Source: an uncultured Clostridia bacterium
Lineage (GTDB): Bacteria; Bacillota; Clostridia; Oscillospirales; Oscillospiraceae
NCBI GenBank assembly: GCA_946629065.1
Contig: CAMOXK010000002.1
Span: forward strand, 1 to 64,000
DNA: 64,000 bases
Reading direction: 5' to 3'
Positions 1-64,000 of the stretch are shown here, one piece after another. The position numbers and the translations under genes are program-made. Below the pieces are notes generated by a model. The model did no database searches. It was not told the origin of the DNA and saw only the letters and a list, made by a program, of their open reading frames with translations. Each line of letters starts with the position of its first letter. Within the stretch, counting starts at the first letter, position 1.

Positions 1-78
1 TATATGTTCAAGGGCTTCAACGAAGTATGGCACAATTCTGGCCACAAGACTTTAATGATTTCTATTTGAAAGTAGTAT
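1..78 (+). repeat. MITE family A, copy 1 (truncated by window edge)
   Basis: Ends in ...tatttgaaagtagtat. Near-identical to the right half of 60948-61110 and, inverted, to the copy at 991-1155. Confidence 0.85.
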
Positions 79-767
79 CATACCTGCCTGCAAAGGCCCA
101 GACCGCAGAGCTGCTCAGCCAGGTATCCGGCGATCTGCCGGTTTCCGGTCTCGTTGGGATGTACGCCATCCCCAAACCAGTCCGGGTGCCCCTGCGTAAA
201 GGCATTGAGATCCACCACAGGCAGCCCCTTCCCTGCCGCTTCCTCCCGGATGATGGGGACGATCTCAGCGTCGATGGTCTCTCCGTCGATATCGTAGGCT
301 ACCTTCCCGATCTTCGGATCGTCATAGCACCGGGGCGGCGTCATCGGCACCACCCCAGGGCGCTGAGGCAGGCTGCAATATTCCTCCAGGAAGGAGGACA
401 GCTCCCGTCTGTAGCGCTCTTTGTCCCAGTTATAGGGTTTTGCGTCATTGGTCCCAAGCATGATGAGGTAGATCTCCGCCCCGCAGCAACGGGAGATCTT
501 ATAGAATTTATCCCTTTTATAGGGATAGTCTCCTTCGTCCTGCAGCGTTCTGCCGCTGATGCCGTAGTTGATGACCTGGTATTCCTCCCCCAGGAGTTCA
601 TTGAGAAAGTGCTCCCAGGTCAGCTGTGTTTTCCCGTTGACGCCCGCGCCGAAGGTGATGCTGTCGCCAATGCAGGCGATATGAGTTTTCCCGGGCATTA
701 CCTCCGGTGTCTTGGGGACAACAAGGTATTTCAGAACCAGATGCGAGATGAAATCACCAAATCCCAT
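78..767 (-). CDS. SGNH/GDSL-type hydrolase
   Basis: GDSIT block, GTNDA motif and C-terminal DGVHPN. Start chosen at MGFGDF, which has ggaggaaaaccc upstream; the ORF is open to 875. Confidence 0.75.
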   Translation of the reverse strand: MGFGDFISHLVLKYLVVPKTPEVMPGKTHIACIGDSITFGAGVNGKTQLTWEHFLNELLGEEYQVINYGISGRTLQDEGDYPYKRDKFYKISRCCGAEIYLIMLGTNDAKPYNWDKERYRRELSSFLEEYCSLPQRPGVVPMTPPRCYDDPKIGKVAYDIDGETIDAEIVPIIREEAAGKGLPVVDLNAFTQGHPDWFGDGVHPNETGNRQIAGYLAEQLCGLGLCRQV

Positions 768-990
768 GGGTTTTCCTCCAACACGTGTCTGTTTCATAAA
801 GGATTGCCGAGCCGCTTCTCCTGCTTGGAAAACGTGCCGGCGCAATCGTTCCGATTCTCTCCGCTTGAAATACACGCCGACCTTGGCCTCGGCGTCTCAC
901 CAGGCGATCAACGTACGGTTTCATGATCCTGCCGATGCGGATGGACTTGCAAGGGTTCGGAAGCTATCGTTCCGCGGCGTTTTCCTCCTT

Positions 991-1155
991 ATACTACTTT
1001 CAAATAGAAATCTTTAAAGTCTTGTGGCCAGAATTGTGCCATACTTCGTTGAAGCCCTTGACCATATATCTCCATTATGCTCTGCGGCCTTCGCCTCGTC
1101 TGGCGCAATTGAAGTCTCGCAATCCTTTTTAAAGCTTCTTATTTGAAAGTAGTAT
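991..1155 (-). repeat. MITE family A, copy 2 (165 bp)
   Basis: Terminal inverted repeats ATACTACTTTCAAATA(A)GAAnCTTTAAA; same internal sequence as 60948-61110 in opposite orientation. Confidence 0.9.
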
Positions 1156-1655
1156 TAGTTTCTGCCGATCAATTGAAAGGAACGTTCCGTATACTGGTGT
1201 ACTTCGATGCGGTTGCCGTCCGGGTCATGGAACCACAGGGCCCAGGTGTGATCGCAGTTGAGCTGCGGCTTTACATCGATGATATCCTCTACGCCTTTTT
1301 CGATGAGTTTGTTATAAAAGGCTTGAATATCGTCTACCACAAAAGAAAAATGGGTATAGCCGTAATTGGCCGGATTATAGGGGTTATCGATGTGGGCGCC
1401 CACCTCATGGAAGAGCTCAATGAAATAGCCGTCCATCCACTCCAGATAGACGATCCACCGGACGTCCTTTAATTTCTCCAGACGCGCCATCACTTCGGGC
1501 GGAACCTGGGCGCGCTCTTCCGCAGTCGGCGGGATCATGTCGCCGTAATAGAGGGTGAATTTCTCTTTGCAGCCCAGGATCTCCTTATAAAACCGCACAC
1601 TCTTGTCCAGATCATGGCAAACGAAGCCCAGATGAGAATTGGCTTGTACGATCAT
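1155..1655 (-). CDS. VOC family (glyoxalase/bleomycin-resistance fold) protein
   Basis: HLGFVCHDLDKSVRFYKEILG... and WFHDPDGNRIEVHQY motifs. Confidence 0.85.
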   Translation of the reverse strand: MIVQANSHLGFVCHDLDKSVRFYKEILGCKEKFTLYYGDMIPPTAEERAQVPPEVMARLEKLKDVRWIVYLEWMDGYFIELFHEVGAHIDNPYNPANYGYTHFSFVVDDIQAFYNKLIEKGVEDIIDVKPQLNCDHTWALWFHDPDGNRIEVHQYTERSFQLIGRN

Positions 1656-2755
1656 TTCAGCAGTTCCTTCCAGCCTTCAAAAGCGGCGGGACGGTCACAG
1701 ACGGTCTCCGTCGTACAGGCCTGCCCGCACTTTCCGCTTTCGATGATTTTCTCGATCACATCCAGCACATGGCAGGGCATTTCGGCGCTGACCTCAGGCG
1801 TGCCGCCCTCCCGGATGCATCTTGCCATGTCCGCTACGCCCAGACCCCGGCAGTTGTCCGACAGGGTCGATACCGGCTCCAGGGTCTGCCATACAGCCTC
1901 ACGGGGGTCGTTCGGCAGATAACGGACCTCGCCGCCGAACTGGTTGGCGTCCCCCAGCTGCAAAATGCCTTTGGTGCCCTGGATGGTGAAATAGGCCTGA
2001 TCCTGCATGGCGCTGTCGCCGTTCAGGGAGAAGGTGCCGGTGATGCCGCTTTTTGTAGTGAGGATAGCGTTGACCTGGGACTCGTTGTCGTAGACATAGT
2101 CCTGTCCGTAGTCCGGGCTGAAGGGCACCACATTGGGGCGGGTCTTCGCGTGGTTGCCCACTTTGGCATAGACCTCCGCCATCGGCCCCAGCAGGGAGAC
2201 CAGCGCCGTGAGATAATACACGCCGTAGTCGTAGCAGATGCCGCCGCCCGGCTGCCGCAGAAACTTGAAGAGGCTGGCCAGCACGGTCAGATCCCGGTTG
2301 GCCGCCACATGGAAGGAGGTGATCTCGCCGATCAGCCCCTCGTCCAGCGCCTTGCGCCCGGTCTGAAGGAGGCTGCCCAGGAAGGTCTCCGGCGCCGCGC
2401 CCAGCAGCAGGCCCTTTTCTTTCGCCAGGGAAACCAGCTCCTTCGCCTGCCAGAGCTCCGTGGCGATGGGCTTTTCGGTATAGACGTGCTTCCCGGCCAG
2501 CAGCGCCTTTTTCACCAGTTCATAGTGGCTGGGCGCCGGGGTGAGCACCATGATCAGCTCCACCTTGGGATCGGCCAGGATCTCATCTGTGGAGGCCGGG
2601 CGAATACCAAACTGAGCGGCTTTCTTCTCTGCGTTCTCCCGATGGCTGGCGCAGCAGGCCAGCACGTCCAGTGTGGCGTATTTGTTTATCATATTGCTCA
2701 GATAGATATCGCTGATGGCTCCGCAGCCGATAACAGCGGTTTTAACTGGTTTCAC
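1652..2755 (-). CDS. Gfo/Idh/MocA family oxidoreductase
   Basis: N-terminal Rossmann IGCGAISDIY and KHVYTEKPIA motif typical of the family. Confidence 0.9.
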   Translation of the reverse strand: MKPVKTAVIGCGAISDIYLSNMINKYATLDVLACCASHRENAEKKAAQFGIRPASTDEILADPKVELIMVLTPAPSHYELVKKALLAGKHVYTEKPIATELWQAKELVSLAKEKGLLLGAAPETFLGSLLQTGRKALDEGLIGEITSFHVAANRDLTVLASLFKFLRQPGGGICYDYGVYYLTALVSLLGPMAEVYAKVGNHAKTRPNVVPFSPDYGQDYVYDNESQVNAILTTKSGITGTFSLNGDSAMQDQAYFTIQGTKGILQLGDANQFGGEVRYLPNDPREAVWQTLEPVSTLSDNCRGLGVADMARCIREGGTPEVSAEMPCHVLDVIEKIIESGKCGQACTTETVCDRPAAFEGWKELLK

Positions 2756-2776
2756 GTTGCTCTCTCCTTTCTCAAA

Positions 2777-4105
2777 TCATTCCTCAAATCCGTTGTTGTG
2801 GATCACATCCCGGTACCAGCCTGCGCTCTTTTTTGGGATGAGTTCCATTCTCTCATAGTCGGTATAGTACAGACCGAAGCGGGCGGCAAAGCCAGCCGAC
2901 CACTCAAAGTTATCCATCAGCGACCAGAGGTAATAGCCGCGCACGTCGATGCCGTCGTCCATGGCCCGGCGCACATGGCGCAGGGTCTCCGATACGTAAG
3001 CGATGCGCTCGTCGTCGTTCAGGATCGCCTCCCGGTCCGGGCCGTCGTCCTGGGCCATGCCGTTTTCGGTGATGTAGATAGGAATATCGATTTGATACTG
3101 TTCCGCCAGCATGTGCAGCACATCGTACACCGCCTCCAGATGCTGCTCCGGGCGGTTCTGGAAGTTGCCGCCCTCGGCAGCCCTGCGCTGCTCGTCGGCG
3201 TTGTCATAGAGGCCGTTGTAGAAGTTCAGTCCATAGAAATCCAGCTTTTGGCAGATCGTATCCATGTCGCCCGGTTCCATGGCGGGCGTGAAGCCAGTCT
3301 CCTCCATATAGTCCGTCAGCTCCTCGCTGTAGCCGCCGAGAAACAGCGGATGCAGGAACATGCCGTAGCCCTCGATCTCGTTGTTCCTCACGGCGCTGGC
3401 AATATCATCCCCATTGTCAGGTCTTGCGGGATAGTGCTTCCACACGTCCACCACCACACCGATCTGACCGGGCAGCTGCCGTGAACGGAAGAGTTTGACC
3501 GCCTCCCCGTGGCAGAGCAGCAGATGATGGATGCACTGGCGGGCATATTTCTCGTCCGTCAGGCCCGGGGCGAAGAAGCCCTTGGCGTGGCCCACATAGG
3601 TGGCGATGGGCTCGTTGAAGGTGACCCAGTAGTCCACCAGGTCGCCGAAGCAGTCAAAGAGGATCGAGGCGTAGTTTAAGTACCAGCCGACGATTTCCCG
3701 GTTGCCGAAGCCGCCCTTGATCTGAAGGGCATAGGGCAGGTCCCAGTGATAGATCGTGGCGTTGACCTGAATGCTTGCTTCCTTCAATGCGGTAAGCAGG
3801 CGCTTGTAGTAGTCGATCCCTGCGGGATTGACTTCCCCGATCCCGTCCGGAAGGATGCGGGACCAGGAGAAGGACAGGCGGTAGGCTTTTACGCCCAAAT
3901 TCTTGAGAAGAGCCACGTCCCGCTCGATGTTGTGATAGGAGTCGCAGCAGACGTCCGGGACGCCGCCGTTCTTGATCTTGCCGGGCAGGCGGCTGAACAC
4001 GTCCCAGATAGAGGGGCCTCGCCCGTCCTCAAAGGCAGCGCCTTCGATCTGCGCGGCGGCGGTGGCAACACCCCAGACAAAGTTTTCGGGAAACCGGTAG
4101 AACAT
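2777..4105 (-). CDS. GH1 family beta-glucosidase
   Basis: FPENFVWGVATAAAQIEGA, TFNEP (acid/base) and ITENG (nucleophile). Start at MFYRFPENF. Confidence 0.95.
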   Translation of the reverse strand: MFYRFPENFVWGVATAAAQIEGAAFEDGRGPSIWDVFSRLPGKIKNGGVPDVCCDSYHNIERDVALLKNLGVKAYRLSFSWSRILPDGIGEVNPAGIDYYKRLLTALKEASIQVNATIYHWDLPYALQIKGGFGNREIVGWYLNYASILFDCFGDLVDYWVTFNEPIATYVGHAKGFFAPGLTDEKYARQCIHHLLLCHGEAVKLFRSRQLPGQIGVVVDVWKHYPARPDNGDDIASAVRNNEIEGYGMFLHPLFLGGYSEELTDYMEETGFTPAMEPGDMDTICQKLDFYGLNFYNGLYDNADEQRRAAEGGNFQNRPEQHLEAVYDVLHMLAEQYQIDIPIYITENGMAQDDGPDREAILNDDERIAYVSETLRHVRRAMDDGIDVRGYYLWSLMDNFEWSAGFAARFGLYYTDYERMELIPKKSAGWYRDVIHNNGFEE

Positions 4106-4177
4106 CAAAATTCCTCCTTTTTTGAAAAACAGGGATGTGATGAACACATCCCTGTATACGTGCTATCCGTTTTTAGC

Positions 4178-5593
4178 TTACTCGCCTTTGGCCAGCATCT
4201 CGGCCTCGATCCGCTCATTGTCCTTGATGATGGCGGGGAGTTTCTCCTCGAAATCATACTTGAAGAGGAACAGGAAGATCAGCACGAACATAGCCAGAGG
4301 AATGTAGGAGTTGAGTGCAAAGACAGAGCCCTTCAGAGCACCTGTCAGGTTGGCAAGGCCGGCGCCCTTGGCAAGGAAGGCATCGTAGCCGCCGGCGGCC
4401 AGGACCCAGCCGATCAGGGAGCCGCCCACACCGCCGCCGAGCTTGCCGACGAAGGAGTTGGAGGCGTTGGTCATGCCGGTGATGCGCACGCCGTGCTTCT
4501 GCATGTTCTGCTCAGCGGTGTTCAGGGTCATGGCGGGGAGAACGGAGATCAGAGGAATGGTGGCATACATCATGAGGCAGCCGCCAGCCAGGAACATGAT
4601 GGAGTTCATGGGCATGGCCATGCGGATGATGCAGCCGACGACACCGATGACGCAGGCCCACTTGGCGGTGCCGGTCAGGCCAAACTTCTTGATCCAGAAG
4701 CCGACCGTCAGGAAGCCGATGACAGAGGGGAAGATGTTGACGGTGTTGACGGTGGAGTAGAAGCCGGGGTTATCCATGATGATGGAGCCGTAGAACATGG
4801 GGGCCACCAGGATGACGCCGTACATGATGTTCATGGCCACACCCACGAGGGTGATGATGATCCAGTACTTGTTGCTGAGCAGCATCTTGATGCCCTGCAG
4901 GATACCGACCTTGGCTTCCTTCTCAGCCATGGCGCCCTCGTCGTGGTAGATTTCACGAGAGAACTTGTAGGTGATGAAGAGGCAGATCGCGGAGAGCACG
5001 CCCAGAATGGCGCCGAACTTGACCCAGGCCATCTGATCGTCGCCCAGGGCCACGGTGATGGGGATCAGGCCGATGCCGCAGGCCACGCCGATGGCATAAC
5101 CGACTGCCGCGCGCCAGGTGCCCATCTTGCCCTTCTCTTCCGAGCTGCGGGTCTTATAGGACATCATGGTGTAGTAAGGAACGGCGATGGCGGTGTACAC
5201 GATGGCGGAGGCGAAGACGGTGGTGACCAGGGCATAGACGTAGCGGAAGCCGCCCATTCCCTTGGGGACTGTGAACAGCAGCACGCATGCCAGGAACAGG
5301 GGGATGACCATACGCAGCAGCCAGGGGCGGGCCTTGCCGGTCTTGGTGTTGGTCTTGTCCACGATCTTGCCCATGAAGAGGTCGGTGACCGCGTCGAAGA
5401 TCTTGGAGATCAGCAGGACCGTCGCAACCGTGGCGGAGGCCAGGCCGACCTTGGTGGTGTAGAAGTAGGTGAGCTGTCCGGTGAGCTGGTTGATGGAGTT
5501 CAGGCCGAACTGTCCGAGGGAGTCGGTAAGATAATCTACCGGGCGAAGATGCTTTTGCTGGCCGTCTTTGTCAAGGCCGAGTTCTTTTGCCAT
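4178..5593 (-). CDS. MFS transporter, glycoside-pentoside-hexuronide (GPH):cation symporter-like
   Basis: Multi-TM protein; DLFMGKIVDKTNTKTGKARPWLLR is characteristic of the GPH family. Start at MAKELGLD. Confidence 0.85.
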   Translation of the reverse strand: MAKELGLDKDGQQKHLRPVDYLTDSLGQFGLNSINQLTGQLTYFYTTKVGLASATVATVLLISKIFDAVTDLFMGKIVDKTNTKTGKARPWLLRMVIPLFLACVLLFTVPKGMGGFRYVYALVTTVFASAIVYTAIAVPYYTMMSYKTRSSEEKGKMGTWRAAVGYAIGVACGIGLIPITVALGDDQMAWVKFGAILGVLSAICLFITYKFSREIYHDEGAMAEKEAKVGILQGIKMLLSNKYWIIITLVGVAMNIMYGVILVAPMFYGSIIMDNPGFYSTVNTVNIFPSVIGFLTVGFWIKKFGLTGTAKWACVIGVVGCIIRMAMPMNSIMFLAGGCLMMYATIPLISVLPAMTLNTAEQNMQKHGVRITGMTNASNSFVGKLGGGVGGSLIGWVLAAGGYDAFLAKGAGLANLTGALKGSVFALNSYIPLAMFVLIFLFLFKYDFEEKLPAIIKDNERIEAEMLAKGE

Positions 5594-5761
5594 GGTTTTT
5601 TCCTCCTCAATATAATATGCTGCGGATTTCTTTTCTCCGAAGTCCGGGAAGTGCAAGTCTCACGTTTCCATGACTTCCTTCTGATTTTATAATAGCAGGC
5701 CGCATACTTTTGTTCTACAAATATTCTGTAATTTTTGTCCTTATTTTGGCACAACTTGTTG

Positions 5762-5928
5762 CTAGGTAAACGCTGATTAAATCGGCGAGAGCAGATTGCG
5801 AGAGAATTTGCGTTCTGATGAAGGCAGTTTTTCGCAGGAATACTTTGTGTATTGCAAGAAAAAGTGACGAAATCAGGGCGGAAATTATCCGCAAGATGCC
5901 GATGACGATTTGATCAGCGTTTACTTAG
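5762..5928. repeat. MITE family B: 167-bp full-length imperfect hairpin
   Basis: Terminal inverted repeats CTAGGTAAACGCTGATTAAATCG / CTAAGTAAACGCTGATCAAATCG; complementarity continues inward over much of each arm. Confidence 0.75.
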
Positions 5929-7484
5929 ACTTCGTAGAACCGCATGTCGCCCCAGATCTGCATCAGGTGACGGCGGTCCAGTTGCTCGGTGCGGGTGTCG
6001 CGGTTGAAGATCCGCACGGGGGAATTGGCCCCCTCAAAGCGAGCCCAATCGGGATTCGGCTCACCGGTCTTGGTAAAGCGCACCCAGTCGCCGTGCATCT
6101 CGGCCGCGATCTTGTCAAAGACCTCCTCCGGCTCCCCGTCGAAGACGAAGTGGCTGAAGTGGAAGTCCTTGTTCTCAAAAACGGCGGGCAGCTCGAAGGC
6201 ATGGCTGGCCTTCCAGCCGGTGGCGACGCCGGAGGCGGTCACCAGCTCGTAGCGGTACATCCACACGTCGTCCGTGTACTTTTTCTGACCCATGGCCACC
6301 TTGATGGCGGGCATCTCAAAGGCGTAGTCGGTGGCAAAGCGGATAAAGGGATCGCCGCCGATCTGCCGATGGTCGCCGCTGCCGCCGAATTTGCCGCCGT
6401 CCTGGTCGTTCTGGTGCTGGAACATCACGAAGGAGTCCCGGGCAGAGGGATGGTAAAAGCCCACCACGTCGGGGATCGCGTCGGCGTGCTTGTTTTTCTC
6501 CAGCATCTCGGCGATCATGGTCCAGGAATTGGGGAAGCCCGTGTTCTCCGGATGAACGAACATGGTGCCCTCGTGCATATTGGTGCCGATGATGAGCTTC
6601 ACGCCCTCGGCACTGCCGCCGCGGATGGCGTCGATGGGCCGCACGGGAAGCAGATCGTCCTGCACGGGAGAGGGAAGAAACATGCCGGGATTGCGGTACT
6701 GGTGATGCAGGGCCACATAGTTGTTGCCCTTGAGGAAGCTGTAGGGATCGCCGGTGAGGAGCTTCTCCGCCATCTCTGCCTCGGTCCAGCCCATGCCCTC
6801 CAGAAACAGGGCGATGTTGGCGCGGGCCACCTGATGGGTGGTGACGCAGTTGGGCAGGGCGCTCTGGGCGATGGCCTGCTGGAAATAGCCCTTTACGGAA
6901 GGAACAGCCAGCATATTGACCACGGAGGCACCGCCCGCGGATTCGCCGGCGATGGTGACGCGATTCGGGTCGCCGCCGAAGAATTCGATGTTCTCATGGA
7001 TCCACTTGAGCGCCAGGATCTGGTCCGACAGGCCGCAGTTGGAATCAAAGTTCTCGCAGCCGGGGAAGGTGGTGAAGTCATAGAAGCCCAGCACGTTCAT
7101 GCGGTACTGGAAGGAGACGAACACCAGCCCGTCCCGGGCGAAGGCTTTGCCGTTGTAGATCCCATCGCTGGCAGCGCCCGTGTTGTATCCGCCGCCATGG
7201 ATCCAAACGAAGACCGGCAGCTTTTCGCCCTCCAGCGGCCGCTGGACATTCACGAACAGGCAGTCTTCGCTGCCGCGGGGCTTGCCTTCGTCGAACTGCA
7301 CCGCCGGGGACCCGTATTCCTTCGCGTCGAACACGCCCTCCCAGGGGGCTTTGGCCAGAGAGCGCTTGAAGCGCAGCGCACCCACCGGAGCTTCTGCGTA
7401 GGGAATGCCCAGGTATTCCACGATGCCGTCTCTCTCGTAGCCTTTTACCTTGCCGCTGTTGGTCTGTACAATGTACTCAGCCAT
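5925..7484 (-). CDS. Type-B carboxylesterase/lipase family protein
   Basis: EDCLFVNVQRP, GESAGG nucleophile elbow and VWIHGGGY oxyanion motif. Confidence 0.92.
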   Translation of the reverse strand: MAEYIVQTNSGKVKGYERDGIVEYLGIPYAEAPVGALRFKRSLAKAPWEGVFDAKEYGSPAVQFDEGKPRGSEDCLFVNVQRPLEGEKLPVFVWIHGGGYNTGAASDGIYNGKAFARDGLVFVSFQYRMNVLGFYDFTTFPGCENFDSNCGLSDQILALKWIHENIEFFGGDPNRVTIAGESAGGASVVNMLAVPSVKGYFQQAIAQSALPNCVTTHQVARANIALFLEGMGWTEAEMAEKLLTGDPYSFLKGNNYVALHHQYRNPGMFLPSPVQDDLLPVRPIDAIRGGSAEGVKLIIGTNMHEGTMFVHPENTGFPNSWTMIAEMLEKNKHADAIPDVVGFYHPSARDSFVMFQHQNDQDGGKFGGSGDHRQIGGDPFIRFATDYAFEMPAIKVAMGQKKYTDDVWMYRYELVTASGVATGWKASHAFELPAVFENKDFHFSHFVFDGEPEEVFDKIAAEMHGDWVRFTKTGEPNPDWARFEGANSPVRIFNRDTRTEQLDRRHLMQIWGDMRFYEV

Positions 7485-7499
7485 GGTGATCCTCCCTTT

Positions 7500-8702
7500 T
7501 TATCTTTTTGCCTGCGCGACTCTCGCGCCAAGTTCTTCCAAATCCGCCTTGCTGCCGGTCATCTGCTGAATCGCCTTTGCTCTGGCACGGGGTTTGCAGC
7601 CGTCCTCCGGATCGGTGAAGATGCCGAAATACACCTCCGTCAGTCCGCCGATCTGGTTCTGCTCAATGCCGCCGCGCTGCAGCATGGCGTTTTCGTTGAG
7701 AAGCCGGAAGTTGTGGAGCGTACGCACGTAGGGCAGCTCCCGTGCGATCTCCAGCATCTTTTTGTTATACCCGGCGTAGCGCTTTTCCCACTCCGGATTG
7801 CCGCAGTCGGTGAAGCCGGATTCGGTCAGCAGCACCTGCTTGTGCCCGTCGCCGTATTTTTTCATCACCTTGTAGGCTGCGTCGTTGTAGCTCTTCCAGA
7901 GCTGGTCCGGCTCGTCTACGTCCAGGAACAGATCCGCGTCCGACACGTCCCGGTTGGTGAACACGTAGGGGTGCCAGGCCAGCAGATCAAAATAATCATC
8001 GGTATTTGCAGACCAGAACTTTCCGCTCTTAATGCGGGAGTATACCTTGTCCAGAGTCCAGGCCACGCCGTACATCACCGGCAGATAATCCGGCATGTCG
8101 CCGCCCAGACCGGGTGTGGACAGGGCGGGAGAGAAGGATGCAACTTTTGCCTTGGGATTTCCCCGGCGGACGCCCCGGGCGGCAAAGTACATCATGTCCA
8201 CCGCGATGTCCATCTTCTCATCCGCCGTAAAGGGTTCGGACATGTCCGAATCCAGAAAACCGTCCGGGTGCAGGAAGGCGTTCAGGTTCCACTCGTTGCC
8301 CACTTCCCAGATGGCCACCTGGGGGAACAGGGATGCCACGGTGTACCAGCTCTCTTCCAGCATCTGCAGCGCCTGCATATACAGGCTGTCCTCAGAGAGA
8401 TCGCGTTTCGGCATGGCATGCCCTTTCCGCTGCTTGCAGCCCTCCGGCAAAAACCATTCGTGGCTCATGGCCGTGACTTCGATATCCAGCGCGACGGCTC
8501 GATCCAGCAGACGCCGGTGACGCTCCACCTCTTCCGCGTTGGGCGTCGTCGGATCAATCAAAAGCTCCGTCAGGTGCATCCAGCTGCGGTAGGCATTGCA
8601 GCCCAGTCCCTTGACCAGATCGAGATAGGCCGGAGCGTCGATCCCCTGATCCCGCTGACGCTGAATGAGCGGTTCGCCCACGCCGTAAAAGCGCTCATGC
8701 AT
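7500..8702 (-). CDS. Glycoside hydrolase-like (clan GH-A type TIM barrel) protein
   Basis: VAIWEVGNEWNLN resembles the clan GH-A acid/base motif, and LLTESGFTD lies downstream. Start at MHERFYGVGEP. Confidence 0.6.
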   Translation of the reverse strand: MHERFYGVGEPLIQRQRDQGIDAPAYLDLVKGLGCNAYRSWMHLTELLIDPTTPNAEEVERHRRLLDRAVALDIEVTAMSHEWFLPEGCKQRKGHAMPKRDLSEDSLYMQALQMLEESWYTVASLFPQVAIWEVGNEWNLNAFLHPDGFLDSDMSEPFTADEKMDIAVDMMYFAARGVRRGNPKAKVASFSPALSTPGLGGDMPDYLPVMYGVAWTLDKVYSRIKSGKFWSANTDDYFDLLAWHPYVFTNRDVSDADLFLDVDEPDQLWKSYNDAAYKVMKKYGDGHKQVLLTESGFTDCGNPEWEKRYAGYNKKMLEIARELPYVRTLHNFRLLNENAMLQRGGIEQNQIGGLTEVYFGIFTDPEDGCKPRARAKAIQQMTGSKADLEELGARVAQAKR

Positions 8703-9129
8703 CCGTCTGCCCTCCGATCTCATAGAAATAGATGTGCAGACCGTCCGCCTCATCCACGCCCTCTCCGATAAACTGGCTGCGATGGAGATAAGGCGAGAGG
8801 GCCGCACTGTCGGTGTAGAAGGTCGGAACCGTGTGGAAGGGCATGGTTTTGGTCAGATCGTCGAACCAGCCGTTGTTCTCCACATAGATGTGGGCATCCT
8901 TTCCCGTGCTGTCCTTGCCGGTGAGCATATAGCGGGCGGACATATGGCGCACATGGGCGGCATTGACGACCTGGGTATCCACGCCGCAGGGCTCCACAAT
9001 GCCGTTGAAGAGAGTACTTTTGACGCTGCCCTTGAAGGGTATCATCAGCACCTCGCTGTTCTCGCCCTGCAGATGGACAGCCGGGCCGTTGGCCTCGATT
9101 TTGATATCCATGATCGGTTTCTGGTTCAT
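8695..9129 (-). CDS. DUF3237-like protein
   Basis: NGIVEPCGVDTQVVNAAHVRHMSARYMLTG...IYVENNGW resembles DUF3237 proteins; overlaps the next gene by 8 bp. Confidence 0.65.
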   Translation of the reverse strand: MNQKPIMDIKIEANGPAVHLQGENSEVLMIPFKGSVKSTLFNGIVEPCGVDTQVVNAAHVRHMSARYMLTGKDSTGKDAHIYVENNGWFDDLTKTMPFHTVPTFYTDSAALSPYLHRSQFIGEGVDEADGLHIYFYEIGGQTDA

Positions 9130-9150
9130 AGCCGCCTCCTATTAAACAGA

Positions 9151-9191
9151 ATTGACTTTCTTACCCTTATTGTAAGGGAAAGAAAGTCAAT
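9151..9191. terminator. Long inverted repeat (terminator or operator)
   Basis: attgactttcttaccctta / taagggaaagaaagtcaat: 19-bp arms with one mismatch, between the GH78 stop and the DUF3237 start. Confidence 0.55.
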
Positions 9192-9208
9192 TTGCCATCG
9201 TTATTCTG

Positions 9209-11404
9209 TTATTTTTGTTCTTTATTTGGGATGATCCGGCGGACAGCATCCGTGTCCCCGCTGATTTGTAGATCGATTCCGCTCTCTGACTTTTTCCAAG
9301 AGACGTTTAGATTACCTCTCGGCGTATGCACCGTGCCGGAAGCGCTTGTCAGCATGCCGGGAACCGGGTGTACCTCGATCTTCTCATAGCCCGGCGCGGC
9401 GGGGCGCACACCGAGGATGGCCGTCGGCAGCTCATAGAGCGCAAGCGAACCCCAGGCGTGGCACTCGGAGCGGGCATAGCTCCCCGGCGATTCCACGCAG
9501 GTGCTGCATCCGTTTTCAACCATCCCGCGCCAGAGGTCCCAGTACCGGTCGGTATATTCGTAGAGGCCGGTCTTCTCCAGCGCCCGGAACAGATAGAAGC
9601 ACATAGCCACTGTGCACTGGGTGATCGTTTGATCCTCCGCCGCGCGCAAAAGGTTTCTCCGCCCTTCTGTCTCCGTCAGGGTCCCGGTCAGCACGCCGAA
9701 GACCTGTGCGTGCTGGCTGATCTCCGGTCTGCCCGGCCCATCGGTGAGCATACCGCTCTCGTCCATGCACGCCCGGCGGATCGCCTGCAAGAGCGCTTCG
9801 GCATCCTCCCGCCAGGCCTCCGCCAGTGTCGTTTCCCCGATCCAGTCCGCCAGCTCCGCAGCCTTCTGCAGGCCGTACAGGCAGAGCAGGCTCTCCATGG
9901 TGAGAGGGCCGTACAGCCCCGCTGTCGGCATGCCGGAGCTGGGCATCCACTCCCCTGCCCAGTCGATGAAGGACCACTCCACCGCCTCGCCGTTGACGCC
10001 GCCCACCTTATCCACAAGGCCGCTCTGCGTGCGGTGGCTGCGGAAGAACTGCAGGATGCGCTCCACGGTGGGCAGATACTGCCGGATCAGCCCCTTGTCT
10101 CCAAAGTACATCATATGATCATGAAGGGTCAGGATGAAGTAAATCGAGAACCCGGGGATCACGTTGGCATTCTTGTTGGGATAGCAGGCGTTGAGCAGCC
10201 CGTCGGGGCGCTGGGAGCGGGCAAAATCGTCGATGGCCTGCCGGGCCAGCCGATCGTCTGCCGAGACGGCATAGGTGTACAGGATCTCCGAGCGGGTATC
10301 CTGCACGTACTGCAGCTGCTCATAGAAGGGGCAGTCCATGTAGGTATCATGCATGCAGCGCCGCAGGGTGCGCAGGCTGATGTCCCAGATCGGCGTGAGC
10401 GTCGGATCGGAGGTCGTGACCGAGGTTTTGACCTCCAGCGGATAGCCGGTCTCGTCATATTCCAGGCTTTCCAAGGTCATCGGCTCGTCTGCGGTCTGCA
10501 CAGAAAGCTGCAGGAAACGGAAGGTACGGAACCAGAAGGGCTCATAGGCCTCACGGTCAAATCCGGTCACCGTATAAGAATCCGTGTAACCCTCCAGATG
10601 CCCGTTCACAGGATCGAGCCGATTGCCTTTTCCCTCCGGCGTCACATAGCACTCGCTGTAGAGAAGCTCGATCTTTGCGCCTTTTCCGCCGCTGAGGGAA
10701 AGCCGCAGGAAGGCGGTCATCTCCTCCCCTGCGTCCAAAACAAAGCGCGCGTCGCTGTGGGCCGCCACCGTATGCAGCGGCAGCGTGAAGGCGTGCGGCT
10801 TCTGCTCCATAAAGGGGATGGGGCGCGGAAGCAGATTCCCGCCGCGGAGGATCTCCGGAACATCCTCGTCGGCGCAGATCTGTGCCGTATCCCAGCCGCT
10901 GTCGTCGAAGTCTGCGTCTTTCCATCCGTCCGCCGCGGGGTCTCCGGCAGCCTTTTCGTGGATGTGCAGTGGGGAGAAGCCCTCTTCTTCGGCAAAAAAG
11001 CGGACGGTATCGCAGGCATGGCAGCGCCAGCCCTCCGGCTCGATCCCCTCCAGATACAGGCCGTTCAGTCCCGCGGTAAACAGGCTGTGGTTGCTGTTCC
11101 AGGGGTCATTTCCCACGCACAGCACTTCCACCGCCAGGATGTTCGTTCCTGCTTTCAGAAATGGCCCCAGATCTGGCGCGTCCGCATAGCGGCGATTCGC
11201 ATCTCCCTTGCAGGGTCCGAAGCAGACAAGCTCGCCGTTGGCATAGAGCTTATACCGACTGTCCGCCGAGATGCGAACCGGCATCTTTTCAGCAGAGTCA
11301 GAAAGACTGAGCTCCTTTCGGAAGCAGACAAGCTGCGTTTGATCGATCGCTTCGCCTGCGCTTCTTGGGGGGCAGATCCATTTTCCCCGGTTGATAGCAG
11401 CCAT
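9209..11404 (-). CDS. Alpha-L-rhamnosidase-like (GH78) protein
   Basis: DTYMDCPFYEQLQYVQDTRSEILYTYAVS catalytic region and C-terminal beta-sandwich layout. Confidence 0.88.
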   Translation of the reverse strand: MAAINRGKWICPPRSAGEAIDQTQLVCFRKELSLSDSAEKMPVRISADSRYKLYANGELVCFGPCKGDANRRYADAPDLGPFLKAGTNILAVEVLCVGNDPWNSNHSLFTAGLNGLYLEGIEPEGWRCHACDTVRFFAEEEGFSPLHIHEKAAGDPAADGWKDADFDDSGWDTAQICADEDVPEILRGGNLLPRPIPFMEQKPHAFTLPLHTVAAHSDARFVLDAGEEMTAFLRLSLSGGKGAKIELLYSECYVTPEGKGNRLDPVNGHLEGYTDSYTVTGFDREAYEPFWFRTFRFLQLSVQTADEPMTLESLEYDETGYPLEVKTSVTTSDPTLTPIWDISLRTLRRCMHDTYMDCPFYEQLQYVQDTRSEILYTYAVSADDRLARQAIDDFARSQRPDGLLNACYPNKNANVIPGFSIYFILTLHDHMMYFGDKGLIRQYLPTVERILQFFRSHRTQSGLVDKVGGVNGEAVEWSFIDWAGEWMPSSGMPTAGLYGPLTMESLLCLYGLQKAAELADWIGETTLAEAWREDAEALLQAIRRACMDESGMLTDGPGRPEISQHAQVFGVLTGTLTETEGRRNLLRAAEDQTITQCTVAMCFYLFRALEKTGLYEYTDRYWDLWRGMVENGCSTCVESPGSYARSECHAWGSLALYELPTAILGVRPAAPGYEKIEVHPVPGMLTSASGTVHTPRGNLNVSWKKSESGIDLQISGDTDAVRRIIPNKEQK

Positions 11405-11547
11405 ACTATGACCTCCTGTAGCTTACGAAAACATCATACCGCAATTTTACCACAAAGCGCAGAAAGAGGCTATCGTTTTCCTGTATTTTTTGTTTTCATT
11501 TTTGCCTCGTTGTGATATGCTGAAGAAAAACCGGGGAGGTGCTGACC

Positions 11548-12747
11548 ATGGCAGAAAATCATATCCGTATCCTCTGCTCCGTCATCAAGGTGGATCTGGT
11601 GTATGAAGCGCCGGGCGGCAGTCTGATCGCCTTCTTCGACAGTATACAGGACAGCCCGCTCATGCAGTGTGCCCGGGTCAGGGACGCCCTTCGTTCCGGT
11701 ATTGCCGGGCAGAGAGCTCCTTTTCTGCTGAAGGAGAACGATGGCGTGTTTTTTGCGGCCCTGCATGCAGGAGAAGGCTACCTGTATATGGGACCCATGT
11801 GCAGTGAGAAACGCAGCGCAATGAAACGCCGCCAATTATACGAAAGCTATGGCATCGACGCATCCAGCGCCCGCAGCCTTCCCAGCTTTACGCTTTCGGA
11901 GATCCGGAACATGATCCTGCTGACAAACTCCGCGCTCAAAAACGGAAATCTGGAAAATGAGGAGCTGATGCACCTCAACCAGATCATCAGCCGCGGAGAA
12001 AAAAACTTCTATACCGAGCAGGTCAGTTTCGTGCTGAAGGAGGAGGCTGAAAACGACGACACCGCTTTTCGCCACAGCTACCACGAGGAACTGCTGCTGA
12101 TGCAGGCCATCCGGGAAGGCCGTACGGAGGATGCGATTCGCCTGGCTGAGAGCATGGATCGAGACAGCGGTCGCCTCTCCCACACGGAGATTTCCCACTG
12201 GAGAAATCTGGCGATCATCGGCATCTCCCTGTGCACCCGGGCCGCCATTGAGGGCGGGGTCTCTCCGGAAGAGGGCTACCGCCTGAGCGGATACTACATC
12301 CAGAAGTGTGACAGCGCGCAGGACCCCGCCCACCTGCTCCATTACCGCAACCGCGCCATTGAGGAACTGACCGTCCGTGTCAAGCAAAAGCTGGAAAAGC
12401 CGCGCACCTCCAGTCACGTGGAGCGCGCCAAGGATTACGTGCGTAAACATTACCGGGAAAAGATCTATCTGGATGATATTGCCGACAGCATTGGCATCAG
12501 CCCCACCCACCTCTCCAAGCTTTTCAAAAAGGAGACCGGCCAGTGCCTGCAGGACCATATCAATGAAGAGCGCGTCTTCCGGGCGGCCAATCTCCTGATG
12601 TATTCCGATCTTTCCCTGATGGAGATTGCCGAGTACGTCCACTTTCCGTCTCAGAGCTACTTCGGCAAGATCTTCAAGCAGTTCAAGGGCGTCTCACCAC
12701 GCGTTTTTCGGGATCAGTACCGCGCAAAAGAGATCACAGAGTACTGA
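11548..12747 (+). CDS. AraC family transcriptional regulator
   Basis: C-terminal double HTH: KIYLDDIADSIGISPTHLSKLFKKETGQCLQDHINEERVFRAANLL...QSYFGKIFKQFKGVSPRVFR. Divergent from GH78. Confidence 0.93.
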   Translation: MAENHIRILCSVIKVDLVYEAPGGSLIAFFDSIQDSPLMQCARVRDALRSGIAGQRAPFLLKENDGVFFAALHAGEGYLYMGPMCSEKRSAMKRRQLYESYGIDASSARSLPSFTLSEIRNMILLTNSALKNGNLENEELMHLNQIISRGEKNFYTEQVSFVLKEEAENDDTAFRHSYHEELLLMQAIREGRTEDAIRLAESMDRDSGRLSHTEISHWRNLAIIGISLCTRAAIEGGVSPEEGYRLSGYYIQKCDSAQDPAHLLHYRNRAIEELTVRVKQKLEKPRTSSHVERAKDYVRKHYREKIYLDDIADSIGISPTHLSKLFKKETGQCLQDHINEERVFRAANLLMYSDLSLMEIAEYVHFPSQSYFGKIFKQFKGVSPRVFRDQYRAKEITEY

Positions 12748-12873
12748 CAGGCAGGCGCACGTGGACGCCGGGGAATGAGGAGATTCTCGGTGCTGCCACT
12801 GCGGAGGCCATCAAGCGCAAGGCTGCGGAGCCGTGGATCCGCGCCAGCACCTGCATTGAGCAGCTCGCCAAAT
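12745..12873 (+). pseudogene. C-terminal gene fragment of unidentified origin (relic)
   Basis: Open frame GRRTWTPGNEEILGAATAEAIKRKAAEPWIRASTCIEQLAK* with no start. It is followed by sequence homologous to the right end of the prophage. Confidence 0.5.
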
Positions 12874-12877
12874 GATC

Positions 12878-12916
12878 AAAGCCCTGGGAGAGACCCGCCG
12901 GTCCTCCCAGGGCTTT
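12878..12916 (+). terminator. Stem-loop terminator in the relic element
   Basis: aaagccctggga...tcccagggcttt; counterpart at 45447-45486. Confidence 0.65.
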
Positions 12917-13007
12917 CGGATCGTTTAGGTTTTTTTCGGGGTACAGCTTTTTTCTCCTTCCCTTTTCAAAAGAAAAAGCACAGGATTCTTGCATAATCCT
13001 GTGCTTT

Positions 13008-13040
13008 TTTGGTCCGAGTGTCTGGATTTGAAACAGTGGT
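13008..13040. other. Diverged att-like / tRNA-Pro 3'-end relic
   Basis: tttggtccgagtgTctggatttgaaAcagTggTct differs by a few substitutions from the 47-bp att core. Confidence 0.65.
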
Positions 13041-13162
13041 CTGTGCGGCGATGGACGCCGCCCAGGCCGCTTTGCGGCCGTTGATTGAATTGGCAAGAGG
13101 CCGCTGGTTCATATTGCCGCAAGAAAGAAATAAAGCAGACCGTCAAAAGACGATCTGCTTTA

Positions 13163-13209
13163 TTTGGTCCGAGTGACTGGATTTGAACCAGCGGCCTCTT
13201 GAACCCCAT
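13163..13209. repeat. attL: 47-bp core repeat (tRNA-Pro 3' half)
   Basis: tttggtccgagtgactggatttgaaccagcggcctcttgaaccccat is identical to 45579-45625. Confidence 0.95.
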
Positions 13210-13381
13210 GCAGCTGCCTTTCCCCGTTCTGGGGACTGCAAGAAATCCTCTGTTTTCAACGGTTTCAGCTTTTTCAACGGGTACGCGCTCGCGCTGCAGG
13301 CCTGTCCCATTCTCCCCGTTCCGGGGATTTTAGCCCTTCTCAAGGGGTCTTCAGCAGGGCATTTGAGGCCCAAGGGGTAAA

Positions 13382-14548
13382 TCAGGGGGTACGGTTTTGG
13401 CCCTCTGACGGACCGAAGACGGCCAGCACCGAGGAGATCAGATCCTCCGGTCGATGCTGCATGAGGCTGGTGTAGATCTTGAGGGTGATCTCCGGATCGT
13501 CGTGGCCCGCAAGGTACTGCACCCGCTTCAGATCGACGCCGCCCAGGATCAGGCGGGTGATGTAGGTGTGCCGCAGCAGGTGCGGCGTGATCTTCCTGGG
13601 GATGGTCACGGTGATCTTGTGATTCCGGATCTTGTCGCCCAGATCCTTGCCGCCGGTCGCGCTGCGAACAGTGACCGCGTCCCACTTCCGGCGGAAGGCG
13701 GAATAGGTCAAGGGCTCCCCTTCCTCGCCGTGGATGACGGTGCGGCGGGCGATCTGAGCCGGGCTCCCCTGCTCCCCTGCCCTGGCTGCCGTCAGAGCGG
13801 CCACCAGCTGCGGAGGGATCGGGATGACGCGGGCAGCTGCCGGCGTCTTGAGCTCGCGGCTGATCACCGGCAGGTGATTGTCCGGCCAGCGCAGGGCGCG
13901 GCGCACGGTGACCCTGGGCGCGGCTCCCTTGAGCTCCACACTGTCCCACTTGAGCCCCAGGATCTCCTCCCGGCGCATCCCGGTGTAGAGGCCCAACAAC
14001 ACGAAGAGCTCCACCGGCAGGCCCCTGACGGCCTCCAGGAGCAGCTGCTGCTCCTCCTCCGTCAGGGCTTCCTTCTGCTCCGGCTCCTCGCCGCCGGCCT
14101 TGAGCTTGAGGGAGGGATCCCTCGGGATCTTCCCGGCCTCGGCAGCGTCGCCGAAGATCTGCTTGATGGTGCCCACCAGCTTCTTCTGATAGCTCCTGCT
14201 CATGCCGGCCTTGCCGGCCATGATCTCCCGCAGATCGTCGCTGGTGACGTCCGCGAGGAGCTTCGCCCCGATCACCGGGGAGATCACGTCGTTGATATGG
14301 CGCCTGGCGTTTGCCTGGGCGTCTTTTTTCATGCCCGGGGACCGCCGGGCGTACCAGCCGGCCAGATAGTCCGCGGTGTAGAGTTCCTCCCCCGGCGCAG
14401 CCTCGGCGGCCCAGAGGGCCTGCTGCGCCTCGACCTTCCGGTCGCGCTCGGCGATGGTCTTCCCATAGACGTCATGCCAGGCGCCGTCCGGGCCTTTGAT
14501 GCGCTTGCGGTAGTAGTCCCCGTGCTTCTTCTCTGCTTTCTTCGGCAT
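13382..14548 (-). CDS. int: Site-specific tyrosine integrase
   Basis: TGMRREEILGLKW, HLLRHTYITRLILGG and LAGHDDPEITLKIYTS catalytic motifs. Confidence 0.95.
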   Translation of the reverse strand: MPKKAEKKHGDYYRKRIKGPDGAWHDVYGKTIAERDRKVEAQQALWAAEAAPGEELYTADYLAGWYARRSPGMKKDAQANARRHINDVISPVIGAKLLADVTSDDLREIMAGKAGMSRSYQKKLVGTIKQIFGDAAEAGKIPRDPSLKLKAGGEEPEQKEALTEEEQQLLLEAVRGLPVELFVLLGLYTGMRREEILGLKWDSVELKGAAPRVTVRRALRWPDNHLPVISRELKTPAAARVIPIPPQLVAALTAARAGEQGSPAQIARRTVIHGEEGEPLTYSAFRRKWDAVTVRSATGGKDLGDKIRNHKITVTIPRKITPHLLRHTYITRLILGGVDLKRVQYLAGHDDPEITLKIYTSLMQHRPEDLISSVLAVFGPSEGQNRTP

Positions 14549-14551
14549 GGC

Positions 14552-15139
14552 TCAGGGGTGGCAGCGGCCGCAGGGCTCATAGCCCTGGGCGATCAGTTCC
14601 TCGCGGGTGCACTCCACCTCGCGTCTGTTCTTCTCCTTCATGTCCTTGACGCTGCTGCAGCTCGGGTAGTGGAATTTCTTCGTGTTTGTGTTCAGGACAT
14701 AGGTGTGGATGGCCGGGTCCTTCGTGGGTTCCGGCGTAGGCTCAGGAGTGGGTGCAGGCGTGGCGTCCGGTGTGGGCTCCGGCGTGGCCTCGGCCAACTC
14801 CTCCGGCTCGGCGGAAGGCTCCGCGGTCGCCACGGCCACCGTGCGACCTGTGGGCAGCTGCGTGGGCTCTGGCGTGGGCTCCTGTGTGGCTGCAGGCTCC
14901 GCCAGATCCGCCATGGCCCGGACCACGACCGTGGGCTCCGGCGTGGCCTCCGGGGCGTCCTTCTTGCTTTTCGGCGTGAAGATCGCCACGACCAGGAGCA
15001 GGAGCAGCGGCCACTTGATGACATTCCAGCCGCAGCCCTTCGGCGTGCTCTTCTTCCCGCCGGAGCCTCCGGTGACAGGCACATAGACCCGGCCGTGCTT
15101 CCCGACGTTAAACTTGAGCCCGGCTCTGATTTTTCCCAT
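14552..15139 (-). CDS. Membrane-anchored Pro/Thr/Glu-rich protein with C-terminal Cys/His domain
   Basis: TM segment WPLLLLLVVAIF, repeated TPEPTPEPT linker, then FHYPSCSSVKDMKEKNRREVECTREELIAQGYEPCGRCHP. Confidence 0.7.
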   Translation of the reverse strand: MGKIRAGLKFNVGKHGRVYVPVTGGSGGKKSTPKGCGWNVIKWPLLLLLVVAIFTPKSKKDAPEATPEPTVVVRAMADLAEPAATQEPTPEPTQLPTGRTVAVATAEPSAEPEELAEATPEPTPDATPAPTPEPTPEPTKDPAIHTYVLNTNTKKFHYPSCSSVKDMKEKNRREVECTREELIAQGYEPCGRCHP

Positions 15140-15153
15140 TTCTCTCTCCTTCC

Positions 15154-15170
15154 GTGTCCGATCCGGACAC
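15154..15170. promoter_or_regulatory. Dispersed palindrome GTGTCCG-ATC-CGGACAC (site 1)
   Basis: Perfect 7-bp arms, extended to 8 with flanking C/G; intergenic. Confidence 0.8.
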
Positions 15171-15200
15171 GCTTTTATTTCACATAATCAGAAAAGCGGA

Positions 15201-15527
15201 TCAGATAGCCTGGTCCGCTTCTTTTTCTTTTGCATAGGGCTGCAGCAGGGCCAGGATCCCGGCCACGACACTGGGCGGCGCGGCGTGGAAGGCCCGCAGC
15301 AGCGCGGCGTCCTCGTCGGAGATCGCCGGCGCCGGATTCGAGGACCGGCCCAGGAGATAGTCCGCGGTGACGCCCAAGGCGTCGCAGATCTGGACCAAGG
15401 TATCAAAATCGGGCTGTCTGCGCTCCATTGCATAGTTATTCAGGGTAGAAGTCGCCATGCCTAAGTCTGCAGCGAACACCTTCTGAGGGATATCTCTTTC
15501 CTCCAAGATTTCCTTGAGCTTGAACAA
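15201..15527 (-). CDS. XRE/Cro-CI family repressor
   Basis: HTH KVFAADLGMATSTLNNYAMERRQPDFDTLVQICDALGVTADYLLGR. Confidence 0.9.
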   Translation of the reverse strand: MFKLKEILEERDIPQKVFAADLGMATSTLNNYAMERRQPDFDTLVQICDALGVTADYLLGRSSNPAPAISDEDAALLRAFHAAPPSVVAGILALLQPYAKEKEADQAI

Positions 15528-15615
15528 AGTGCCTCACCACCTGATCAAATTATACAATACGGCAACCCTGATTTCACCAATTTCGCCAAATTGAAAAGAT
15601 TTCTTAGTTTCAGTC

Positions 15616-15644
15616 TTGACTTTCGTCGTTTCGGAGATTATTTT
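15616..15644 (+). promoter_or_regulatory. Putative early promoter (rightward)
   Basis: TTGACT-N17-TATTTT in the divergent region between the repressor and the early genes. Confidence 0.55.
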
Positions 15645-15652
15645 AAATAAGC

Positions 15653-15671
15653 AATCGTCATTTTGACGATT
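15653..15671. promoter_or_regulatory. Putative repressor operator
   Basis: Perfect palindrome AATCGTCA-TTT-TGACGATT just downstream of the putative promoter. Confidence 0.55.
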
Positions 15672-15689
15672 TCGTAAGGAGGCCACACG

Positions 15690-15920
15690 ATGAACGTCCT
15701 ACGCCGGAAACGCCTGGCCCGGATCTCCGATCAGCTGGAGATCCTCAAGGCCGAGCTGGAGGACCTGCTCCAGGATGAGGAAGAGGCCCGCGACAACATC
15801 CCCGAGGGACTGCAGGAGTCCCCGATCTACGAGAAGGCGGACAAGGCCTGCGACAATCTGCAGGACGCCATCGACAGCCTGGAGGAGGCCCTCTCCTCCA
15901 TCGAGGAGGCGCGGGACTGA
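15690..15920 (+). CDS. Small coiled-coil acidic early protein
   Basis: 76-aa ORF preceded by aaggagg. Confidence 0.6.
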   Translation: MNVLRRKRLARISDQLEILKAELEDLLQDEEEARDNIPEGLQESPIYEKADKACDNLQDAIDSLEEALSSIEEARD

Positions 15921-16025
15921 TCCCGCCCTTCTCTCCCATTATACCCGCGGCGAGGCCGCAATAACAGGAAGCCCGCCTTGCAGATCCGGGAGGATCCCCA
16001 AAGCGGGACTTGAGGAGCTGATGAA

Positions 16026-16490
16026 ATGCCGGAAGCCAAGACCGCGAACATTTACCGCACGGCCCGCATGACCGCGGGCCTGACCCAGGAACGCTGGAGC
16101 GAGATGCTGGGCGTCTCGCCGGAAGCGGTGAGACAGTACGAGACCGGGACCTACATCCCGGCCGATGAGATCGCCCGCCGCATGGCGGAGCTGGCCGGGA
16201 TGCCGGTCCTGGCCTACTGGCATCTCTGCCGCAAGAGCAAGCTGGCCGCCGCGCTGCTGCCGGAGGTGGAGGACGTTCCCCTGCCCCAGGCCGTGTGCAG
16301 GCTGCTGGCCGCGGTGGGTGCCTGGACCCACAAACAGAGATCCGACCGTCTGCTGCAGATCGCGGCGGACGGGAAAGTGGACGAGCTGGAAGAGACCGGC
16401 TTCCGGCAGATCCTGGCCGACCTGGACGAGATCATCCAGGCGGCGCTGCAAGTGAAGTTTAGCGAAGACAAGGAGGAGGGTCTAATCTGA
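16026..16490 (+). CDS. XRE family HTH protein
   Basis: GLTQERWSEMLGVSPEAVRQYETGTYIPADEIARRMAE HTH. Confidence 0.85.
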   Translation: MPEAKTANIYRTARMTAGLTQERWSEMLGVSPEAVRQYETGTYIPADEIARRMAELAGMPVLAYWHLCRKSKLAAALLPEVEDVPLPQAVCRLLAAVGAWTHKQRSDRLLQIAADGKVDELEETGFRQILADLDEIIQAALQVKFSEDKEEGLI

Positions 16491-16765
16491 TGAGCAACAC
16501 AGTCTGGCTGAAACGGAAGGAAGCCGCGGAGCGCCTGGGCGTCGGTCTCACGACCGTGGACCGCCTGATCGCGGCCGGGGATCTCCCGGCCTACAAAATG
16601 ACCGGGCAGGGATCCACACGGATCAAGGAGTCCGATCTGGAAGCCTACATTGAGAGCTGCCGGATCCCGGTGACGGCGCCGGCCGCCACCCGCCGCAGGA
16701 AGGCAGCCGTCACCCCGCCCCAGCGCCGGGAGTGCTGGTACAAACCGGGGATGAAGGTGGTGTGA
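16490..16765 (+). CDS. Excisionase/MerR-like HTH DNA-binding protein
   Basis: WLKRKEAAERLGVGLTTVDRLIAAGDLPAYKMTGQGSTRIKESDLEAYIES. Confidence 0.85.
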   Translation: MSNTVWLKRKEAAERLGVGLTTVDRLIAAGDLPAYKMTGQGSTRIKESDLEAYIESCRIPVTAPAATRRRKAAVTPPQRRECWYKPGMKVV

Positions 16766-16767
16766 GC

Positions 16768-16956
16768 ATGGACCAGGAAAAGCTCCTCCAGGCGGAGGAG
16801 AACATCATGGACGCGGTCTGCGGCCTCTGCCACTGGACCTTCACCTATCGGGACGAAGAGACCATGTACGCCGAACGGTGCGACTACTGCCCGGCGGCGG
16901 CTGCGGTGAAGACCTCGCTGGAGTCCCTGACCCGGGAGGAGGAGCAGCATGGCTAA
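16768..16956 (+). CDS. Small Cys-rich hypothetical protein
   Basis: MDQEKLLQAEENIMDAVCGLCHW...CDYCPAA; phage early region. Confidence 0.65.
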   Translation: MDQEKLLQAEENIMDAVCGLCHWTFTYRDEETMYAERCDYCPAAAAVKTSLESLTREEEQHG

Positions 16957-17398
16957 GAAGAACATGATGCTCCTGATGGCCCAGGAGATGTGCAAGCGCC
17001 TTGTGGCCGAGCAGACCAAGACCCGCCTGGCCCTGGGCTGCGACGCCGCGGTGATCGCGGCGAACCGGGTCTTTCACATGGGCCCGGGCCGGGCGGCTGC
17101 CTTCGCCCAGGCCTACAGCGAGGCCATGAACGAGCTGGCCGGCCTCTTCCTGGACGACGCCAGGGAGAACGGCGACGCCGGGATCGACTACGCCAAGGGA
17201 AAGCGGGACGAGCTGATCCGCCGGATCGTGGGCGAGGAGAACTTCGTCCCCTTCGATCGCTTCTATGCTCCGGTCTATGTGGACGAGCTCAGGCGGGTGC
17301 GCTCCCTGGAGGTCCCGCCGGAAAATAGAAAGAGCCCCGCTGGCGATGAGCAAGCCAGCGGGGCGGACAAGGAGGGTCTGTGCGATGAAAGCCGGTGA
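16949..17398 (+). CDS. Hypothetical phage protein
   Basis: 149-aa ORF overlapping its neighbours by a few bp. Confidence 0.65.
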   Translation: MAKKNMMLLMAQEMCKRLVAEQTKTRLALGCDAAVIAANRVFHMGPGRAAAFAQAYSEAMNELAGLFLDDARENGDAGIDYAKGKRDELIRRIVGEENFVPFDRFYAPVYVDELRRVRSLEVPPENRKSPAGDEQASGADKEGLCDESR

Positions 17399-18146
17399 TC
17401 ATGATTCTACCACACCGGGCGGATCTTCTCAAGCCCCGGATGAGCAGAAGGAGCGCCCGGGCTACTGGGCGGTGCTGCCCGCCGCGGTGCGCTATGATCC
17501 GGAGCTCTCCTCCAGCGCGAAGCTCCTTTTTGCGGAGATCTCCGCCCTCACTGGCGAGACCGGCTACTGCTTCGCCACCAACGCCTACTTCGAGCGCCTC
17601 TACTCGATCACAGAGCGCACGGTGATCCGCCTGATCCGGGAGCTGGCCGCCCGCGGATTCGTCCGGATCGAGGACGCCTCCGGCGGCAAGACCCAGCGCC
17701 GGCTCTATGCCGGGATCAATCCCCTGGCGGGGACCCCTGACAAAAATGTCAGTACCCCCCTGACAAAAATGTCAGGGCCCCCTGACAAAAATGTCACCCC
17801 CATAGAGAATAATAAATCTAACAAGAAAGAGAACAATCCCCCCAAAGCCCCCCAGGGGGCCGCGTGGGAGCCTGAGATCTTCGAGCGCTTCTGGCTGGCC
17901 TATCCCCGGCACGAGGACAAGGCCGGCGCCAGGCGCGAGTGGGACAAGCTGAAACCAGACCGCGAACTCATGCGGGTCATGAGTGCTGCGCTTGACCGAG
18001 CCAAAACCTCGGACGAATGGCAGCGCGGCGTCGGCATCCCCTACGCCTGCCGCTGGCTGCGCAACCGCCGCTGGGAGGACTTCCAGGAGCAGGAAGGCGG
18101 GGAGGATCTCCCCGCGGACAGATCCCTGCCGGGTGAACAATGGTGA
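17385..18146 (+). CDS. Phage replisome organizer / replication initiator with N-terminal winged HTH
   Basis: YWAVLPAAVRYDPELSSSAKLLFAEISALTGETGYCFATNAYFERLYSITERTVIRLIRELAARGFV resembles DnaD/O-like initiators; iteron-like repeats lie within the gene; DnaB follows. Confidence 0.8.
   Translation: MKAGDHDSTTPGGSSQAPDEQKERPGYWAVLPAAVRYDPELSSSAKLLFAEISALTGETGYCFATNAYFERLYSITERTVIRLIRELAARGFVRIEDASGGKTQRRLYAGINPLAGTPDKNVSTPLTKMSGPPDKNVTPIENNKSNKKENNPPKAPQGAAWEPEIFERFWLAYPRHEDKAGARREWDKLKPDRELMRVMSAALDRAKTSDEWQRGVGIPYACRWLRNRRWEDFQEQEGGEDLPADRSLPGEQW
17738..17796. repeat. Three iteron-like palindromes TGACAAAAATGTCA (candidate origin)
   Basis: Identical 14-bp units at 17738, 17761 and 17783, separated by G/C-rich spacers, within the initiator gene. 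Confidence 0.8.
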
Positions 18147-19531
18147 CCGCCGCCACCGCCGCCGAGGCGGTGCTGGGCTCCATGCTGATCGACGCACGGT
18201 GCGTCCCGGAGGTCATGGACATCCTCAGCCCGGAGGACTTCCCCGGCACCCTGGAGCGCCGGATCTTCGAGACCTTCCGGGATCTCTGGCTGGACCGGCA
18301 GGTCATCGACCCGGTGATCGTGGAGTCTCGCCTGGGCGGCCCGGACTACCGCCAGCGCCTGGCGGAGCTGATGCAGAACACGCCCACCTCGGCCAACGTC
18401 CTGGAGTACGCCCGGATCCTCAAGGATCAGGCGCAGCTGCGCCGGATCCAAGAGGCCTGCATGCAGATCGTCAGTGTCGGCACGGATCTTTCCCGGGCCC
18501 GGGAGATCCTCAGCGAGGCCGCGGGCCTGCTGGTGGAACACCAGGCCGACCGGGACCGGAGCTACGGCGAGCTGCTCCATGAGCTGCTGGACAGGCAGAT
18601 GGACAAAGCCCCGCCGGACTGGCTGGACTGGGGCATCCCGGCCATGAATGAGCGCCTGATGGTGGGGCCCGGGGACTTCGTGGTGCTCGGCGCGGACAGC
18701 TCCGTGGGCAAGACCGCCCTGGCCCTGCAGTTCGCCCTGAGCATGGCGAAGGCCGGGAAGAGGGTGGGCTTCTTCTCCTACGAGACCAGCCTGGCCAGCG
18801 TCACCAACCGCCTGGCCGCCAACGACGCGGACGTCCCTCTCCGGCGCGTGAAGCAGAAACGCCTGAGCCGGGACGAGATCGCCCGGATCATCAATGCCGG
18901 CGGCCGGGGCGAGAAGCTGCCCCTCCGGATCCTGGAGACCGCCCGGTACACGGTGGACGACATCCGGGCCAAGACCATCTCCCGCGGCTTCGATGTGATC
19001 TTCGTGGACTATGTCCAGCTGATCCCCTCCCGGGAGCGCAGCCGCTACGACGTGGTCACCGAGGTCTCTATGTCGCTGCACCGTCTGGCCCAGGAGCTCA
19101 AGATCACCGTCATCGGCCTGAGCCAGGTCACGGTACCGGAGCTGGATAAGAAGGGCGAGCGCCGGTACATCTCCATGGATGACCTGCGCGAGAGCCGCCA
19201 GCTCAAGCAGGACGGTGAGATCATCCTGCTCCTTGACCTCTCCAACGTGAAGGACCGGGACTCCAACCGCGTCCTGATCATCGCCAAGAACAAGGACGAC
19301 GCCATCGGGCGGATCGTCCTGCACTTCGACCCACACCACATGCGCTTCACCTACGTCCCGCCCGTGGAGGGCACGGACGAGAAGGCCTCCCGGGAGCGCG
19401 TGCAAGCCATGGACCGGAACCGGGAGGATAAGCTCCGCAAGGAGGCGGAGAAAAACAAGACCGCCATCGACGGCCAGGGCGTCTTCTACGAGATGAAAGC
19501 CGGGGAAGACGACGAGGACCTGCCGTTCTGA
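18140..19531 (+). CDS. dnaB: DnaB-like replicative helicase
   Basis: AEAVLGSMLIDARCVPEVMDILSPEDF N-domain; Walker-like GADSSVGKTALALQFALSMA; VIFVDYVQLI. Confidence 0.95.
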   Translation: MVTAATAAEAVLGSMLIDARCVPEVMDILSPEDFPGTLERRIFETFRDLWLDRQVIDPVIVESRLGGPDYRQRLAELMQNTPTSANVLEYARILKDQAQLRRIQEACMQIVSVGTDLSRAREILSEAAGLLVEHQADRDRSYGELLHELLDRQMDKAPPDWLDWGIPAMNERLMVGPGDFVVLGADSSVGKTALALQFALSMAKAGKRVGFFSYETSLASVTNRLAANDADVPLRRVKQKRLSRDEIARIINAGGRGEKLPLRILETARYTVDDIRAKTISRGFDVIFVDYVQLIPSRERSRYDVVTEVSMSLHRLAQELKITVIGLSQVTVPELDKKGERRYISMDDLRESRQLKQDGEIILLLDLSNVKDRDSNRVLIIAKNKDDAIGRIVLHFDPHHMRFTYVPPVEGTDEKASRERVQAMDRNREDKLRKEAEKNKTAIDGQGVFYEMKAGEDDEDLPF

Positions 19532-19561
19532 TCGGACACAACGACAAGGAGGAAAAACGAA

Positions 19562-20344
19562 TTGAAAACCATTGCCATCATGAACCTCAAGGGCGGCGTG
19601 GCCAAGACCGTCACCACGGTGAACCTGGCCGCGGACCTCGCCCACTTCCACCAGAAGCGCGTCCTGGTGATCGACGCCGACAGCCAGGCCAACGCAACCG
19701 AGTTCCTGGGCGGCGGCCGGGAGGGCCACAGCCTGGCCACCCTGCTGCGCACCCCGGCCATCGAGCGCACCAGCTTCACCGCCGACTTCGAGGCGCACCA
19801 GACGATCAGCGCCAGCACCGTCCCCGCGGTGGATCTGCTCCCCGCGGACGACAGCCTCATGGACCTGGATCTCTCCAAGGCCGCCAACGGCTCCGCCTGG
19901 GTGGAGGTCCTGGCGGAGATCAAGGCCGCCGGCAGCTTCAAGGACTACGACTTCGTGCTCATCGACTGCCCGCCCGCCTTCAACGCGGCCGCGGCTGCGG
20001 CGCTGCTTGCGGCGGACGAGGTGATCATCCCCATCAAGCTGGACGCCTTCTCCCTCCGGGGCCTGGCCAACCTCGCCCGCCAGATCTCCAACATGCGCAA
20101 GATCAACCCGGATCTCCGGATCGCCGGCCTGTTGCCGGTCATGTGGTACGAGAGCGCCGAGAACACGAATGCCCTGGCCACCCTGCGGGAGAGCCTGCTG
20201 CACGTCTTCCCGCGGATCCGGCGCAGCACCATGGTGGACGCCATGACCTACCGCCAGGCCCCGCTTTACATCACCAGCCCCAAGTCCGGCGCCTGCCATG
20301 ATTACAAGACCTTCGCCGGGCGCATCGCGGAAGGGAGGTACTGA
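19562..20344 (+). CDS. parA: ParA family ATPase
   Basis: Deviant Walker A MNLKGGVAKTVTTVNLA; VLIDADSQANAT; FVLIDCPPAF. Confidence 0.92.
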   Translation: MKTIAIMNLKGGVAKTVTTVNLAADLAHFHQKRVLVIDADSQANATEFLGGGREGHSLATLLRTPAIERTSFTADFEAHQTISASTVPAVDLLPADDSLMDLDLSKAANGSAWVEVLAEIKAAGSFKDYDFVLIDCPPAFNAAAAAALLAADEVIIPIKLDAFSLRGLANLARQISNMRKINPDLRIAGLLPVMWYESAENTNALATLRESLLHVFPRIRRSTMVDAMTYRQAPLYITSPKSGACHDYKTFAGRIAEGRY

Positions 20345-20345
20345 G

Positions 20346-22007
20346 ATGGCCTTCGATCTTTCCGCAGTCCTCAAGGACGTGTCCGGACCGGACACCAGCC
20401 GGGACACGATCAGCTACCTACCCTACGCCTCTCTGATCCCCGATCCCAAGAACGGCTACAGCATGGACGGCATCGAGGACCTGGCCCGCAACATCGAGCT
20501 GGTGGGCCTGCAGCAGCCTCCCCGCGTCAAGGATCTGGGTGCCGGCCACTATGGTCTGATCTCCGGCCACCGGCGCTATGCAGCCATCGGCCAGATCCTG
20601 CAGCGGGATCCCGGGGCCTTCTCCAACGGCGTCCCCTGCATCATCGACCGGACGGACGGCAGCGTCGCTCTCCGGGAGCTGCAGCTGATCCTGGGCAACG
20701 CCGACAACCGGGCCAAGACGCCGGCGGATCTCCTCCGGGACGTCAACGGCCTGGCGGACTGCCTTCGCCGTCTGGAGGCTGAGGGCTATCACTTCCCGGG
20801 CCGTCATCGGGAGTGGATCTCCAAAATGATCGGCCTGAGCAAGACCCAGATCGGACGGCTGCAGGCCATCGGCAAGCACCTGGCCCCTTCTCTCGTGGAG
20901 CACTTCAACGCCGGCGAGCTGGGAATCACCGCAGCCTACCGCCTCAGCCAGGAGCCGGAGCAGATCCAGCACGATGTCTACCGCACCCTGGGCAAAGGCG
21001 TCAACGATCTGACCGAGAAGCAGCTGGAGGAACGGATCAACCGGGCCAAGACTCCGCGCCAGGATCCGCCGGCTCAGCTCACCCGCAGCAGCTTCGACGC
21101 CGAGGCCTATCTCAAGGAGCGCCAGGAAGAGGACGACACCTTCTTCGAGATGCTGACCCAGCGGGCCAAGGAATTTCTGTGTGAGCTGAACTCCCCTCCG
21201 GTGAACACCCGCAGCGAAGGGATCGAGCGTCTCAAGCTGCGCTTCCGCCACCGCGGTGCCTGGGGCGGCGAGCTTCCCAGCTACAATGGCAGCCCCAAAG
21301 GCCTGGAGCTGGAAAGCCTCACCATCGACACGCCGATCTTCCGCACCTGGACCGAGGTCTATGACATGCTCTGCACCATCGCCCTCAACCGTGCAGCCCT
21401 CGGTGAGAGTTGGGGCGAGGACGAGGACGACGAGGACGAGCCGGAGGAGGAGCCGCTGCCGGTGGTCCGCTGGGAAGGCCGCAGCGTCACCCCGCCGACC
21501 CGGGAGCTGCTCCTGCTCTACGGGCTCACCAACGCCGGCCCGAAGTACACCCCGGCCGTCTACTGGGGCGGCAGCGTCTTCCGCAAGCCTGCCAGCATCC
21601 TCGGCAGAATGGCGGAGGGCCCGGAGCTCACCGGCATCGCCCAGCAGTTCACCAACTGGCTCCGCCTCCCGAACCCGAACGCCTTTGACGAGACCTTCCA
21701 GGTGGCGCCGCCGGTGCCCGCAGCTGTACCCGGAACGGACACCGCCAAAACAGTGCCCGCCTGGCAGACCGGCGAGCCCTCCGAGGCTGGCCCCTATGTG
21801 ACCTGGTGCTCCTACCGGGACTTCGATCCCGACTATGAGGTGCTCTGGTGGGATGCCGGCGGCTACTGGACCGCCTTTGAGGGCGGAAGCCCCGCCGAGG
21901 ATAAGGTGCTGGCCTGGAGCCCGGCGCCATCATCTCACGCCGCCCCGGCAGAACCTTGCAACAACCTTTCAAAGCCTTGCAAGGAGGAGGACGAGAGCGA
22001 TGACTGA
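20346..22007 (+). CDS. parB: ParB-like protein (ParB/Srx N-terminal fold plus HTH)
   Basis: Adjacent to parA; GLISGHRRYAA ParB box; HTH-like MIGLSKTQIGRLQAIGKHLAPSLVEHF. Confidence 0.85.
   Translation: MAFDLSAVLKDVSGPDTSRDTISYLPYASLIPDPKNGYSMDGIEDLARNIELVGLQQPPRVKDLGAGHYGLISGHRRYAAIGQILQRDPGAFSNGVPCIIDRTDGSVALRELQLILGNADNRAKTPADLLRDVNGLADCLRRLEAEGYHFPGRHREWISKMIGLSKTQIGRLQAIGKHLAPSLVEHFNAGELGITAAYRLSQEPEQIQHDVYRTLGKGVNDLTEKQLEERINRAKTPRQDPPAQLTRSSFDAEAYLKERQEEDDTFFEMLTQRAKEFLCELNSPPVNTRSEGIERLKLRFRHRGAWGGELPSYNGSPKGLELESLTIDTPIFRTWTEVYDMLCTIALNRAALGESWGEDEDDEDEPEEEPLPVVRWEGRSVTPPTRELLLLYGLTNAGPKYTPAVYWGGSVFRKPASILGRMAEGPELTGIAQQFTNWLRLPNPNAFDETFQVAPPVPAAVPGTDTAKTVPAWQTGEPSEAGPYVTWCSYRDFDPDYEVLWWDAGGYWTAFEGGSPAEDKVLAWSPAPSSHAAPAEPCNNLSKPCKEEDESDD
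20379..20395. promoter_or_regulatory. Dispersed palindrome GTGTCCG-GAC-CGGACAC (site 2, inside parB)
   Basis: Perfect arms, 33 bp into the parB-like ORF. Confidence 0.85.
21726..21742. promoter_or_regulatory. Degenerate palindrome GTACCCG-GAA-CGGACAC
   Basis: Two mismatches in the left arm; in the 3' part of parB. Confidence 0.45.
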
Positions 22008-22296
22008 TTATCTCTCACGTGATGCGGCAATCCTTGAAATCCAGCGGCACGGTGTTGGATGTTTTGACCAGGAGGCTTTCACGCCTGAGCAAGCGGAGCG
22101 TTTTGTTATCAGCCGCCTCAAATCTATTCCCGCCGCCGATGTCGTCCCCGTCGTCCGCTGCCGGGACTGCCGGTTTGCTCGCTTCGGGCCAAATTGGATC
22201 TCCTGCGAAAACTTCAACGGTCTCTGCACCACCGCCCTCGGCCTGGAGGATTTTTGCTCTCATGGTGAAAGGAGTCAGCAAGATGGAAAGCTGTAA
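22000..22296 (+). CDS. Small Cys-rich phage protein (ADVVPVVRCRDC family)
   Basis: IPAADVVPVVRCRDCRF; paralogous to 24028-24339. Confidence 0.7.
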   Translation: MTDYLSRDAAILEIQRHGVGCFDQEAFTPEQAERFVISRLKSIPAADVVPVVRCRDCRFARFGPNWISCENFNGLCTTALGLEDFCSHGERSQQDGKL

Positions 22297-22522
22297 ATGC
22301 CCGACGTGCTTCTACCTCTTAACGCGCCACAAATTTGGAACGGTCCGAACCGAGTGCCGGTGCGGCCATCCCGACAAGCGCTACATCGACGAGTTCTTCG
22401 AGTCCCACAAGCTGCTGAAAGAACCGGGCTTCATTTGCTTCCGCCATCCAGGCGAGTTCCCGCTTAAGCGGACTCCGAAGTGGTGCCCGCGCAAGCGCTC
22501 AGCTGAGGAGGAAAAATCGTGA
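22283..22522 (+). CDS. Small Cys-rich hypothetical protein
   Basis: MESCKCPTCFYLL...; aaaggag upstream. Confidence 0.55.
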   Translation: MESCKCPTCFYLLTRHKFGTVRTECRCGHPDKRYIDEFFESHKLLKEPGFICFRHPGEFPLKRTPKWCPRKRSAEEEKS

Positions 22523-22707
22523 GTGTAAAAAAGATGGCCGACCGCCTTGAAAAGCTCGAAGAAAAAGCGGGCAACGAAGGATGGGGCGGTGAATTTCGAG
22601 AGGAATTGTTTGACGAAATGATTCGCTGGATAAAAGAGCCGCGCAAGTATTCGAGCCTTGGTCTCCTGTTAGCACACCTCATTGCCGTTGCAGAGGAGGG
22701 CGAGTGA
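22519..22707 (+). CDS. Small hypothetical protein
   Basis: 62-aa ORF in an overlapping gene chain. Confidence 0.5.
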   Translation: MSVKKMADRLEKLEEKAGNEGWGGEFREELFDEMIRWIKEPRKYSSLGLLLAHLIAVAEEGE

Positions 22708-23040
22708 ATGAGCAAGTGGTACCCCTGTATCTACTGCACGGAGGACCTGCACTGCACCAAGTTCGCCGAACCCGGCTATGAGTCGTTGTGCGTCCTCGGC
22801 CCATGCACGGCGGAAACGCCATCCGTGGGCGATATGTTCCGGCGGATGAGCGACGAGGAAATCGCCGAGTACATGGCCTCCAAGGAGACGGCCCTGACAG
22901 ATCTCATCTTTCTCAAGGTCCAGGCCGAGCTCAAGAAGAAGGGCCTGCTGATCGACTTCTCCTCCCGCTTCCATCCCGATCTGCTCAAGCAGCGGGACTG
23001 GTGGCTTGACTATCTGAGACAGGAGGCGCCCCATGACTGA
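22708..23040 (+). CDS. Hypothetical phage protein
   Basis: 110-aa ORF; overlaps the next start by 8 bp. Confidence 0.6.
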   Translation: MSKWYPCIYCTEDLHCTKFAEPGYESLCVLGPCTAETPSVGDMFRRMSDEEIAEYMASKETALTDLIFLKVQAELKKKGLLIDFSSRFHPDLLKQRDWWLDYLRQEAPHD

Positions 23041-23299
23041 GACCATCTACACCATCCTGATCATCCTGGCCTGGCTGGGCCTCTTCGCCGCAGCACTGGC
23101 CAATCACCTGGCCTGGCGCCGGCGGCTGCTCCGGATCCGGAAATACTGGAGCGCGGAGATCCGCAGCCAGCGTAAGAACTTCGAGAGCCGGCTGGTGACC
23201 CAATCCATGAATTACAGTAAGCGGATCCGGAGCCTGGCGGAGCAGAACATGTGCCTCCGGGCCCGCCTCCGGGAAAAGGAGGAGCAGACCGATGCTTGA
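23033..23299 (+). CDS. Single-TM coiled-coil small protein
   Basis: N-terminal TM segment, C-terminal ARLREKEEQTDA; layout resembles 23790-24035. Confidence 0.6.
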   Translation: MTETIYTILIILAWLGLFAAALANHLAWRRRLLRIRKYWSAEIRSQRKNFESRLVTQSMNYSKRIRSLAEQNMCLRARLREKEEQTDA

Positions 23300-23591
23300 C
23301 CCGAAAGCCTATACCACCCGTGCCTTCCTTGCCGGCCAGTCCGATTGGCTGGAGATTCTGAATGAAGGCGCCAATCATTACACGGAAGCCATAGTGGATA
23401 TCGTCAACGCTGCGCCCAATGAAGACCTCCCGCTGATCATCGCCACGCTGCACATCGCAGCTGATGCCCTGCGCACCCAGCTGCGCGTCCCGGGATATGC
23501 GGACTTCCTTCTCGACCTCTTCAAGCGCCGCGTCTCCACCACGGCGGTCTCCGTCAAAGTTCCCAAGCGGAAGGAGAGAGACGACACATGA
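23292..23591 (+). CDS. Hypothetical phage protein
   Basis: 99-aa ORF in an overlapping chain. Confidence 0.6.
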   Translation: MLDPKAYTTRAFLAGQSDWLEILNEGANHYTEAIVDIVNAAPNEDLPLIIATLHIAADALRTQLRVPGYADFLLDLFKRRVSTTAVSVKVPKRKERDDT

Positions 23592-23797
23592 TGGTCATGA
23601 TTTGCGACCGCTGCGGTGCTCGGATCGACGACGCCGAAAGCCGCTTCGATGCGGAACTGCCCATGCCCGTTCCTGAGCTTCCCAGAAATGTGCTGAGATC
23701 TGCCCGCGGCGTGGATCTCTGCCCGGCCTGCGCCTCCCAGATGATGGACTGGTTTGCACGCCGGCCGCCGGATCAGGAGGTGAAGACCGATGCCTGA
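23588..23797 (+). CDS. Small zinc-ribbon-like protein
   Basis: CDRCGARID...DLCPACASQ CxxC pairs. Confidence 0.6.
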   Translation: MMVMICDRCGARIDDAESRFDAELPMPVPELPRNVLRSARGVDLCPACASQMMDWFARRPPDQEVKTDA

Positions 23798-24035
23798 GTC
23801 CTGGATCTTTTTTGCTTGTTCCATCGTCTGCGCTATCCTCGCGCTCTGCAACGACGCCGCGTGGCGCCGGAAATATCAGTCGCTGCTGGATCTTGCCCAC
23901 GAGATGAACAAAACATGGGCAGATCTGTGCCAGCAGCATAATGAGGCATGGACGGCCAAGTGCATGGACCTGAAACAGGACAACGATCAACTGCGCGAGC
24001 AGCTGCGGGATAAGGAGGAAGTCGACGATGCCTGA
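23790..24035 (+). CDS. Single-TM coiled-coil small protein
   Basis: N-terminal TM segment, C-terminal DNDQLREQLRDKEEVDDA. Confidence 0.6.
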   Translation: MPESWIFFACSIVCAILALCNDAAWRRKYQSLLDLAHEMNKTWADLCQQHNEAWTAKCMDLKQDNDQLREQLRDKEEVDDA

Positions 24036-24339
24036 GTACATCGACCGCGAGGCCTTTGTTGCCCACCTCCGCAGCGACCCGCTGTTTGATCTGGTGGACC
24101 GTTACGGCATCGTCTCTGTCATTGAGGCCTTTCCCGCCGCCGATGTCCGGGACGTGGTCCGCTGCAGGGACTGCTACTGGTGGACCAAGCAGGAAGACTC
24201 TTTGCAAGGGTGCTGCAGCCTCCTCTCGATCTACCCGACCGGCGCCTGGTTTTGCGGCAACGGTATCCGGGAGGAGGACTTCCTGCAGCGCGTACGGCTG
24301 CGCAACATTCCAAAGTTAGGAGGCGATCCCGATGCCTAA
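24028..24339 (+). CDS. Small Cys-rich phage protein (paralog of 22000-22296)
   Basis: FPAADVRDVVRCRDCYWW. Confidence 0.65.
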   Translation: MPEYIDREAFVAHLRSDPLFDLVDRYGIVSVIEAFPAADVRDVVRCRDCYWWTKQEDSLQGCCSLLSIYPTGAWFCGNGIREEDFLQRVRLRNIPKLGGDPDA

Positions 24340-24532
24340 ACGGATCCCGGACATGATCACCGGCGAGACCGCGCGGAAGGTGAAGAACATGTCCGTCCCG
24401 GAGCTGAACACCTACCTCTTCGCCATCTACTCCGCCGGCTACGCCGAGGGCCTGGCCGACCGCCTGGCCACCGCGGCCCGGGCGGCTGCCATCGAGCCGA
24501 AGACTGAGGAGGAGGCGGCGCCGTGTGTTTGA
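24332..24532 (+). CDS. Small hypothetical protein
   Basis: 66-aa ORF in an overlapping chain. Confidence 0.55.
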   Translation: MPKRIPDMITGETARKVKNMSVPELNTYLFAIYSAGYAEGLADRLATAARAAAIEPKTEEEAAPCV

Positions 24533-24761
24533 GTACCGCCGCTTCCCGCGAGCTCCCACCGAGGCCCCGATCCAGGATCTGACCGGCCTGCGCGTGGGCG
24601 ATCTGATCGTGCTGCGGCCGTACTCTCAGCGGGACAGCGCGGGCCGGATCTGCTGGGTCTGCCACTGCAGATGCGGCGTGGAGGTGGCCTACCCGGCGAA
24701 CCTCCTCAAGCGCGAGGGCGTCAGATCCTGCGGCAGCATCGAGTGCCGCTATCACAAATAG
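24525..24761 (+). CDS. Small beta-rich phage protein with Cys/His motifs
   Basis: DLTGLRVGDLIVLRPYSQRDSAGRICWVCHCRCGVEV resembles small phage/AP2-adjacent proteins. Confidence 0.55.
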   Translation: MFEYRRFPRAPTEAPIQDLTGLRVGDLIVLRPYSQRDSAGRICWVCHCRCGVEVAYPANLLKREGVRSCGSIECRYHK

Positions 24762-24809
24762 GGCCAGCGCCATCCAGGGCCAGCGCCATAAGCCAATCAA
24801 AAGGAGGCT

Positions 24810-25565
24810 ATGGCGTTGGCCAAAAATCGCACAAAGAAGATCATCGTGGCGGGCAGCCTGGTGGTGGAGGCGATCTATCCGAGGATCACCACCAAGGACG
24901 GGCCCGCCGCCCGCGCCGCCAAGAGCAAGGCCAGCAGCGAGGCCCAGAAGCGGATGAACCGGATCTATTCCTATCAAAAGCTGGAGCTCTTGATCGCCGC
25001 AAACTTCCGGCCGGGTGATCTGCTGCCGGTCTTCACCTATGCCGAGGAGTATCTCCCGGCCAGCCGGAAGGAAGCCTCCGACCGTCTCAAAGCCTGGCGC
25101 CGAAAGTTCTCCGCCGCCCGGATCCTGGGCGGGAAGGAGCTCAAGATGATCTGGAACACCGAGCACAAGCACGGCGATGGCCGCTGGCACCATCACAGCG
25201 TTGTGAACGCCTGCGGCGATGACTTCGAGCTGATCCAGAAGCTCTGGCCCTGGGGCCGCGTGGAGATCCGGGAGCTCAAGATCGACAAGGAGCACAGCTA
25301 TGAGGGCCTGGCCCGCTACCTCGCAAAGGAGGGCGGCGACAAGATTGGTCAGCGCTCCTGGAGCTACACCAGAAACCTCCAGCAGCCCGAGGTCGAGACC
25401 TTTCGCGTGGAGGAGGACACCACCGTGCGCGTCCCGAAGGGCGGGATCTCCCTGCTCGATCAGCGCGGCAAGGATCAGTACAGCGTCTGGCAGGTGGTCA
25501 AGTATCTCGCGCCCGGCTGGGACAAGTACGAGCGTCCCAGGGCTCGCCGACGCCGGCGCCGCTGA
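24810..25565 (+). CDS. Rep-like (HUH/rolling-circle replication-associated fold) protein
   Basis: MIWNTEHKHGDGRWHHHSVVN (HxH-type motif) and YEGLARYLAKEGG (YxxxYxxK-type motif). Confidence 0.55.
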   Translation: MALAKNRTKKIIVAGSLVVEAIYPRITTKDGPAARAAKSKASSEAQKRMNRIYSYQKLELLIAANFRPGDLLPVFTYAEEYLPASRKEASDRLKAWRRKFSAARILGGKELKMIWNTEHKHGDGRWHHHSVVNACGDDFELIQKLWPWGRVEIRELKIDKEHSYEGLARYLAKEGGDKIGQRSWSYTRNLQQPEVETFRVEEDTTVRVPKGGISLLDQRGKDQYSVWQVVKYLAPGWDKYERPRARRRRRR

Positions 25566-25613
25566 CCTTTTCTTATCTTTTCGCAGCTCGAAACCTATAT
25601 TATTCTTAGAACC

Positions 25614-25853
25614 GTGAGAGGAAGGTGGTTTACCACGCGGCCGCAAAATGCTAAAATACAGGTGAAAACGGACGGGGCGCTCGTGTGCCCCGTATGCGGC
25701 AAGTCCATCAAGGGCATCCGCATCTATCCCGACACCCAGCTCACGCGGGCCAATGTCCGCTGCAGCTGCTGCAAGAGGTCCTTCGACCTGACCATCACAA
25801 CCGACACCGGCCAGCGGCCTGAGACGCCCAGCGCCATCGTGCATCTGCTTTGA
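25614..25853 (+). CDS. Com-like small zinc-ribbon protein
   Basis: LVCPVCGKSIKG...VRCSCCKRSFDL. Confidence 0.5.
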   Translation: MRGRWFTTRPQNAKIQVKTDGALVCPVCGKSIKGIRIYPDTQLTRANVRCSCCKRSFDLTITTDTGQRPETPSAIVHLL

Positions 25854-25866
25854 GCAGATCGACACG

Positions 25867-26178
25867 GTGGCGCTTTTTGTTTTGCCTATGAGCTTCGACT
25901 ATTCCCGCAAAAACCGCCGCTGGCGCCGGCTGCGCGAGCGCGTGCTCCGCGAAGCTGGCTTCCGATGCCAGTGGGCCAAGCGCTACGGCAAGCGCGTGGA
26001 GGCCACGCACGTCCACCACATCTGGCCGGCGGAGGACTACCCGGAGTACGCCTACGAACGCTGGAACCTGATCGCGCTCAGCCTGGAAGCGCACGACGCC
26101 ATGCACGACCGGATTAGCGGGAAGCTCTCGCCGACCGGCGAGGCGCTGCGGCGCCGGACGATCCCCCCCGGGGTCTGA
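25867..26178 (+). CDS. HNH endonuclease
   Basis: YSRKNRRWRRLRERVLREAGFRCQW...ATHVHHIWP...NLIALSLEAHDAMH. Confidence 0.85.
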   Translation: MALFVLPMSFDYSRKNRRWRRLRERVLREAGFRCQWAKRYGKRVEATHVHHIWPAEDYPEYAYERWNLIALSLEAHDAMHDRISGKLSPTGEALRRRTIPPGV

Positions 26179-26344
26179 TTCTCAGACCTGGGGCCGCTTG
26201 CAGCTGGGCGGGGGACCACACGCACACGCGGCGGAAAAATTTTTCGGCGGCGCCGATCCGGCCGACCGCCGCGCTTAAATATCAAGTTCTCGCCCGCGAC
26301 CCGCGCCCGGGACGCGGACGCGAATCGCGGAGGAGATCGCGGAC

Positions 26345-26584
26345 GTGAAACGCACACCCAACCCTTGCCTCGGCTGCACCGAGCGCCGCCCTGGCACCCA
26401 GACGCGGCCCAGCTGCCACGCTGACTGCAAGCGCCGCGCCGACTGGCTGGCGGAGATCGCCGCCGAGAAGGCGGCGCTGCAGGCCGCCAGGGAGGCGGCC
26501 TGCCCGGTGGCGGAGTACATCCACGACAGCCAGAGCAAGGCTCGGCGCCAGCACCGCTGGCACAAGGGCCAACCCCGGAGGTGA
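26345..26584 (+). CDS. Small Cys-rich hypothetical phage protein
   Basis: NPCLGCTERRPGTQTRPSCHADCKRRADWLAE. Confidence 0.6.
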   Translation: MKRTPNPCLGCTERRPGTQTRPSCHADCKRRADWLAEIAAEKAALQAAREAACPVAEYIHDSQSKARRQHRWHKGQPRR

Positions 26585-26587
26585 GCC

Positions 26588-27433
26588 ATGGACGAGCTGC
26601 TGATTCCCGGCTGGGAGGATGACGAATACCGGTCCTTCGTGGACAAGTTCAAGAGCAAGAAGACCACGGACGACTGCTACACGCCGCCCAACGTCTACGA
26701 CGCGGTGGCCGCCTATGTGGCCGAGCGCTATGCTCTGGACCCGGCGCTCTTCCTCCGTCCCTTCTACCCCGGCGGCGATTATGAGCGCGAGCACTACCCG
26801 CCCGGCGCCGTGGTGGTAGACAACCCGCCCTTCTCGATCCTCTCGCAGATCCTGCGCTTTTACACCCGCCGCGGGATCCGCTTCTTTCTCTTCGCGCCGA
26901 CGCTGACTCTGTTCTCGCAGCCGGCTGCGGAGGTGACCACCATCCCCCTGGGCGTGACGGTGACCTACGCAAACGGCGCAGAGGTCAACACCAGCTTCGT
27001 GACGAACCTGGAGCCGCCGACGGTGCGCGTCCGATCCGATCCGGAGCTCTTCCGGCGAATCGCCTCCGCCAACGCCGAGAACCTGGCCGCGCTGCACAAG
27101 AGTGTGCCCAAGTACACCTACCCGGACCAGATCCTGACGGCCAGCATGGTGGCCCGCTTCTCCCGTTACGGTGTGGCCTATGAGCTGCCCGCTGCAGACT
27201 GCCTGCGGATCTCCGGTCTGGACTCCCAGCGCAGCAGCGGTACCTCGATCTTCGGCAGCGGCTGGCTGCTCTCCACCTCGGCGGCAGCCGAGAAGGCGGC
27301 AGCCGAGAAGGCGGCAGCCGAGAAGGCGGCAGCCGAGAAGGCAAACATCACAGCCTGGCGGCTCAGTGAGACCGAGCTGGCCATGATCGCCTACCTGGAC
27401 AAGCGGCGCAAGAAGGAGGAGCCGGACCCATGA
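26588..27433 (+). CDS. Putative DNA N6-adenine methyltransferase-like protein with AAAEK repeats
   Basis: VVVDNPPFSILSQIL carries a DNPPF-type motif; four AAAEK units near the C-terminus. Confidence 0.6.
   Translation: MDELLIPGWEDDEYRSFVDKFKSKKTTDDCYTPPNVYDAVAAYVAERYALDPALFLRPFYPGGDYEREHYPPGAVVVDNPPFSILSQILRFYTRRGIRFFLFAPTLTLFSQPAAEVTTIPLGVTVTYANGAEVNTSFVTNLEPPTVRVRSDPELFRRIASANAENLAALHKSVPKYTYPDQILTASMVARFSRYGVAYELPAADCLRISGLDSQRSSGTSIFGSGWLLSTSAAAEKAAAEKAAAEKAAAEKANITAWRLSETELAMIAYLDKRRKKEEPDP
27281..27340 (+). repeat. 15-bp tandem repeat x4 (gcggcagccgagaag)
   Basis: Four perfect in-frame copies encoding AAAEK. Confidence 0.9.
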
Positions 27434-27837
27434 GCAACAGCAAACGCAGCGCGGAGGCGAAGTACACCGAGGCCCTGGAGGCGCTGGGGATCTACGACCC
27501 GGCCTTCGCCGGCGAGATCCACCAGCTCTGCATCCTGGAGCGCGAGCTCAGCCGGACCATGAAGCTCTGGAAAGCCACAGCGCCCGACAAGGACACCCCG
27601 CCCTCTCCCACGGATCCCCTCTATGCGGTGATCACCCAGCAGCGCCGGGACATCCTGGCGCACCGGGACGCCCTGGGCCTGACGCCGAAGGCGCTCAAGC
27701 GCCTGCAGCGGCGGCAGGATCCCGCCCCGGCGGCAGAGCCCCAGAGCTCCTCCCCCGCCCTCTCGGCGGTGCTGGAGGGCCTGCGCAGCCGCGCGGCTGC
27801 CAGCGTGTCCGAACCGGGTACCGAGGCTGCGCCATGA
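27430..27837 (+). CDS. terS: Terminase small subunit (P27 family-like)
   Basis: Position directly upstream of terL; compact HTH-containing small-subunit size. Confidence 0.75.
   Translation: MSNSKRSAEAKYTEALEALGIYDPAFAGEIHQLCILERELSRTMKLWKATAPDKDTPPSPTDPLYAVITQQRRDILAHRDALGLTPKALKRLQRRQDPAPAAEPQSSSPALSAVLEGLRSRAAASVSEPGTEAAP
27805..27821. promoter_or_regulatory. Degenerate palindrome GTGTCCG-AAC-CGGGTAC
   Basis: Two mismatches in the right arm, mirroring the variant at 21726. Confidence 0.45.
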
Positions 27838-29600
27838 TCCGGCGCACCGGTCCCCACTTCGCGGCGGTCCTGGCCTACGCCAGGGAGTACGCCGCTGCGC
27901 CCTACGCCTGCGAGGACGTGCAGGCGGCCTGCAAGCGCTTCCTCGCGGATCTGGAGGATCCCCGCTGGGACTTCGACGGGGAGCTCCCGGAGTTTCTGAT
28001 CGTCACCATCGAGACCCTCTTCGTCCACCAACAGGGCGAGGATCTGGACGCGCTGCCCCTGCGCAACCGTCCCTTCCTCCTGCAGCCCTGGCAGCTCTTC
28101 GTCTGCTACAACCTGGGCGGCTTCTACCTGCCCGGCACCCGGATCCGGCGTTTCCAGGAGGCCTTCCTGATGCTGGCCCGGAAAAACGGCAAGACGCCCT
28201 TCGCCACCGCGCTGACCTGGGCCTTCGGCCTCTGGTACGCCGACTCCGGCTCCAAGATCAAGACCGTGGCCGGCTCCCTGCAGCAGAACATGGAGGGCTT
28301 CGGCTTCCTCCGCTACAACCTGCACCGGCTGGGCCTGACCCAGCGGGAGGACCCGATCCACGGCTTCCGGGAGCTGGACAGCTCCCTGGGCCACAGCTAC
28401 TCCGGCCGCGTGGGCGAGCATGGCAGCATCGACTTCCAGGCTCTGGCCTACAAGCCAGACATCTTCGACGCCTTCAATGCCAACATCATCCACCTGGACG
28501 AGCTGGAGCTGTACCGCAACTCCACGCCCTACTCCCGCTTGAAGGACGCCACCATTGCCTACGGCAACCGGCTGATCCTGGCCACCACTACCGCCGGCGA
28601 CGACGGCACCGGCTTCTGCAGCCAACGCATGTCCTATTGCAGCAAGGTGGTCCGGGGCCAGATCCGCGGCGCCGACGCCGACCGGATCTTCGTCTTCATC
28701 GCCCGGGCGCCCCAGGACGACCGGGGCGAGGTGGACTATCTCAACCCCCTGGTGCAGCGCATGGCGAACCCCTCCTGGGGCGTCACCGTGCGTCCCGAGG
28801 AGATCATGGCCGCGGCGCTGCAGGCCCAGAACGACCCCCAGACCCGGAAGGAGTTCCTCTCCCGCCGACTCAATGTCTTCGTGGCCAGCCTCCGGGCCTA
28901 CTTCGACCTGGACCTCTTCCGGGCCTCCGACCGGCAGTACAGCTGGACCATGGAGGAGCTGGCCAGGCTCCCGGTCCGCTGGTACGGCGGCTCCGACCTG
29001 GCCCGGCTCCACGACCTGACGGCGGCCTGTCTGGCGGGCGAATACAAGGACGTGCTCATCATCATCCCGCACTGCTGGTTTCCGATCACCGCCGCCGCCG
29101 AGAAGGCCGACCGGGATCAGATCCCCCTCTTCGGCTGGATGGACGACGGCTGGCTGGACATGTCCAACGACCGGAGCACCAACCTGGCCGAGCCCGTGGC
29201 CTGGTACCGCAAGATGCGCTCCCTGGGCTTCAAGATCACCCAGGTGGGCCACGACCGGAAGTTCGCGCCGGAGTACATGGAGCTGATGAAGCATGCCGGC
29301 TTTCGCATCGTGGACCAGCCCCAGCTCCACTACCTCAAGAGCCAGGGCTTCCGCCACATCGAGAAGAAGGTCCTCAACGGCCAGCTCTACTACTGCCACG
29401 CGGAGCCCTTCGAGTATTGTGCGGGGAACATCTTCGCCGTCGAGAAGGAGGACGACGTGGTGGTCTATGACAAGATCGAGCCAACAAACCGCATCGACGT
29501 CTTCGACGCCTCGGTCTTCGCGGCCACCCGGCTCCTGATCCACAGCGGCCGCGCCAGCGACGTGGACCGCTGGCTGAAACCTGAGAAAAAGGAGGCCTGA
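27834..29600 (+). CDS. terL: Terminase large subunit
   Basis: LMLARKNGKTPFATAL Walker A-like; HLDELELYRNS Walker B-like; nuclease-domain residues downstream. Confidence 0.95.
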   Translation: MIRRTGPHFAAVLAYAREYAAAPYACEDVQAACKRFLADLEDPRWDFDGELPEFLIVTIETLFVHQQGEDLDALPLRNRPFLLQPWQLFVCYNLGGFYLPGTRIRRFQEAFLMLARKNGKTPFATALTWAFGLWYADSGSKIKTVAGSLQQNMEGFGFLRYNLHRLGLTQREDPIHGFRELDSSLGHSYSGRVGEHGSIDFQALAYKPDIFDAFNANIIHLDELELYRNSTPYSRLKDATIAYGNRLILATTTAGDDGTGFCSQRMSYCSKVVRGQIRGADADRIFVFIARAPQDDRGEVDYLNPLVQRMANPSWGVTVRPEEIMAAALQAQNDPQTRKEFLSRRLNVFVASLRAYFDLDLFRASDRQYSWTMEELARLPVRWYGGSDLARLHDLTAACLAGEYKDVLIIIPHCWFPITAAAEKADRDQIPLFGWMDDGWLDMSNDRSTNLAEPVAWYRKMRSLGFKITQVGHDRKFAPEYMELMKHAGFRIVDQPQLHYLKSQGFRHIEKKVLNGQLYYCHAEPFEYCAGNIFAVEKEDDVVVYDKIEPTNRIDVFDASVFAATRLLIHSGRASDVDRWLKPEKKEA

Positions 29601-29602
29601 TC

Positions 29603-30784
29603 ATGGCCAAAGTTAAAGTGCAGACCCGCAGCGCCGACTCTCTGAGTCTGGTGGGCCTGCAGATCAGCAGCTCCGGCGTGATCTGCCCCGCGGGCTACCA
29701 CCGGCTCTCTGACGCGCCGGAGGTGGCCGCTGCCGTCTGGTGGATCTCCGACATGGTCTCCACCATGACCATCCAGCTGATGAAGAACGGCCCCAGCGGC
29801 GACACCCGGGTCCGGGACGCCCTGGCCAGGAAGGTGGACGTGGTCCCCTGGAGCCTGGGCACCCGCCAGACCCTCATGGGCTGGATCACCGCCACCATGC
29901 TGCTGCAGGGCGACGCCTTCGTCCTGCCCAGGACCGCCGCCGGCTATCTGGCCGACCTGATCCCCATGCCCGGCGCCCGGGCGCAGCTGCGGCCCGACGG
30001 CGAGCCCTACGAGATCGTCTGGAAGGGCCTGGCCTTCGACCCGGACGAGGTGCTCCACTTCGCCCTGCGGCCGGATCTGAAGGAGCCCTGGCACGGTGCC
30101 GGCCTGCAGGTGCAGCTGCAGCAGGTGGTGGACTCCATCATGCAGACCGGCGCCACCAAGCTGGCCTACATGTCCAGCGAGTACAAGCCGCCCATGATCG
30201 TGGCCGTCAACGCGGACAGCGATCTCTCGGACGACGACGCCCGGCAGCGCTTTGTGGATTCCTACCTCAAACGCTCTGACCCCTCGGCTCCCCTGGTGAT
30301 CCCCGCGGATCTCCTCACCGTCTCCCAGGTCCGGCCCCTGAGCCTGACGGATCTGGCCATCAAGGACGGGATCGAGCTGGACAAGCGGGACGTGGCAGCC
30401 ATCGTGGGCGTCCCCGGCTATGTGGTGGGCGTGGGCGAGTTCTCCAAGGGCGAGCACAACGCCTTTATCCGGACCAAGTTCATGTACTACGTCACGGTGA
30501 TCCAGCAGGAGTTGACCAAGAAGCTGCTGCTCTCGCCGGACGAATACTTCCGCCTGAACGCCCGCAGCCTCTACGCCTACGACCTGCAGGAGCTGGCCAA
30601 CATCGCCCTGAATCTTTCCATGCGGGGCTTGATGACCGGCAATGAGGTCCGCAACTGGATGGGCCTGAGCCCGAAGGAGGGCCTGGACGAGCTGACGATC
30701 CTGGAGAACTACATCCCTCTGGGAGCGATCGCCGACCAGTCCAAGCTCAGCGGCAACGACAACGACAAAGGAGGCAACGCATGA
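29603..30784 (+). CDS. Phage portal protein (HK97 type)
   Basis: VAAAVWWISDMVSTMTIQLMKNG...WITATMLLQGDAFVLP...VGVPGYVVG. Confidence 0.93.
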   Translation: MAKVKVQTRSADSLSLVGLQISSSGVICPAGYHRLSDAPEVAAAVWWISDMVSTMTIQLMKNGPSGDTRVRDALARKVDVVPWSLGTRQTLMGWITATMLLQGDAFVLPRTAAGYLADLIPMPGARAQLRPDGEPYEIVWKGLAFDPDEVLHFALRPDLKEPWHGAGLQVQLQQVVDSIMQTGATKLAYMSSEYKPPMIVAVNADSDLSDDDARQRFVDSYLKRSDPSAPLVIPADLLTVSQVRPLSLTDLAIKDGIELDKRDVAAIVGVPGYVVGVGEFSKGEHNAFIRTKFMYYVTVIQQELTKKLLLSPDEYFRLNARSLYAYDLQELANIALNLSMRGLMTGNEVRNWMGLSPKEGLDELTILENYIPLGAIADQSKLSGNDNDKGGNA

Positions 30785-31365
30785 AAAACGAACGCCCGCA
30801 GCGCCGGCAGGTGCGCAGCATCGAGACGGGCTTCCAGACCCGGGAGGCCGAAGGCGGCCCCATCATCGAGGGCTACTTCGCCGTCTTCAACTCTGATTAT
30901 GAAATCTGGCCCGGCGCCATCGAGCAGGTGGCTCCCGGCGCCTTCACCTCCGCCCTGGGCGGAGACATCCGCGCCCTGGCCGATCACGACACCCGGATCG
31001 TCCTGGGCCGCACCACCGCCGGGACCCTGGAGCTCCGCGAGGACGACCGGGGCCTCTACGGCAGCATCAAGATCAACCCCGAGGACCAGGAGGCCATGAA
31101 CCTCTACCACCGGGTCCAGCGCGGGGACGTCACCCAGTGCAGCTTCGGCTTTGATATCGTGGCCGAGGATTATGAGCACCGGCCCGACGGCTCCGATCTC
31201 TGGATCATCCGGGACGTGGTCCTCTATGAAGTTTCGGTCGTTACCTTCCCCGCCTACGCGGAGACCTCCGCGCAGGCCCGGAAGGACGATATAAACACCA
31301 TCCGCAGCCGGCAGCTCGCCGCGCGGAAATCTGCTTTGAAGGAGCGTATTGCAAAATGGCACTGA
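30781..31365 (+). CDS. HK97-family prohead protease
   Basis: GYFAVFNSDYEIWPGAIEQVAPGAF...ALADHDTRIVLGRT...CSFGFDI. Confidence 0.95.
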   Translation: MKNERPQRRQVRSIETGFQTREAEGGPIIEGYFAVFNSDYEIWPGAIEQVAPGAFTSALGGDIRALADHDTRIVLGRTTAGTLELREDDRGLYGSIKINPEDQEAMNLYHRVQRGDVTQCSFGFDIVAEDYEHRPDGSDLWIIRDVVLYEVSVVTFPAYAETSAQARKDDINTIRSRQLAARKSALKERIAKWH

Positions 31366-32705
31366 AGACCCTGCTGCTGAGGAAGAAGCTCAGCGAAAAG
31401 GAAGCGAAGGCCACGGAGCAGCGCGGCATCCTGGCGCAGTTCAAGACGCGCGAGGAGGAGCTGGCTGCAGCCATCGAGGAGGCCAAGACCGAGGAGGAAA
31501 TGGCCGCCGTCGAGGAAGCCGTCGCCGAGCTGGAGAAGACCGAAGAGGTCGCCAAGCAGGTCCTCGAAGACGTCGAGAAGGAGATCCAGGATCTCATCGG
31601 CCAGATCGAGGAGTCCGAGAAAGCCCAGGAGGAAGCCCTGGACGAGCCCGCCGCCGAAGACGACGGCGAAGAGAACGAAGACGGCGAGGCACGGTCCCGC
31701 CGCAGAGGGGAGAAAAGATCCATGAATCACCGCATGTCCCTCCGGGCCGCTGAGGACTTCAAGCGGACCGGCAAGCACACCTACGAGAACGTCCGCAGCC
31801 TGATCCGGGCCGCCGTCGTCTCCACCTCCACCGGCGTCATCGGCCCCGTGGGCGTGGACGGCATCAACGATCCCGTGGCCAAGCCCTCCGCCATGTGCGA
31901 CCTGGTCAAGCTGGTGGACGCCACCGGCATGGCCCAGTACAAGGTGGCCGCCCTGACCGCGGACGCCACCACCGCCTCCATCACCGAGGGCAGCGCCCCC
32001 ACCGAGAGCGAGCCCACCTTCGCCGCCGTGACCTTCACCCCGGCCAACTACGGCGTCGTCGGCTACGTCTCCAAGGAGATCCGCAAGCAGAGCCCCCTCA
32101 ACTATGAGGAGAAGGTCACCGAGTCCAGCCGCCGCGCTCTGCGCAAGCGCCTGAACGCCCTGATCGCCGCGGCCATCCCCGCCAGCTCCCTGTGCGACAC
32201 CTACGCCATCACCCTGGCCAGCACCGCCACCACCGGCGCCCCCGCCTTCACTGCCGACCTCCTGTCCAACATCATCCTGGCCTACGGCGGCGACGAGGGC
32301 GTGGATGGCCAGGCCTGCCTCTTCCTCAACAAGAAGGACCTCAAGGCCTTCGCGGCCGTGCGCGGCACCAACGAATACCTGCCGGTCTACAGCATCCAGC
32401 CCGATCCCGACAGCCCCAGCACCGGCATCATCAAGGACAACAATGGCCTCAGCTGCCGCTACTGCCTGTCCAACGACGTCGCGGCGCTGGTCGACCTGAC
32501 GATGACCACCACCGCCAAGAAGGCCATGTTTTATGGCAACCCGCTTAACTGCGAGCTCCCCATCTGGGGCGGCATGGACGTGGAGGTCAACGACGGCTAC
32601 AAGTTCGGCGAGGGCCTGCTGACCGTCCGCGGCGAGGTCACCGCTGACGCCGACGTGGTCGCCCAGGGCGGCTTCGTGGTCGTCACCTGCAAGAAGGGCT
32701 CCTGA
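31356..32705 (+). CDS. Major capsid protein (HK97 fold) with N-terminal coiled-coil scaffold domain
   Basis: N-terminal coiled coil, then capsid domain (...GSAPTESEPTFAAVTFTPANYGVVGYVSKEI...). Confidence 0.93.
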   Translation: MALKTLLLRKKLSEKEAKATEQRGILAQFKTREEELAAAIEEAKTEEEMAAVEEAVAELEKTEEVAKQVLEDVEKEIQDLIGQIEESEKAQEEALDEPAAEDDGEENEDGEARSRRRGEKRSMNHRMSLRAAEDFKRTGKHTYENVRSLIRAAVVSTSTGVIGPVGVDGINDPVAKPSAMCDLVKLVDATGMAQYKVAALTADATTASITEGSAPTESEPTFAAVTFTPANYGVVGYVSKEIRKQSPLNYEEKVTESSRRALRKRLNALIAAAIPASSLCDTYAITLASTATTGAPAFTADLLSNIILAYGGDEGVDGQACLFLNKKDLKAFAAVRGTNEYLPVYSIQPDPDSPSTGIIKDNNGLSCRYCLSNDVAALVDLTMTTTAKKAMFYGNPLNCELPIWGGMDVEVNDGYKFGEGLLTVRGEVTADADVVAQGGFVVVTCKKGS

Positions 32706-32734
32706 GTCCTGACCCTCTGATCCGCGCATGAACC

Positions 32735-32782
32735 CGCGGGCGGCGCCCGGCCCGTCTCTTCGGGCGGCGCCGCCCGCCTTTT
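32735..32782 (+). terminator. Terminator after the capsid gene
   Basis: cgggcggcgcc...ggcgccgcccgcctttt hairpin with T-run. Confidence 0.7.
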
Positions 32783-32783
32783 C

Positions 32784-32800
32784 GTGTCCGGACCGGACAC
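32784..32800. promoter_or_regulatory. Dispersed palindrome GTGTCCG-GAC-CGGACAC (site 3)
   Basis: Perfect arms; intergenic, after the capsid terminator. Confidence 0.85.
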
Positions 32801-32827
32801 CACACCAACAGAAGGGAGGCTCACCCC

Positions 32828-33148
32828 ATGAGCGCCACAACCTACGAGCCTGAAATTGTCATGCTCTGCACCGACCTGGGCCTCCTGCCCGAAAACCTGG
32901 ACGACCGCTTGGCAGCTCTGCTGCAGGCCAAGCTCGATACTGCGCAGCAGCAGTTGCACGACGCTGGGATCGTTCTCAAGGGCGGCCTGGACGATCTGGA
33001 CCTGCTGGTCAGCTACGCCGCCTGGCTCTATCGCGGCCGGGTGAAGCAGCAGGACAAGCCCCTGATGCTGCAGCGCATGCTGCACAATCGCCAGGTCTCC
33101 AAGGCCACCAAGCCCAATCCCTTCGCCGGAATGGAGGACTGGCCATGA
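32828..33148 (+). CDS. Head-tail connector-like protein
   Basis: Position after capsid; 106 aa with YAAWLYRGR-type helix. Confidence 0.6.
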   Translation: MSATTYEPEIVMLCTDLGLLPENLDDRLAALLQAKLDTAQQQLHDAGIVLKGGLDDLDLLVSYAAWLYRGRVKQQDKPLMLQRMLHNRQVSKATKPNPFAGMEDWP

Positions 33149-33495
33149 TCTATGACAGACGGCTCAGCGTCTGCATCCCGCCGGAGGGCTTCGGCGCACC
33201 CTTCCACGGGCGCCTGATGCCCTGGCAGGAGCATCTCTGCTGTGAGCTCACCGTCTTCCACCGGCGCTACTGGCAGGCCCTCCAGGCCGGCTCCCGGGCG
33301 GACCGCATGGTGCAGATCCCCATGGGCCAGGACGTGCTGCCAACCATGTACGCCCTCCTCGGCGGCGATCCGCACCTCTACCGCATCGAGGAGGCGCAGG
33401 CCACCACCGACGAGGACGGCCTGCCCGTCACCAACCTGACGCTCCGCCGAGAGGAGGCCAATTATGACCTATGCAAACCTGAGGACCTTGCTTAA
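33145..33495 (+). CDS. Head closure-like protein
   Basis: Position and size in the head-tail module. Confidence 0.55.
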   Translation: MIYDRRLSVCIPPEGFGAPFHGRLMPWQEHLCCELTVFHRRYWQALQAGSRADRMVQIPMGQDVLPTMYALLGGDPHLYRIEEAQATTDEDGLPVTNLTLRREEANYDLCKPEDLA

Positions 33496-33784
33496 GACCC
33501 TCACCCCGGAGGTCTACCGCTGGGCGGCCCCCGCCGGCAAGACCCGCTACATCGTGCTCCGCAAGTACGGCTACTCGCTGATCCGCGGCGACGACAGCGG
33601 CGTGGGCCGCTTCCCACGGGTCCAGATTGACGTCTACTGGCAGGCGGAGGACGACGAGCTCCTTGACGACGTCCTGGATCTCCTGGACGCCAACAGCGTT
33701 GGCTACGACCTGCAGGACACCGTCTGGGACGACGATCTGGCCCTCTTCCGGGGGATCATCACGCTGGAGTTGATGCCCGGATGA
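33464..33784 (+). CDS. Tail completion/terminator-like protein
   Basis: Position and size in the head-tail module. Confidence 0.5.
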   Translation: MTYANLRTLLKTLTPEVYRWAAPAGKTRYIVLRKYGYSLIRGDDSGVGRFPRVQIDVYWQAEDDELLDDVLDLLDANSVGYDLQDTVWDDDLALFRGIITLELMPG

Positions 33785-34251
33785 TGAACTTCCACATCGA
33801 CGGCCTGGACCGGCTCAGCGTGTCCTACGCCAGCCTCTCCCGGATCTCGGACGACGAGCTCTGGGCCATCATCGAGCCAGCGGCCAACACCCTGAAGGAC
33901 AAGATGCAGGAGACCATCTCCGGCCTGTTCCAGACGATCACCGGCTCCCTGCTGGGCTCCATCGAGGTCAAGCGGAAATCTTCCCGGGGCGGCACCGTCT
34001 ACGCCCTGGTGGGCCCGAACGACAAGAAGCACCCCAAGAGCTCCACCGGCAAGCGCCGGGCCCGGGCCCAGGGCGGCAAGGGCGGCTCCTACAGCGGCAC
34101 CAACGCCGAGGTGGCCTGGATCCTGGAGCACGGCACCAGCCGGATCCCCGGCCGCCACTGGATGGAGCAGACCGTCACATCCACCGAGGAGGAGCTCCTC
34201 GGCCAGCTGGAGACCGGCTTCAACGCCTACTGCGACGCCGTCGGCCTCTGA
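33781..34251 (+). CDS. HK97 gp10-like neck/tail protein
   Basis: AWILEHGTSRIPGRHWMEQT is typical of gp10-like proteins. Confidence 0.8.
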   Translation: MMNFHIDGLDRLSVSYASLSRISDDELWAIIEPAANTLKDKMQETISGLFQTITGSLLGSIEVKRKSSRGGTVYALVGPNDKKHPKSSTGKRRARAQGGKGGSYSGTNAEVAWILEHGTSRIPGRHWMEQTVTSTEEELLGQLETGFNAYCDAVGL

Positions 34252-34280
34252 TTTAACACAACGAAAGGAGAAAACCTCCC

Positions 34281-34892
34281 ATGAGCATCACTTCCCGCAA
34301 GAAACAGTACAAGGTGACGGTGGGCATGCAGCGCAGCTGGTGGGCGAAGATCGCCACCGAGCCCGACTCCGGCCACCCCACCTACACCGACGTGGAAGAG
34401 ATGGGCGCCGCCCGTCTCGGCACCCTGACCTACGAGACCTCCTCCACCGACATCGAAGGCGACGACGTCACCCTCCGCCACTTCGAGAAGTTCCTCCGCG
34501 GCACCTTCGTGGCCGAGAACACCCTGGACGAGCTCACCGTCAACGCCAAGATCTACGGCCACGCCGTGGACAGCTCTGACATCGAGCACTCCAACCAGAA
34601 CGACGCCAGCCCCTTCGGCTGCTACGCCTTCACCCAGCCCCTGATCCGCAGCGGCAGCGACGACGTGGTCTGGCGGGCCACCTTCCTGCCGAAGATCTCC
34701 GCCAACCCGGCCAACGAGGCCCAGAACGCGGCCACCGCCCAGGGCGGCCAGATCAACCCCGGCTACAACAACATCACCTTCACCGTCAGCGTCGACAAGA
34801 CCGGCGACTGGCGCCTCCGCAAGGAGTTCGCCTCCGAGGCTCTGGCCGAGGCCTGGATCATGGATCTCCTCGGCGTCACCACCCAGACCTGA
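34281..34892 (+). CDS. Major tail protein
   Basis: Position; FKKISANPANEAQNAATAQGG-type region; 203 aa. Confidence 0.8.
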   Translation: MSITSRKKQYKVTVGMQRSWWAKIATEPDSGHPTYTDVEEMGAARLGTLTYETSSTDIEGDDVTLRHFEKFLRGTFVAENTLDELTVNAKIYGHAVDSSDIEHSNQNDASPFGCYAFTQPLIRSGSDDVVWRATFLPKISANPANEAQNAATAQGGQINPGYNNITFTVSVDKTGDWRLRKEFASEALAEAWIMDLLGVTTQT

Positions 34893-34902
34893 TCCTCGGG
34901 CC

Positions 34903-34919
34903 GTGTCCGGATCGGACAC
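34903..34919. promoter_or_regulatory. Dispersed palindrome GTGTCCG-GAT-CGGACAC (site 4)
   Basis: Perfect arms, extended to gggccGTGTCCG/CGGACACggccc (12-bp arms, 34898-34924). Confidence 0.85.
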
Positions 34920-34947
34920 GGCCCTCTGACCATGAAAGGACCCCGTC

Positions 34948-35454
34948 ATGAAGCACATCGACTTCGACTTCAACGGCCGGACCTACGCCTTCAGCTTCAC
35001 CGCTGAGGCGCTTTTCCAGGTCTACGACCGCTTCGGCGCCTGCGACGATATCCTGGAGGCCACCCACTGCCTGGAACCCACCGCCGAGGGCTGGCGCAAC
35101 TGCTGCTGGCTGGCGGCGCTCATGGCCGCCCAGGGCGAGCTGCAGCGCCGGGCCCTGGGCTATGACAAGCAGCCCATGCTCACGGCCGAGGAGCTGCGCG
35201 TGGGCGTCATGGCCGGCGACAACGCCCGGCTCCGCATGGCGGTGCGCCGCGCCCTGGAACAGGGCTTCCACCGGGACATCCCGGATCCGGAGACGGAGAA
35301 GGAAGTGGACCTGGTCCTCCGGGAACGGGAAGAGGCTCAAAAAAAAACGGAGCTTCTGACCTCCGTCCTCGATATCTGGCGCAATGCGCTCGACTCCTGG
35401 GCCTCCGGCCCATCGACGCCCTCCTCCTCTGCCCCGGAACCGCCTTCGACATGA
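34948..35454 (+). CDS. Tail assembly chaperone (G-type product)
   Basis: Between the major tail and tape measure genes; see the -1 frameshift feature. Confidence 0.8.
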   Translation: MKHIDFDFNGRTYAFSFTAEALFQVYDRFGACDDILEATHCLEPTAEGWRNCCWLAALMAAQGELQRRALGYDKQPMLTAEELRVGVMAGDNARLRMAVRRALEQGFHRDIPDPETEKEVDLVLREREEAQKKTELLTSVLDIWRNALDSWASGPSTPSSSAPEPPST

Positions 35455-35531
35455 TCCGGGCAGTCCTGCCCCGTCAGGAGGAGGAAGACTCGGATCCCTG
35501 GGGCGATAACTCACCAGGAGGTGAACCCTAA
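35338..35531 (+). other. Probable -1 programmed frameshift giving the GT tail chaperone extension
   Basis: CAAAAAAAAAC slippery run; the -1 frame is open to 35531, encoding ...NGASDLRPRYLAQCARLLGLRPIDALLLCPGTAFDMIRAVLPRQEEEDSDPWGDNSPGGEP*. Confidence 0.7.
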
Positions 35532-37243
35532 TGGCAATCCGCGAGATCGGCGCGTCCATCACTCTGGACGCCTCGACCTTCAAACAGGAAATGTCCGCCG
35601 TCAACTCCAACCTGGCAGGCCTGCAGAGCGAGATGAAGGCAGTCACGGCGGAGTTCGCCGAGAACGGCAACAGCGCCGAGGCCCTGGCCGCCAAGCAGAA
35701 GATCCTGGACCAGGCGGAGGCGCAGCAGGCCGAAAAGGTCCGCGCCCTGACCCAGGCCTATGAGGAACAGGCAGCCGCCACCGGCGAGAACAGCGTGGAG
35801 GCGGACCGTCTCCGCAAACAGTTGAACAACGCCCGGGCGGACTATGCCAAGGCCACCCAGGCCGCCGATCAGAACCGGGACGCCCTCGCCGGCGCCCGCA
35901 CCGCCACCGCGGCCCTGGCCAACGCCAAGGAGCAGCTGAAGAAGCGACTGCAGGACCTGGCGCCCCGCTTCCAGGACCTGGCGTCCGCGGCCCACATCGC
36001 AGGCTCGGCCCTGGGCGCTGTCGGCAAGGCCGCCGCGGCCACCGCGAAAGGCACGGCCGCCCTGGTCACCGCCGGAGCCGCCGCAACCGCGGCCATGGGC
36101 ACCCTGGCCGTGGCCGGACTGAGCAAGCTGGTGGACTTCGCCAAGGAGGCGGCCACCGCCGTGGACGCCGACGGCAATCTCATCAACGAGCGCTTCTCCA
36201 CCCTGGCCGAGAACATGACCAGCCTGGACGCGGGCGCCTCCGCCGCGAAGGCGGCCCTGGGCGGCCTGCTGCTGCCGGCCCTGGAGTCCATCTCCGGCGC
36301 CGGCGCGGAGCTGCTCAACGGCTTCGCCAAGGACCTGGAGTCCGTCTCCGGCGACACCCAGGCCATGGCCGGCGTGTGTAAAAAGTATCTGCTCCAAGCC
36401 GCCAACGTCATCCGGGACGAGCTGCCGGGCCTGGTCTCCCTGGGCTCGGACATCCTGGAGGCCCTCATGGAAGGGCTGGAGGTGGCCGGCCCCTATCTGC
36501 TGGACACCGCCGGCGACCTGATCCAGATGCTGCTGGACGGGCTCACCGAGCACGCCGGCGAGATCGGCGACGGGGCCGCCACCATCGTCACCATGCTGCT
36601 GGGCTTCATCGTGGACAACGCCCCGCAGCTGCTCACCGCCGGCATCACCCTGATCACCAGCCTGATCAACGGCATCAGCTCGGACCTTCCCGCGCTGATC
36701 CCCGTGGCCGTGGACGCCGTGCAGCAGCTGCTCTCGGCCCTGGTGGAGAACGCGCCCCAGCTGCTCGTCGCCGGCGCCACCCTGATCCTCCAGCTGGTGA
36801 ACGGCCTGATCACCCACATCCCCGATCTGATCGCGGCCATCCCCAAGCTGATCTCCGACTTCATCTCCGGCTTCGACGGCAATTTGGACGGCCTGGCTGA
36901 CATCGGCAGCCAGATCGTGGAAAAGATCCTGGCCGGGCTCAAGGCAGCATGGACCGGACTCACCTCCTGGTTTTCCGACGCCATCGCCAAGCTGACCAAC
37001 GGCCACATCACCGTGAACGGCCCAAGCCACGCCGGCGGCCTCAACTATGTCCCATACGACAACTACCCCGCCATCCTCCACCGGGGCGAGCGCGTGCTCA
37101 CCGCGGCGGAGAACGCCTCCGGCGCCTACGGCAACGGCGGCGGCAGCACCGTCAACATCACCGTGAACACCAGGGAGCTCTCCCGGTCCCAGGCGGACTA
37201 CCTGATCCGCCGGGCCGACGCCGAGCTCGGGAAGGGGGTCTGA
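35531..37243 (+). CDS. Tail tape measure protein (short, 570 aa)
   Basis: Coiled-coil N-terminus, hydrophobic segments, position after chaperones. Confidence 0.88.
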   Translation: MAIREIGASITLDASTFKQEMSAVNSNLAGLQSEMKAVTAEFAENGNSAEALAAKQKILDQAEAQQAEKVRALTQAYEEQAAATGENSVEADRLRKQLNNARADYAKATQAADQNRDALAGARTATAALANAKEQLKKRLQDLAPRFQDLASAAHIAGSALGAVGKAAAATAKGTAALVTAGAAATAAMGTLAVAGLSKLVDFAKEAATAVDADGNLINERFSTLAENMTSLDAGASAAKAALGGLLLPALESISGAGAELLNGFAKDLESVSGDTQAMAGVCKKYLLQAANVIRDELPGLVSLGSDILEALMEGLEVAGPYLLDTAGDLIQMLLDGLTEHAGEIGDGAATIVTMLLGFIVDNAPQLLTAGITLITSLINGISSDLPALIPVAVDAVQQLLSALVENAPQLLVAGATLILQLVNGLITHIPDLIAAIPKLISDFISGFDGNLDGLADIGSQIVEKILAGLKAAWTGLTSWFSDAIAKLTNGHITVNGPSHAGGLNYVPYDNYPAILHRGERVLTAAENASGAYGNGGGSTVNITVNTRELSRSQADYLIRRADAELGKGV

Positions 37244-37246
37244 GCA

Positions 37247-38128
37247 GTGCCCAATGTCCGACAATTCTGGCTGCAGAACGCGGCCGGGGGCCGCTTCGGT
37301 CTCAACGGCGAGAGCGGCGCCTGGCTGACCCTCCCCGAGGGCCTGGGCTATGAGCTCTCCCCGCCCTTCGGCGATCTGGGCCGCGGCTTCTTCACGCCCC
37401 TGGACGAGATCACCGAGCCCCAGGGCAGCGTGGCCGGCGAGCTGGTCTTCGAGCCGCCCGCCTACGCCAACTACCGGACCCTCATGGACTGGATCGCCGC
37501 GGCCGGCTCCCTGCTCCTGATCTACTGCCCCTACGGGGACCAGGAGTTCCAGAAGCGCGTCTATGTGGAGTCCGTCGGCAAGGGCGAGCTGGACAAGGCC
37601 CGCCTGCTGCACTGCCCGGTCTCCTTCTTCGGCCTGACGCCCTGGCGCCGCCCGGTGCCCACGGAGATCTCCATGGACACCGAGGAGCCCGGCGGCAGCC
37701 GCCCGCGCTACTCCGGGCGCTATCCCGGCCGCTACGGCAAGGACGCCCACGGCACCATGAGCGCCCGCATCGCCGCCTCCGGGCACATCCCGGGCGCGGT
37801 GCTGCTGCGCATCTATGGCGGCATCGAGGATCCGGAGATCCGCCTCACCGGCGTGGACTCCGGCAAGGTCTACGGCATCTGCCGCCTCCAGGAGGTGAGC
37901 ATCGGCTCCACCGAGGTCCTGGAGCTCTCCACCGACTGGGAGGACAGCTACGTCCGCAAGATCGCCGCCACCGGCGAGCAGACGAACCTGCTGCCCTTCC
38001 TGGACATCTCCCAGGATCCCTACTTTCACACGCCAACGGATGAGGCCAGCGTCCTCACCGTGCAGAGCGACAGTCCCTTCTCCGGCAGCGCCGAGCTGCT
38101 GGTCTATTCCTACTATAGGACGGTGTGA
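37247..38128 (+). CDS. Distal tail protein (Dit-like)
   Basis: Position directly after the tape measure gene; GTG start. Confidence 0.75.
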   Translation: MPNVRQFWLQNAAGGRFGLNGESGAWLTLPEGLGYELSPPFGDLGRGFFTPLDEITEPQGSVAGELVFEPPAYANYRTLMDWIAAAGSLLLIYCPYGDQEFQKRVYVESVGKGELDKARLLHCPVSFFGLTPWRRPVPTEISMDTEEPGGSRPRYSGRYPGRYGKDAHGTMSARIAASGHIPGAVLLRIYGGIEDPEIRLTGVDSGKVYGICRLQEVSIGSTEVLELSTDWEDSYVRKIAATGEQTNLLPFLDISQDPYFHTPTDEASVLTVQSDSPFSGSAELLVYSYYRTV

Positions 38129-39558
38129 TCATGCAGGCCTACATAAAAACCGCAGCTGCCTTCCGCACCGCCTACGACCGGAAGGTCCTGGACTATGAGA
38201 TCACCCTGGAGAGCCTGGAGAGCCTGCCCTCCACCGTCACCCTCCTGGGCGGAGACATCCCCCGGGAGCTGGCGGGCGGCTGGCTCTGGATGGCGGACTC
38301 CCTCTTCCTGATCGCCGAGGTCTCCCCCGGCGAGGGCATGACCACGCTGCAGATGCAGTCCCCGCTGGACGCCTTCTCCCGGCCCCGGATCTACGAGCCT
38401 CCGGCGGAGGGCACCACCATGGGCGCCTTCGTGATCCGGGAGCTGGCGGACGGCTGGCGGGATCTCACCGATACCGTCTACGCCCTGCCCTACCTGGAAC
38501 TGGAGGCGGAGGACAGCATCCCCTTCGTCCCGCCCACCGTGGACGACCAGGGCTTTTACGTTCTCAGCACCTACCTCCGCACCGCCCGGCGGGACCACGG
38601 CCTGGAGCTGCGCTTCGTCCCGGACGGGGACAGCCTGCGCATCACGGCCCGCGCCGCCGTCACCGGCAGCCACACCCTCATCGCCGGCGACGGCCACACC
38701 GAGCTCGCCTCCAACACCTTTTCCCGCACCGCCGTGGCCAAGGTCACGACGGTGCAGCCCGTGGACACCGGCGAGGTGGACGAGGAGGGCCAGAAGATCT
38801 TCCGCACTGACGTCACCGACTGGTACCTGAGCCTGGATGGCTCTGTGAGCTCACAGGAGCCCGCAGGACGCGCTTCCGGCTCCTGGTCCGTGGTGACGGT
38901 CGCCGCGAAGAACGACGCCGAGGAGGCCGCCAGGAGCGTCTTCGGCAAAAACAGCGAGACCCACAAGGTGGAGTTCTGGACGGACTTCCGCCCGGGCCTC
39001 CTGGACGACTTCCGGCTGCGGCTCCCCTCCGGGGCCGCCTTCGAGGGCCAGGTCCAGGCAGTCCGCAAGATCCGCGGGGACCGGCGCTGGCTCTGCCAGG
39101 CCGGCACCTGGCCCGTCACCCTGACGGACAAGGTGCGCAAATCCTCGGGCGGATCCTCCGGAGGCGGCGGCCGCAGCGGCGGCTCCTCCGCCCAGATCTA
39201 CGCCATCGGCGACATCTTCATCACGACCCGCGCCGGCGATCCGGCCCAGCTCCTGGGCTACGGCGCATGGACGAGGATCGAAGGCTGCTATCTCTACTGC
39301 GCGGACACCCAGATCCCCGCGGGGACCCACGGCGGCGAGAGCAGCCACGCGCTCACCGCAGAGGAGCTGCCCTCCACCGTCCAGGTCGTGGACCCGACCG
39401 AGCTCTACATCACCGGCATCGGCAGCGGCAGCGCCCACAACGGCGTGGCCAGCTGGCAGGGCGGCCAGTCTCCCGCCACGGCCCCCCTGGGCTCCGGCAC
39501 CCCGATCCCTCTGAAACCCCGCTGCTTCGCAACCTACGTCTGGCTGCGCAAAGCCTGA
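38125..39558 (+). CDS. Tail-associated/baseplate protein with C-terminal collar-like domain
   Basis: C-terminus IYAIGDIFITTRAGDPAQLLGYGAWTRIEGCYLYC resembles phage tail-collar domains. Confidence 0.75.
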   Translation: MIMQAYIKTAAAFRTAYDRKVLDYEITLESLESLPSTVTLLGGDIPRELAGGWLWMADSLFLIAEVSPGEGMTTLQMQSPLDAFSRPRIYEPPAEGTTMGAFVIRELADGWRDLTDTVYALPYLELEAEDSIPFVPPTVDDQGFYVLSTYLRTARRDHGLELRFVPDGDSLRITARAAVTGSHTLIAGDGHTELASNTFSRTAVAKVTTVQPVDTGEVDEEGQKIFRTDVTDWYLSLDGSVSSQEPAGRASGSWSVVTVAAKNDAEEAARSVFGKNSETHKVEFWTDFRPGLLDDFRLRLPSGAAFEGQVQAVRKIRGDRRWLCQAGTWPVTLTDKVRKSSGGSSGGGGRSGGSSAQIYAIGDIFITTRAGDPAQLLGYGAWTRIEGCYLYCADTQIPAGTHGGESSHALTAEELPSTVQVVDPTELYITGIGSGSAHNGVASWQGGQSPATAPLGSGTPIPLKPRCFATYVWLRKA

Positions 39559-39572
39559 GAAAGGAGGCCCTC

Positions 39573-40277
39573 ATGCCTACCACCTACGCCTTGAACGGCG
39601 TCAACTTTGAAAATCAGGAGTTCACCCCGAGCTCCGACTGCGCCATCTGGCGCCGCTGCGTCCATGACGGCATCCTGCAGGGCATGGCCATCACCGTCGC
39701 CGGCTCCGGCATCAAGGTGGCTGCCGGCTGGCTGATGGCCGGCGGCAAGGAGCTGCAGCTCCCCGCGGCCATCACAGTCCCCGCCACCGACCAGGCCAAC
39801 GGCTTCGCCCGCCTGGTGGTCAACGTGGACCTCTCCAAGACCGCCACCGAGCAGAGCTTCCAGCAGGGCTGGATCGCCATTGAGTACGCCAGCTCCCGGG
39901 CGGGCTTCACCGCCCTCACCAAGGGCGACCTGGCCGGCTCCGGCTCCATCTATCAGATGCAGCTCTGTGTGGTCTCCCTGTCGAACAGCACCATCTCCGG
40001 CATCGTTACCACCTGCGGCTATGCCTACGCCCACGACCTGGGCGTCCAGCTGACCCTGCCCGCCACGGGCTGGGTCAACAAGCAGCAGACGGTGCGCTGC
40101 GACGGCGTCACCGCGGACCAGAATGAGACTCACGTCACCGTCACCTACGACTATGCCAGCAAGTCCGCCTTCCTCTCCGCGGACATCGACTGCGTGGCCC
40201 AGGGCGACGGCACGCTGACCTTCGCCTGCGCGGTCACGCCCACGGAGGCGATCACCGTCAACGTAAAGCTGTCCTGA
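39573..40277 (+). CDS. Tail/baseplate hypothetical protein
   Basis: MPTTYALNGVNFENQEFTPSSDCAIWRRCVHDGILQGM...; position in the tail module. Confidence 0.65.
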   Translation: MPTTYALNGVNFENQEFTPSSDCAIWRRCVHDGILQGMAITVAGSGIKVAAGWLMAGGKELQLPAAITVPATDQANGFARLVVNVDLSKTATEQSFQQGWIAIEYASSRAGFTALTKGDLAGSGSIYQMQLCVVSLSNSTISGIVTTCGYAYAHDLGVQLTLPATGWVNKQQTVRCDGVTADQNETHVTVTYDYASKSAFLSADIDCVAQGDGTLTFACAVTPTEAITVNVKLS

Positions 40278-40289
40278 GGAGGCGCCGCC

Positions 40290-41021
40290 ATGATCTTCAA
40301 CCTGAAGCGCCCGGCCTTCGGCCGCAGCTCCTGGAGCTTCGTCCCGGCCTCCGGCGCGGCGCAGCCCGAGTGGGCGGCAGAGGGACTGGACTGGATGATG
40401 GCCCTGCCCTGCAGCGGCACCCTCACCCTGACCATGAGCGTCTTCCACGCGGACATCTGCCTGGTGGCAGCCGGCAAGCCCGGCACCTCTGACGGCACCC
40501 GCGTGGGCGGCAACGGCGGCGGGATGATCACCGCCACCGACATCACCCTCCCTGCGGGCGTCTACACCGTCACCGTGGGCGTGTCCGGTTCGGACACCGT
40601 CCTCACCGCGCCCGACGGCCGCAGCTGGACCGCCCGCAGCGGCGAAGGCGCGGCCGGCGGCACCTACGGAACGCCCAAGGGCGGCGACGGCCAGCTGGCC
40701 TGGAACGACGCCGACACCCTGCTCCGCACCGGCTGGCGCTATGGCCCCGGCGGCGGCTACGGCTTCCACCGCAACGCCTACAGCCAGGACACCCCCGGCG
40801 GTGAGGGCGGCGACATCGGCACGGCCCCGGCGGATGAGAACGCTGGCGCCGGCGCGTCCGGTCTGGCGCACCCTGCCGGCTATCCCGGCTGCCCCGGCAC
40901 CGGCCAGGGCGGCGGAGGTGGCTCGCGCATTTACAACGGCAGCAGCTTCGATGACGGCGACGGCGGCCTGGGCGGCAGCGGCGCCGTCCTGATCCGCTAT
41001 CACAAGGAGGTCAGCGCATGA
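40290..41021 (+). CDS. Glycine-rich tail fibre/receptor-binding protein
   Basis: Gly-rich C-terminal runs ([11 protein letters not shown]...[16 protein letters not shown]). Confidence 0.65.
40581..40597. promoter_or_regulatory. Dispersed palindrome GTGTCCG-GTT-CGGACAC (site 5, in CDS)
   Basis: Perfect arms. Confidence 0.8.
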
Positions 41022-42619
41022 TCCACATGAAAGCAAACACCCGCAGGGCCGTGGCCCTGTCGGACGATCTGATAACAACCAACTCCGTCGGCATGGAGGT
41101 CTGCATCCGCTGCTCCGAAGCCTGGGAAGGCCTGACCCGCATCGCCATCTTCCGTGGCTCCGACACCTGCGTGGACGTCCTTCTCACCGGAGACAGCTGC
41201 ACGGTCCCGCCGGAGGTCCTCACCAAATCCGGCGGCCAGCTGTTCATCGGCCTCTACGGCACCGACGGCACCGGCAGCCTGGTGATCCCCACCGTCTGGG
41301 CCGACGCCGGCCGGATCCTTCAAGGCGCCGCGCCCTCCGGCATCACGCCGACCCCCGCCCAAAAGTCCGCCCTGGATCAGGCCATCGAGGCCCTGCAGAC
41401 CGCCGCCGAGGAGATCCCCACCCAGATCGACACCGCGCTTGCAGAGGCCAAGGCTTCCGGAGAATTTGACGGGCAGAATGGCAACAGCATCTGGACAACA
41501 ACGGAAACGCCTATGCCCGCAACTGGCGGCGTTGCGTTCACGCAGCTCACCGGGCGCGGCGACGTCCCGCCTATCGTGGGCGACATCATCGTCCGATCCT
41601 CCCGGTATGTGTATGAGGTGGTCGAAGTCACTTCGGGTGGTGTTGTCATCGGGCACCAGATCGGCGACATCAAGGGCGAGCAGGGCGTGGCAGATGCCAT
41701 ATGGCGTACCACTGCCTATATCGTAAGCGTGCTGTCCCCGACTGGCGCTTACCTCGGTGTCTACGTTTCTGACCTCATCGGCAGGAGCGGAGCGACACCG
41801 AAAGCCGGTGATCTTGTCATCGGCCCCGATCCCAGTTCAGAAGGCGACCCGACGCACCTGTATTCGATCCAGAGCGTCAGCGGAACATCCGTAAAGCTTG
41901 ACGATGTGGGCAGCATCCGAGGCCCCCAGGGGCCGAAGGGCGACAAGGGCGACACCGGTGCGACTGGCGCTACCGGTCCTGCCGGGCCGCAAGGTGCGAA
42001 AGGCGACAAGGGCGACAAAGGTGACAAGGGCGACAAAGGTGATACCGGCGCCACTGGTGCAACTGGTGCAACCGGCCCCGCTGGGCCTGCCGGTTCAGAC
42101 GGCGACATCATTCAAAGCATCAGGCACAGATCAAGCGACTATCGCGATGAAATCGTTATAAGCCGCAATGGGGAGACTGTGGTTATCCCGTTTGGGCACA
42201 TGTCTGCTGTCAGCTTCATTTGGGACATCGGTAGCAACAGATGGGTGTCTACACCTGGGGCAGATGCAATCGAGGCTGCTGTGAGCGAATATTCCAATGT
42301 AAACGCTACGCTTATCCTGAGGTCGGGAAGCGGCGACGCTGTTTTGCCGCTCAACTTCAATTACCAGCCCGGACTCATGAGATTCTGGTATGAAGAGGAC
42401 AATGTTGGGTATCAAATTGTGTTTGATAGCTCAGTCGCATCTGCAGCGTGGGAATATTCCACATACACGCCGCAGGCTTATGCCCTCTTGGGTGAAATTG
42501 ATAACGCTAAGCTTGAAATCGACCAGGGCGTTGCAAATGCGGGGAAGTTCCTGGTGGTGGGGGCCGACGGAAACATCACGGCTGTCACGATGACCGCATG
42601 GCAAGGAGGTAACTACTGA
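41018..42619 (+). CDS. BppU-like N-terminal tail fibre with collagen-like repeats
   Basis: [58 protein letters not shown]. Confidence 0.8.
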
Positions 42620-43284
42620 TGAGCCTTGACAAACTTGTGGACAGCACCCAGCTCGACGCTGACCTGACTTCCGTTGCTAACGCCATCCGCACGAAGGGCG
42701 GCACCAGCGGGCAGCTTGCGTTTCCAGCGGGATTTGTGAGTGCAGTGGAGGCCATCGAGACGGGAATTGAACCGACAGGGACAAAAACCGTGCTGATAAC
42801 CGAAAACGGCACACGGGAAGTTGATGTCGCCGAGTTTGCAAAAGCTGTAATCTCCGCAAATATCAGCGGAGCGGTAGCATGGCCTGAACCGACAGCGACT
42901 TTTGTTGCAGGTTCATCCGTTGTCCCGAGCTGTTTCAATAACGCTAAATTCATACCGAAGTACGACAACGAGCTGATAATCTATGTTTTCCAGCCAGAAA
43001 GTGGTGCACCGACTTCCGGATCAGTTACATGCTATATGCTGGGGTTCCATAGAATTAACAAGGCTTATGGAACAACGAGTAGATGCTGGGCTATTACTGG
43101 GCCAGAGAAAACGATACCGTGGTCTAGCACTTTTACATGGGCTAGTCGCAATTCAACCGGCGTTTACGATGATGCGGATGGCTACATCACTTTCCCGACA
43201 AGCACGTGGTATCGTACAAATTCAAACTCCATCATTAAGGTTTATGAAATTCCGTATAGTTCAATGGGGGCGAGTGCGACATGA
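42619..43284 (+). CDS. Tail fibre-associated hypothetical protein
   Basis: [46 protein letters not shown] is common in Firmicute phage tail regions. Confidence 0.7.
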   Translation: MSLDKLVDSTQLDADLTSVANAIRTKGGTSGQLAFPAGFVSAVEAIETGIEPTGTKTVLITENGTREVDVAEFAKAVISANISGAVAWPEPTATFVAGSSVVPSCFNNAKFIPKYDNELIIYVFQPESGAPTSGSVTCYMLGFHRINKAYGTTSRCWAITGPEKTIPWSSTFTWASRNSTGVYDDADGYITFPTSTWYRTNSNSIIKVYEIPYSSMGASAT

Positions 43285-43535
43285 GATATTTTAAAACGCT
43301 ACGAGACGGATATATTCTGACGGTTGGGATTGGCAATATTGAGACAGAAATCACACAAGAAGAATATAATTCTCTGTATGAAATGTTCATGTCTATGCCA
43401 AGCGAAAATGGATATGATTTTCTGCTCAAGGCGGATTCCTTAACATGGGAAAAAGTCGAGGCACAGGAAGAGCCGGAAGAGGACGAGCTGACGGATGAGG
43501 AAGCGTTGGAGATCATCTTCGGAGGTGCGACATGA
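43281..43535 (+). CDS. Small hypothetical tail-region protein
   Basis: 84-aa ORF overlapping its neighbours. Confidence 0.6.
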   Translation: MRYFKTLRDGYILTVGIGNIETEITQEEYNSLYEMFMSMPSENGYDFLLKADSLTWEKVEAQEEPEEDELTDEEALEIIFGGAT

Positions 43536-43945
43536 CAAGAGAACACGCATACAAGCTGCGGGATCTGCTGCACAAGGCCAGCACCAGCCTCTCGGACGAG
43601 GACGCGCTGGAGGCGGTAGAGCTGTTTCCGGTGTGGGCAAGCGGCGTTGCCTACAAGAAGGACGAACGCTTTCGCTATGGTGGCAAGTTGTACAAAGTGC
43701 GGCAAGACCACACGTCTCAGGCGGATTGGCTCCCGGACAGTACGCCGAGCCTTTACGCGGAGGTGGAAAAGCCCGGGCAGGGAGACACGCCGGACAATCC
43801 GATCCCGTACAGCGGCAACATGGAGCTGCTGGAGGGCAAATACTATAGCGAGGACGGCGCGGTGTACCGCTGCTTCCGCAGCACCGGCATCCCGGTCTAT
43901 AACCGGCTGGCGGATTTGGTGGGCATCTATGTGGAGGTCGTGTGA
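43532..43945 (+). CDS. Carbohydrate-binding-like phage protein
   Basis: ELFPVWASGVAYKKDERFRYGGKLYKVRQDHTSQADWLPDSTPSLY resembles chitin-binding-type modules. Confidence 0.7.
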   Translation: MTREHAYKLRDLLHKASTSLSDEDALEAVELFPVWASGVAYKKDERFRYGGKLYKVRQDHTSQADWLPDSTPSLYAEVEKPGQGDTPDNPIPYSGNMELLEGKYYSEDGAVYRCFRSTGIPVYNRLADLVGIYVEVV

Positions 43946-44037
43946 TGCCATACAGGAAGGTGAGCTATCTGGAGCAGATGTGGTATCTGCTCCGGTACAA
44001 GCTCCGAGAGCTGCTCGGAAAGGAGACCGTGACATGA
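43945..44037 (+). CDS. Very small XkdX-position protein
   Basis: MPYRKVSYLEQMWYLLRYKLRELLGKETVT*; overlaps neighbours on both sides. Confidence 0.45.
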   Translation: MPYRKVSYLEQMWYLLRYKLRELLGKETVT

Positions 44038-44156
44038 TTTGGATTTTTGCCGCGCACATAGCGGCCCTGCTGCTCTGGTGCCCGCTGGGGAAGATCGCCC
44101 AGCGGAGTGATGCGGACCAGGCTCCGGCGGAAGGAGAAGAAAATGACCGAGCTTGA
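44034..44156 (+). CDS. Small single-TM protein (possible lysis accessory)
   Basis: MIWIFAAHIAALLLWCPLGKIAQRSDADQAPAEGEENDRA*. Confidence 0.45.
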   Translation: MIWIFAAHIAALLLWCPLGKIAQRSDADQAPAEGEENDRA

Positions 44157-44898
44157 GATCTTCAAGAAATGTTTGACCCTGGGCATGACCCCGGCCGGCG
44201 CAGCCGGCTGCACGGCGAATATCCTGGCGGAGAGCGCCGGGCGCCCCAACAACGTGGAGGACCGGTCCGGGATCTCCGACAGCTACTACACGGAGCGCGT
44301 GGACTCCGGCGCCTATGACGGCTTCGTCACCGACCGCTACGGCTACGGCCTCTGCCAGTGGACCTCCCCCTCGCGCAAGCAGGCCCTCCTGGACTATGCC
44401 CGCGCCCACGGCGTCAGCATCTCCGACGCAGACATGCAGTTCCAGTTCCTGGTCCGCGAGATGCGGAACACCTACACTTATGTGTGGAACATCCTCACCC
44501 ACACCGCGGATCCCTACGAGGCGGGGTATGTCGTATGCAAGTTCTACGAGATCCCGGCCAACACGGAGCAGAGCTCCCAGAGCCGCGGTGCCCGGGCCCG
44601 GGAGATCCTGGCCCGCTGCGCCCCCGCCACTCCGGATCCGGCGCCGGTGTCCGATCCGGACACAAAGCCGGCCTCCGAGTTCTGGCCGCCCAGGATGATC
44701 TGCCAGGGCATGGAAGGCCCGGACGTCCTGGCGCTGCAGGCCCTGCTGACGGCCCACGGCTACACCGTGATCGTGGTCAACGGCGTCTTCGACGACGGCA
44801 CTGACAAGGCCACCCGGCGCTTCCAGGAGGCCGAGAGGCTGGACGTGGACGGCATCGCCGGTCCCAAGACCTGGGCCAGGATCCTGGCCAGAGAATAG
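44143..44898 (+). CDS. Endolysin: tail-tip lysozyme-like domain plus peptidoglycan-binding domain
   Basis: GMTPAGAAGCTANILAESAGRPNNVED...YGLCQWTSPSRKQALLDYA; C-terminal PGDB-like GPDVLALQALLTAHGY...DGIAGPKTWARI. Confidence 0.9.
   Translation: MTELEIFKKCLTLGMTPAGAAGCTANILAESAGRPNNVEDRSGISDSYYTERVDSGAYDGFVTDRYGYGLCQWTSPSRKQALLDYARAHGVSISDADMQFQFLVREMRNTYTYVWNILTHTADPYEAGYVVCKFYEIPANTEQSSQSRGARAREILARCAPATPDPAPVSDPDTKPASEFWPPRMICQGMEGPDVLALQALLTAHGYTVIVVNGVFDDGTDKATRRFQEAERLDVDGIAGPKTWARILARE
44647..44663. promoter_or_regulatory. Dispersed palindrome GTGTCCG-ATC-CGGACAC (site 6, endolysin linker)
   Basis: Perfect arms, in the interdomain linker. Confidence 0.8.
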
Positions 44899-44910
44899 GA
44901 GGAGATCCCT

Positions 44911-45444
44911 ATGAACACCATGAACGCGAAGCTCACCTACTACAGCTCTCTGGCCGTGCTGGCCGCTGCCGGCGCCGCGATCACCGAGGCTCTGGGCGGC
45001 TGGGACACAGCCCTGCAGACCCTCGTCATCCTCATGGCCATCGACTACGTCACAGGGCTCCTGTGCGCCCTGATCTGGAAGAAGAGTCCCAAGACCGCCG
45101 ACGGGACCTTCGAGTCCAAGGCCAGCCTCAAGGGCCTGATCCGGAAGGGCGCCATCCTCCTGGTGGTCTACATCGCGGCCCGGCTCGACGTCCTCATGGG
45201 CACGGAGATCACCCGCCTGGCCGTGATTTTGTTCTTTATCGCCAACGACGGCTTCTCCATCCTGGAGAACCTGGGGATCATGGGAGTCCCTTTGCCTGGC
45301 ATCGTCAAGAACGCCTTCACGCTGCTGCGCGAGAAGTCCGACGGGCTGCAGAGCCAGCACCCTGCCGCAGCCGTGAAACCCGCGCCGGATCCCGAGGAGC
45401 CGGAGGCCTACGTCCCGAAGCACAGCTCCGATCCCGACAAATGA
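44911..45444 (+). CDS. Phage holin family protein
   Basis: LVILMAIDYVTGLLCALIWKKSPKT...LKGLIRKGAILLVVYIAARLD. Confidence 0.9.
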   Translation: MNTMNAKLTYYSSLAVLAAAGAAITEALGGWDTALQTLVILMAIDYVTGLLCALIWKKSPKTADGTFESKASLKGLIRKGAILLVVYIAARLDVLMGTEITRLAVILFFIANDGFSILENLGIMGVPLPGIVKNAFTLLREKSDGLQSQHPAAAVKPAPDPEEPEAYVPKHSSDPDK

Positions 45445-45446
45445 GC

Positions 45447-45486
45447 AAAGCCCTGGGAAGGACATCTTTGTCCCTCCCAGGGCTTT
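45447..45486 (+). terminator. Terminator after the holin gene
   Basis: aaagccctggga...tcccagggcttt stem-loop. Confidence 0.75.
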
Positions 45487-45578
45487 CGATTCGTTTAGGG
45501 GTATTTTCGGGGTACAACTTTTTGAGCCCTCACTTTTGCAAAGAAAAAGTACAGGATTTCTTGCAAAATCCTGTACTT

Positions 45579-45625
45579 TTTGGTCCGAGTGACTGGATTT
45601 GAACCAGCGGCCTCTTGAACCCCAT
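45579..45625. repeat. attR: 47-bp core repeat
   Basis: Identical to 13163-13209; overlaps the tRNA-Pro 3' half. Confidence 0.95.
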
Positions 45626-45656
45626 TCAAGCGCGCTACCATCTGCGCTACACCCGG
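45581..45656 (-). tRNA. tRNA-Pro(GGG)
   Basis: Full cloverleaf: acceptor CCGGGUG/CACUCGG, D arm GCGC/GCGC, anticodon stem CUUGA/UCAAG with loop AUGGGGU, T arm GCUGG-UUCAAAU-CCAGU, encoded CCA. Confidence 0.93.
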
Positions 45657-45728
45657 GTCTACTCAGAAGAAGCTTCGAGAGCCCCTCCTGTATCTGAATG
45701 CAAAGCCCCTTGGCCTTGCCGCCCGATT

Positions 45729-45757
45729 ATAATAGCACAATCGGGCGGCAAGGTCAA
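45729..45757 (-). promoter_or_regulatory. tRNA-Pro promoter
   Basis: Minus strand TTGACC-N17-TATTAT, nested in inverted repeat ccttgccgcccgatt/aatcgggcggcaagg. Confidence 0.65.
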
Positions 45758-45810
45758 GCATTATTTTTACTTTTTTTCGATTTTTTTGGAATCCCTTTCC
45801 AGTGGCCGGA

Positions 45811-46656
45811 TCACTCCGTAAAATGGATGTGATTGTCGATATGGTCCTGGCAGAAGCAGTGATAGCCGGCGCAGCGGGAGCAATAGCGAAACTCCAGCTC
45901 CGGGTTGGAGACGTCCGTCCTCCCGCAGACGGAGCACTTGTGCTTGTACAGTTCCCCTCTCTGCTCTCTGCGGATTCGGGCACTCTCCCGCCGGAAATTC
46001 ACCGTTGCTGCGCTGGCCTTTCTCGGCCGGCGGTTCCATAGCTCGCCGCCGAAGAAGATGAAGTAGTTGAGCAGCGCCACCAGGGGCAGCAGGTTCTCCG
46101 GGAACCAGGCGAAGCCGCTCACCACCGCATAGGCAAAGAACAGCGCGTCCACAATGGCAAGCCATTTCATTTTCACCGGGATCAGCATGAAAAGCAGCAC
46201 CTGCATCTCCGGGAACAGTGTGGCGTAGGAAAAGAAGAGGGAGTAATACAGATAGGTGCCGGTGATCTGGGGGCTGTGTCCGGTGATGAAGTACACCGCG
46301 AAGCCGAAAACCACCGTGAAAAGCCAACCCAGCAGCATGAAGATATTGAATTGAGGCGTGCCCCAATACTGCTCCAGCGTGCTGCCCATCCAATAATAGA
46401 AATAGAAGGAGAGCAGCGCAAACAGCATGCTTCCGCTGATAGGATAAAACATGAAAGTGACCAGTCGCCAGACCTGGCCGTGCAGGATGGCCGCGGCGTC
46501 AAAGGTGATATAGCTCAGCAGCGTATAGTTGCGCAGCAGCACCCCTGCCAGCCAGAACAGCACGTTTCCGCCCACGATATAGCGCATCAGGTTGGGCACG
46601 CCAAAACGGGGATGATTATAGGCAAAGCGCTCCACGGATCGCATCGGGTCTTTCAT
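45811..46656 (-). CDS. Rhomboid-fold membrane protein, probably inactive, with C-terminal zinc finger
   Basis: Multi-TM rhomboid-like layout, C-terminal CSVCGRTDVSNPELEFRYCSRCAGYHCFCQDHIDNHIH. Confidence 0.7.
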   Translation of the reverse strand: MKDPMRSVERFAYNHPRFGVPNLMRYIVGGNVLFWLAGVLLRNYTLLSYITFDAAAILHGQVWRLVTFMFYPISGSMLFALLSFYFYYWMGSTLEQYWGTPQFNIFMLLGWLFTVVFGFAVYFITGHSPQITGTYLYYSLFFSYATLFPEMQVLLFMLIPVKMKWLAIVDALFFAYAVVSGFAWFPENLLPLVALLNYFIFFGGELWNRRPRKASAATVNFRRESARIRREQRGELYKHKCSVCGRTDVSNPELEFRYCSRCAGYHCFCQDHIDNHIHFTE

Positions 46657-46824
46657 GGAACCACCTTTCTTTTTTGAAGAATCGGATCTTGATCCACGCC
46701 GATATCATACTCTGCCGTGCTGCCAAAGTCTATAAAAATTTGTAAATTTGCAAACTTATGCTTCCTTTTTACCGGTAGCTGTGGTATGCTTTATCAGTAA
46801 AATTATAACTTGGAGTCGTATGCA

Positions 46825-47580
46825 ATGGAGAAGGAAACTGGGATTCAGAATGAAATCATCGAGGGCCGCAACGCGGTAATGGAGGCCTTGAAGGCCGGCC
46901 GCGCCATGGACAAGCTCTATATCAGCAAGGGCGAGGTGGACAGAACTCTGGGACACATTGCCTCCACCGCCCGGGACAAGGGCATCGTCGTGGTGGAGTG
47001 CGACCGGCGCAAGCTGGACTTCATGTCCAGGACCCATGCCCATCAGGGCGTCATCGCGCTGGTGGCCGTGCGGGTTTACTGCTCGGTGGAGGATCTCTTC
47101 GCCATTGCCGAGGAGCGGGGCGAAGCTCCCTTTCTGATCGTCTGTGACGAGATCAGCGACGGGCACAATCTTGGCGCCATCATCCGCTCCGCCGAGTGTG
47201 CCGGCGCCCACGGCGTCATCATCCCCAAGCGCCGCAGCGCGGGACTCACCGCCGTGGTGGACAAGGCCAGCGCCGGTGCCGCCGAGCATATGGCCGTTGC
47301 CAGAGTCCCCAACATTCCCGCCGCCCTCAAAGAACTGAAGGAGCGGGGCGTCTGGGTCTACGGCACCGCAGCCGACGGGCAGAACGACCTGTGGCACACG
47401 GACTTTTCCGGTCCTCTCGCCCTGGTCATCGGCTCTGAGGGTGACGGCATGGGCCGCTTGGTGCGGGAATGCTGCGATTTCATCGTGAGCCTTCCCATGA
47501 AGGGCAGGGTCAGTTCCCTTAACGCCAGCGCAGCCGCCGCCATCACCATGTATGAAATCCTTCGCCAGCGCAGTCTGTAA
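46825..47580 (+). CDS. rlmB: 23S rRNA (guanosine-2'-O)-methyltransferase RlmB-like (SpoU family)
   Basis: IIEGRNAVMEALKAGR, DGHNLGAIIRSAECAGAHGVIIPKRRSAGLT, LVIGSEGDGMGRLVRECCD, PMKGRVSSLNASAA. Confidence 0.93.
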   Translation: MEKETGIQNEIIEGRNAVMEALKAGRAMDKLYISKGEVDRTLGHIASTARDKGIVVVECDRRKLDFMSRTHAHQGVIALVAVRVYCSVEDLFAIAEERGEAPFLIVCDEISDGHNLGAIIRSAECAGAHGVIIPKRRSAGLTAVVDKASAGAAEHMAVARVPNIPAALKELKERGVWVYGTAADGQNDLWHTDFSGPLALVIGSEGDGMGRLVRECCDFIVSLPMKGRVSSLNASAAAAITMYEILRQRSL

Positions 47581-47631
47581 AACCTTATCCAGGGTCAACT
47601 CATACCGCATCATGGAAGCAGGGGTTACAAA

Positions 47632-50600
47632 ATGAGTCGCTTTCCTTCGGAAGAAGAACAGAATATGGAATCTCCGGATTACCGGGTCAATGACATCCTG
47701 GCGGAGATTTTGGACGATATGCTGCCGGAAGCCAAGCAGACGTCCGCACCCCGGCGCAGCCTTTCCCGCTCTTCTGCGGACGCTCTGCGCCCCGCGGAAG
47801 ATCCGGAAGACAGCGTGCGCATCTATCAGCCACGGCGGGACCGGGGGGACACCAAGGAGCGTCTCGCCTCTCGCTGGGACGAGGAAGCTCCGGTCCCGGA
47901 AGCCGCTCCTGCACATCCGATGGAGGAGGAAGCGGATGCGACGGCGCCCGGCGGGAAAGCACGCCCGGATCTGAAGAGTCTGGCAAGCAGCTTTCTTTCC
48001 CGCCTCCGTTCGGAGCCCAGATCCCGCGCTTCCAAGACAGCTGTCTCACCGGAGGAACTGCCCAGCTTTGACGAACTGCTCTGGGGCAAAAAGACCGAAC
48101 CTGTGCGCATTGAGGAGGAAGAGGATGCTCCTCCCGCTCCGGAGCCCGTCCGGGCCGCGGTGTCCGCACCCGTTCGCCGCGCCGCCCCTGAGGTAGAGGT
48201 CCACATTCCCGAGGCGGAGCTCACCGGTCTTTCGGTGGACGCCATCCTCGCAGAATACTGGGGCGGTCTGGAAGAGAGCACCGCACCCGTAGAGCCCCAG
48301 CAGCTTCCCCGCCGCAGACAGCGTCAGGAGGCTCCCGTCCCCGTAGAGAAGCCACGATCATTCTTTTCCGAAAAAGCGAAATCCGGCAGCAAGCGAAACA
48401 ACATCCAGGACCTTCTGGGCAATCTGAGCAAAAAGCGCCCCTCGCCCGTGAAAAAGGCCCCGCGCGCCCCGGAGCCGGAAGAGGATACCGCCTATGAACC
48501 GGCGCCGGTCAGGCGGATCTTCCCGGAGGATGAGGCTCCCGCCGCTGCGCCGCGGCCTCAGCCCAAGGCAGAACCGAAGGCTGATCCCGATGTTCTCAAT
48601 ATGTCCGTGAACGACATTTTGTCGGAGTTCTGGGCGGAGTACACAGAGCCGACGGAGCAGCCCGCTCCCCGTGCCGACGCGCCCCGTTCCCGTCGGGAAG
48701 CCGCCCGCATGCGGGAGGAGGCTTCCTCTCTCCCCCCTACCGGCGCGGCCCCCTCGGCCGCTGAGAGCGCTCCAAGGCGCAGGGAAAAGGCGCACAACTC
48801 CCCCACCGTCTCTGGCAAAGGGGACGCTTCTTCCGCCGCTCCCCGCCCTTCCCCCAGGAAGCGGGAAACGGGGCACAGCCGAAAGGATCTTCCTGCCGCG
48901 AAGGAGGACACAGTCCTCCCTGAGACGGAAGCTCCCGCCCCCCTTTCTCCTTCCGCAGCCACAGAGACTTTCGCCTTTCTCCGCCGCGAGCGGCGCGAGG
49001 AGGCCTCTCCCGCGAAAAAAGAGCCGGAACCTCCGGTTCCTCCCCAGCCGACTCCTCCCGCCCCCAAGAAGCCAAATTCTTCCCCTCGGCGAAGAGAGAT
49101 TATAGATGAGGATGTTGAATTCTCCGCCATGTCCGTAGATGATATTTTAGCTGAATACAACGATATACTCGCCGCCATTCCCGCCGCGGCCGATGCCATC
49201 GGTGAAGAGCGAAAGGCGGAACCCGCACGCAGGAAGGAGCCTGTCTCCCCTGCCGCACCTCCCTCCCCCAGATCCGGCGAGGGCGGCAGAGTCTCCCGTA
49301 TGGAGGAGGAAGCCCGGGGCATCCTGCAGCAGATGCGGGGTGACAGCTTCTCCTCCCGCAGCGAGGGAGGCAAGCCGCAGGGCGGTCTCCGCAGAGCGGA
49401 GGCCAAAGCCCCCGTTTCCGAACCGGATCCGGTTCCCTCTGCGAAAGAGCCTGTCAATACGGTTCCGGATCTGACCGCCGCGGACTGGAGCGAGAGCCTG
49501 CGCCGTCTTCTCGATCAGGATCCAGCGCCTCCCCAGCCGGCTGCCGCCATGGAGCCCTCCCGGAAGGAAGGCAGCGAGCTCACACGACCCAAGCCCTCCC
49601 GCAGCTACGTTATTCCCTCTGAGGAGATTGATCCCCGCTTCAATCTCACGGGAGAGCGGAAGAGCACCATGGTCTTCGACGGCAAGGAACTGGACCTGAG
49701 TGCGGACGAGAGCTATGTCCCTCCCAAGCCCAGCGGCAACGTGGGCTTCCACTGGGTAGTCGGCGAAGAGGAGCTTCCGGAAAAGCCGCTGGAGAAAAAG
49801 AGCCTTTTCCGCAAGACCGCAAAAAAGGCGCCTGCCGCCGAGGCGGAAGCGCCCGAACATACCGAGGGCTATGACGACCGGGTCCGGCCGGAATACGCCC
49901 CGGATCTGGACTATGACGAGGAGGACGGGGAAGACCCCAACGCCTTTCCCACCTTTGGTCAGTACCTCTCCGGCATGGTCTCCAGCCTTCTGGTCCGCCT
50001 CTTCGGCGCCAAACGCAGCCGCACCGGCGGTGCCTCCTCCACCATGGAGGATGAGAGCGAGGATCTGGGTCCCGAGGTTCCCCCCGCTACCGCCTCCAAG
50101 TACTACGGCTCCTTCGTCACCAGTCTCCGCATGCGGGTGCGCATCGGTCTGGTGCTGCTGGCCGTTCTGGCCTGGATCACGCTGGGGCTCCCGGTCTCCG
50201 GCGCGCTGCGCACCGTGCAGGTGGCCTCCGGTCTCTCCCTGGCTATTCAGCTCACGATCCTGCTGCTGGGCCTGGATGTGGTCACCGGCTCGCTGATAAA
50301 CCTTGCCCGGGGCCGCTTCGGCGCCGACTCGCTGGCCGTCCTGGGCTGCATTCTCACGAGCCTGGATGCGCTGTCCGTCTGCATCGGCTTTCTGGGCACG
50401 CCCCACATGCCGCTGTGCCTGATCTCCAGTCTCTCCTTCCTGGGCGTGCTGATGTCCTCTCTGGCCAGCGCCAGAGGACTGCGCAAGGCGCTGCGGGTGC
50501 CGGCCATCGGCAAGCGCTGCTATGCCGTCACTGCGGAGCCGGACGTAAAGGGCCGCGGCCTGACCCTGCTCAAGTCCATGCGGCCGCCCAAGGGCTTTGT

Positions 50601-51693
50601 CCGCAGGACAGAGGAGGCCGCCCCCGATGAAACCGCCTTCAACCGTCTCTCCCCCGTTCTTGCGATCCTGGCTCTGCTTCTGTCCCTGATCGTCGCCATC
50701 GCAAAGCACGCCTTCCCTGAGTTTCTGTACATCCTCACGGTGGTTCTTTGCCCGGCGGTGCCCATGATGGCGCTGCTCTGCTTCGCGCTTCCCTTCCTCT
50801 TCGGTTCCCTGCGCATCTTCCACAGCGGTGCCGCCATTGCCGGTTGGTCCGGCATCAGCGACATCGGCAGCAGCGATAACCTGATCGTCACCGACCGGGA
50901 TCTGTTCCCCGAGGGCAGCGTAGAGATCGACACAGTACGCATCTTTGCCGAGGTGCAGCCGGAGACCATCATCTCCTACGCCGGAACCATGATCTGCGCC
51001 TCCGGCTCTGACCTGTCCCCCTGCTTCTCCCAGCTGATGGAGAAGAACAACTGCTCCATGCGGCGTGTGGAAGGCTTTGAGAACCTCTCCGGCGGCGGCA
51101 TGAAGGGCGTTATCGACGGCAGCGTGATCCTCTGCGGCGGTCTGGACCTGATGCGTCTGATGAATGTCCGCGTGCCTTACCGCCTGGTAGGCAAGACCAC
51201 GGTGCTGCTGGCAGTGGACGGCATCCTCTGCGGCATCTTCAACATGAAGTACGAAGGGCAGCCTCAGGTGCGCAAGGCACTGGTGGGCTTGATCCGCTCC
51301 AACCGCCACCCCATCTTCGCCATCCGGGACTTTCTGGTGACGCCGGAAATGCTGTCGGACTGCTTTGAGGTCGCCACCGACGGCTATGATTTCCCGCCTT
51401 ACGTGGATCGTTTCGCCATCTCCGAGGCCAAGCCCTCCGCCGACAGCAAGCCTGCCGCGGTGGTTTGCCGGGAAGGTCTGGGGCCTCTGGTCCACATGGC
51501 CGATACTGCACGCAGCCTGTATCTGGCCGTGCGCATCAACCTGATGCTCACGATCCTGGCCGCGGTGCTGGGAGTGTTCGTAGTCTTTGTGAAACTTCTT
51601 TCCGCGGGCACCGTCTCTGCCGGCTTCCTGCTGCTGTTCCTGCTGCTCTGGGCTCTGCCTGTGCTGCTGATCAGCGCCTTTTTGAGACTCTGA
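47632..51693 (+). CDS. Large protein: N-terminal disordered region with four DILAEY-type repeats, C-terminal degenerate P-type ATPase-like membrane domain
   Basis: Repeats YRVNDILAEI, LSVDAILAEYW, MSVNDILSEFW, MSVDDILAEYN; C-terminal TM segments with LIVTDRDLFPEG in place of DKTGT. Confidence 0.75.
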   Translation: MSRFPSEEEQNMESPDYRVNDILAEILDDMLPEAKQTSAPRRSLSRSSADALRPAEDPEDSVRIYQPRRDRGDTKERLASRWDEEAPVPEAAPAHPMEEEADATAPGGKARPDLKSLASSFLSRLRSEPRSRASKTAVSPEELPSFDELLWGKKTEPVRIEEEEDAPPAPEPVRAAVSAPVRRAAPEVEVHIPEAELTGLSVDAILAEYWGGLEESTAPVEPQQLPRRRQRQEAPVPVEKPRSFFSEKAKSGSKRNNIQDLLGNLSKKRPSPVKKAPRAPEPEEDTAYEPAPVRRIFPEDEAPAAAPRPQPKAEPKADPDVLNMSVNDILSEFWAEYTEPTEQPAPRADAPRSRREAARMREEASSLPPTGAAPSAAESAPRRREKAHNSPTVSGKGDASSAAPRPSPRKRETGHSRKDLPAAKEDTVLPETEAPAPLSPSAATETFAFLRRERREEASPAKKEPEPPVPPQPTPPAPKKPNSSPRRREIIDEDVEFSAMSVDDILAEYNDILAAIPAAADAIGEERKAEPARRKEPVSPAAPPSPRSGEGGRVSRMEEEARGILQQMRGDSFSSRSEGGKPQGGLRRAEAKAPVSEPDPVPSAKEPVNTVPDLTAADWSESLRRLLDQDPAPPQPAAAMEPSRKEGSELTRPKPSRSYVIPSEEIDPRFNLTGERKSTMVFDGKELDLSADESYVPPKPSGNVGFHWVVGEEELPEKPLEKKSLFRKTAKKAPAAEAEAPEHTEGYDDRVRPEYAPDLDYDEEDGEDPNAFPTFGQYLSGMVSSLLVRLFGAKRSRTGGASSTMEDESEDLGPEVPPATASKYYGSFVTSLRMRVRIGLVLLAVLAWITLGLPVSGALRTVQVASGLSLAIQLTILLLGLDVVTGSLINLARGRFGADSLAVLGCILTSLDALSVCIGFLGTPHMPLCLISSLSFLGVLMSSLASARGLRKALRVPAIGKRCYAVTAEPDVKGRGLTLLKSMRPPKGFVRRTEEAAPDETAFNRLSPVLAILALLLSLIVAIAKHAFPEFLYILTVVLCPAVPMMALLCFALPFLFGSLRIFHSGAAIAGWSGISDIGSSDNLIVTDRDLFPEGSVEIDTVRIFAEVQPETIISYAGTMICASGSDLSPCFSQLMEKNNCSMRRVEGFENLSGGGMKGVIDGSVILCGGLDLMRLMNVRVPYRLVGKTTVLLAVDGILCGIFNMKYEGQPQVRKALVGLIRSNRHPIFAIRDFLVTPEMLSDCFEVATDGYDFPPYVDRFAISEAKPSADSKPAAVVCREGLGPLVHMADTARSLYLAVRINLMLTILAAVLGVFVVFVKLLSAGTVSAGFLLLFLLLWALPVLLISAFLRL

Positions 51694-51696
51694 TAT

Positions 51697-51733
51697 ACAA
51701 TAAATCTCCTGACAAATGTCGGGAGATTTTTTG
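51697..51733 (+). terminator. Terminator after the 1353-aa gene
   Basis: aaatctcctgacaaatgtcgggagattttttg. Confidence 0.8.
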
Positions 51734-51747
51734 TCAGAAAGCATACG

Positions 51748-51976
51748 GAAACGCCCGGCCAATGGCCGGGCGTTTCAAGGTGTCGACAAAGTGTCGACAC
51801 CTTGAAACGCAAAAATGGGAACTACCGAAAAAGTTCCCATTTTTGCGCGGATTGAACGTGAAGGGGGGCATACCCTCCCCCCTTCACAATCCCCCCATGC
51901 GTGTCCAAGCGTTGTCGCATAGGCGAAGGGTTGTCTACAGTCTGGGAAACGCCCGGCCAATGGCCGGGCGTTTCCC
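51748..51976. repeat. Array of five hairpins (REP-like) in an intergenic region
   Basis: Hairpins at 51748-51776, 51771-51809, 51809-51846, 51858-51887 and 51944-51976; the first and last share gaaacgcccggccaatggccgggcgtttc. Confidence 0.8.
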
Positions 51977-51988
51977 ATGTTTGTTCAC

Positions 51989-52825
51989 TTACACCGCGTG
52001 GGTGCGCAGGTATTCCAGGAATTTCTGGATCCCGGCGGTGTTCAGGGCCTTGCCGTTTACTGCGGCATAGTCTCCATCCAGCCAGCCTGCCCGGTCGTTC
52101 ACCGCGTAAGCCGTATCGCAATAGTAGACTCCCGTGCGCATGCACACGGTCTTGATCCACTCGTTCACCGTGCGGATGGTGTTGGCATTCACGCCGTCCA
52201 CCCCGTTGTAGCTGGTGGTGACCGAGCTCATGGAGCAGACAATGATGACGGTGTTGGGACTGGCCTCCCGGATGCTTTTCAGCAGGCTCACATAGCCCTC
52301 CACAAAGGTGTCCTCATCCACGCTGTCCAAACCGTCGGATCCCAGAACGACCACCAGTCGGGAGGGCTGCGCCTTGGCGGCCGCCTCAGCGGGGCTGATC
52401 TCCACCATTTCCGCCTGGTAACGGATCAGGCAGTCGGCAAAGCTGTTGGCGGGGATATTTCCCGCCGTGCTGCCCCAGACCTGGGTGGTGGCGGTACCCC
52501 CGGCCAGGAGCGCATAGTCCCGCAGGCCGATGACGCTGCTGTCACAAAGGAAGGTAAGCCCGTCGATGTAGCCCTGTCCCGCGTCCAGGCTCTCCGGCAG
52601 GGTGCGCAGCTCGCTGAGAATGATCTCTTCCTTCTCCTGGACCACCTCTTTGGGCTCGCTGTCCAGCTCATTCAGCTGAACGCCGCCGCGCTGAATGGGG
52701 CCGGAGTAAGGCAGCGCCGCCGCGATGATCAAGGCTACGAACAGCACCAGCAGGCACAGAATGATTGCCAGTGCCCAGCCCATATTCTTCATTACGGACA
52801 GATTGCGTTTCATGAAATCACCCAT
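51989..52825 (-). CDS. Membrane-anchored SGNH/GDSL hydrolase-like protein
   Basis: N-terminal TM segment, LVVVLGSDGLDSVDEDTFVEGYVSLLKSIREASPNTVIIVCSMSSV, C-terminal NTAGIQKFLEYLRTHAV. Confidence 0.6.
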   Translation of the reverse strand: MGDFMKRNLSVMKNMGWALAIILCLLVLFVALIIAAALPYSGPIQRGGVQLNELDSEPKEVVQEKEEIILSELRTLPESLDAGQGYIDGLTFLCDSSVIGLRDYALLAGGTATTQVWGSTAGNIPANSFADCLIRYQAEMVEISPAEAAAKAQPSRLVVVLGSDGLDSVDEDTFVEGYVSLLKSIREASPNTVIIVCSMSSVTTSYNGVDGVNANTIRTVNEWIKTVCMRTGVYYCDTAYAVNDRAGWLDGDYAAVNGKALNTAGIQKFLEYLRTHAV

Positions 52826-52950
52826 TTACAAGTGAATAGTGAAAAGAGAAGAGGGAAGAGATGATGAGTCCGCGGACCGGACAAATTGAATCATCGCCGA
52901 AGGCGATTCCACAACTTTTCACTTTTCTTTCTTCACTTTTCTCTCTTTAC
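52826..52950. repeat. Dispersed repeat family C, copy 1
   Basis: agtgaatagtgaaaagagaagagggaagagatgatg...atcgccgaaggcgatt...cttttcacttttctttcttcacttttctc. Confidence 0.65.
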
Positions 52951-52996
52951 AATACACGGCGACCCCAGAGGGAGCCGCCGTGTGTGGATTTCTGTC

Positions 52997-55009
52997 TTAT
53001 TCCGCCTCAGCCAGAGCCTTGGCCTCTTCGATGACCTTCTGCTGCACGTTGCCGGGAGCTTCCTCGTAACGGATGAACTTGCAGGTGAAGGAACCGCGGC
53101 CCTGGGTCATGGAGCGCAGGTCGATGGTGTAAGAGCTCATCTCAGCCATGGGGACCTCGGCCTCCACGGTCTGCATGCCGTCCTCGGCAGTCATGCCCAG
53201 CACGGTGCCGCGGCGCTTGGAGCTGATGTCGCTCATGATGTCACCCAGGTTCTCATCGGGGATGCTGACCTGCAGCAGGCCGATGGGCTCCAGGATGGTG
53301 GGCTTGGCCTTGGGGATGCCGTCCTGGTAGGCCAGACGGGCAGCGGTCTGGAAGGCCATATCGTTGGAGTCCACAGGGTGGTAGGAGCCATCGTACAGGG
53401 TCGCCTTCAGGCCGACCAGCGGGTAGCCCGCCAGGACGCCCTTCTGCACCGCGTTGCGCAGACCCTTTTCCACAGAGGGGAAGAAGTTTTTGGGAACGGA
53501 GCCGCCGAAGACTTCCTCGGCGAAGATCATGTCGTCCTGCTCCTCCTGGGGCTCGAAGCGGATCCACACGTCACCGAACTGGCCGGAACCGCCGGACTGC
53601 TTCTTGTGACGGCCGTGGGCTTCCACTTTGCCCTTGATCTTCTCACGGTAAGCCACGCGGGCGGGCTTCAGCTCGGTTTCCACGCCGAAGCGGCTCTTCA
53701 GCTTGGCGCAGAGCACGTCCACCTGAATGTCGCCCTGGCCGGAGATGACCATCTGGTGGGTCTCAGCGTTGTTCACCAGGGTGAAGGAGATGTCTTCCTC
53801 GTTGAGTCTGGCAAGGCCGCCGGCGACCTTGTCGTCCTGGCCCTTGGTCTTGGGGGAGATGGCCATGGAGTAGCAGGGTTCGGGCATCTCAATGGCGGGG
53901 AGCTCGTCCTCGTTCTTGGGATCGCACACGGTATCGCCGGTCTTCCAGTCCATCTTGCCGACGGCAACGATGTCGCCGCAGCAGGCATCCTTGACCTCGG
54001 TCATCTTCTTGCCGGTGGCAGTGTAGAGACGGCCCAGCTTGTCGGTGCTGGAAGCGCGGAGGTTGCGGAGAGAGAGATCGGAGGTGATGGTGCCCTTCAT
54101 GACCTTCACGAAGCTGTACTTGCCGAACTGGTCGGACACGGTCTTGAACACGAAGCCCTGGACGGGGGCGCTGGGGTCGATGCCTTCCACCTCGGAGGGA
54201 TCGGGCACATAGTCGGCGATGCCCTGCAGCAGGGCCTCGGTGCCGATGTTCTGCATGGCGGCGCTGGCGAACACGGGGATCACGTCCCGGCTGGCGACAC
54301 CGGCCTTGATGCCGGCGATCATGTCCTCCTCGCTCAGCTCCATCTCCTCGAAGAACTTCTCCATCAGCTCCTCGGTGGCGCCGGCGGCGGTCTCCATCAG
54401 CTCCATGCGCAGGTCTTCCACATGACCGGCGTCGGCAGCGGGGACCTCGGTCTTGGTGGTCTTGCCGCCCTTGGTGACGTAAGCCACATTCTTCACCAGG
54501 TCAATGACACCGGTGCCGTCGGAGGTGGGAATGGTCACGGGAGCGACGATGCTGCCGTACTTCTCACGCAGCGCGTCCACCACGGCAAAGAAATCGCCGT
54601 GCTCCTCATCGGTCTTGGACACCACAAACATGGTGGGCAGATTCGCGGCCTTGGTGGCCTTCCACATACGCTCGGCACCGACGGAGATACCGTCCTTGGC
54701 GGTGACCAGGATGGCGCCGGCTTCCACAGCGCGCATGGCGCACAGGGTCTCACCGACGAAGTCGAAGTAGCCCGGGCAGTCCAGCACGTTGATCTTCTTG
54801 CCGCCGAAGCTGACAGGGGCGATGGAGGCGGCGATGGTGATCTGGCGCTTGATCTCTTCCGCGTCGTAGTCGCAGGTGGTGTTGCCGTCAGAGACCTTGC
54901 CCTGACGATCGATGGCGCCGGTCACAAAGAGCATGCTCTCGGCCAGACTGGTCTTGCCGCTGTTGCCGTGGCCCAGGAGGGCGATGTTGCGAATGTTTTT
55001 GGTTTCCAT
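52997..55009 (-). CDS. Elongation factor G-like GTPase (paralog)
   Basis: GHGNSGKTSL (G1), DCPGYFDF (G3), EF-G domain IV/V C-terminus; divergent G4 (SKTD). Confidence 0.9.
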   Translation of the reverse strand: METKNIRNIALLGHGNSGKTSLAESMLFVTGAIDRQGKVSDGNTTCDYDAEEIKRQITIAASIAPVSFGGKKINVLDCPGYFDFVGETLCAMRAVEAGAILVTAKDGISVGAERMWKATKAANLPTMFVVSKTDEEHGDFFAVVDALREKYGSIVAPVTIPTSDGTGVIDLVKNVAYVTKGGKTTKTEVPAADAGHVEDLRMELMETAAGATEELMEKFFEEMELSEEDMIAGIKAGVASRDVIPVFASAAMQNIGTEALLQGIADYVPDPSEVEGIDPSAPVQGFVFKTVSDQFGKYSFVKVMKGTITSDLSLRNLRASSTDKLGRLYTATGKKMTEVKDACCGDIVAVGKMDWKTGDTVCDPKNEDELPAIEMPEPCYSMAISPKTKGQDDKVAGGLARLNEEDISFTLVNNAETHQMVISGQGDIQVDVLCAKLKSRFGVETELKPARVAYREKIKGKVEAHGRHKKQSGGSGQFGDVWIRFEPQEEQDDMIFAEEVFGGSVPKNFFPSVEKGLRNAVQKGVLAGYPLVGLKATLYDGSYHPVDSNDMAFQTAARLAYQDGIPKAKPTILEPIGLLQVSIPDENLGDIMSDISSKRRGTVLGMTAEDGMQTVEAEVPMAEMSSYTIDLRSMTQGRGSFTCKFIRYEEAPGNVQQKVIEEAKALAEAE

Positions 55010-55170
55010 GTGTTGCTTCCTCTCTGAAAAGTATATATAAGACTTGGTATTACGCCTTAGAAACAGTCCAAATTATTATACACTACAAACTGCTGCTCTG
55101 GCAAGCATTATTTTTACTTGTTTCTTCTTTCCGCGCAGAAAGCCGGAATCTCGCCCGGGACCGGTCTGAA

Positions 55171-55198
55171 AAACCGCGTGCCTTTCGGCACGCGGTTA
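55171..55198 (-). terminator. Terminator for the RCC1-like gene
   Basis: aaccgcgtgcc-gaaa-ggcacgcggttttt on the minus strand. Confidence 0.75.
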
Positions 55199-55221
55199 AC
55201 ATAACGTTGGGAAGGCTTGTC

Positions 55222-56565
55222 TCAGCCGCACTGACCAAAGCTGTTGTCCCCCGCGGCAAGCACGCTCCCGTCTCCCATCAGAGCCGCAAGATGCGTGTTG
55301 CTCAGGGCAATGGCGCTGACGTTCGCCCATTCGGAGCAGTTCAGCACCGCCGGAGCTTCCGGCCAGGAAAAAGCCAGCACCCTTCCGTCGGCGGTCAGCC
55401 CAGCGATATAGTTCCGACTGATCTGCAGGGATGCCACATTCTGCCAGGATCCCAGTTCCGGCAGGGCGGTCTCCGGAGAAGCGGCGGCTGCCAGTACCCG
55501 GCCGTCCTGCGTGACGCCGTAGACGATGTTCCGCTCCCGATCCAGCAGCAGCTCGCGCACATCGGTCCAGGCTGCGGTGTCCGGGATCGGCTTATCATAG
55601 GCGGTGGAAGCGCCCTGGATCTTTCCGTCCCGTGTCAGGCCCAGCGCATACCAATCGCCCACCACCAGCTGGTCGATGTTCTCCCATCCGTAGTAGGGGC
55701 TGTCCAGCCCGTTGAGGAAATAGTACAGGGAAGCGCCGGTGCGTACCGTGCCGTCCTCCATGAGAAACAGCGCGTAATCGGTGTTGCAGGCGACCTCCTT
55801 CAGCCCATAGCTGCCGTCCAGATCCCAGAGCATGCCCTCTCGGCGCAGCACAGTGATCCGGCCGTCCCGGGCCACCGCCAGGGTGTCTCCCCCGCCGGTG
55901 ATGATATCCACCATGTCATGGAGTTTGGAAGGATCAAAGCTCAGATTGGGGGCTGCCGCCAGAATGCGGCCGTCCCCGGTCAGGCCAAGCAGCGTGTCCC
56001 CATCCAGGAAGAGCCTGGTCACATCACTCCAGCGAGCCGCCTCTTCATAGCCGCTCACCTCCCCGGTCAGGCGCACCCGGCCGTCCGCCGTGAGACCCGC
56101 CACAAAAAAGTCTGTGGGGACGAGCTGGGTGATATTGGCCCAGTCGAACAGGTCAAAGCCAAACTCCGGCGAGGCGGACTGGCCCGCCAGCTTCACCGTA
56201 CCGTCCTTGCACAGGGCCAGGGTATAGCGGTCTTTTACAAAGATCTCTGCCGCGTTTTCAAAAAGCGAATCGGCTCGGGAAGTCCCCTCCGGCACAGACG
56301 CCGTCTCCTGGACGACGATGGTGGAAGGATCCTCCTGCACGGAAGCGATCTCCTGGACAGCAGGCGCGGGAGCGCGCAGGCTGCTTGTAAGATCCAGCGG
56401 ATCCTTCAGCAGGAAGACATATCCGGATGCCGCCAGCAGCAGGACCAGGACCAGCAGCAGCGCGATCAGCCCGCCGTGACCTTTTTTCCGTTTCAGCGGC
56501 GTTCCGCAAAGAGCGCAGAATTCCCGGTCCGTCCGGCAGATCTGACCGCAGGTTGGGCATTTCAT
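55222..56565 (-). CDS. RCC1-repeat-like protein with N-terminal zinc ribbon and TM
   Basis: MKCPTCGQICRTDREFCALCGTPLKRKK, TM segment, repeated W.NI..L..S..H..GL..DG.V.A units. Confidence 0.8.
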   Translation of the reverse strand: MKCPTCGQICRTDREFCALCGTPLKRKKGHGGLIALLLVLVLLLAASGYVFLLKDPLDLTSSLRAPAPAVQEIASVQEDPSTIVVQETASVPEGTSRADSLFENAAEIFVKDRYTLALCKDGTVKLAGQSASPEFGFDLFDWANITQLVPTDFFVAGLTADGRVRLTGEVSGYEEAARWSDVTRLFLDGDTLLGLTGDGRILAAAPNLSFDPSKLHDMVDIITGGGDTLAVARDGRITVLRREGMLWDLDGSYGLKEVACNTDYALFLMEDGTVRTGASLYYFLNGLDSPYYGWENIDQLVVGDWYALGLTRDGKIQGASTAYDKPIPDTAAWTDVRELLLDRERNIVYGVTQDGRVLAAAASPETALPELGSWQNVASLQISRNYIAGLTADGRVLAFSWPEAPAVLNCSEWANVSAIALSNTHLAALMGDGSVLAAGDNSFGQCG

Positions 56566-56730
56566 AGCCTATCCCCTTTCGTACAAAGGCGTATCGCGCC
56601 GTTCTTGTCATCACATTGTAACTCATTTCTCCCCTTTTTGCAAGCTTTATTCCAGTGACGCGTTCCACATGAAAAAATCCCCTGAAGACTTTCGGGATCT
56701 TCAGGGGATGGAGTATCAATGGGAAGCGGT

Positions 56731-58035
56731 TCAGCGGATGATGTCCTTGATGAAAGCGGGCCGCTCTACCGGCTCGGCGGAGAACTCGAAGCAGTCCCGC
56801 AGCAGCGCTGCCGCCTGCTCCGCCTTTTCCTTGCTGGAGGCGTGGATGGTGCCCAGGCTCTCGCCGGGCTCCACCTTGTCCCCCACCTTTTTGGCCAGCA
56901 CCACGCCCACGGAGAGGTCGATGTCGCTCTCCTTGGTGGCGCGGCCGCCGCCCAGATGCATGGAAACCAGGCCCACCCGCTCGGCGTGGATGCGCTTTAC
57001 ATAGCCGCCCTCTGCCGCTGGCACCGGGATCTTGACCTTTGCGTCCGGCAGGATGGAGGTGTCGTACACCGCGGCGGGGTCGCCTCCCTGGGCTTCCACC
57101 ATTTCGGCAAGCTTTCTGAGAGCGCTGCCGTCGGCAATGGTCTTGAGCATCCGCTCCCGCGCCGCTTCGATCCCGGGCTCATATCCGGCCTCGGCCAGCA
57201 TGCAGCCGCCCAGAGTCAAGCAGAGCTCCAGCAAATCGCCCTGCTGCTCCCCCTTCAAAACGGCAATGGCCTCTTTTACTTCCACGGCATTGCCCACAGC
57301 CCAGCCCAGAGGCTGGTCCATGTCGGTAATGACGGCAGCGCACTTGCGTCCCGCCAGGCGCCCGATCCGGGTAAGGCCCTTGGCCAGGGTCCGGGCGTCC
57401 TCCTCGGTCTTCATAAAGGCTCCGTCGCCGCACTTTACGTCCAGAACGATCACATCCGCGCCGGAGGCCAGCTTCTTGGACATGATGGAAGAGACGATCA
57501 GAGGGATGGAGGGCACGGTCCCTGTCACGTCCCGCAGGGCGTAGATCTTCTTGTCCGCCGGGACCAGATCGGCGGTCTGGCCCATGATGGCGATGCCGAT
57601 GCGGTTCACGTTATCGAAGAAGGTCTCCTCGCTGATGGCGGTGGTAAAGCCGGGGAAGCTCTCCAGCTTGTCGATGGTGCCGCCGGTGTGGCCCAGGCCG
57701 CGTCCGGACATTTTGGCGATTTTCAGGCCTGCCGCCGCAACCATGGGGCAGAGCACCAGGCTGGTCTTGTCACCCACGCCGCCGGTGGAGTGCTTGTCCG
57801 CCTTCACCCCCTGGATGGGGCTCAGGTCCAGGGTTTCGCCGGAGTGCATCATGGACATGGTCATGTCCAGGGTCTCCCGGTCATCCATGCCCCGCAGCAG
57901 GATGGCCATGCACATGGCAGACATCTGGTAATCCGGGATCTCACCCCGGGTGTAGCCCTGGATCATAAAATCGATCTCTTCCGTGCTGAGCACGCCGCCG
58001 TCTCTCTTCTTGGCGATCAGATCGGTCATCTGCAT
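56731..58035 (-). CDS. pdp: Pyrimidine-nucleoside phosphorylase / thymidine phosphorylase
   Basis: MQMTDLIAKKRDGGVLSTEEIDFMIQGYTRGEIPDYQMSAMCMAILLRGM; DKHSTGGVGDKTSLVLCPMVAA. Confidence 0.95.
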   Translation of the reverse strand: MQMTDLIAKKRDGGVLSTEEIDFMIQGYTRGEIPDYQMSAMCMAILLRGMDDRETLDMTMSMMHSGETLDLSPIQGVKADKHSTGGVGDKTSLVLCPMVAAAGLKIAKMSGRGLGHTGGTIDKLESFPGFTTAISEETFFDNVNRIGIAIMGQTADLVPADKKIYALRDVTGTVPSIPLIVSSIMSKKLASGADVIVLDVKCGDGAFMKTEEDARTLAKGLTRIGRLAGRKCAAVITDMDQPLGWAVGNAVEVKEAIAVLKGEQQGDLLELCLTLGGCMLAEAGYEPGIEAARERMLKTIADGSALRKLAEMVEAQGGDPAAVYDTSILPDAKVKIPVPAAEGGYVKRIHAERVGLVSMHLGGGRATKESDIDLSVGVVLAKKVGDKVEPGESLGTIHASSKEKAEQAAALLRDCFEFSAEPVERPAFIKDIIR

Positions 58036-58106
58036 ATAAACGCCCCCTTATTCTTCGCTAATGCGCTGTCAAGATAGTATCAGTATACACCCCGCGGCCG
58101 CTTTTC

Positions 58107-58682
58107 TCAATACCGAAACACCCAATATTCCCTTCCGTGGAATATAATTTTGCGCGCCCCGGGCGGCAGTTTCTCCCCGGCCCAGGGCAGGGCCAGCAGC
58201 CGCCTGTTTGCGTCGATCAGGCTGCTGTCGGGGAGAAGATGCCAGGAGAATTCGGAATGCGGAATGCGGCGTTCGGAATTTGTTTTTTCTTCTGTTGGGG
58301 AGCTCTTCCGCCGCGCTTCCTCTCGTTTTTCGGGAAGCTGCGGTTTTTCTCCATTTGGCAGGACCAGAGCCTTCACCGGTGCGGATGGCAGACGGCTGCA
58401 TTCCAATCTGGTCAGCCGCCGGGAAAGCAGGCGTCCCTGCGCACATGGTGCAAGCAAGCCGAGTGAAGCCGCTTTTCCGTTTTTGTCCAGAAGCCACAGC
58501 CTGCTCAGGACCGCATCAGCCGGACCGCCGAGGACGGCGGCCCCTGCGGCTGGCGGTAAGCGGGCCGCGAACAGCGTGTACAATCCCTGCACAGAGACCC
58601 GCAGCGTCCCCACCCGCTCGTCGTTCTCAAAGATCGGTATTTCCATGGCACTCTTCCCTGCATTTCGTTCATTTTGATCCAT
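58107..58682 (-). CDS. Hypothetical protein carrying an embedded repeat-derived peptide
   Basis: 191-aa ORF; internal NSERRIPHSEF segment. Confidence 0.55.
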   Translation of the reverse strand: MDQNERNAGKSAMEIPIFENDERVGTLRVSVQGLYTLFAARLPPAAGAAVLGGPADAVLSRLWLLDKNGKAASLGLLAPCAQGRLLSRRLTRLECSRLPSAPVKALVLPNGEKPQLPEKREEARRKSSPTEEKTNSERRIPHSEFSWHLLPDSSLIDANRRLLALPWAGEKLPPGARKIIFHGREYWVFRY

Positions 58683-58740
58683 CGGCGAAGCCGATACCGC
58701 ATCTCTTCTCTCTTCACTATTCTCTCTTCCCTAATCGAAA
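58672..58740. repeat. Dispersed repeat family C, copy 2 (partial)
   Basis: atcggcgaagccgataccgcatctcttctctcttcactattctctcttcc. Confidence 0.5.
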
Positions 58741-58788
58741 AACGCTCTGCCCCAATCTATGAGGCAGAGCGTTCGTTCTATGCTATTA

Positions 58789-59133
58789 TCATCCCTTGAG
58801 CCCAAAGCTCACCGCCAGGGCGCTGTCCACAGCGCTCATGGCCTCCTCCCCCAGGTGGCCCATCCGCTCCCGCAGACGAGTCTTATCCAGGGTGCGGATC
58901 TGCTCCAGCAGGATCACGCTGTCCCGATTCAGGCCCACGCTGGGGCCGGACAGGTAGATGTGGGTGGGGAGCCGGGCCTTTCCGGTCTGGCTGGTGATGG
59001 CGGCGGCGATCACCGTGGGGCTGTGGCGGTTGCCGGTGTCGTTCTGCACGATCAGCACCGGGCGCATGCCCCCCTGCTCGCTGCCCACCACCGGGCTCAG
59101 GTCCGCAAAATAAATATCTCCTCGTTTGACCAT
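58789..59133 (-). CDS. MazF/PemK family endoribonuclease toxin-like protein
   Basis: [47 protein letters not shown]. Confidence 0.92.
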
Positions 59134-59218
59134 GTTCTTCACTCTCCGGAAAACCAGTCGCCCGTACCATTCTATGTACCGGGCTCGCTTTTAGTCTCCC
59201 ACAAGAGGAAAAGAAATA

Positions 59219-59346
59219 TACGAGCGAAGAGTGAAAAGTGAAGAGGGAAGAGGGAAAAATGATGGTGTCGCCTTCGGCGACTGATTTCAATTCGTCCCGC
59301 TGCGCGGGACACCATATCTTTTCACTTTTCCCTTTTATCTTTTCAC
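59219..59346. repeat. Dispersed repeat family C, copy 3
   Basis: tacgagcgaagagtgaaaagtgaagagggaagaggg...gtcgccttcggcgac...gtcccgctgcgcgggac...cttttcacttttcccttttatcttttcac. Confidence 0.65.
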
Positions 59347-59347
59347 T

Positions 59348-60082
59348 TTAAGCCAAAAACCCACCGTCCACGGTGACCACCTGGCCCGTGATATAAGGAT
59401 TTTCCGCCAGATACAGCACCGTCTGGGCGATCTCCTCCGGCTTTCCCAGCCGTCCCAAGGGGATTTCCCGGGCCAGGCCCTCCAGAGTCTCCTGTCCCAG
59501 GACCTGCACCATGTCCGTATCGATGACCCCCGGGGCCACGCAGTTGACCCGGATGCCGGAGAGGGCCAGCTCCGCGGAAAGGGAGCGGGACAGGCCGATG
59601 ATGGCGTGCTTGGTGGAGGAATAGGCCGCCTCGCAGCTGGCGCCGTGCTGGCCCCAGATGGAGGAAACGAAGATCATGCAGCCGCTGTGCTCATGGAGCA
59701 TGTGGGGCAGCACCGCCTGGGCGCTGTGGAAAGCGCCGTTCACATTCACCGCGTAGAGCCGCTGCCAGGTCTCGGGGTCAATGTCCTGAAACTGCTGCTG
59801 TTTGGCGATGCCGGCGTTGGAGACCAGCAGCGTCACCGGTCCCAGCTCCCGCTCAATACGGCGCACCATGGAAAAGACCGCTTCCCGGTCTGCCACATCC
59901 GCCTGCTGGGTGATGCAGGTACCGCCCTTTGACCGGATCCGCGCCGCCAGCTCTTCGGCCTTGTCCTCCCGCTCGATATAGTTGATGCAGACGGCATAGC
60001 CCGCCTTGCTGAGCGCTTCCGCGATGGCCGCGCCGATCCCCCGGCTGGAACCGGTGATCAGTGCCACTCTATTGGTTGACAT
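59348..60082 (-). CDS. SDR family oxidoreductase (3-oxoacyl-ACP reductase FabG-like)
   Basis: LITGSSRGIGAAIAEALSKAGY, VSNAGIAKQ, YSSTKHAIIGLSRS. Confidence 0.93.
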   Translation of the reverse strand: MSTNRVALITGSSRGIGAAIAEALSKAGYAVCINYIEREDKAEELAARIRSKGGTCITQQADVADREAVFSMVRRIERELGPVTLLVSNAGIAKQQQFQDIDPETWQRLYAVNVNGAFHSAQAVLPHMLHEHSGCMIFVSSIWGQHGASCEAAYSSTKHAIIGLSRSLSAELALSGIRVNCVAPGVIDTDMVQVLGQETLEGLAREIPLGRLGKPEEIAQTVLYLAENPYITGQVVTVDGGFLA

Positions 60083-60115
60083 AACTCAATTCCTTCTTCA
60101 AACGCAAAACCGGTT

Positions 60116-60916
60116 TCATTCTTTCACGATGTCCAGGATCTTATTCCGGCTGTACTCCGCCAGGTCCCGGGTGCTCATGGCCTTCACCTGTGCGGCGGGA
60201 ACCACATCCAGAATGTCCAGATAGACCTTGGTGGGCCGCAGGAAGAGACGGCGGGAAGCCTTTTCCGTGTCCCTCACGCAGGCGATCACCAGGGGAACAT
60301 TGGCCCGCTGGGCGATCTTGAAGGAGCCAGCGTGGAAGTCCTGGAGCTTGCCGGTCCGGGTGCGGGTGCCTTCGGGGAAGATGCCCATGCTGCAGATGCC
60401 CCGCTTCAGATAATCCGCCGCCTGGAGGATGGTCTTCAGGGCCTCCCGGTCATTTTCCCGGTTGATGGCCAAAAAGCCCGCCGTATAGGCGATATCTCCC
60501 ACCATGGGGATCTGAAGATTGGAGGGTTTGGATACAAAGGCGATGTTATACTCGCTCAATTCCTGCAAAACAACCATCGGATCAAACAGGCTCCGGTGGT
60601 TGCACACCAGCAAAAAGGGCGTGTCCGGCAGTTTCTCCTTCCCGGTGACCTGAGGGCGCACGCCGCCATAGGCACAGACCAGTTCTCCCGCGTGCCTGGC
60701 GCCGATGCGGCCCATCGGCAGCTGCTTTTCCAGGGGCGTTTCCCTGTCCCTGCCCCGCAGGCAGAAGATCCAGTGGACGAAGATATACAGCAGATGCAGC
60801 ACGATCTCCAGTCCGAGGAACAGCGGAATGGCCCACCAGAGAGAAAAACCGCAGCTCAGCGGCAGTGCAACAGCCCCCGCCAGACTCAGCACAAACATGC
60901 CCAATACCCAGATCAT
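60116..60916 (-). CDS. 1-acyl-sn-glycerol-3-phosphate acyltransferase (PlsC-like)
   Basis: LVCNHRSLFDPMVVL (NHx4D) and GIFPEGTRTRTGKL. Start at MIWVLGMF, with aggtggga upstream. Confidence 0.92.
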   Translation of the reverse strand: MIWVLGMFVLSLAGAVALPLSCGFSLWWAIPLFLGLEIVLHLLYIFVHWIFCLRGRDRETPLEKQLPMGRIGARHAGELVCAYGGVRPQVTGKEKLPDTPFLLVCNHRSLFDPMVVLQELSEYNIAFVSKPSNLQIPMVGDIAYTAGFLAINRENDREALKTILQAADYLKRGICSMGIFPEGTRTRTGKLQDFHAGSFKIAQRANVPLVIACVRDTEKASRRLFLRPTKVYLDILDVVPAAQVKAMSTRDLAEYSRNKILDIVKE

Positions 60917-60947
60917 ACAGATCCCACCTTTTTGTTTTGGTTTTTTC

Positions 60948-61110
60948 ATACTACTTTCAAATAAGAAGCTTTAAAAGGATTGCGAGACAGAATTGCGCCA
61001 GACGAGGCGAAGGCCGCAGAGCATAATGGAGATATATGTTCAAGGGCTTCAACGAAGTATGGCACAATTCTGGCCACAAGACTTTAAAGATTTCTATTTG
61101 AAAGTAGTAT
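60948..61110 (+). repeat. MITE family A, copy 3 (163 bp)
   Basis: ATACTACTTTCAAATAAGAAGCTTTAAA...CTTTAAAGATTTCTATTTGAAAGTAGTAT. Confidence 0.9.
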
Positions 61111-61272
61111 CAGTATAGCACAAAGCCCCGCAAATGGGAAGACGCAGAAGCACGCTCTGCCCTACACAGAAGCACGCTCCGCCCGCTTTCCGTCCTTGAC
61201 AAGCGCAGCGGGAAAGATTACATTATATTGTAGTGTACATCTTCCTTTATTATATTTTTCGGAGGTAGCATC

Positions 61273-62511
61273 ATGATTCTGAATACCAAGCAGTATCTTG
61301 GCCCCTGCGCCTGCGGGCGCGATCACGAGCTGCGCACGAAGCTGGTGGTCTGCGAGTATGGCGCGCTGGAGAGGTTTGAGCAGTATATGGACGACTGCGG
61401 CCTTTCCGGCCACCGCATCGTCATCTATGATACCAACACCTACAATCTGCCCGGCATGGTCCATGTGAAGGCCGATCAGGAGATCGTGCTGGAGGCCAAG
61501 GGCCTGCACAGCGAGAAGGGCCTGATTGAGGACTGCATGACCCGCTTTGAGAAGACGCCCGACTACGTGGTGGTGGTCGGCGGCGGCACCCTGATGGACT
61601 TTGGCCGCTACAGCGCCTGGCGGCTGGGCATCCCCTTTGTGGCCATCCCCACCATCGTCTCCTCCGACGGCTTCACCGCCGATATCTGCTCCATCATCAT
61701 CGACGGGCAGAAGAAGTCCATCCCCATGCAGGCGGCGGACGCGGTGATCTGCGACATGAACATCATCGCCGGCGCCCCCATGTTCCTGAACATCGCGGGC
61801 GTGCAGGACATTCTGGCCAAGCACGTCTCCATCGCCGACTGGAAGATCGCCCACATCGTCTCCGGGGAGTATTTCTGCGACAAGGTCTGCGCCATGGCCC
61901 AGGAAGCCCTGGACATCATGGTCCGCTGCGCCTATGAGCTGAAGGAGGGCAAGAAGCCCGATCTGGAGGCCATGGCCTATACCCAGATGCTCTCCGGCCT
62001 CACCATGCAGATCCTCTCCAACTCCCGCGCCGCCTCCGGCGCCGAGCACCTGGTGGCCCACCTGGTGGAGATGAAGCCCAAGTACTTTGAAAACGCCCAC
62101 GGCCTCCACGGCGAGTGTGTGGGTGTGGGCACCCTGATGTGCGCCAAGGCCTATCACAAGCTGGCTGAGCGGGAGAGCATCCAGGTCAAGCCCTTCGAGC
62201 CCATCGACGAGGCCTGGGTCCGGGAGATCTTCGGCGATCTGGCTGACGGCATCCTGAAGGAGAACGAGAATGACGTGCTGAAGACCTTCGATCCCCAGTC
62301 CATCGCCGATCACTGGCAGGAGATCCGGGAGGTCATCGCTAAGATCCCCACCTACGAAGAGCTGAACGAGCTTTACGCCGCCATCGGCGCCAAGCACACC
62401 TTGGAGGAGCTGGGCATCGATCCCGCCGTGGAAGACAGCTTCCTGGACATCTCTTCCGCCATCCGCAACCGTCTGACCCTGGCCAGAATGACCAGGCTCA
62501 TCGTCAAGTGA
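61273..62511 (+). CDS. sn-Glycerol-1-phosphate dehydrogenase-like (iron-containing alcohol dehydrogenase superfamily)
   Basis: VVVVGGGTLMDFGRYSAWRLGIPFVAIPTIVSSDGFTADICSI; HLVAHLVEMKP; HGECVGVG metal-binding histidines. Confidence 0.85.
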   Translation: MILNTKQYLGPCACGRDHELRTKLVVCEYGALERFEQYMDDCGLSGHRIVIYDTNTYNLPGMVHVKADQEIVLEAKGLHSEKGLIEDCMTRFEKTPDYVVVVGGGTLMDFGRYSAWRLGIPFVAIPTIVSSDGFTADICSIIIDGQKKSIPMQAADAVICDMNIIAGAPMFLNIAGVQDILAKHVSIADWKIAHIVSGEYFCDKVCAMAQEALDIMVRCAYELKEGKKPDLEAMAYTQMLSGLTMQILSNSRAASGAEHLVAHLVEMKPKYFENAHGLHGECVGVGTLMCAKAYHKLAERESIQVKPFEPIDEAWVREIFGDLADGILKENENDVLKTFDPQSIADHWQEIREVIAKIPTYEELNELYAAIGAKHTLEELGIDPAVEDSFLDISSAIRNRLTLARMTRLIVK

Positions 62512-62778
62512 GGCAAAGCCCTCCGTTTTTCCACTCTCTTTCCGTAGACGCGGAAAGAGAGTTTTTTATCTTTTTCATCCATGTTTTTACATCTTTGTGC
62601 ATTGTGTCTAAATTTCTCTCTATATATTTGTCTCAAATGAATATTGTTTCTTTCGGAAAGTATTTGTATAATTGAATCATGAATCCCGGAATGGAAGTGC
62701 AGTCACACAACACAATCCGGACTGCTTCGGCAGACTCCCCCCGTTCCCATCGGGGAAGAGAAAAGAAAGGAGAAAATC

Positions 62779-64000
62779 ATGGAAAAGGTCCGTAAGCAAG
62801 CAAGACTATGGCTCTGTATTTCCCTGGCGCTGATTCTCCTGTGCGGTATCGTTGTTTCCGCCGTACAGACGGATGGCGGAAAGGTCGTGATGAAGGAGCT
62901 GAACCTGGAGACCGACGCCGGCTACTCCATGAGCGCTTATCTCTTCATTCCGCCCAATGCCACCGCTGAGACGCCGGCTCCCGGCATCGTCACCAGCCAC
63001 GGCTATCTGAACAACAAGGAAATGCAGGACGCCAACTATGTGGAGCTGGCCCGCCGGGGCTACGTGGTCCTGGCCATTGACCAGCCCTCCCATGGCGACA
63101 GTGAGATTCTTGTCAGCAAGAGCAATTTCATGATCCCCACCGGCGTTTACAACGGAGCTCTGGCTCTGAGCCGCATGCCCTTTGTGGACGTGAACAAAAT
63201 CGGCATCACCGGCCACTCCATGGGCGGTATGAGCTGCAATGCGGCTATTGCCCAGGATAACGCCGCGGTGGAAACCGGGCTCTATGAAAAGCCTGTGATC
63301 GCCGCCGTGCTGCTCAACTGCGCCGACGCCACCTACACCGACGCCAGCGGCGCCTTCACCGACGTCTACGGCAGCCGGGACGCGGCCATCATGTCCGCCC
63401 AGTATGACGAATTCTTCCACGCCTATGCCGATGCCAACGGCGTCCGTCGGGAAGCGCCATATTTCATGGAGGGCATCAGCGCGCAGTCCTTCCTGAATTT
63501 CGGCGAGGATCCCACCGGCAAAGCTCCCCTTCAGGCTGATACGATCTATACGAAGCAGATCGACGGGGAGGAAGCCATCCGCGTCATCTACCGTCCCGCC
63601 ATCATCCACCCCTGGTCCCACTTCTCCTCCCGGGCCACCAAGGGCGTCATCGAATTCTTTGACGCCGCTTTCGGCGCCCCCACCGCCATCGCTTCCACCA
63701 ACCAGACCTGGCAGTGGAAGGAAGCCTTCAACTTTGTGGGTCTCATCGGCTTTGCCATCTTCCTGGTGGCCTTCTCCGTGCTGATGGTCTTCACCCCGAA
63801 ATTTGAGGACCTGCGGGCCGCCGAGCCCGTGCAGCCCGCCAAGGTGGCGGGCAAGAAGGGTCTGCTCTGGTTCTGGTGCTCTCTTGCTTTGGGCGCTCTC
63901 TTCTCCATGCTGATCTACCGCTGGATTCTGAATGTGGGCACCGGCATGACCGTGGATCAGACCGAGGCCATGGGCCTGGGTCTCTGGTCCACCCTCTGCG
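62779..64000 (+). CDS. Membrane-associated alpha/beta hydrolase (incomplete, runs off window)
   Basis: VTSHGYLNNKE, VLAIDQPSHGDSE, GITGHSMGGMS nucleophile elbow, then TM segments; no stop before the window end. Confidence 0.8.
   Translation, partial: MEKVRKQARLWLCISLALILLCGIVVSAVQTDGGKVVMKELNLETDAGYSMSAYLFIPPNATAETPAPGIVTSHGYLNNKEMQDANYVELARRGYVVLAIDQPSHGDSEILVSKSNFMIPTGVYNGALALSRMPFVDVNKIGITGHSMGGMSCNAAIAQDNAAVETGLYEKPVIAAVLLNCADATYTDASGAFTDVYGSRDAAIMSAQYDEFFHAYADANGVRREAPYFMEGISAQSFLNFGEDPTGKAPLQADTIYTKQIDGEEAIRVIYRPAIIHPWSHFSSRATKGVIEFFDAAFGAPTAIASTNQTWQWKEAFNFVGLIGFAIFLVAFSVLMVFTPKFEDLRAAEPVQPAKVAGKKGLLWFWCSLALGALFSMLIYRWILNVGTGMTVDQTEAMGLGLWSTLC

Follow-up and report, generated by a model that had tools for sequence, protein, structure and literature searches.

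A P1B-type ATPase family that appears to have lost its pumping function is conserved across a bacterial order and carries a recurrent N-terminal helix motif

The window, meaning the whole 64,000-nucleotide stretch of clostridial DNA analysed here, encodes a 1,353-residue membrane protein that is almost certainly a pseudo-pump, derived from the P1B heavy-metal ATPases and, judged by its sequence, no longer pumping. It belongs to the P-type superfamily by descent and, on the features that define these enzymes, is not a working P-type ATPase. The protein is most likely a non-pumping scaffold or sensor, the floppy N-terminus of which would dock a cytoplasmic partner, and the evidence as a whole suggests the conversion of a former pump into a membrane scaffold. 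If correct, this would be a P-type pseudoenzyme family whose role in a common gut bacterial group is strongly conserved. Literature searches yielded no paper on P-type pseudoenzymes and no account of a P-type ATPase that, after losing catalysis, had become a core gene shared by nearly all members of an order. The parts of the gene and its upstream neighbor are listed in Table 1.

Table 1. Features of the pseudo-pump locus in the window.
Feature	Position	Strand	Basis and remarks
rlmB (SpoU/TrmH-family 23S rRNA 2'-O-methyltransferase)	46810..47580	+	Pfam PF00588, E 2.8e-40
Pseudo-P1B-ATPase gene	47632..51693	+	1353-aa ORF
Motif copy 1, VNDILAEI	47686..47709	+	residues 19-26; pattern search and conservation
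Conserved block LPSFDELLWGKK	48058..48093	+	residues 143-154
Motif copy 2, VDAILAEY	48235..48258	+	residues 202-209; pattern search and conservation
Motif copy 3, VNDILSEF	48607..48630	+	residues 326-333; pattern search and conservation
Motif copy 4, VDDILAEY	49135..49158	+	residues 502-509; pattern search and conservation
TM helices 1-4 (= P1B MA, MB, M1, M2)	50083..50508	+	AlphaFold helices 10-151 of core model; named by fold match
Beta-hairpin at the place of the actuator domain, without TGE	50509..50622	+	AlphaFold model and alignment
TM helices 5-6 (= M3, M4); V-P-M for CPC	50623..50823	+	AlphaFold model and alignment
TDRDLFPEG at the place of DKTGTLTxG	50890..50916	+	profile match to LpCopA and alignment
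GGGMKG, N-domain glycine loop, kept	51091..51108	+	profile and LpCopA match
AIRDF, TGD equivalent; Asp nearly invariant	51319..51333	+	profile and LpCopA match
Junction near the GDGxND deletion	51457..51489	+	alignment, deleted in 53/53; position from LpCopA match
Terminal TM pair (M5, M6 equivalents)	51484..51690	+	AlphaFold helices 476-517 and 522-544

The family was delineated with homologues of the last ~545 residues (the core), which were gathered both within the genus and in further families of the order. As a single sequence, the 1,353-residue protein gave no match in a Pfam search and a weak P1B-ATPase match in NCBIfam (E = 2e-5, residues 1003–1222); the family profile matched LpCopA with E = 1.1e-30. 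The AlphaFold model of the core (pLDDT 90.4, pTM 0.85) has the P1B layout of eight transmembrane (TM) helices, including the two extra N-terminal ones, and its best PDB match by Foldseek was LpCopA (4bbj, E = 4.8e-18), which was again the best structural match for a second model, built from a 700-residue member of another family. TM-scores to P-type structures were moderate (about 0.45–0.6), as expected because the actuator domain is absent and the domains are mobile. A viral-structure search matched only P-type pumps of giant viruses. Profile similarity and predicted fold thus place the protein in the P-type superfamily, in agreement with the earlier note, which had read the C-terminal part as a P-type ATPase core and had proposed structure prediction as the check. 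Like the P1B heavy-metal ATPases (CopA/CopB; LpCopA 3rfu and 4bbj), the pseudo-pump has the eight-helix layout, the P/N fold, the GxG loop, the Asp of TGD and the Pro of CPC, whereas it lacks DKTGT, TGE, HP, GDGxND, the metal-site cysteines and the actuator domain and carries a long disordered, motif-bearing N-terminus in place of heavy-metal-binding domains.

The loss of catalytic motifs was followed residue by residue. The window genome (a 67% complete assembly) also encodes a canonical P1B pump (locus L002) that retains DKTGT, TGE and GDGxND, and this pump served as the yardstick. DKTGT, TGE[SP] and GDGxND occur nowhere in the 1,353-residue protein; an intact DKTGT elsewhere in the chain, one of the findings that the earlier note had named as a refutation, was therefore absent. 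In a joint MAFFT alignment of 53 family members with the canonical pump, alongside a HMMER match to LpCopA, DKTGT was found in none of the 53, which are kin, so that residue counts among them are not independent events. The column of the catalytic Asp holds Thr in 37 members, Ser in five, Arg in three, Asp in three and other residues in the rest, and the three with Asp never have KTGT. The columns of the Lys and the Gly of DKTGT are each Asp or Glu in 51/53, the Leu column of DKTGTLT is Phe or Tyr in 51/53 and that of its last Thr is Pro in 48/53; the phosphorylation loop is filled by a new conserved motif, xDxD[LI]FPxG. The earlier statement that DRDLF stands in for DKTGT holds in substance, but the register shifts by one in both HMMER and MAFFT, with the catalytic Asp facing the Thr of TDRDLFPEG and the DRDLF Asp facing the Lys. 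The GDGxND hinge motif is deleted in all 53. TGE is absent from the core, where TM helices 4 and 5 are connected by a hairpin of ~38 residues in place of the actuator domain. The CPC of M4 has become V/A-P-F/L/V/M (Pro in 49/53, both cysteines lost), and no His lies opposite SEHPLA of LpCopA, the N-domain His-Pro of the ATP site having been lost. Of the P-type chemistry, the glycine loop of the N-domain and the TGD Asp are left.

The altered protein is widespread. With a 31-sequence profile and a threshold of E ≤ 1e-60, 187 of the 198 order genomes searched (each at least 95% complete except the window's own) gave a family match, one per genome and in 109 of 115 genera. Named homologue records come from rumen and gut assemblies of Oscillospiraceae, Ruminococcaceae and Clostridiales, and the order is probably Oscillospirales. 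None of 278 genomes of the class outside the order gave a full-length match. An extension of the family beyond the order was considered and rejected: the outside matches are partial and come from canonical P1B pumps (model positions ~184–469), with an E-value gap of 1e-77 inside against 1e-39 outside. Within the genus, a good rlmB match is missing too from six members in which no pseudo-pump was detected, and the contigs of two others stop just past rlmB; most absences there are probably assembly gaps because rlmB is missing too or the contig ends. Values of dN/dS against relatives (0.035–0.38 for the core, 0.22–0.45 for the N-terminus) indicate that the family is under purifying selection. 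Together with the order-wide loss of catalytic motifs, this lends strong support to the pseudo-transporter reading that the earlier note had put forward. Among membrane pseudoenzymes, iRhoms and SUR1 are likewise maintained by selection although catalysis or transport is gone; the likeness lies in the retained scaffold and is an analogy between different superfamilies, and the literature searched held no P-type counterpart.

The N-terminus carries four short repeats that are real by two measures. Four strict copies are present in 800 residues, compared to an average of 0.00085 and a maximum of one in shuffled sequences, and among the seven closest sequences the repeats are better conserved than the rest of the N-terminus (0.87 versus 0.61), a level matched by random windows in 34 of 20,000 draws. 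A further conserved block, LPSFDELLWGKK, may be a degenerate copy. Across the family, the strict motif occurs in 33 of 62 members (0.04 expected), and many of the remaining members have a looser near-match at the N-terminus, for example MSDKFSLDDILQEY or PLSVDDILFEF. One N-terminal copy is widespread across the order; the number of copies is three to five (strict) in close relatives of the window's protein and, by a looser pattern, up to seven in one of them (L043). A cross-family alignment of 13 members shows an invariant motif Glu and a nearly invariant Ile, the members having been picked partly for having the motif. In the full-length model of the member from another family, no helix except the motif is predicted in a disordered 150-residue tail, and there it stands isolated and with low confidence. 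The encapsulation peptides of bacterial microcompartments (BMC), the FtsZ C-terminal peptide, SSB-Ct and eukaryotic FFAT are short linear motifs that, by analogy only, resemble this one as short amphipathic or acidic-hydrophobic peptides that end a disordered linker. To our knowledge, F-S-V-D-D-I-L-A-E-F matches no known motif of this kind, and a text search for the motif peptides found no paper.

The same motif recurs on other membrane proteins of the genus. Carriers were sought by DNA-pattern searches followed by translation, which gives an incomplete list; reversed-pattern controls mostly gave 0–2 matches per genome and strand. With the pseudo-pump, four protein families of the genus carry the motif, beyond chance given the low controls. 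In the signal peptidase II, LspA, it forms the last residues (ending in SFDLDDILAEFK) in eleven genomes; in a single-TM NAGPA-family protein (PF09992) it lies at the N-terminus in eight genomes, and in a small single-TM protein it lies at the N-terminus in three. Both ends of LspA are cytoplasmic, and in the other two proteins the motif is followed by a single TM helix, so the motif is apparently on the cytoplasmic side in all carriers. This recurrence independently supports the proposal that the repeats are docking motifs, with docking itself still putative. The LspA of the genus (L096:1058-2113) has a Pro/Ala-rich C-terminal tail of ~200 residues that is absent in the other genera examined, and no motif tail was found on LspA there. 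Among the genomes searched outside the genus, the pseudo-pump was the only carrier; candidates from other families were rejected, as the remaining pattern matches look like chance occurrences inside folded enzymes (RecF, SMC and FtsY). An LGT-family paralogue (PF01790, E ~1e-15) lies directly downstream of the NAGPA-family carrier (L101:3983-4999, L102, L106, L260-L267). It is possibly a second pseudoenzyme, without the GRWGNF...EAFG and HPTxLYE residues that the true Lgt of the genome has. The genes for the small motif protein and for the NAGPA-family carrier are each immediately preceded by a Beta-lactamase2-family gene (PF13354; L098:822-2660, L106:2623-4353).

These observations can be joined in a scaffold and docking mechanism, which we consider the best single reading (probability about 0.55, covering the cytoplasmic placement, the docking, the common partner and the scaffold role). 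A P1B heavy-metal pump would have been the ancestor of a protein that, by all its motifs, should neither be phosphorylated or dephosphorylated nor bind metal. Its eight-helix membrane domain and reshaped P/N domain would act as a fixed platform, possibly a ligand-sensing one, while the long disordered N-terminus displays short amphipathic helices, [FM]-S-[VL]-[DE]-[DE]-I-L-x-E-[FY], that would dock onto a cytoplasmic partner conserved across the order. One copy is probably ancestral, and avidity would be higher in the closest relatives of the window's protein, which have three to five. In the genus, the same helix would have been gained by the cytoplasmic ends of LspA, the NAGPA-family protein and the small single-pass protein, and the common partner would gather these with the pseudo-pump. 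Since the motif persists on the pseudo-pump even where other proteins are without it, the partner would be order-wide; docking cannot be the sole role of the core because a good part of the members have no recognizable motif. In one genus member (92% complete), neither a pseudo-pump nor rlmB was detected, yet LspA and the small protein retain the motif; the hub may therefore not be the pseudo-pump itself. A fuller version, in which a heavy-metal pump became an order-wide, single-copy core scaffold and a genus-level peptide code on the pseudo-pump, LspA and surface enzymes converges on one cytoplasmic hub organizing envelope biogenesis, is offered tentatively. If correct, the shared docking helix would be a direct handle on an undescribed cytoplasmic organizer.

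Two other readings are compatible with a scaffold. The protein could be a ligand-gated sensor or receptor in which a nucleotide or divalent metal, bound in a rebuilt pocket of DxDLFP, GxG and the TGD Asp, triggers a conformational change that the N-terminal motifs report to a signalling protein. The kept glycine loop and the new acidic motif at the old active site (Asp in 49/53, Asp or Glu in 51/53, Phe or Tyr in 51/53 and Pro in 48/53) fit such a pocket; however, the ATP-site His-Pro and the GDGxND motif are gone, no ligand is known and the conservation could be structural, which leaves this reading doubtful. Less probable still is a pseudo-enzyme regulator coupled to RlmB that ties ribosome assembly to the membrane, its motif recruiting a ribosome-associated factor. 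The pseudo-pump gene starts 51 bp after rlmB in the window and lies directly downstream of it in 23 of 24 families for which DNA data were usable, often with an EF-G-family gene nearby. In the lone exception (family f2, L046:3137-6784), the genes preceding the pseudo-pump encode an Obg-like GTPase and an L21-like protein instead of rlmB. Adjacency can nevertheless mean co-transcription only, the motif-sharing LspA and NAGPA-family proteins have no known ribosomal role, and RlmB is widespread outside the order without a pseudo-pump neighbor.

A divergent but active transporter using other chemistry, such as phosphorylation at a displaced Asp or at the new DxD, would account for the intact eight-helix membrane domain and the acidic cluster in the P-loop; it is very improbable, as the actuator domain, TGE, GDGxND, the CPC cysteines and KTGT are missing in every member. 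That the missing catalytic motifs reflect a decayed pseudogene or an assembly artefact is hardly credible and was rejected: dN/dS is well below 1, and long open frames persist in those 187 genomes, in independent assemblies with core identity of up to 97%.

Elsewhere in the window, two long mirror ORFs (49147-51762 on the minus strand and 52886-55027 on the plus strand) run antisense to G+C-rich genes and are probably not genes. Upstream of the locus, prophage-like tail/collagen-repeat, holin and endolysin genes (41018-45465) lie beside a tRNA-Pro gene (45581-45656).
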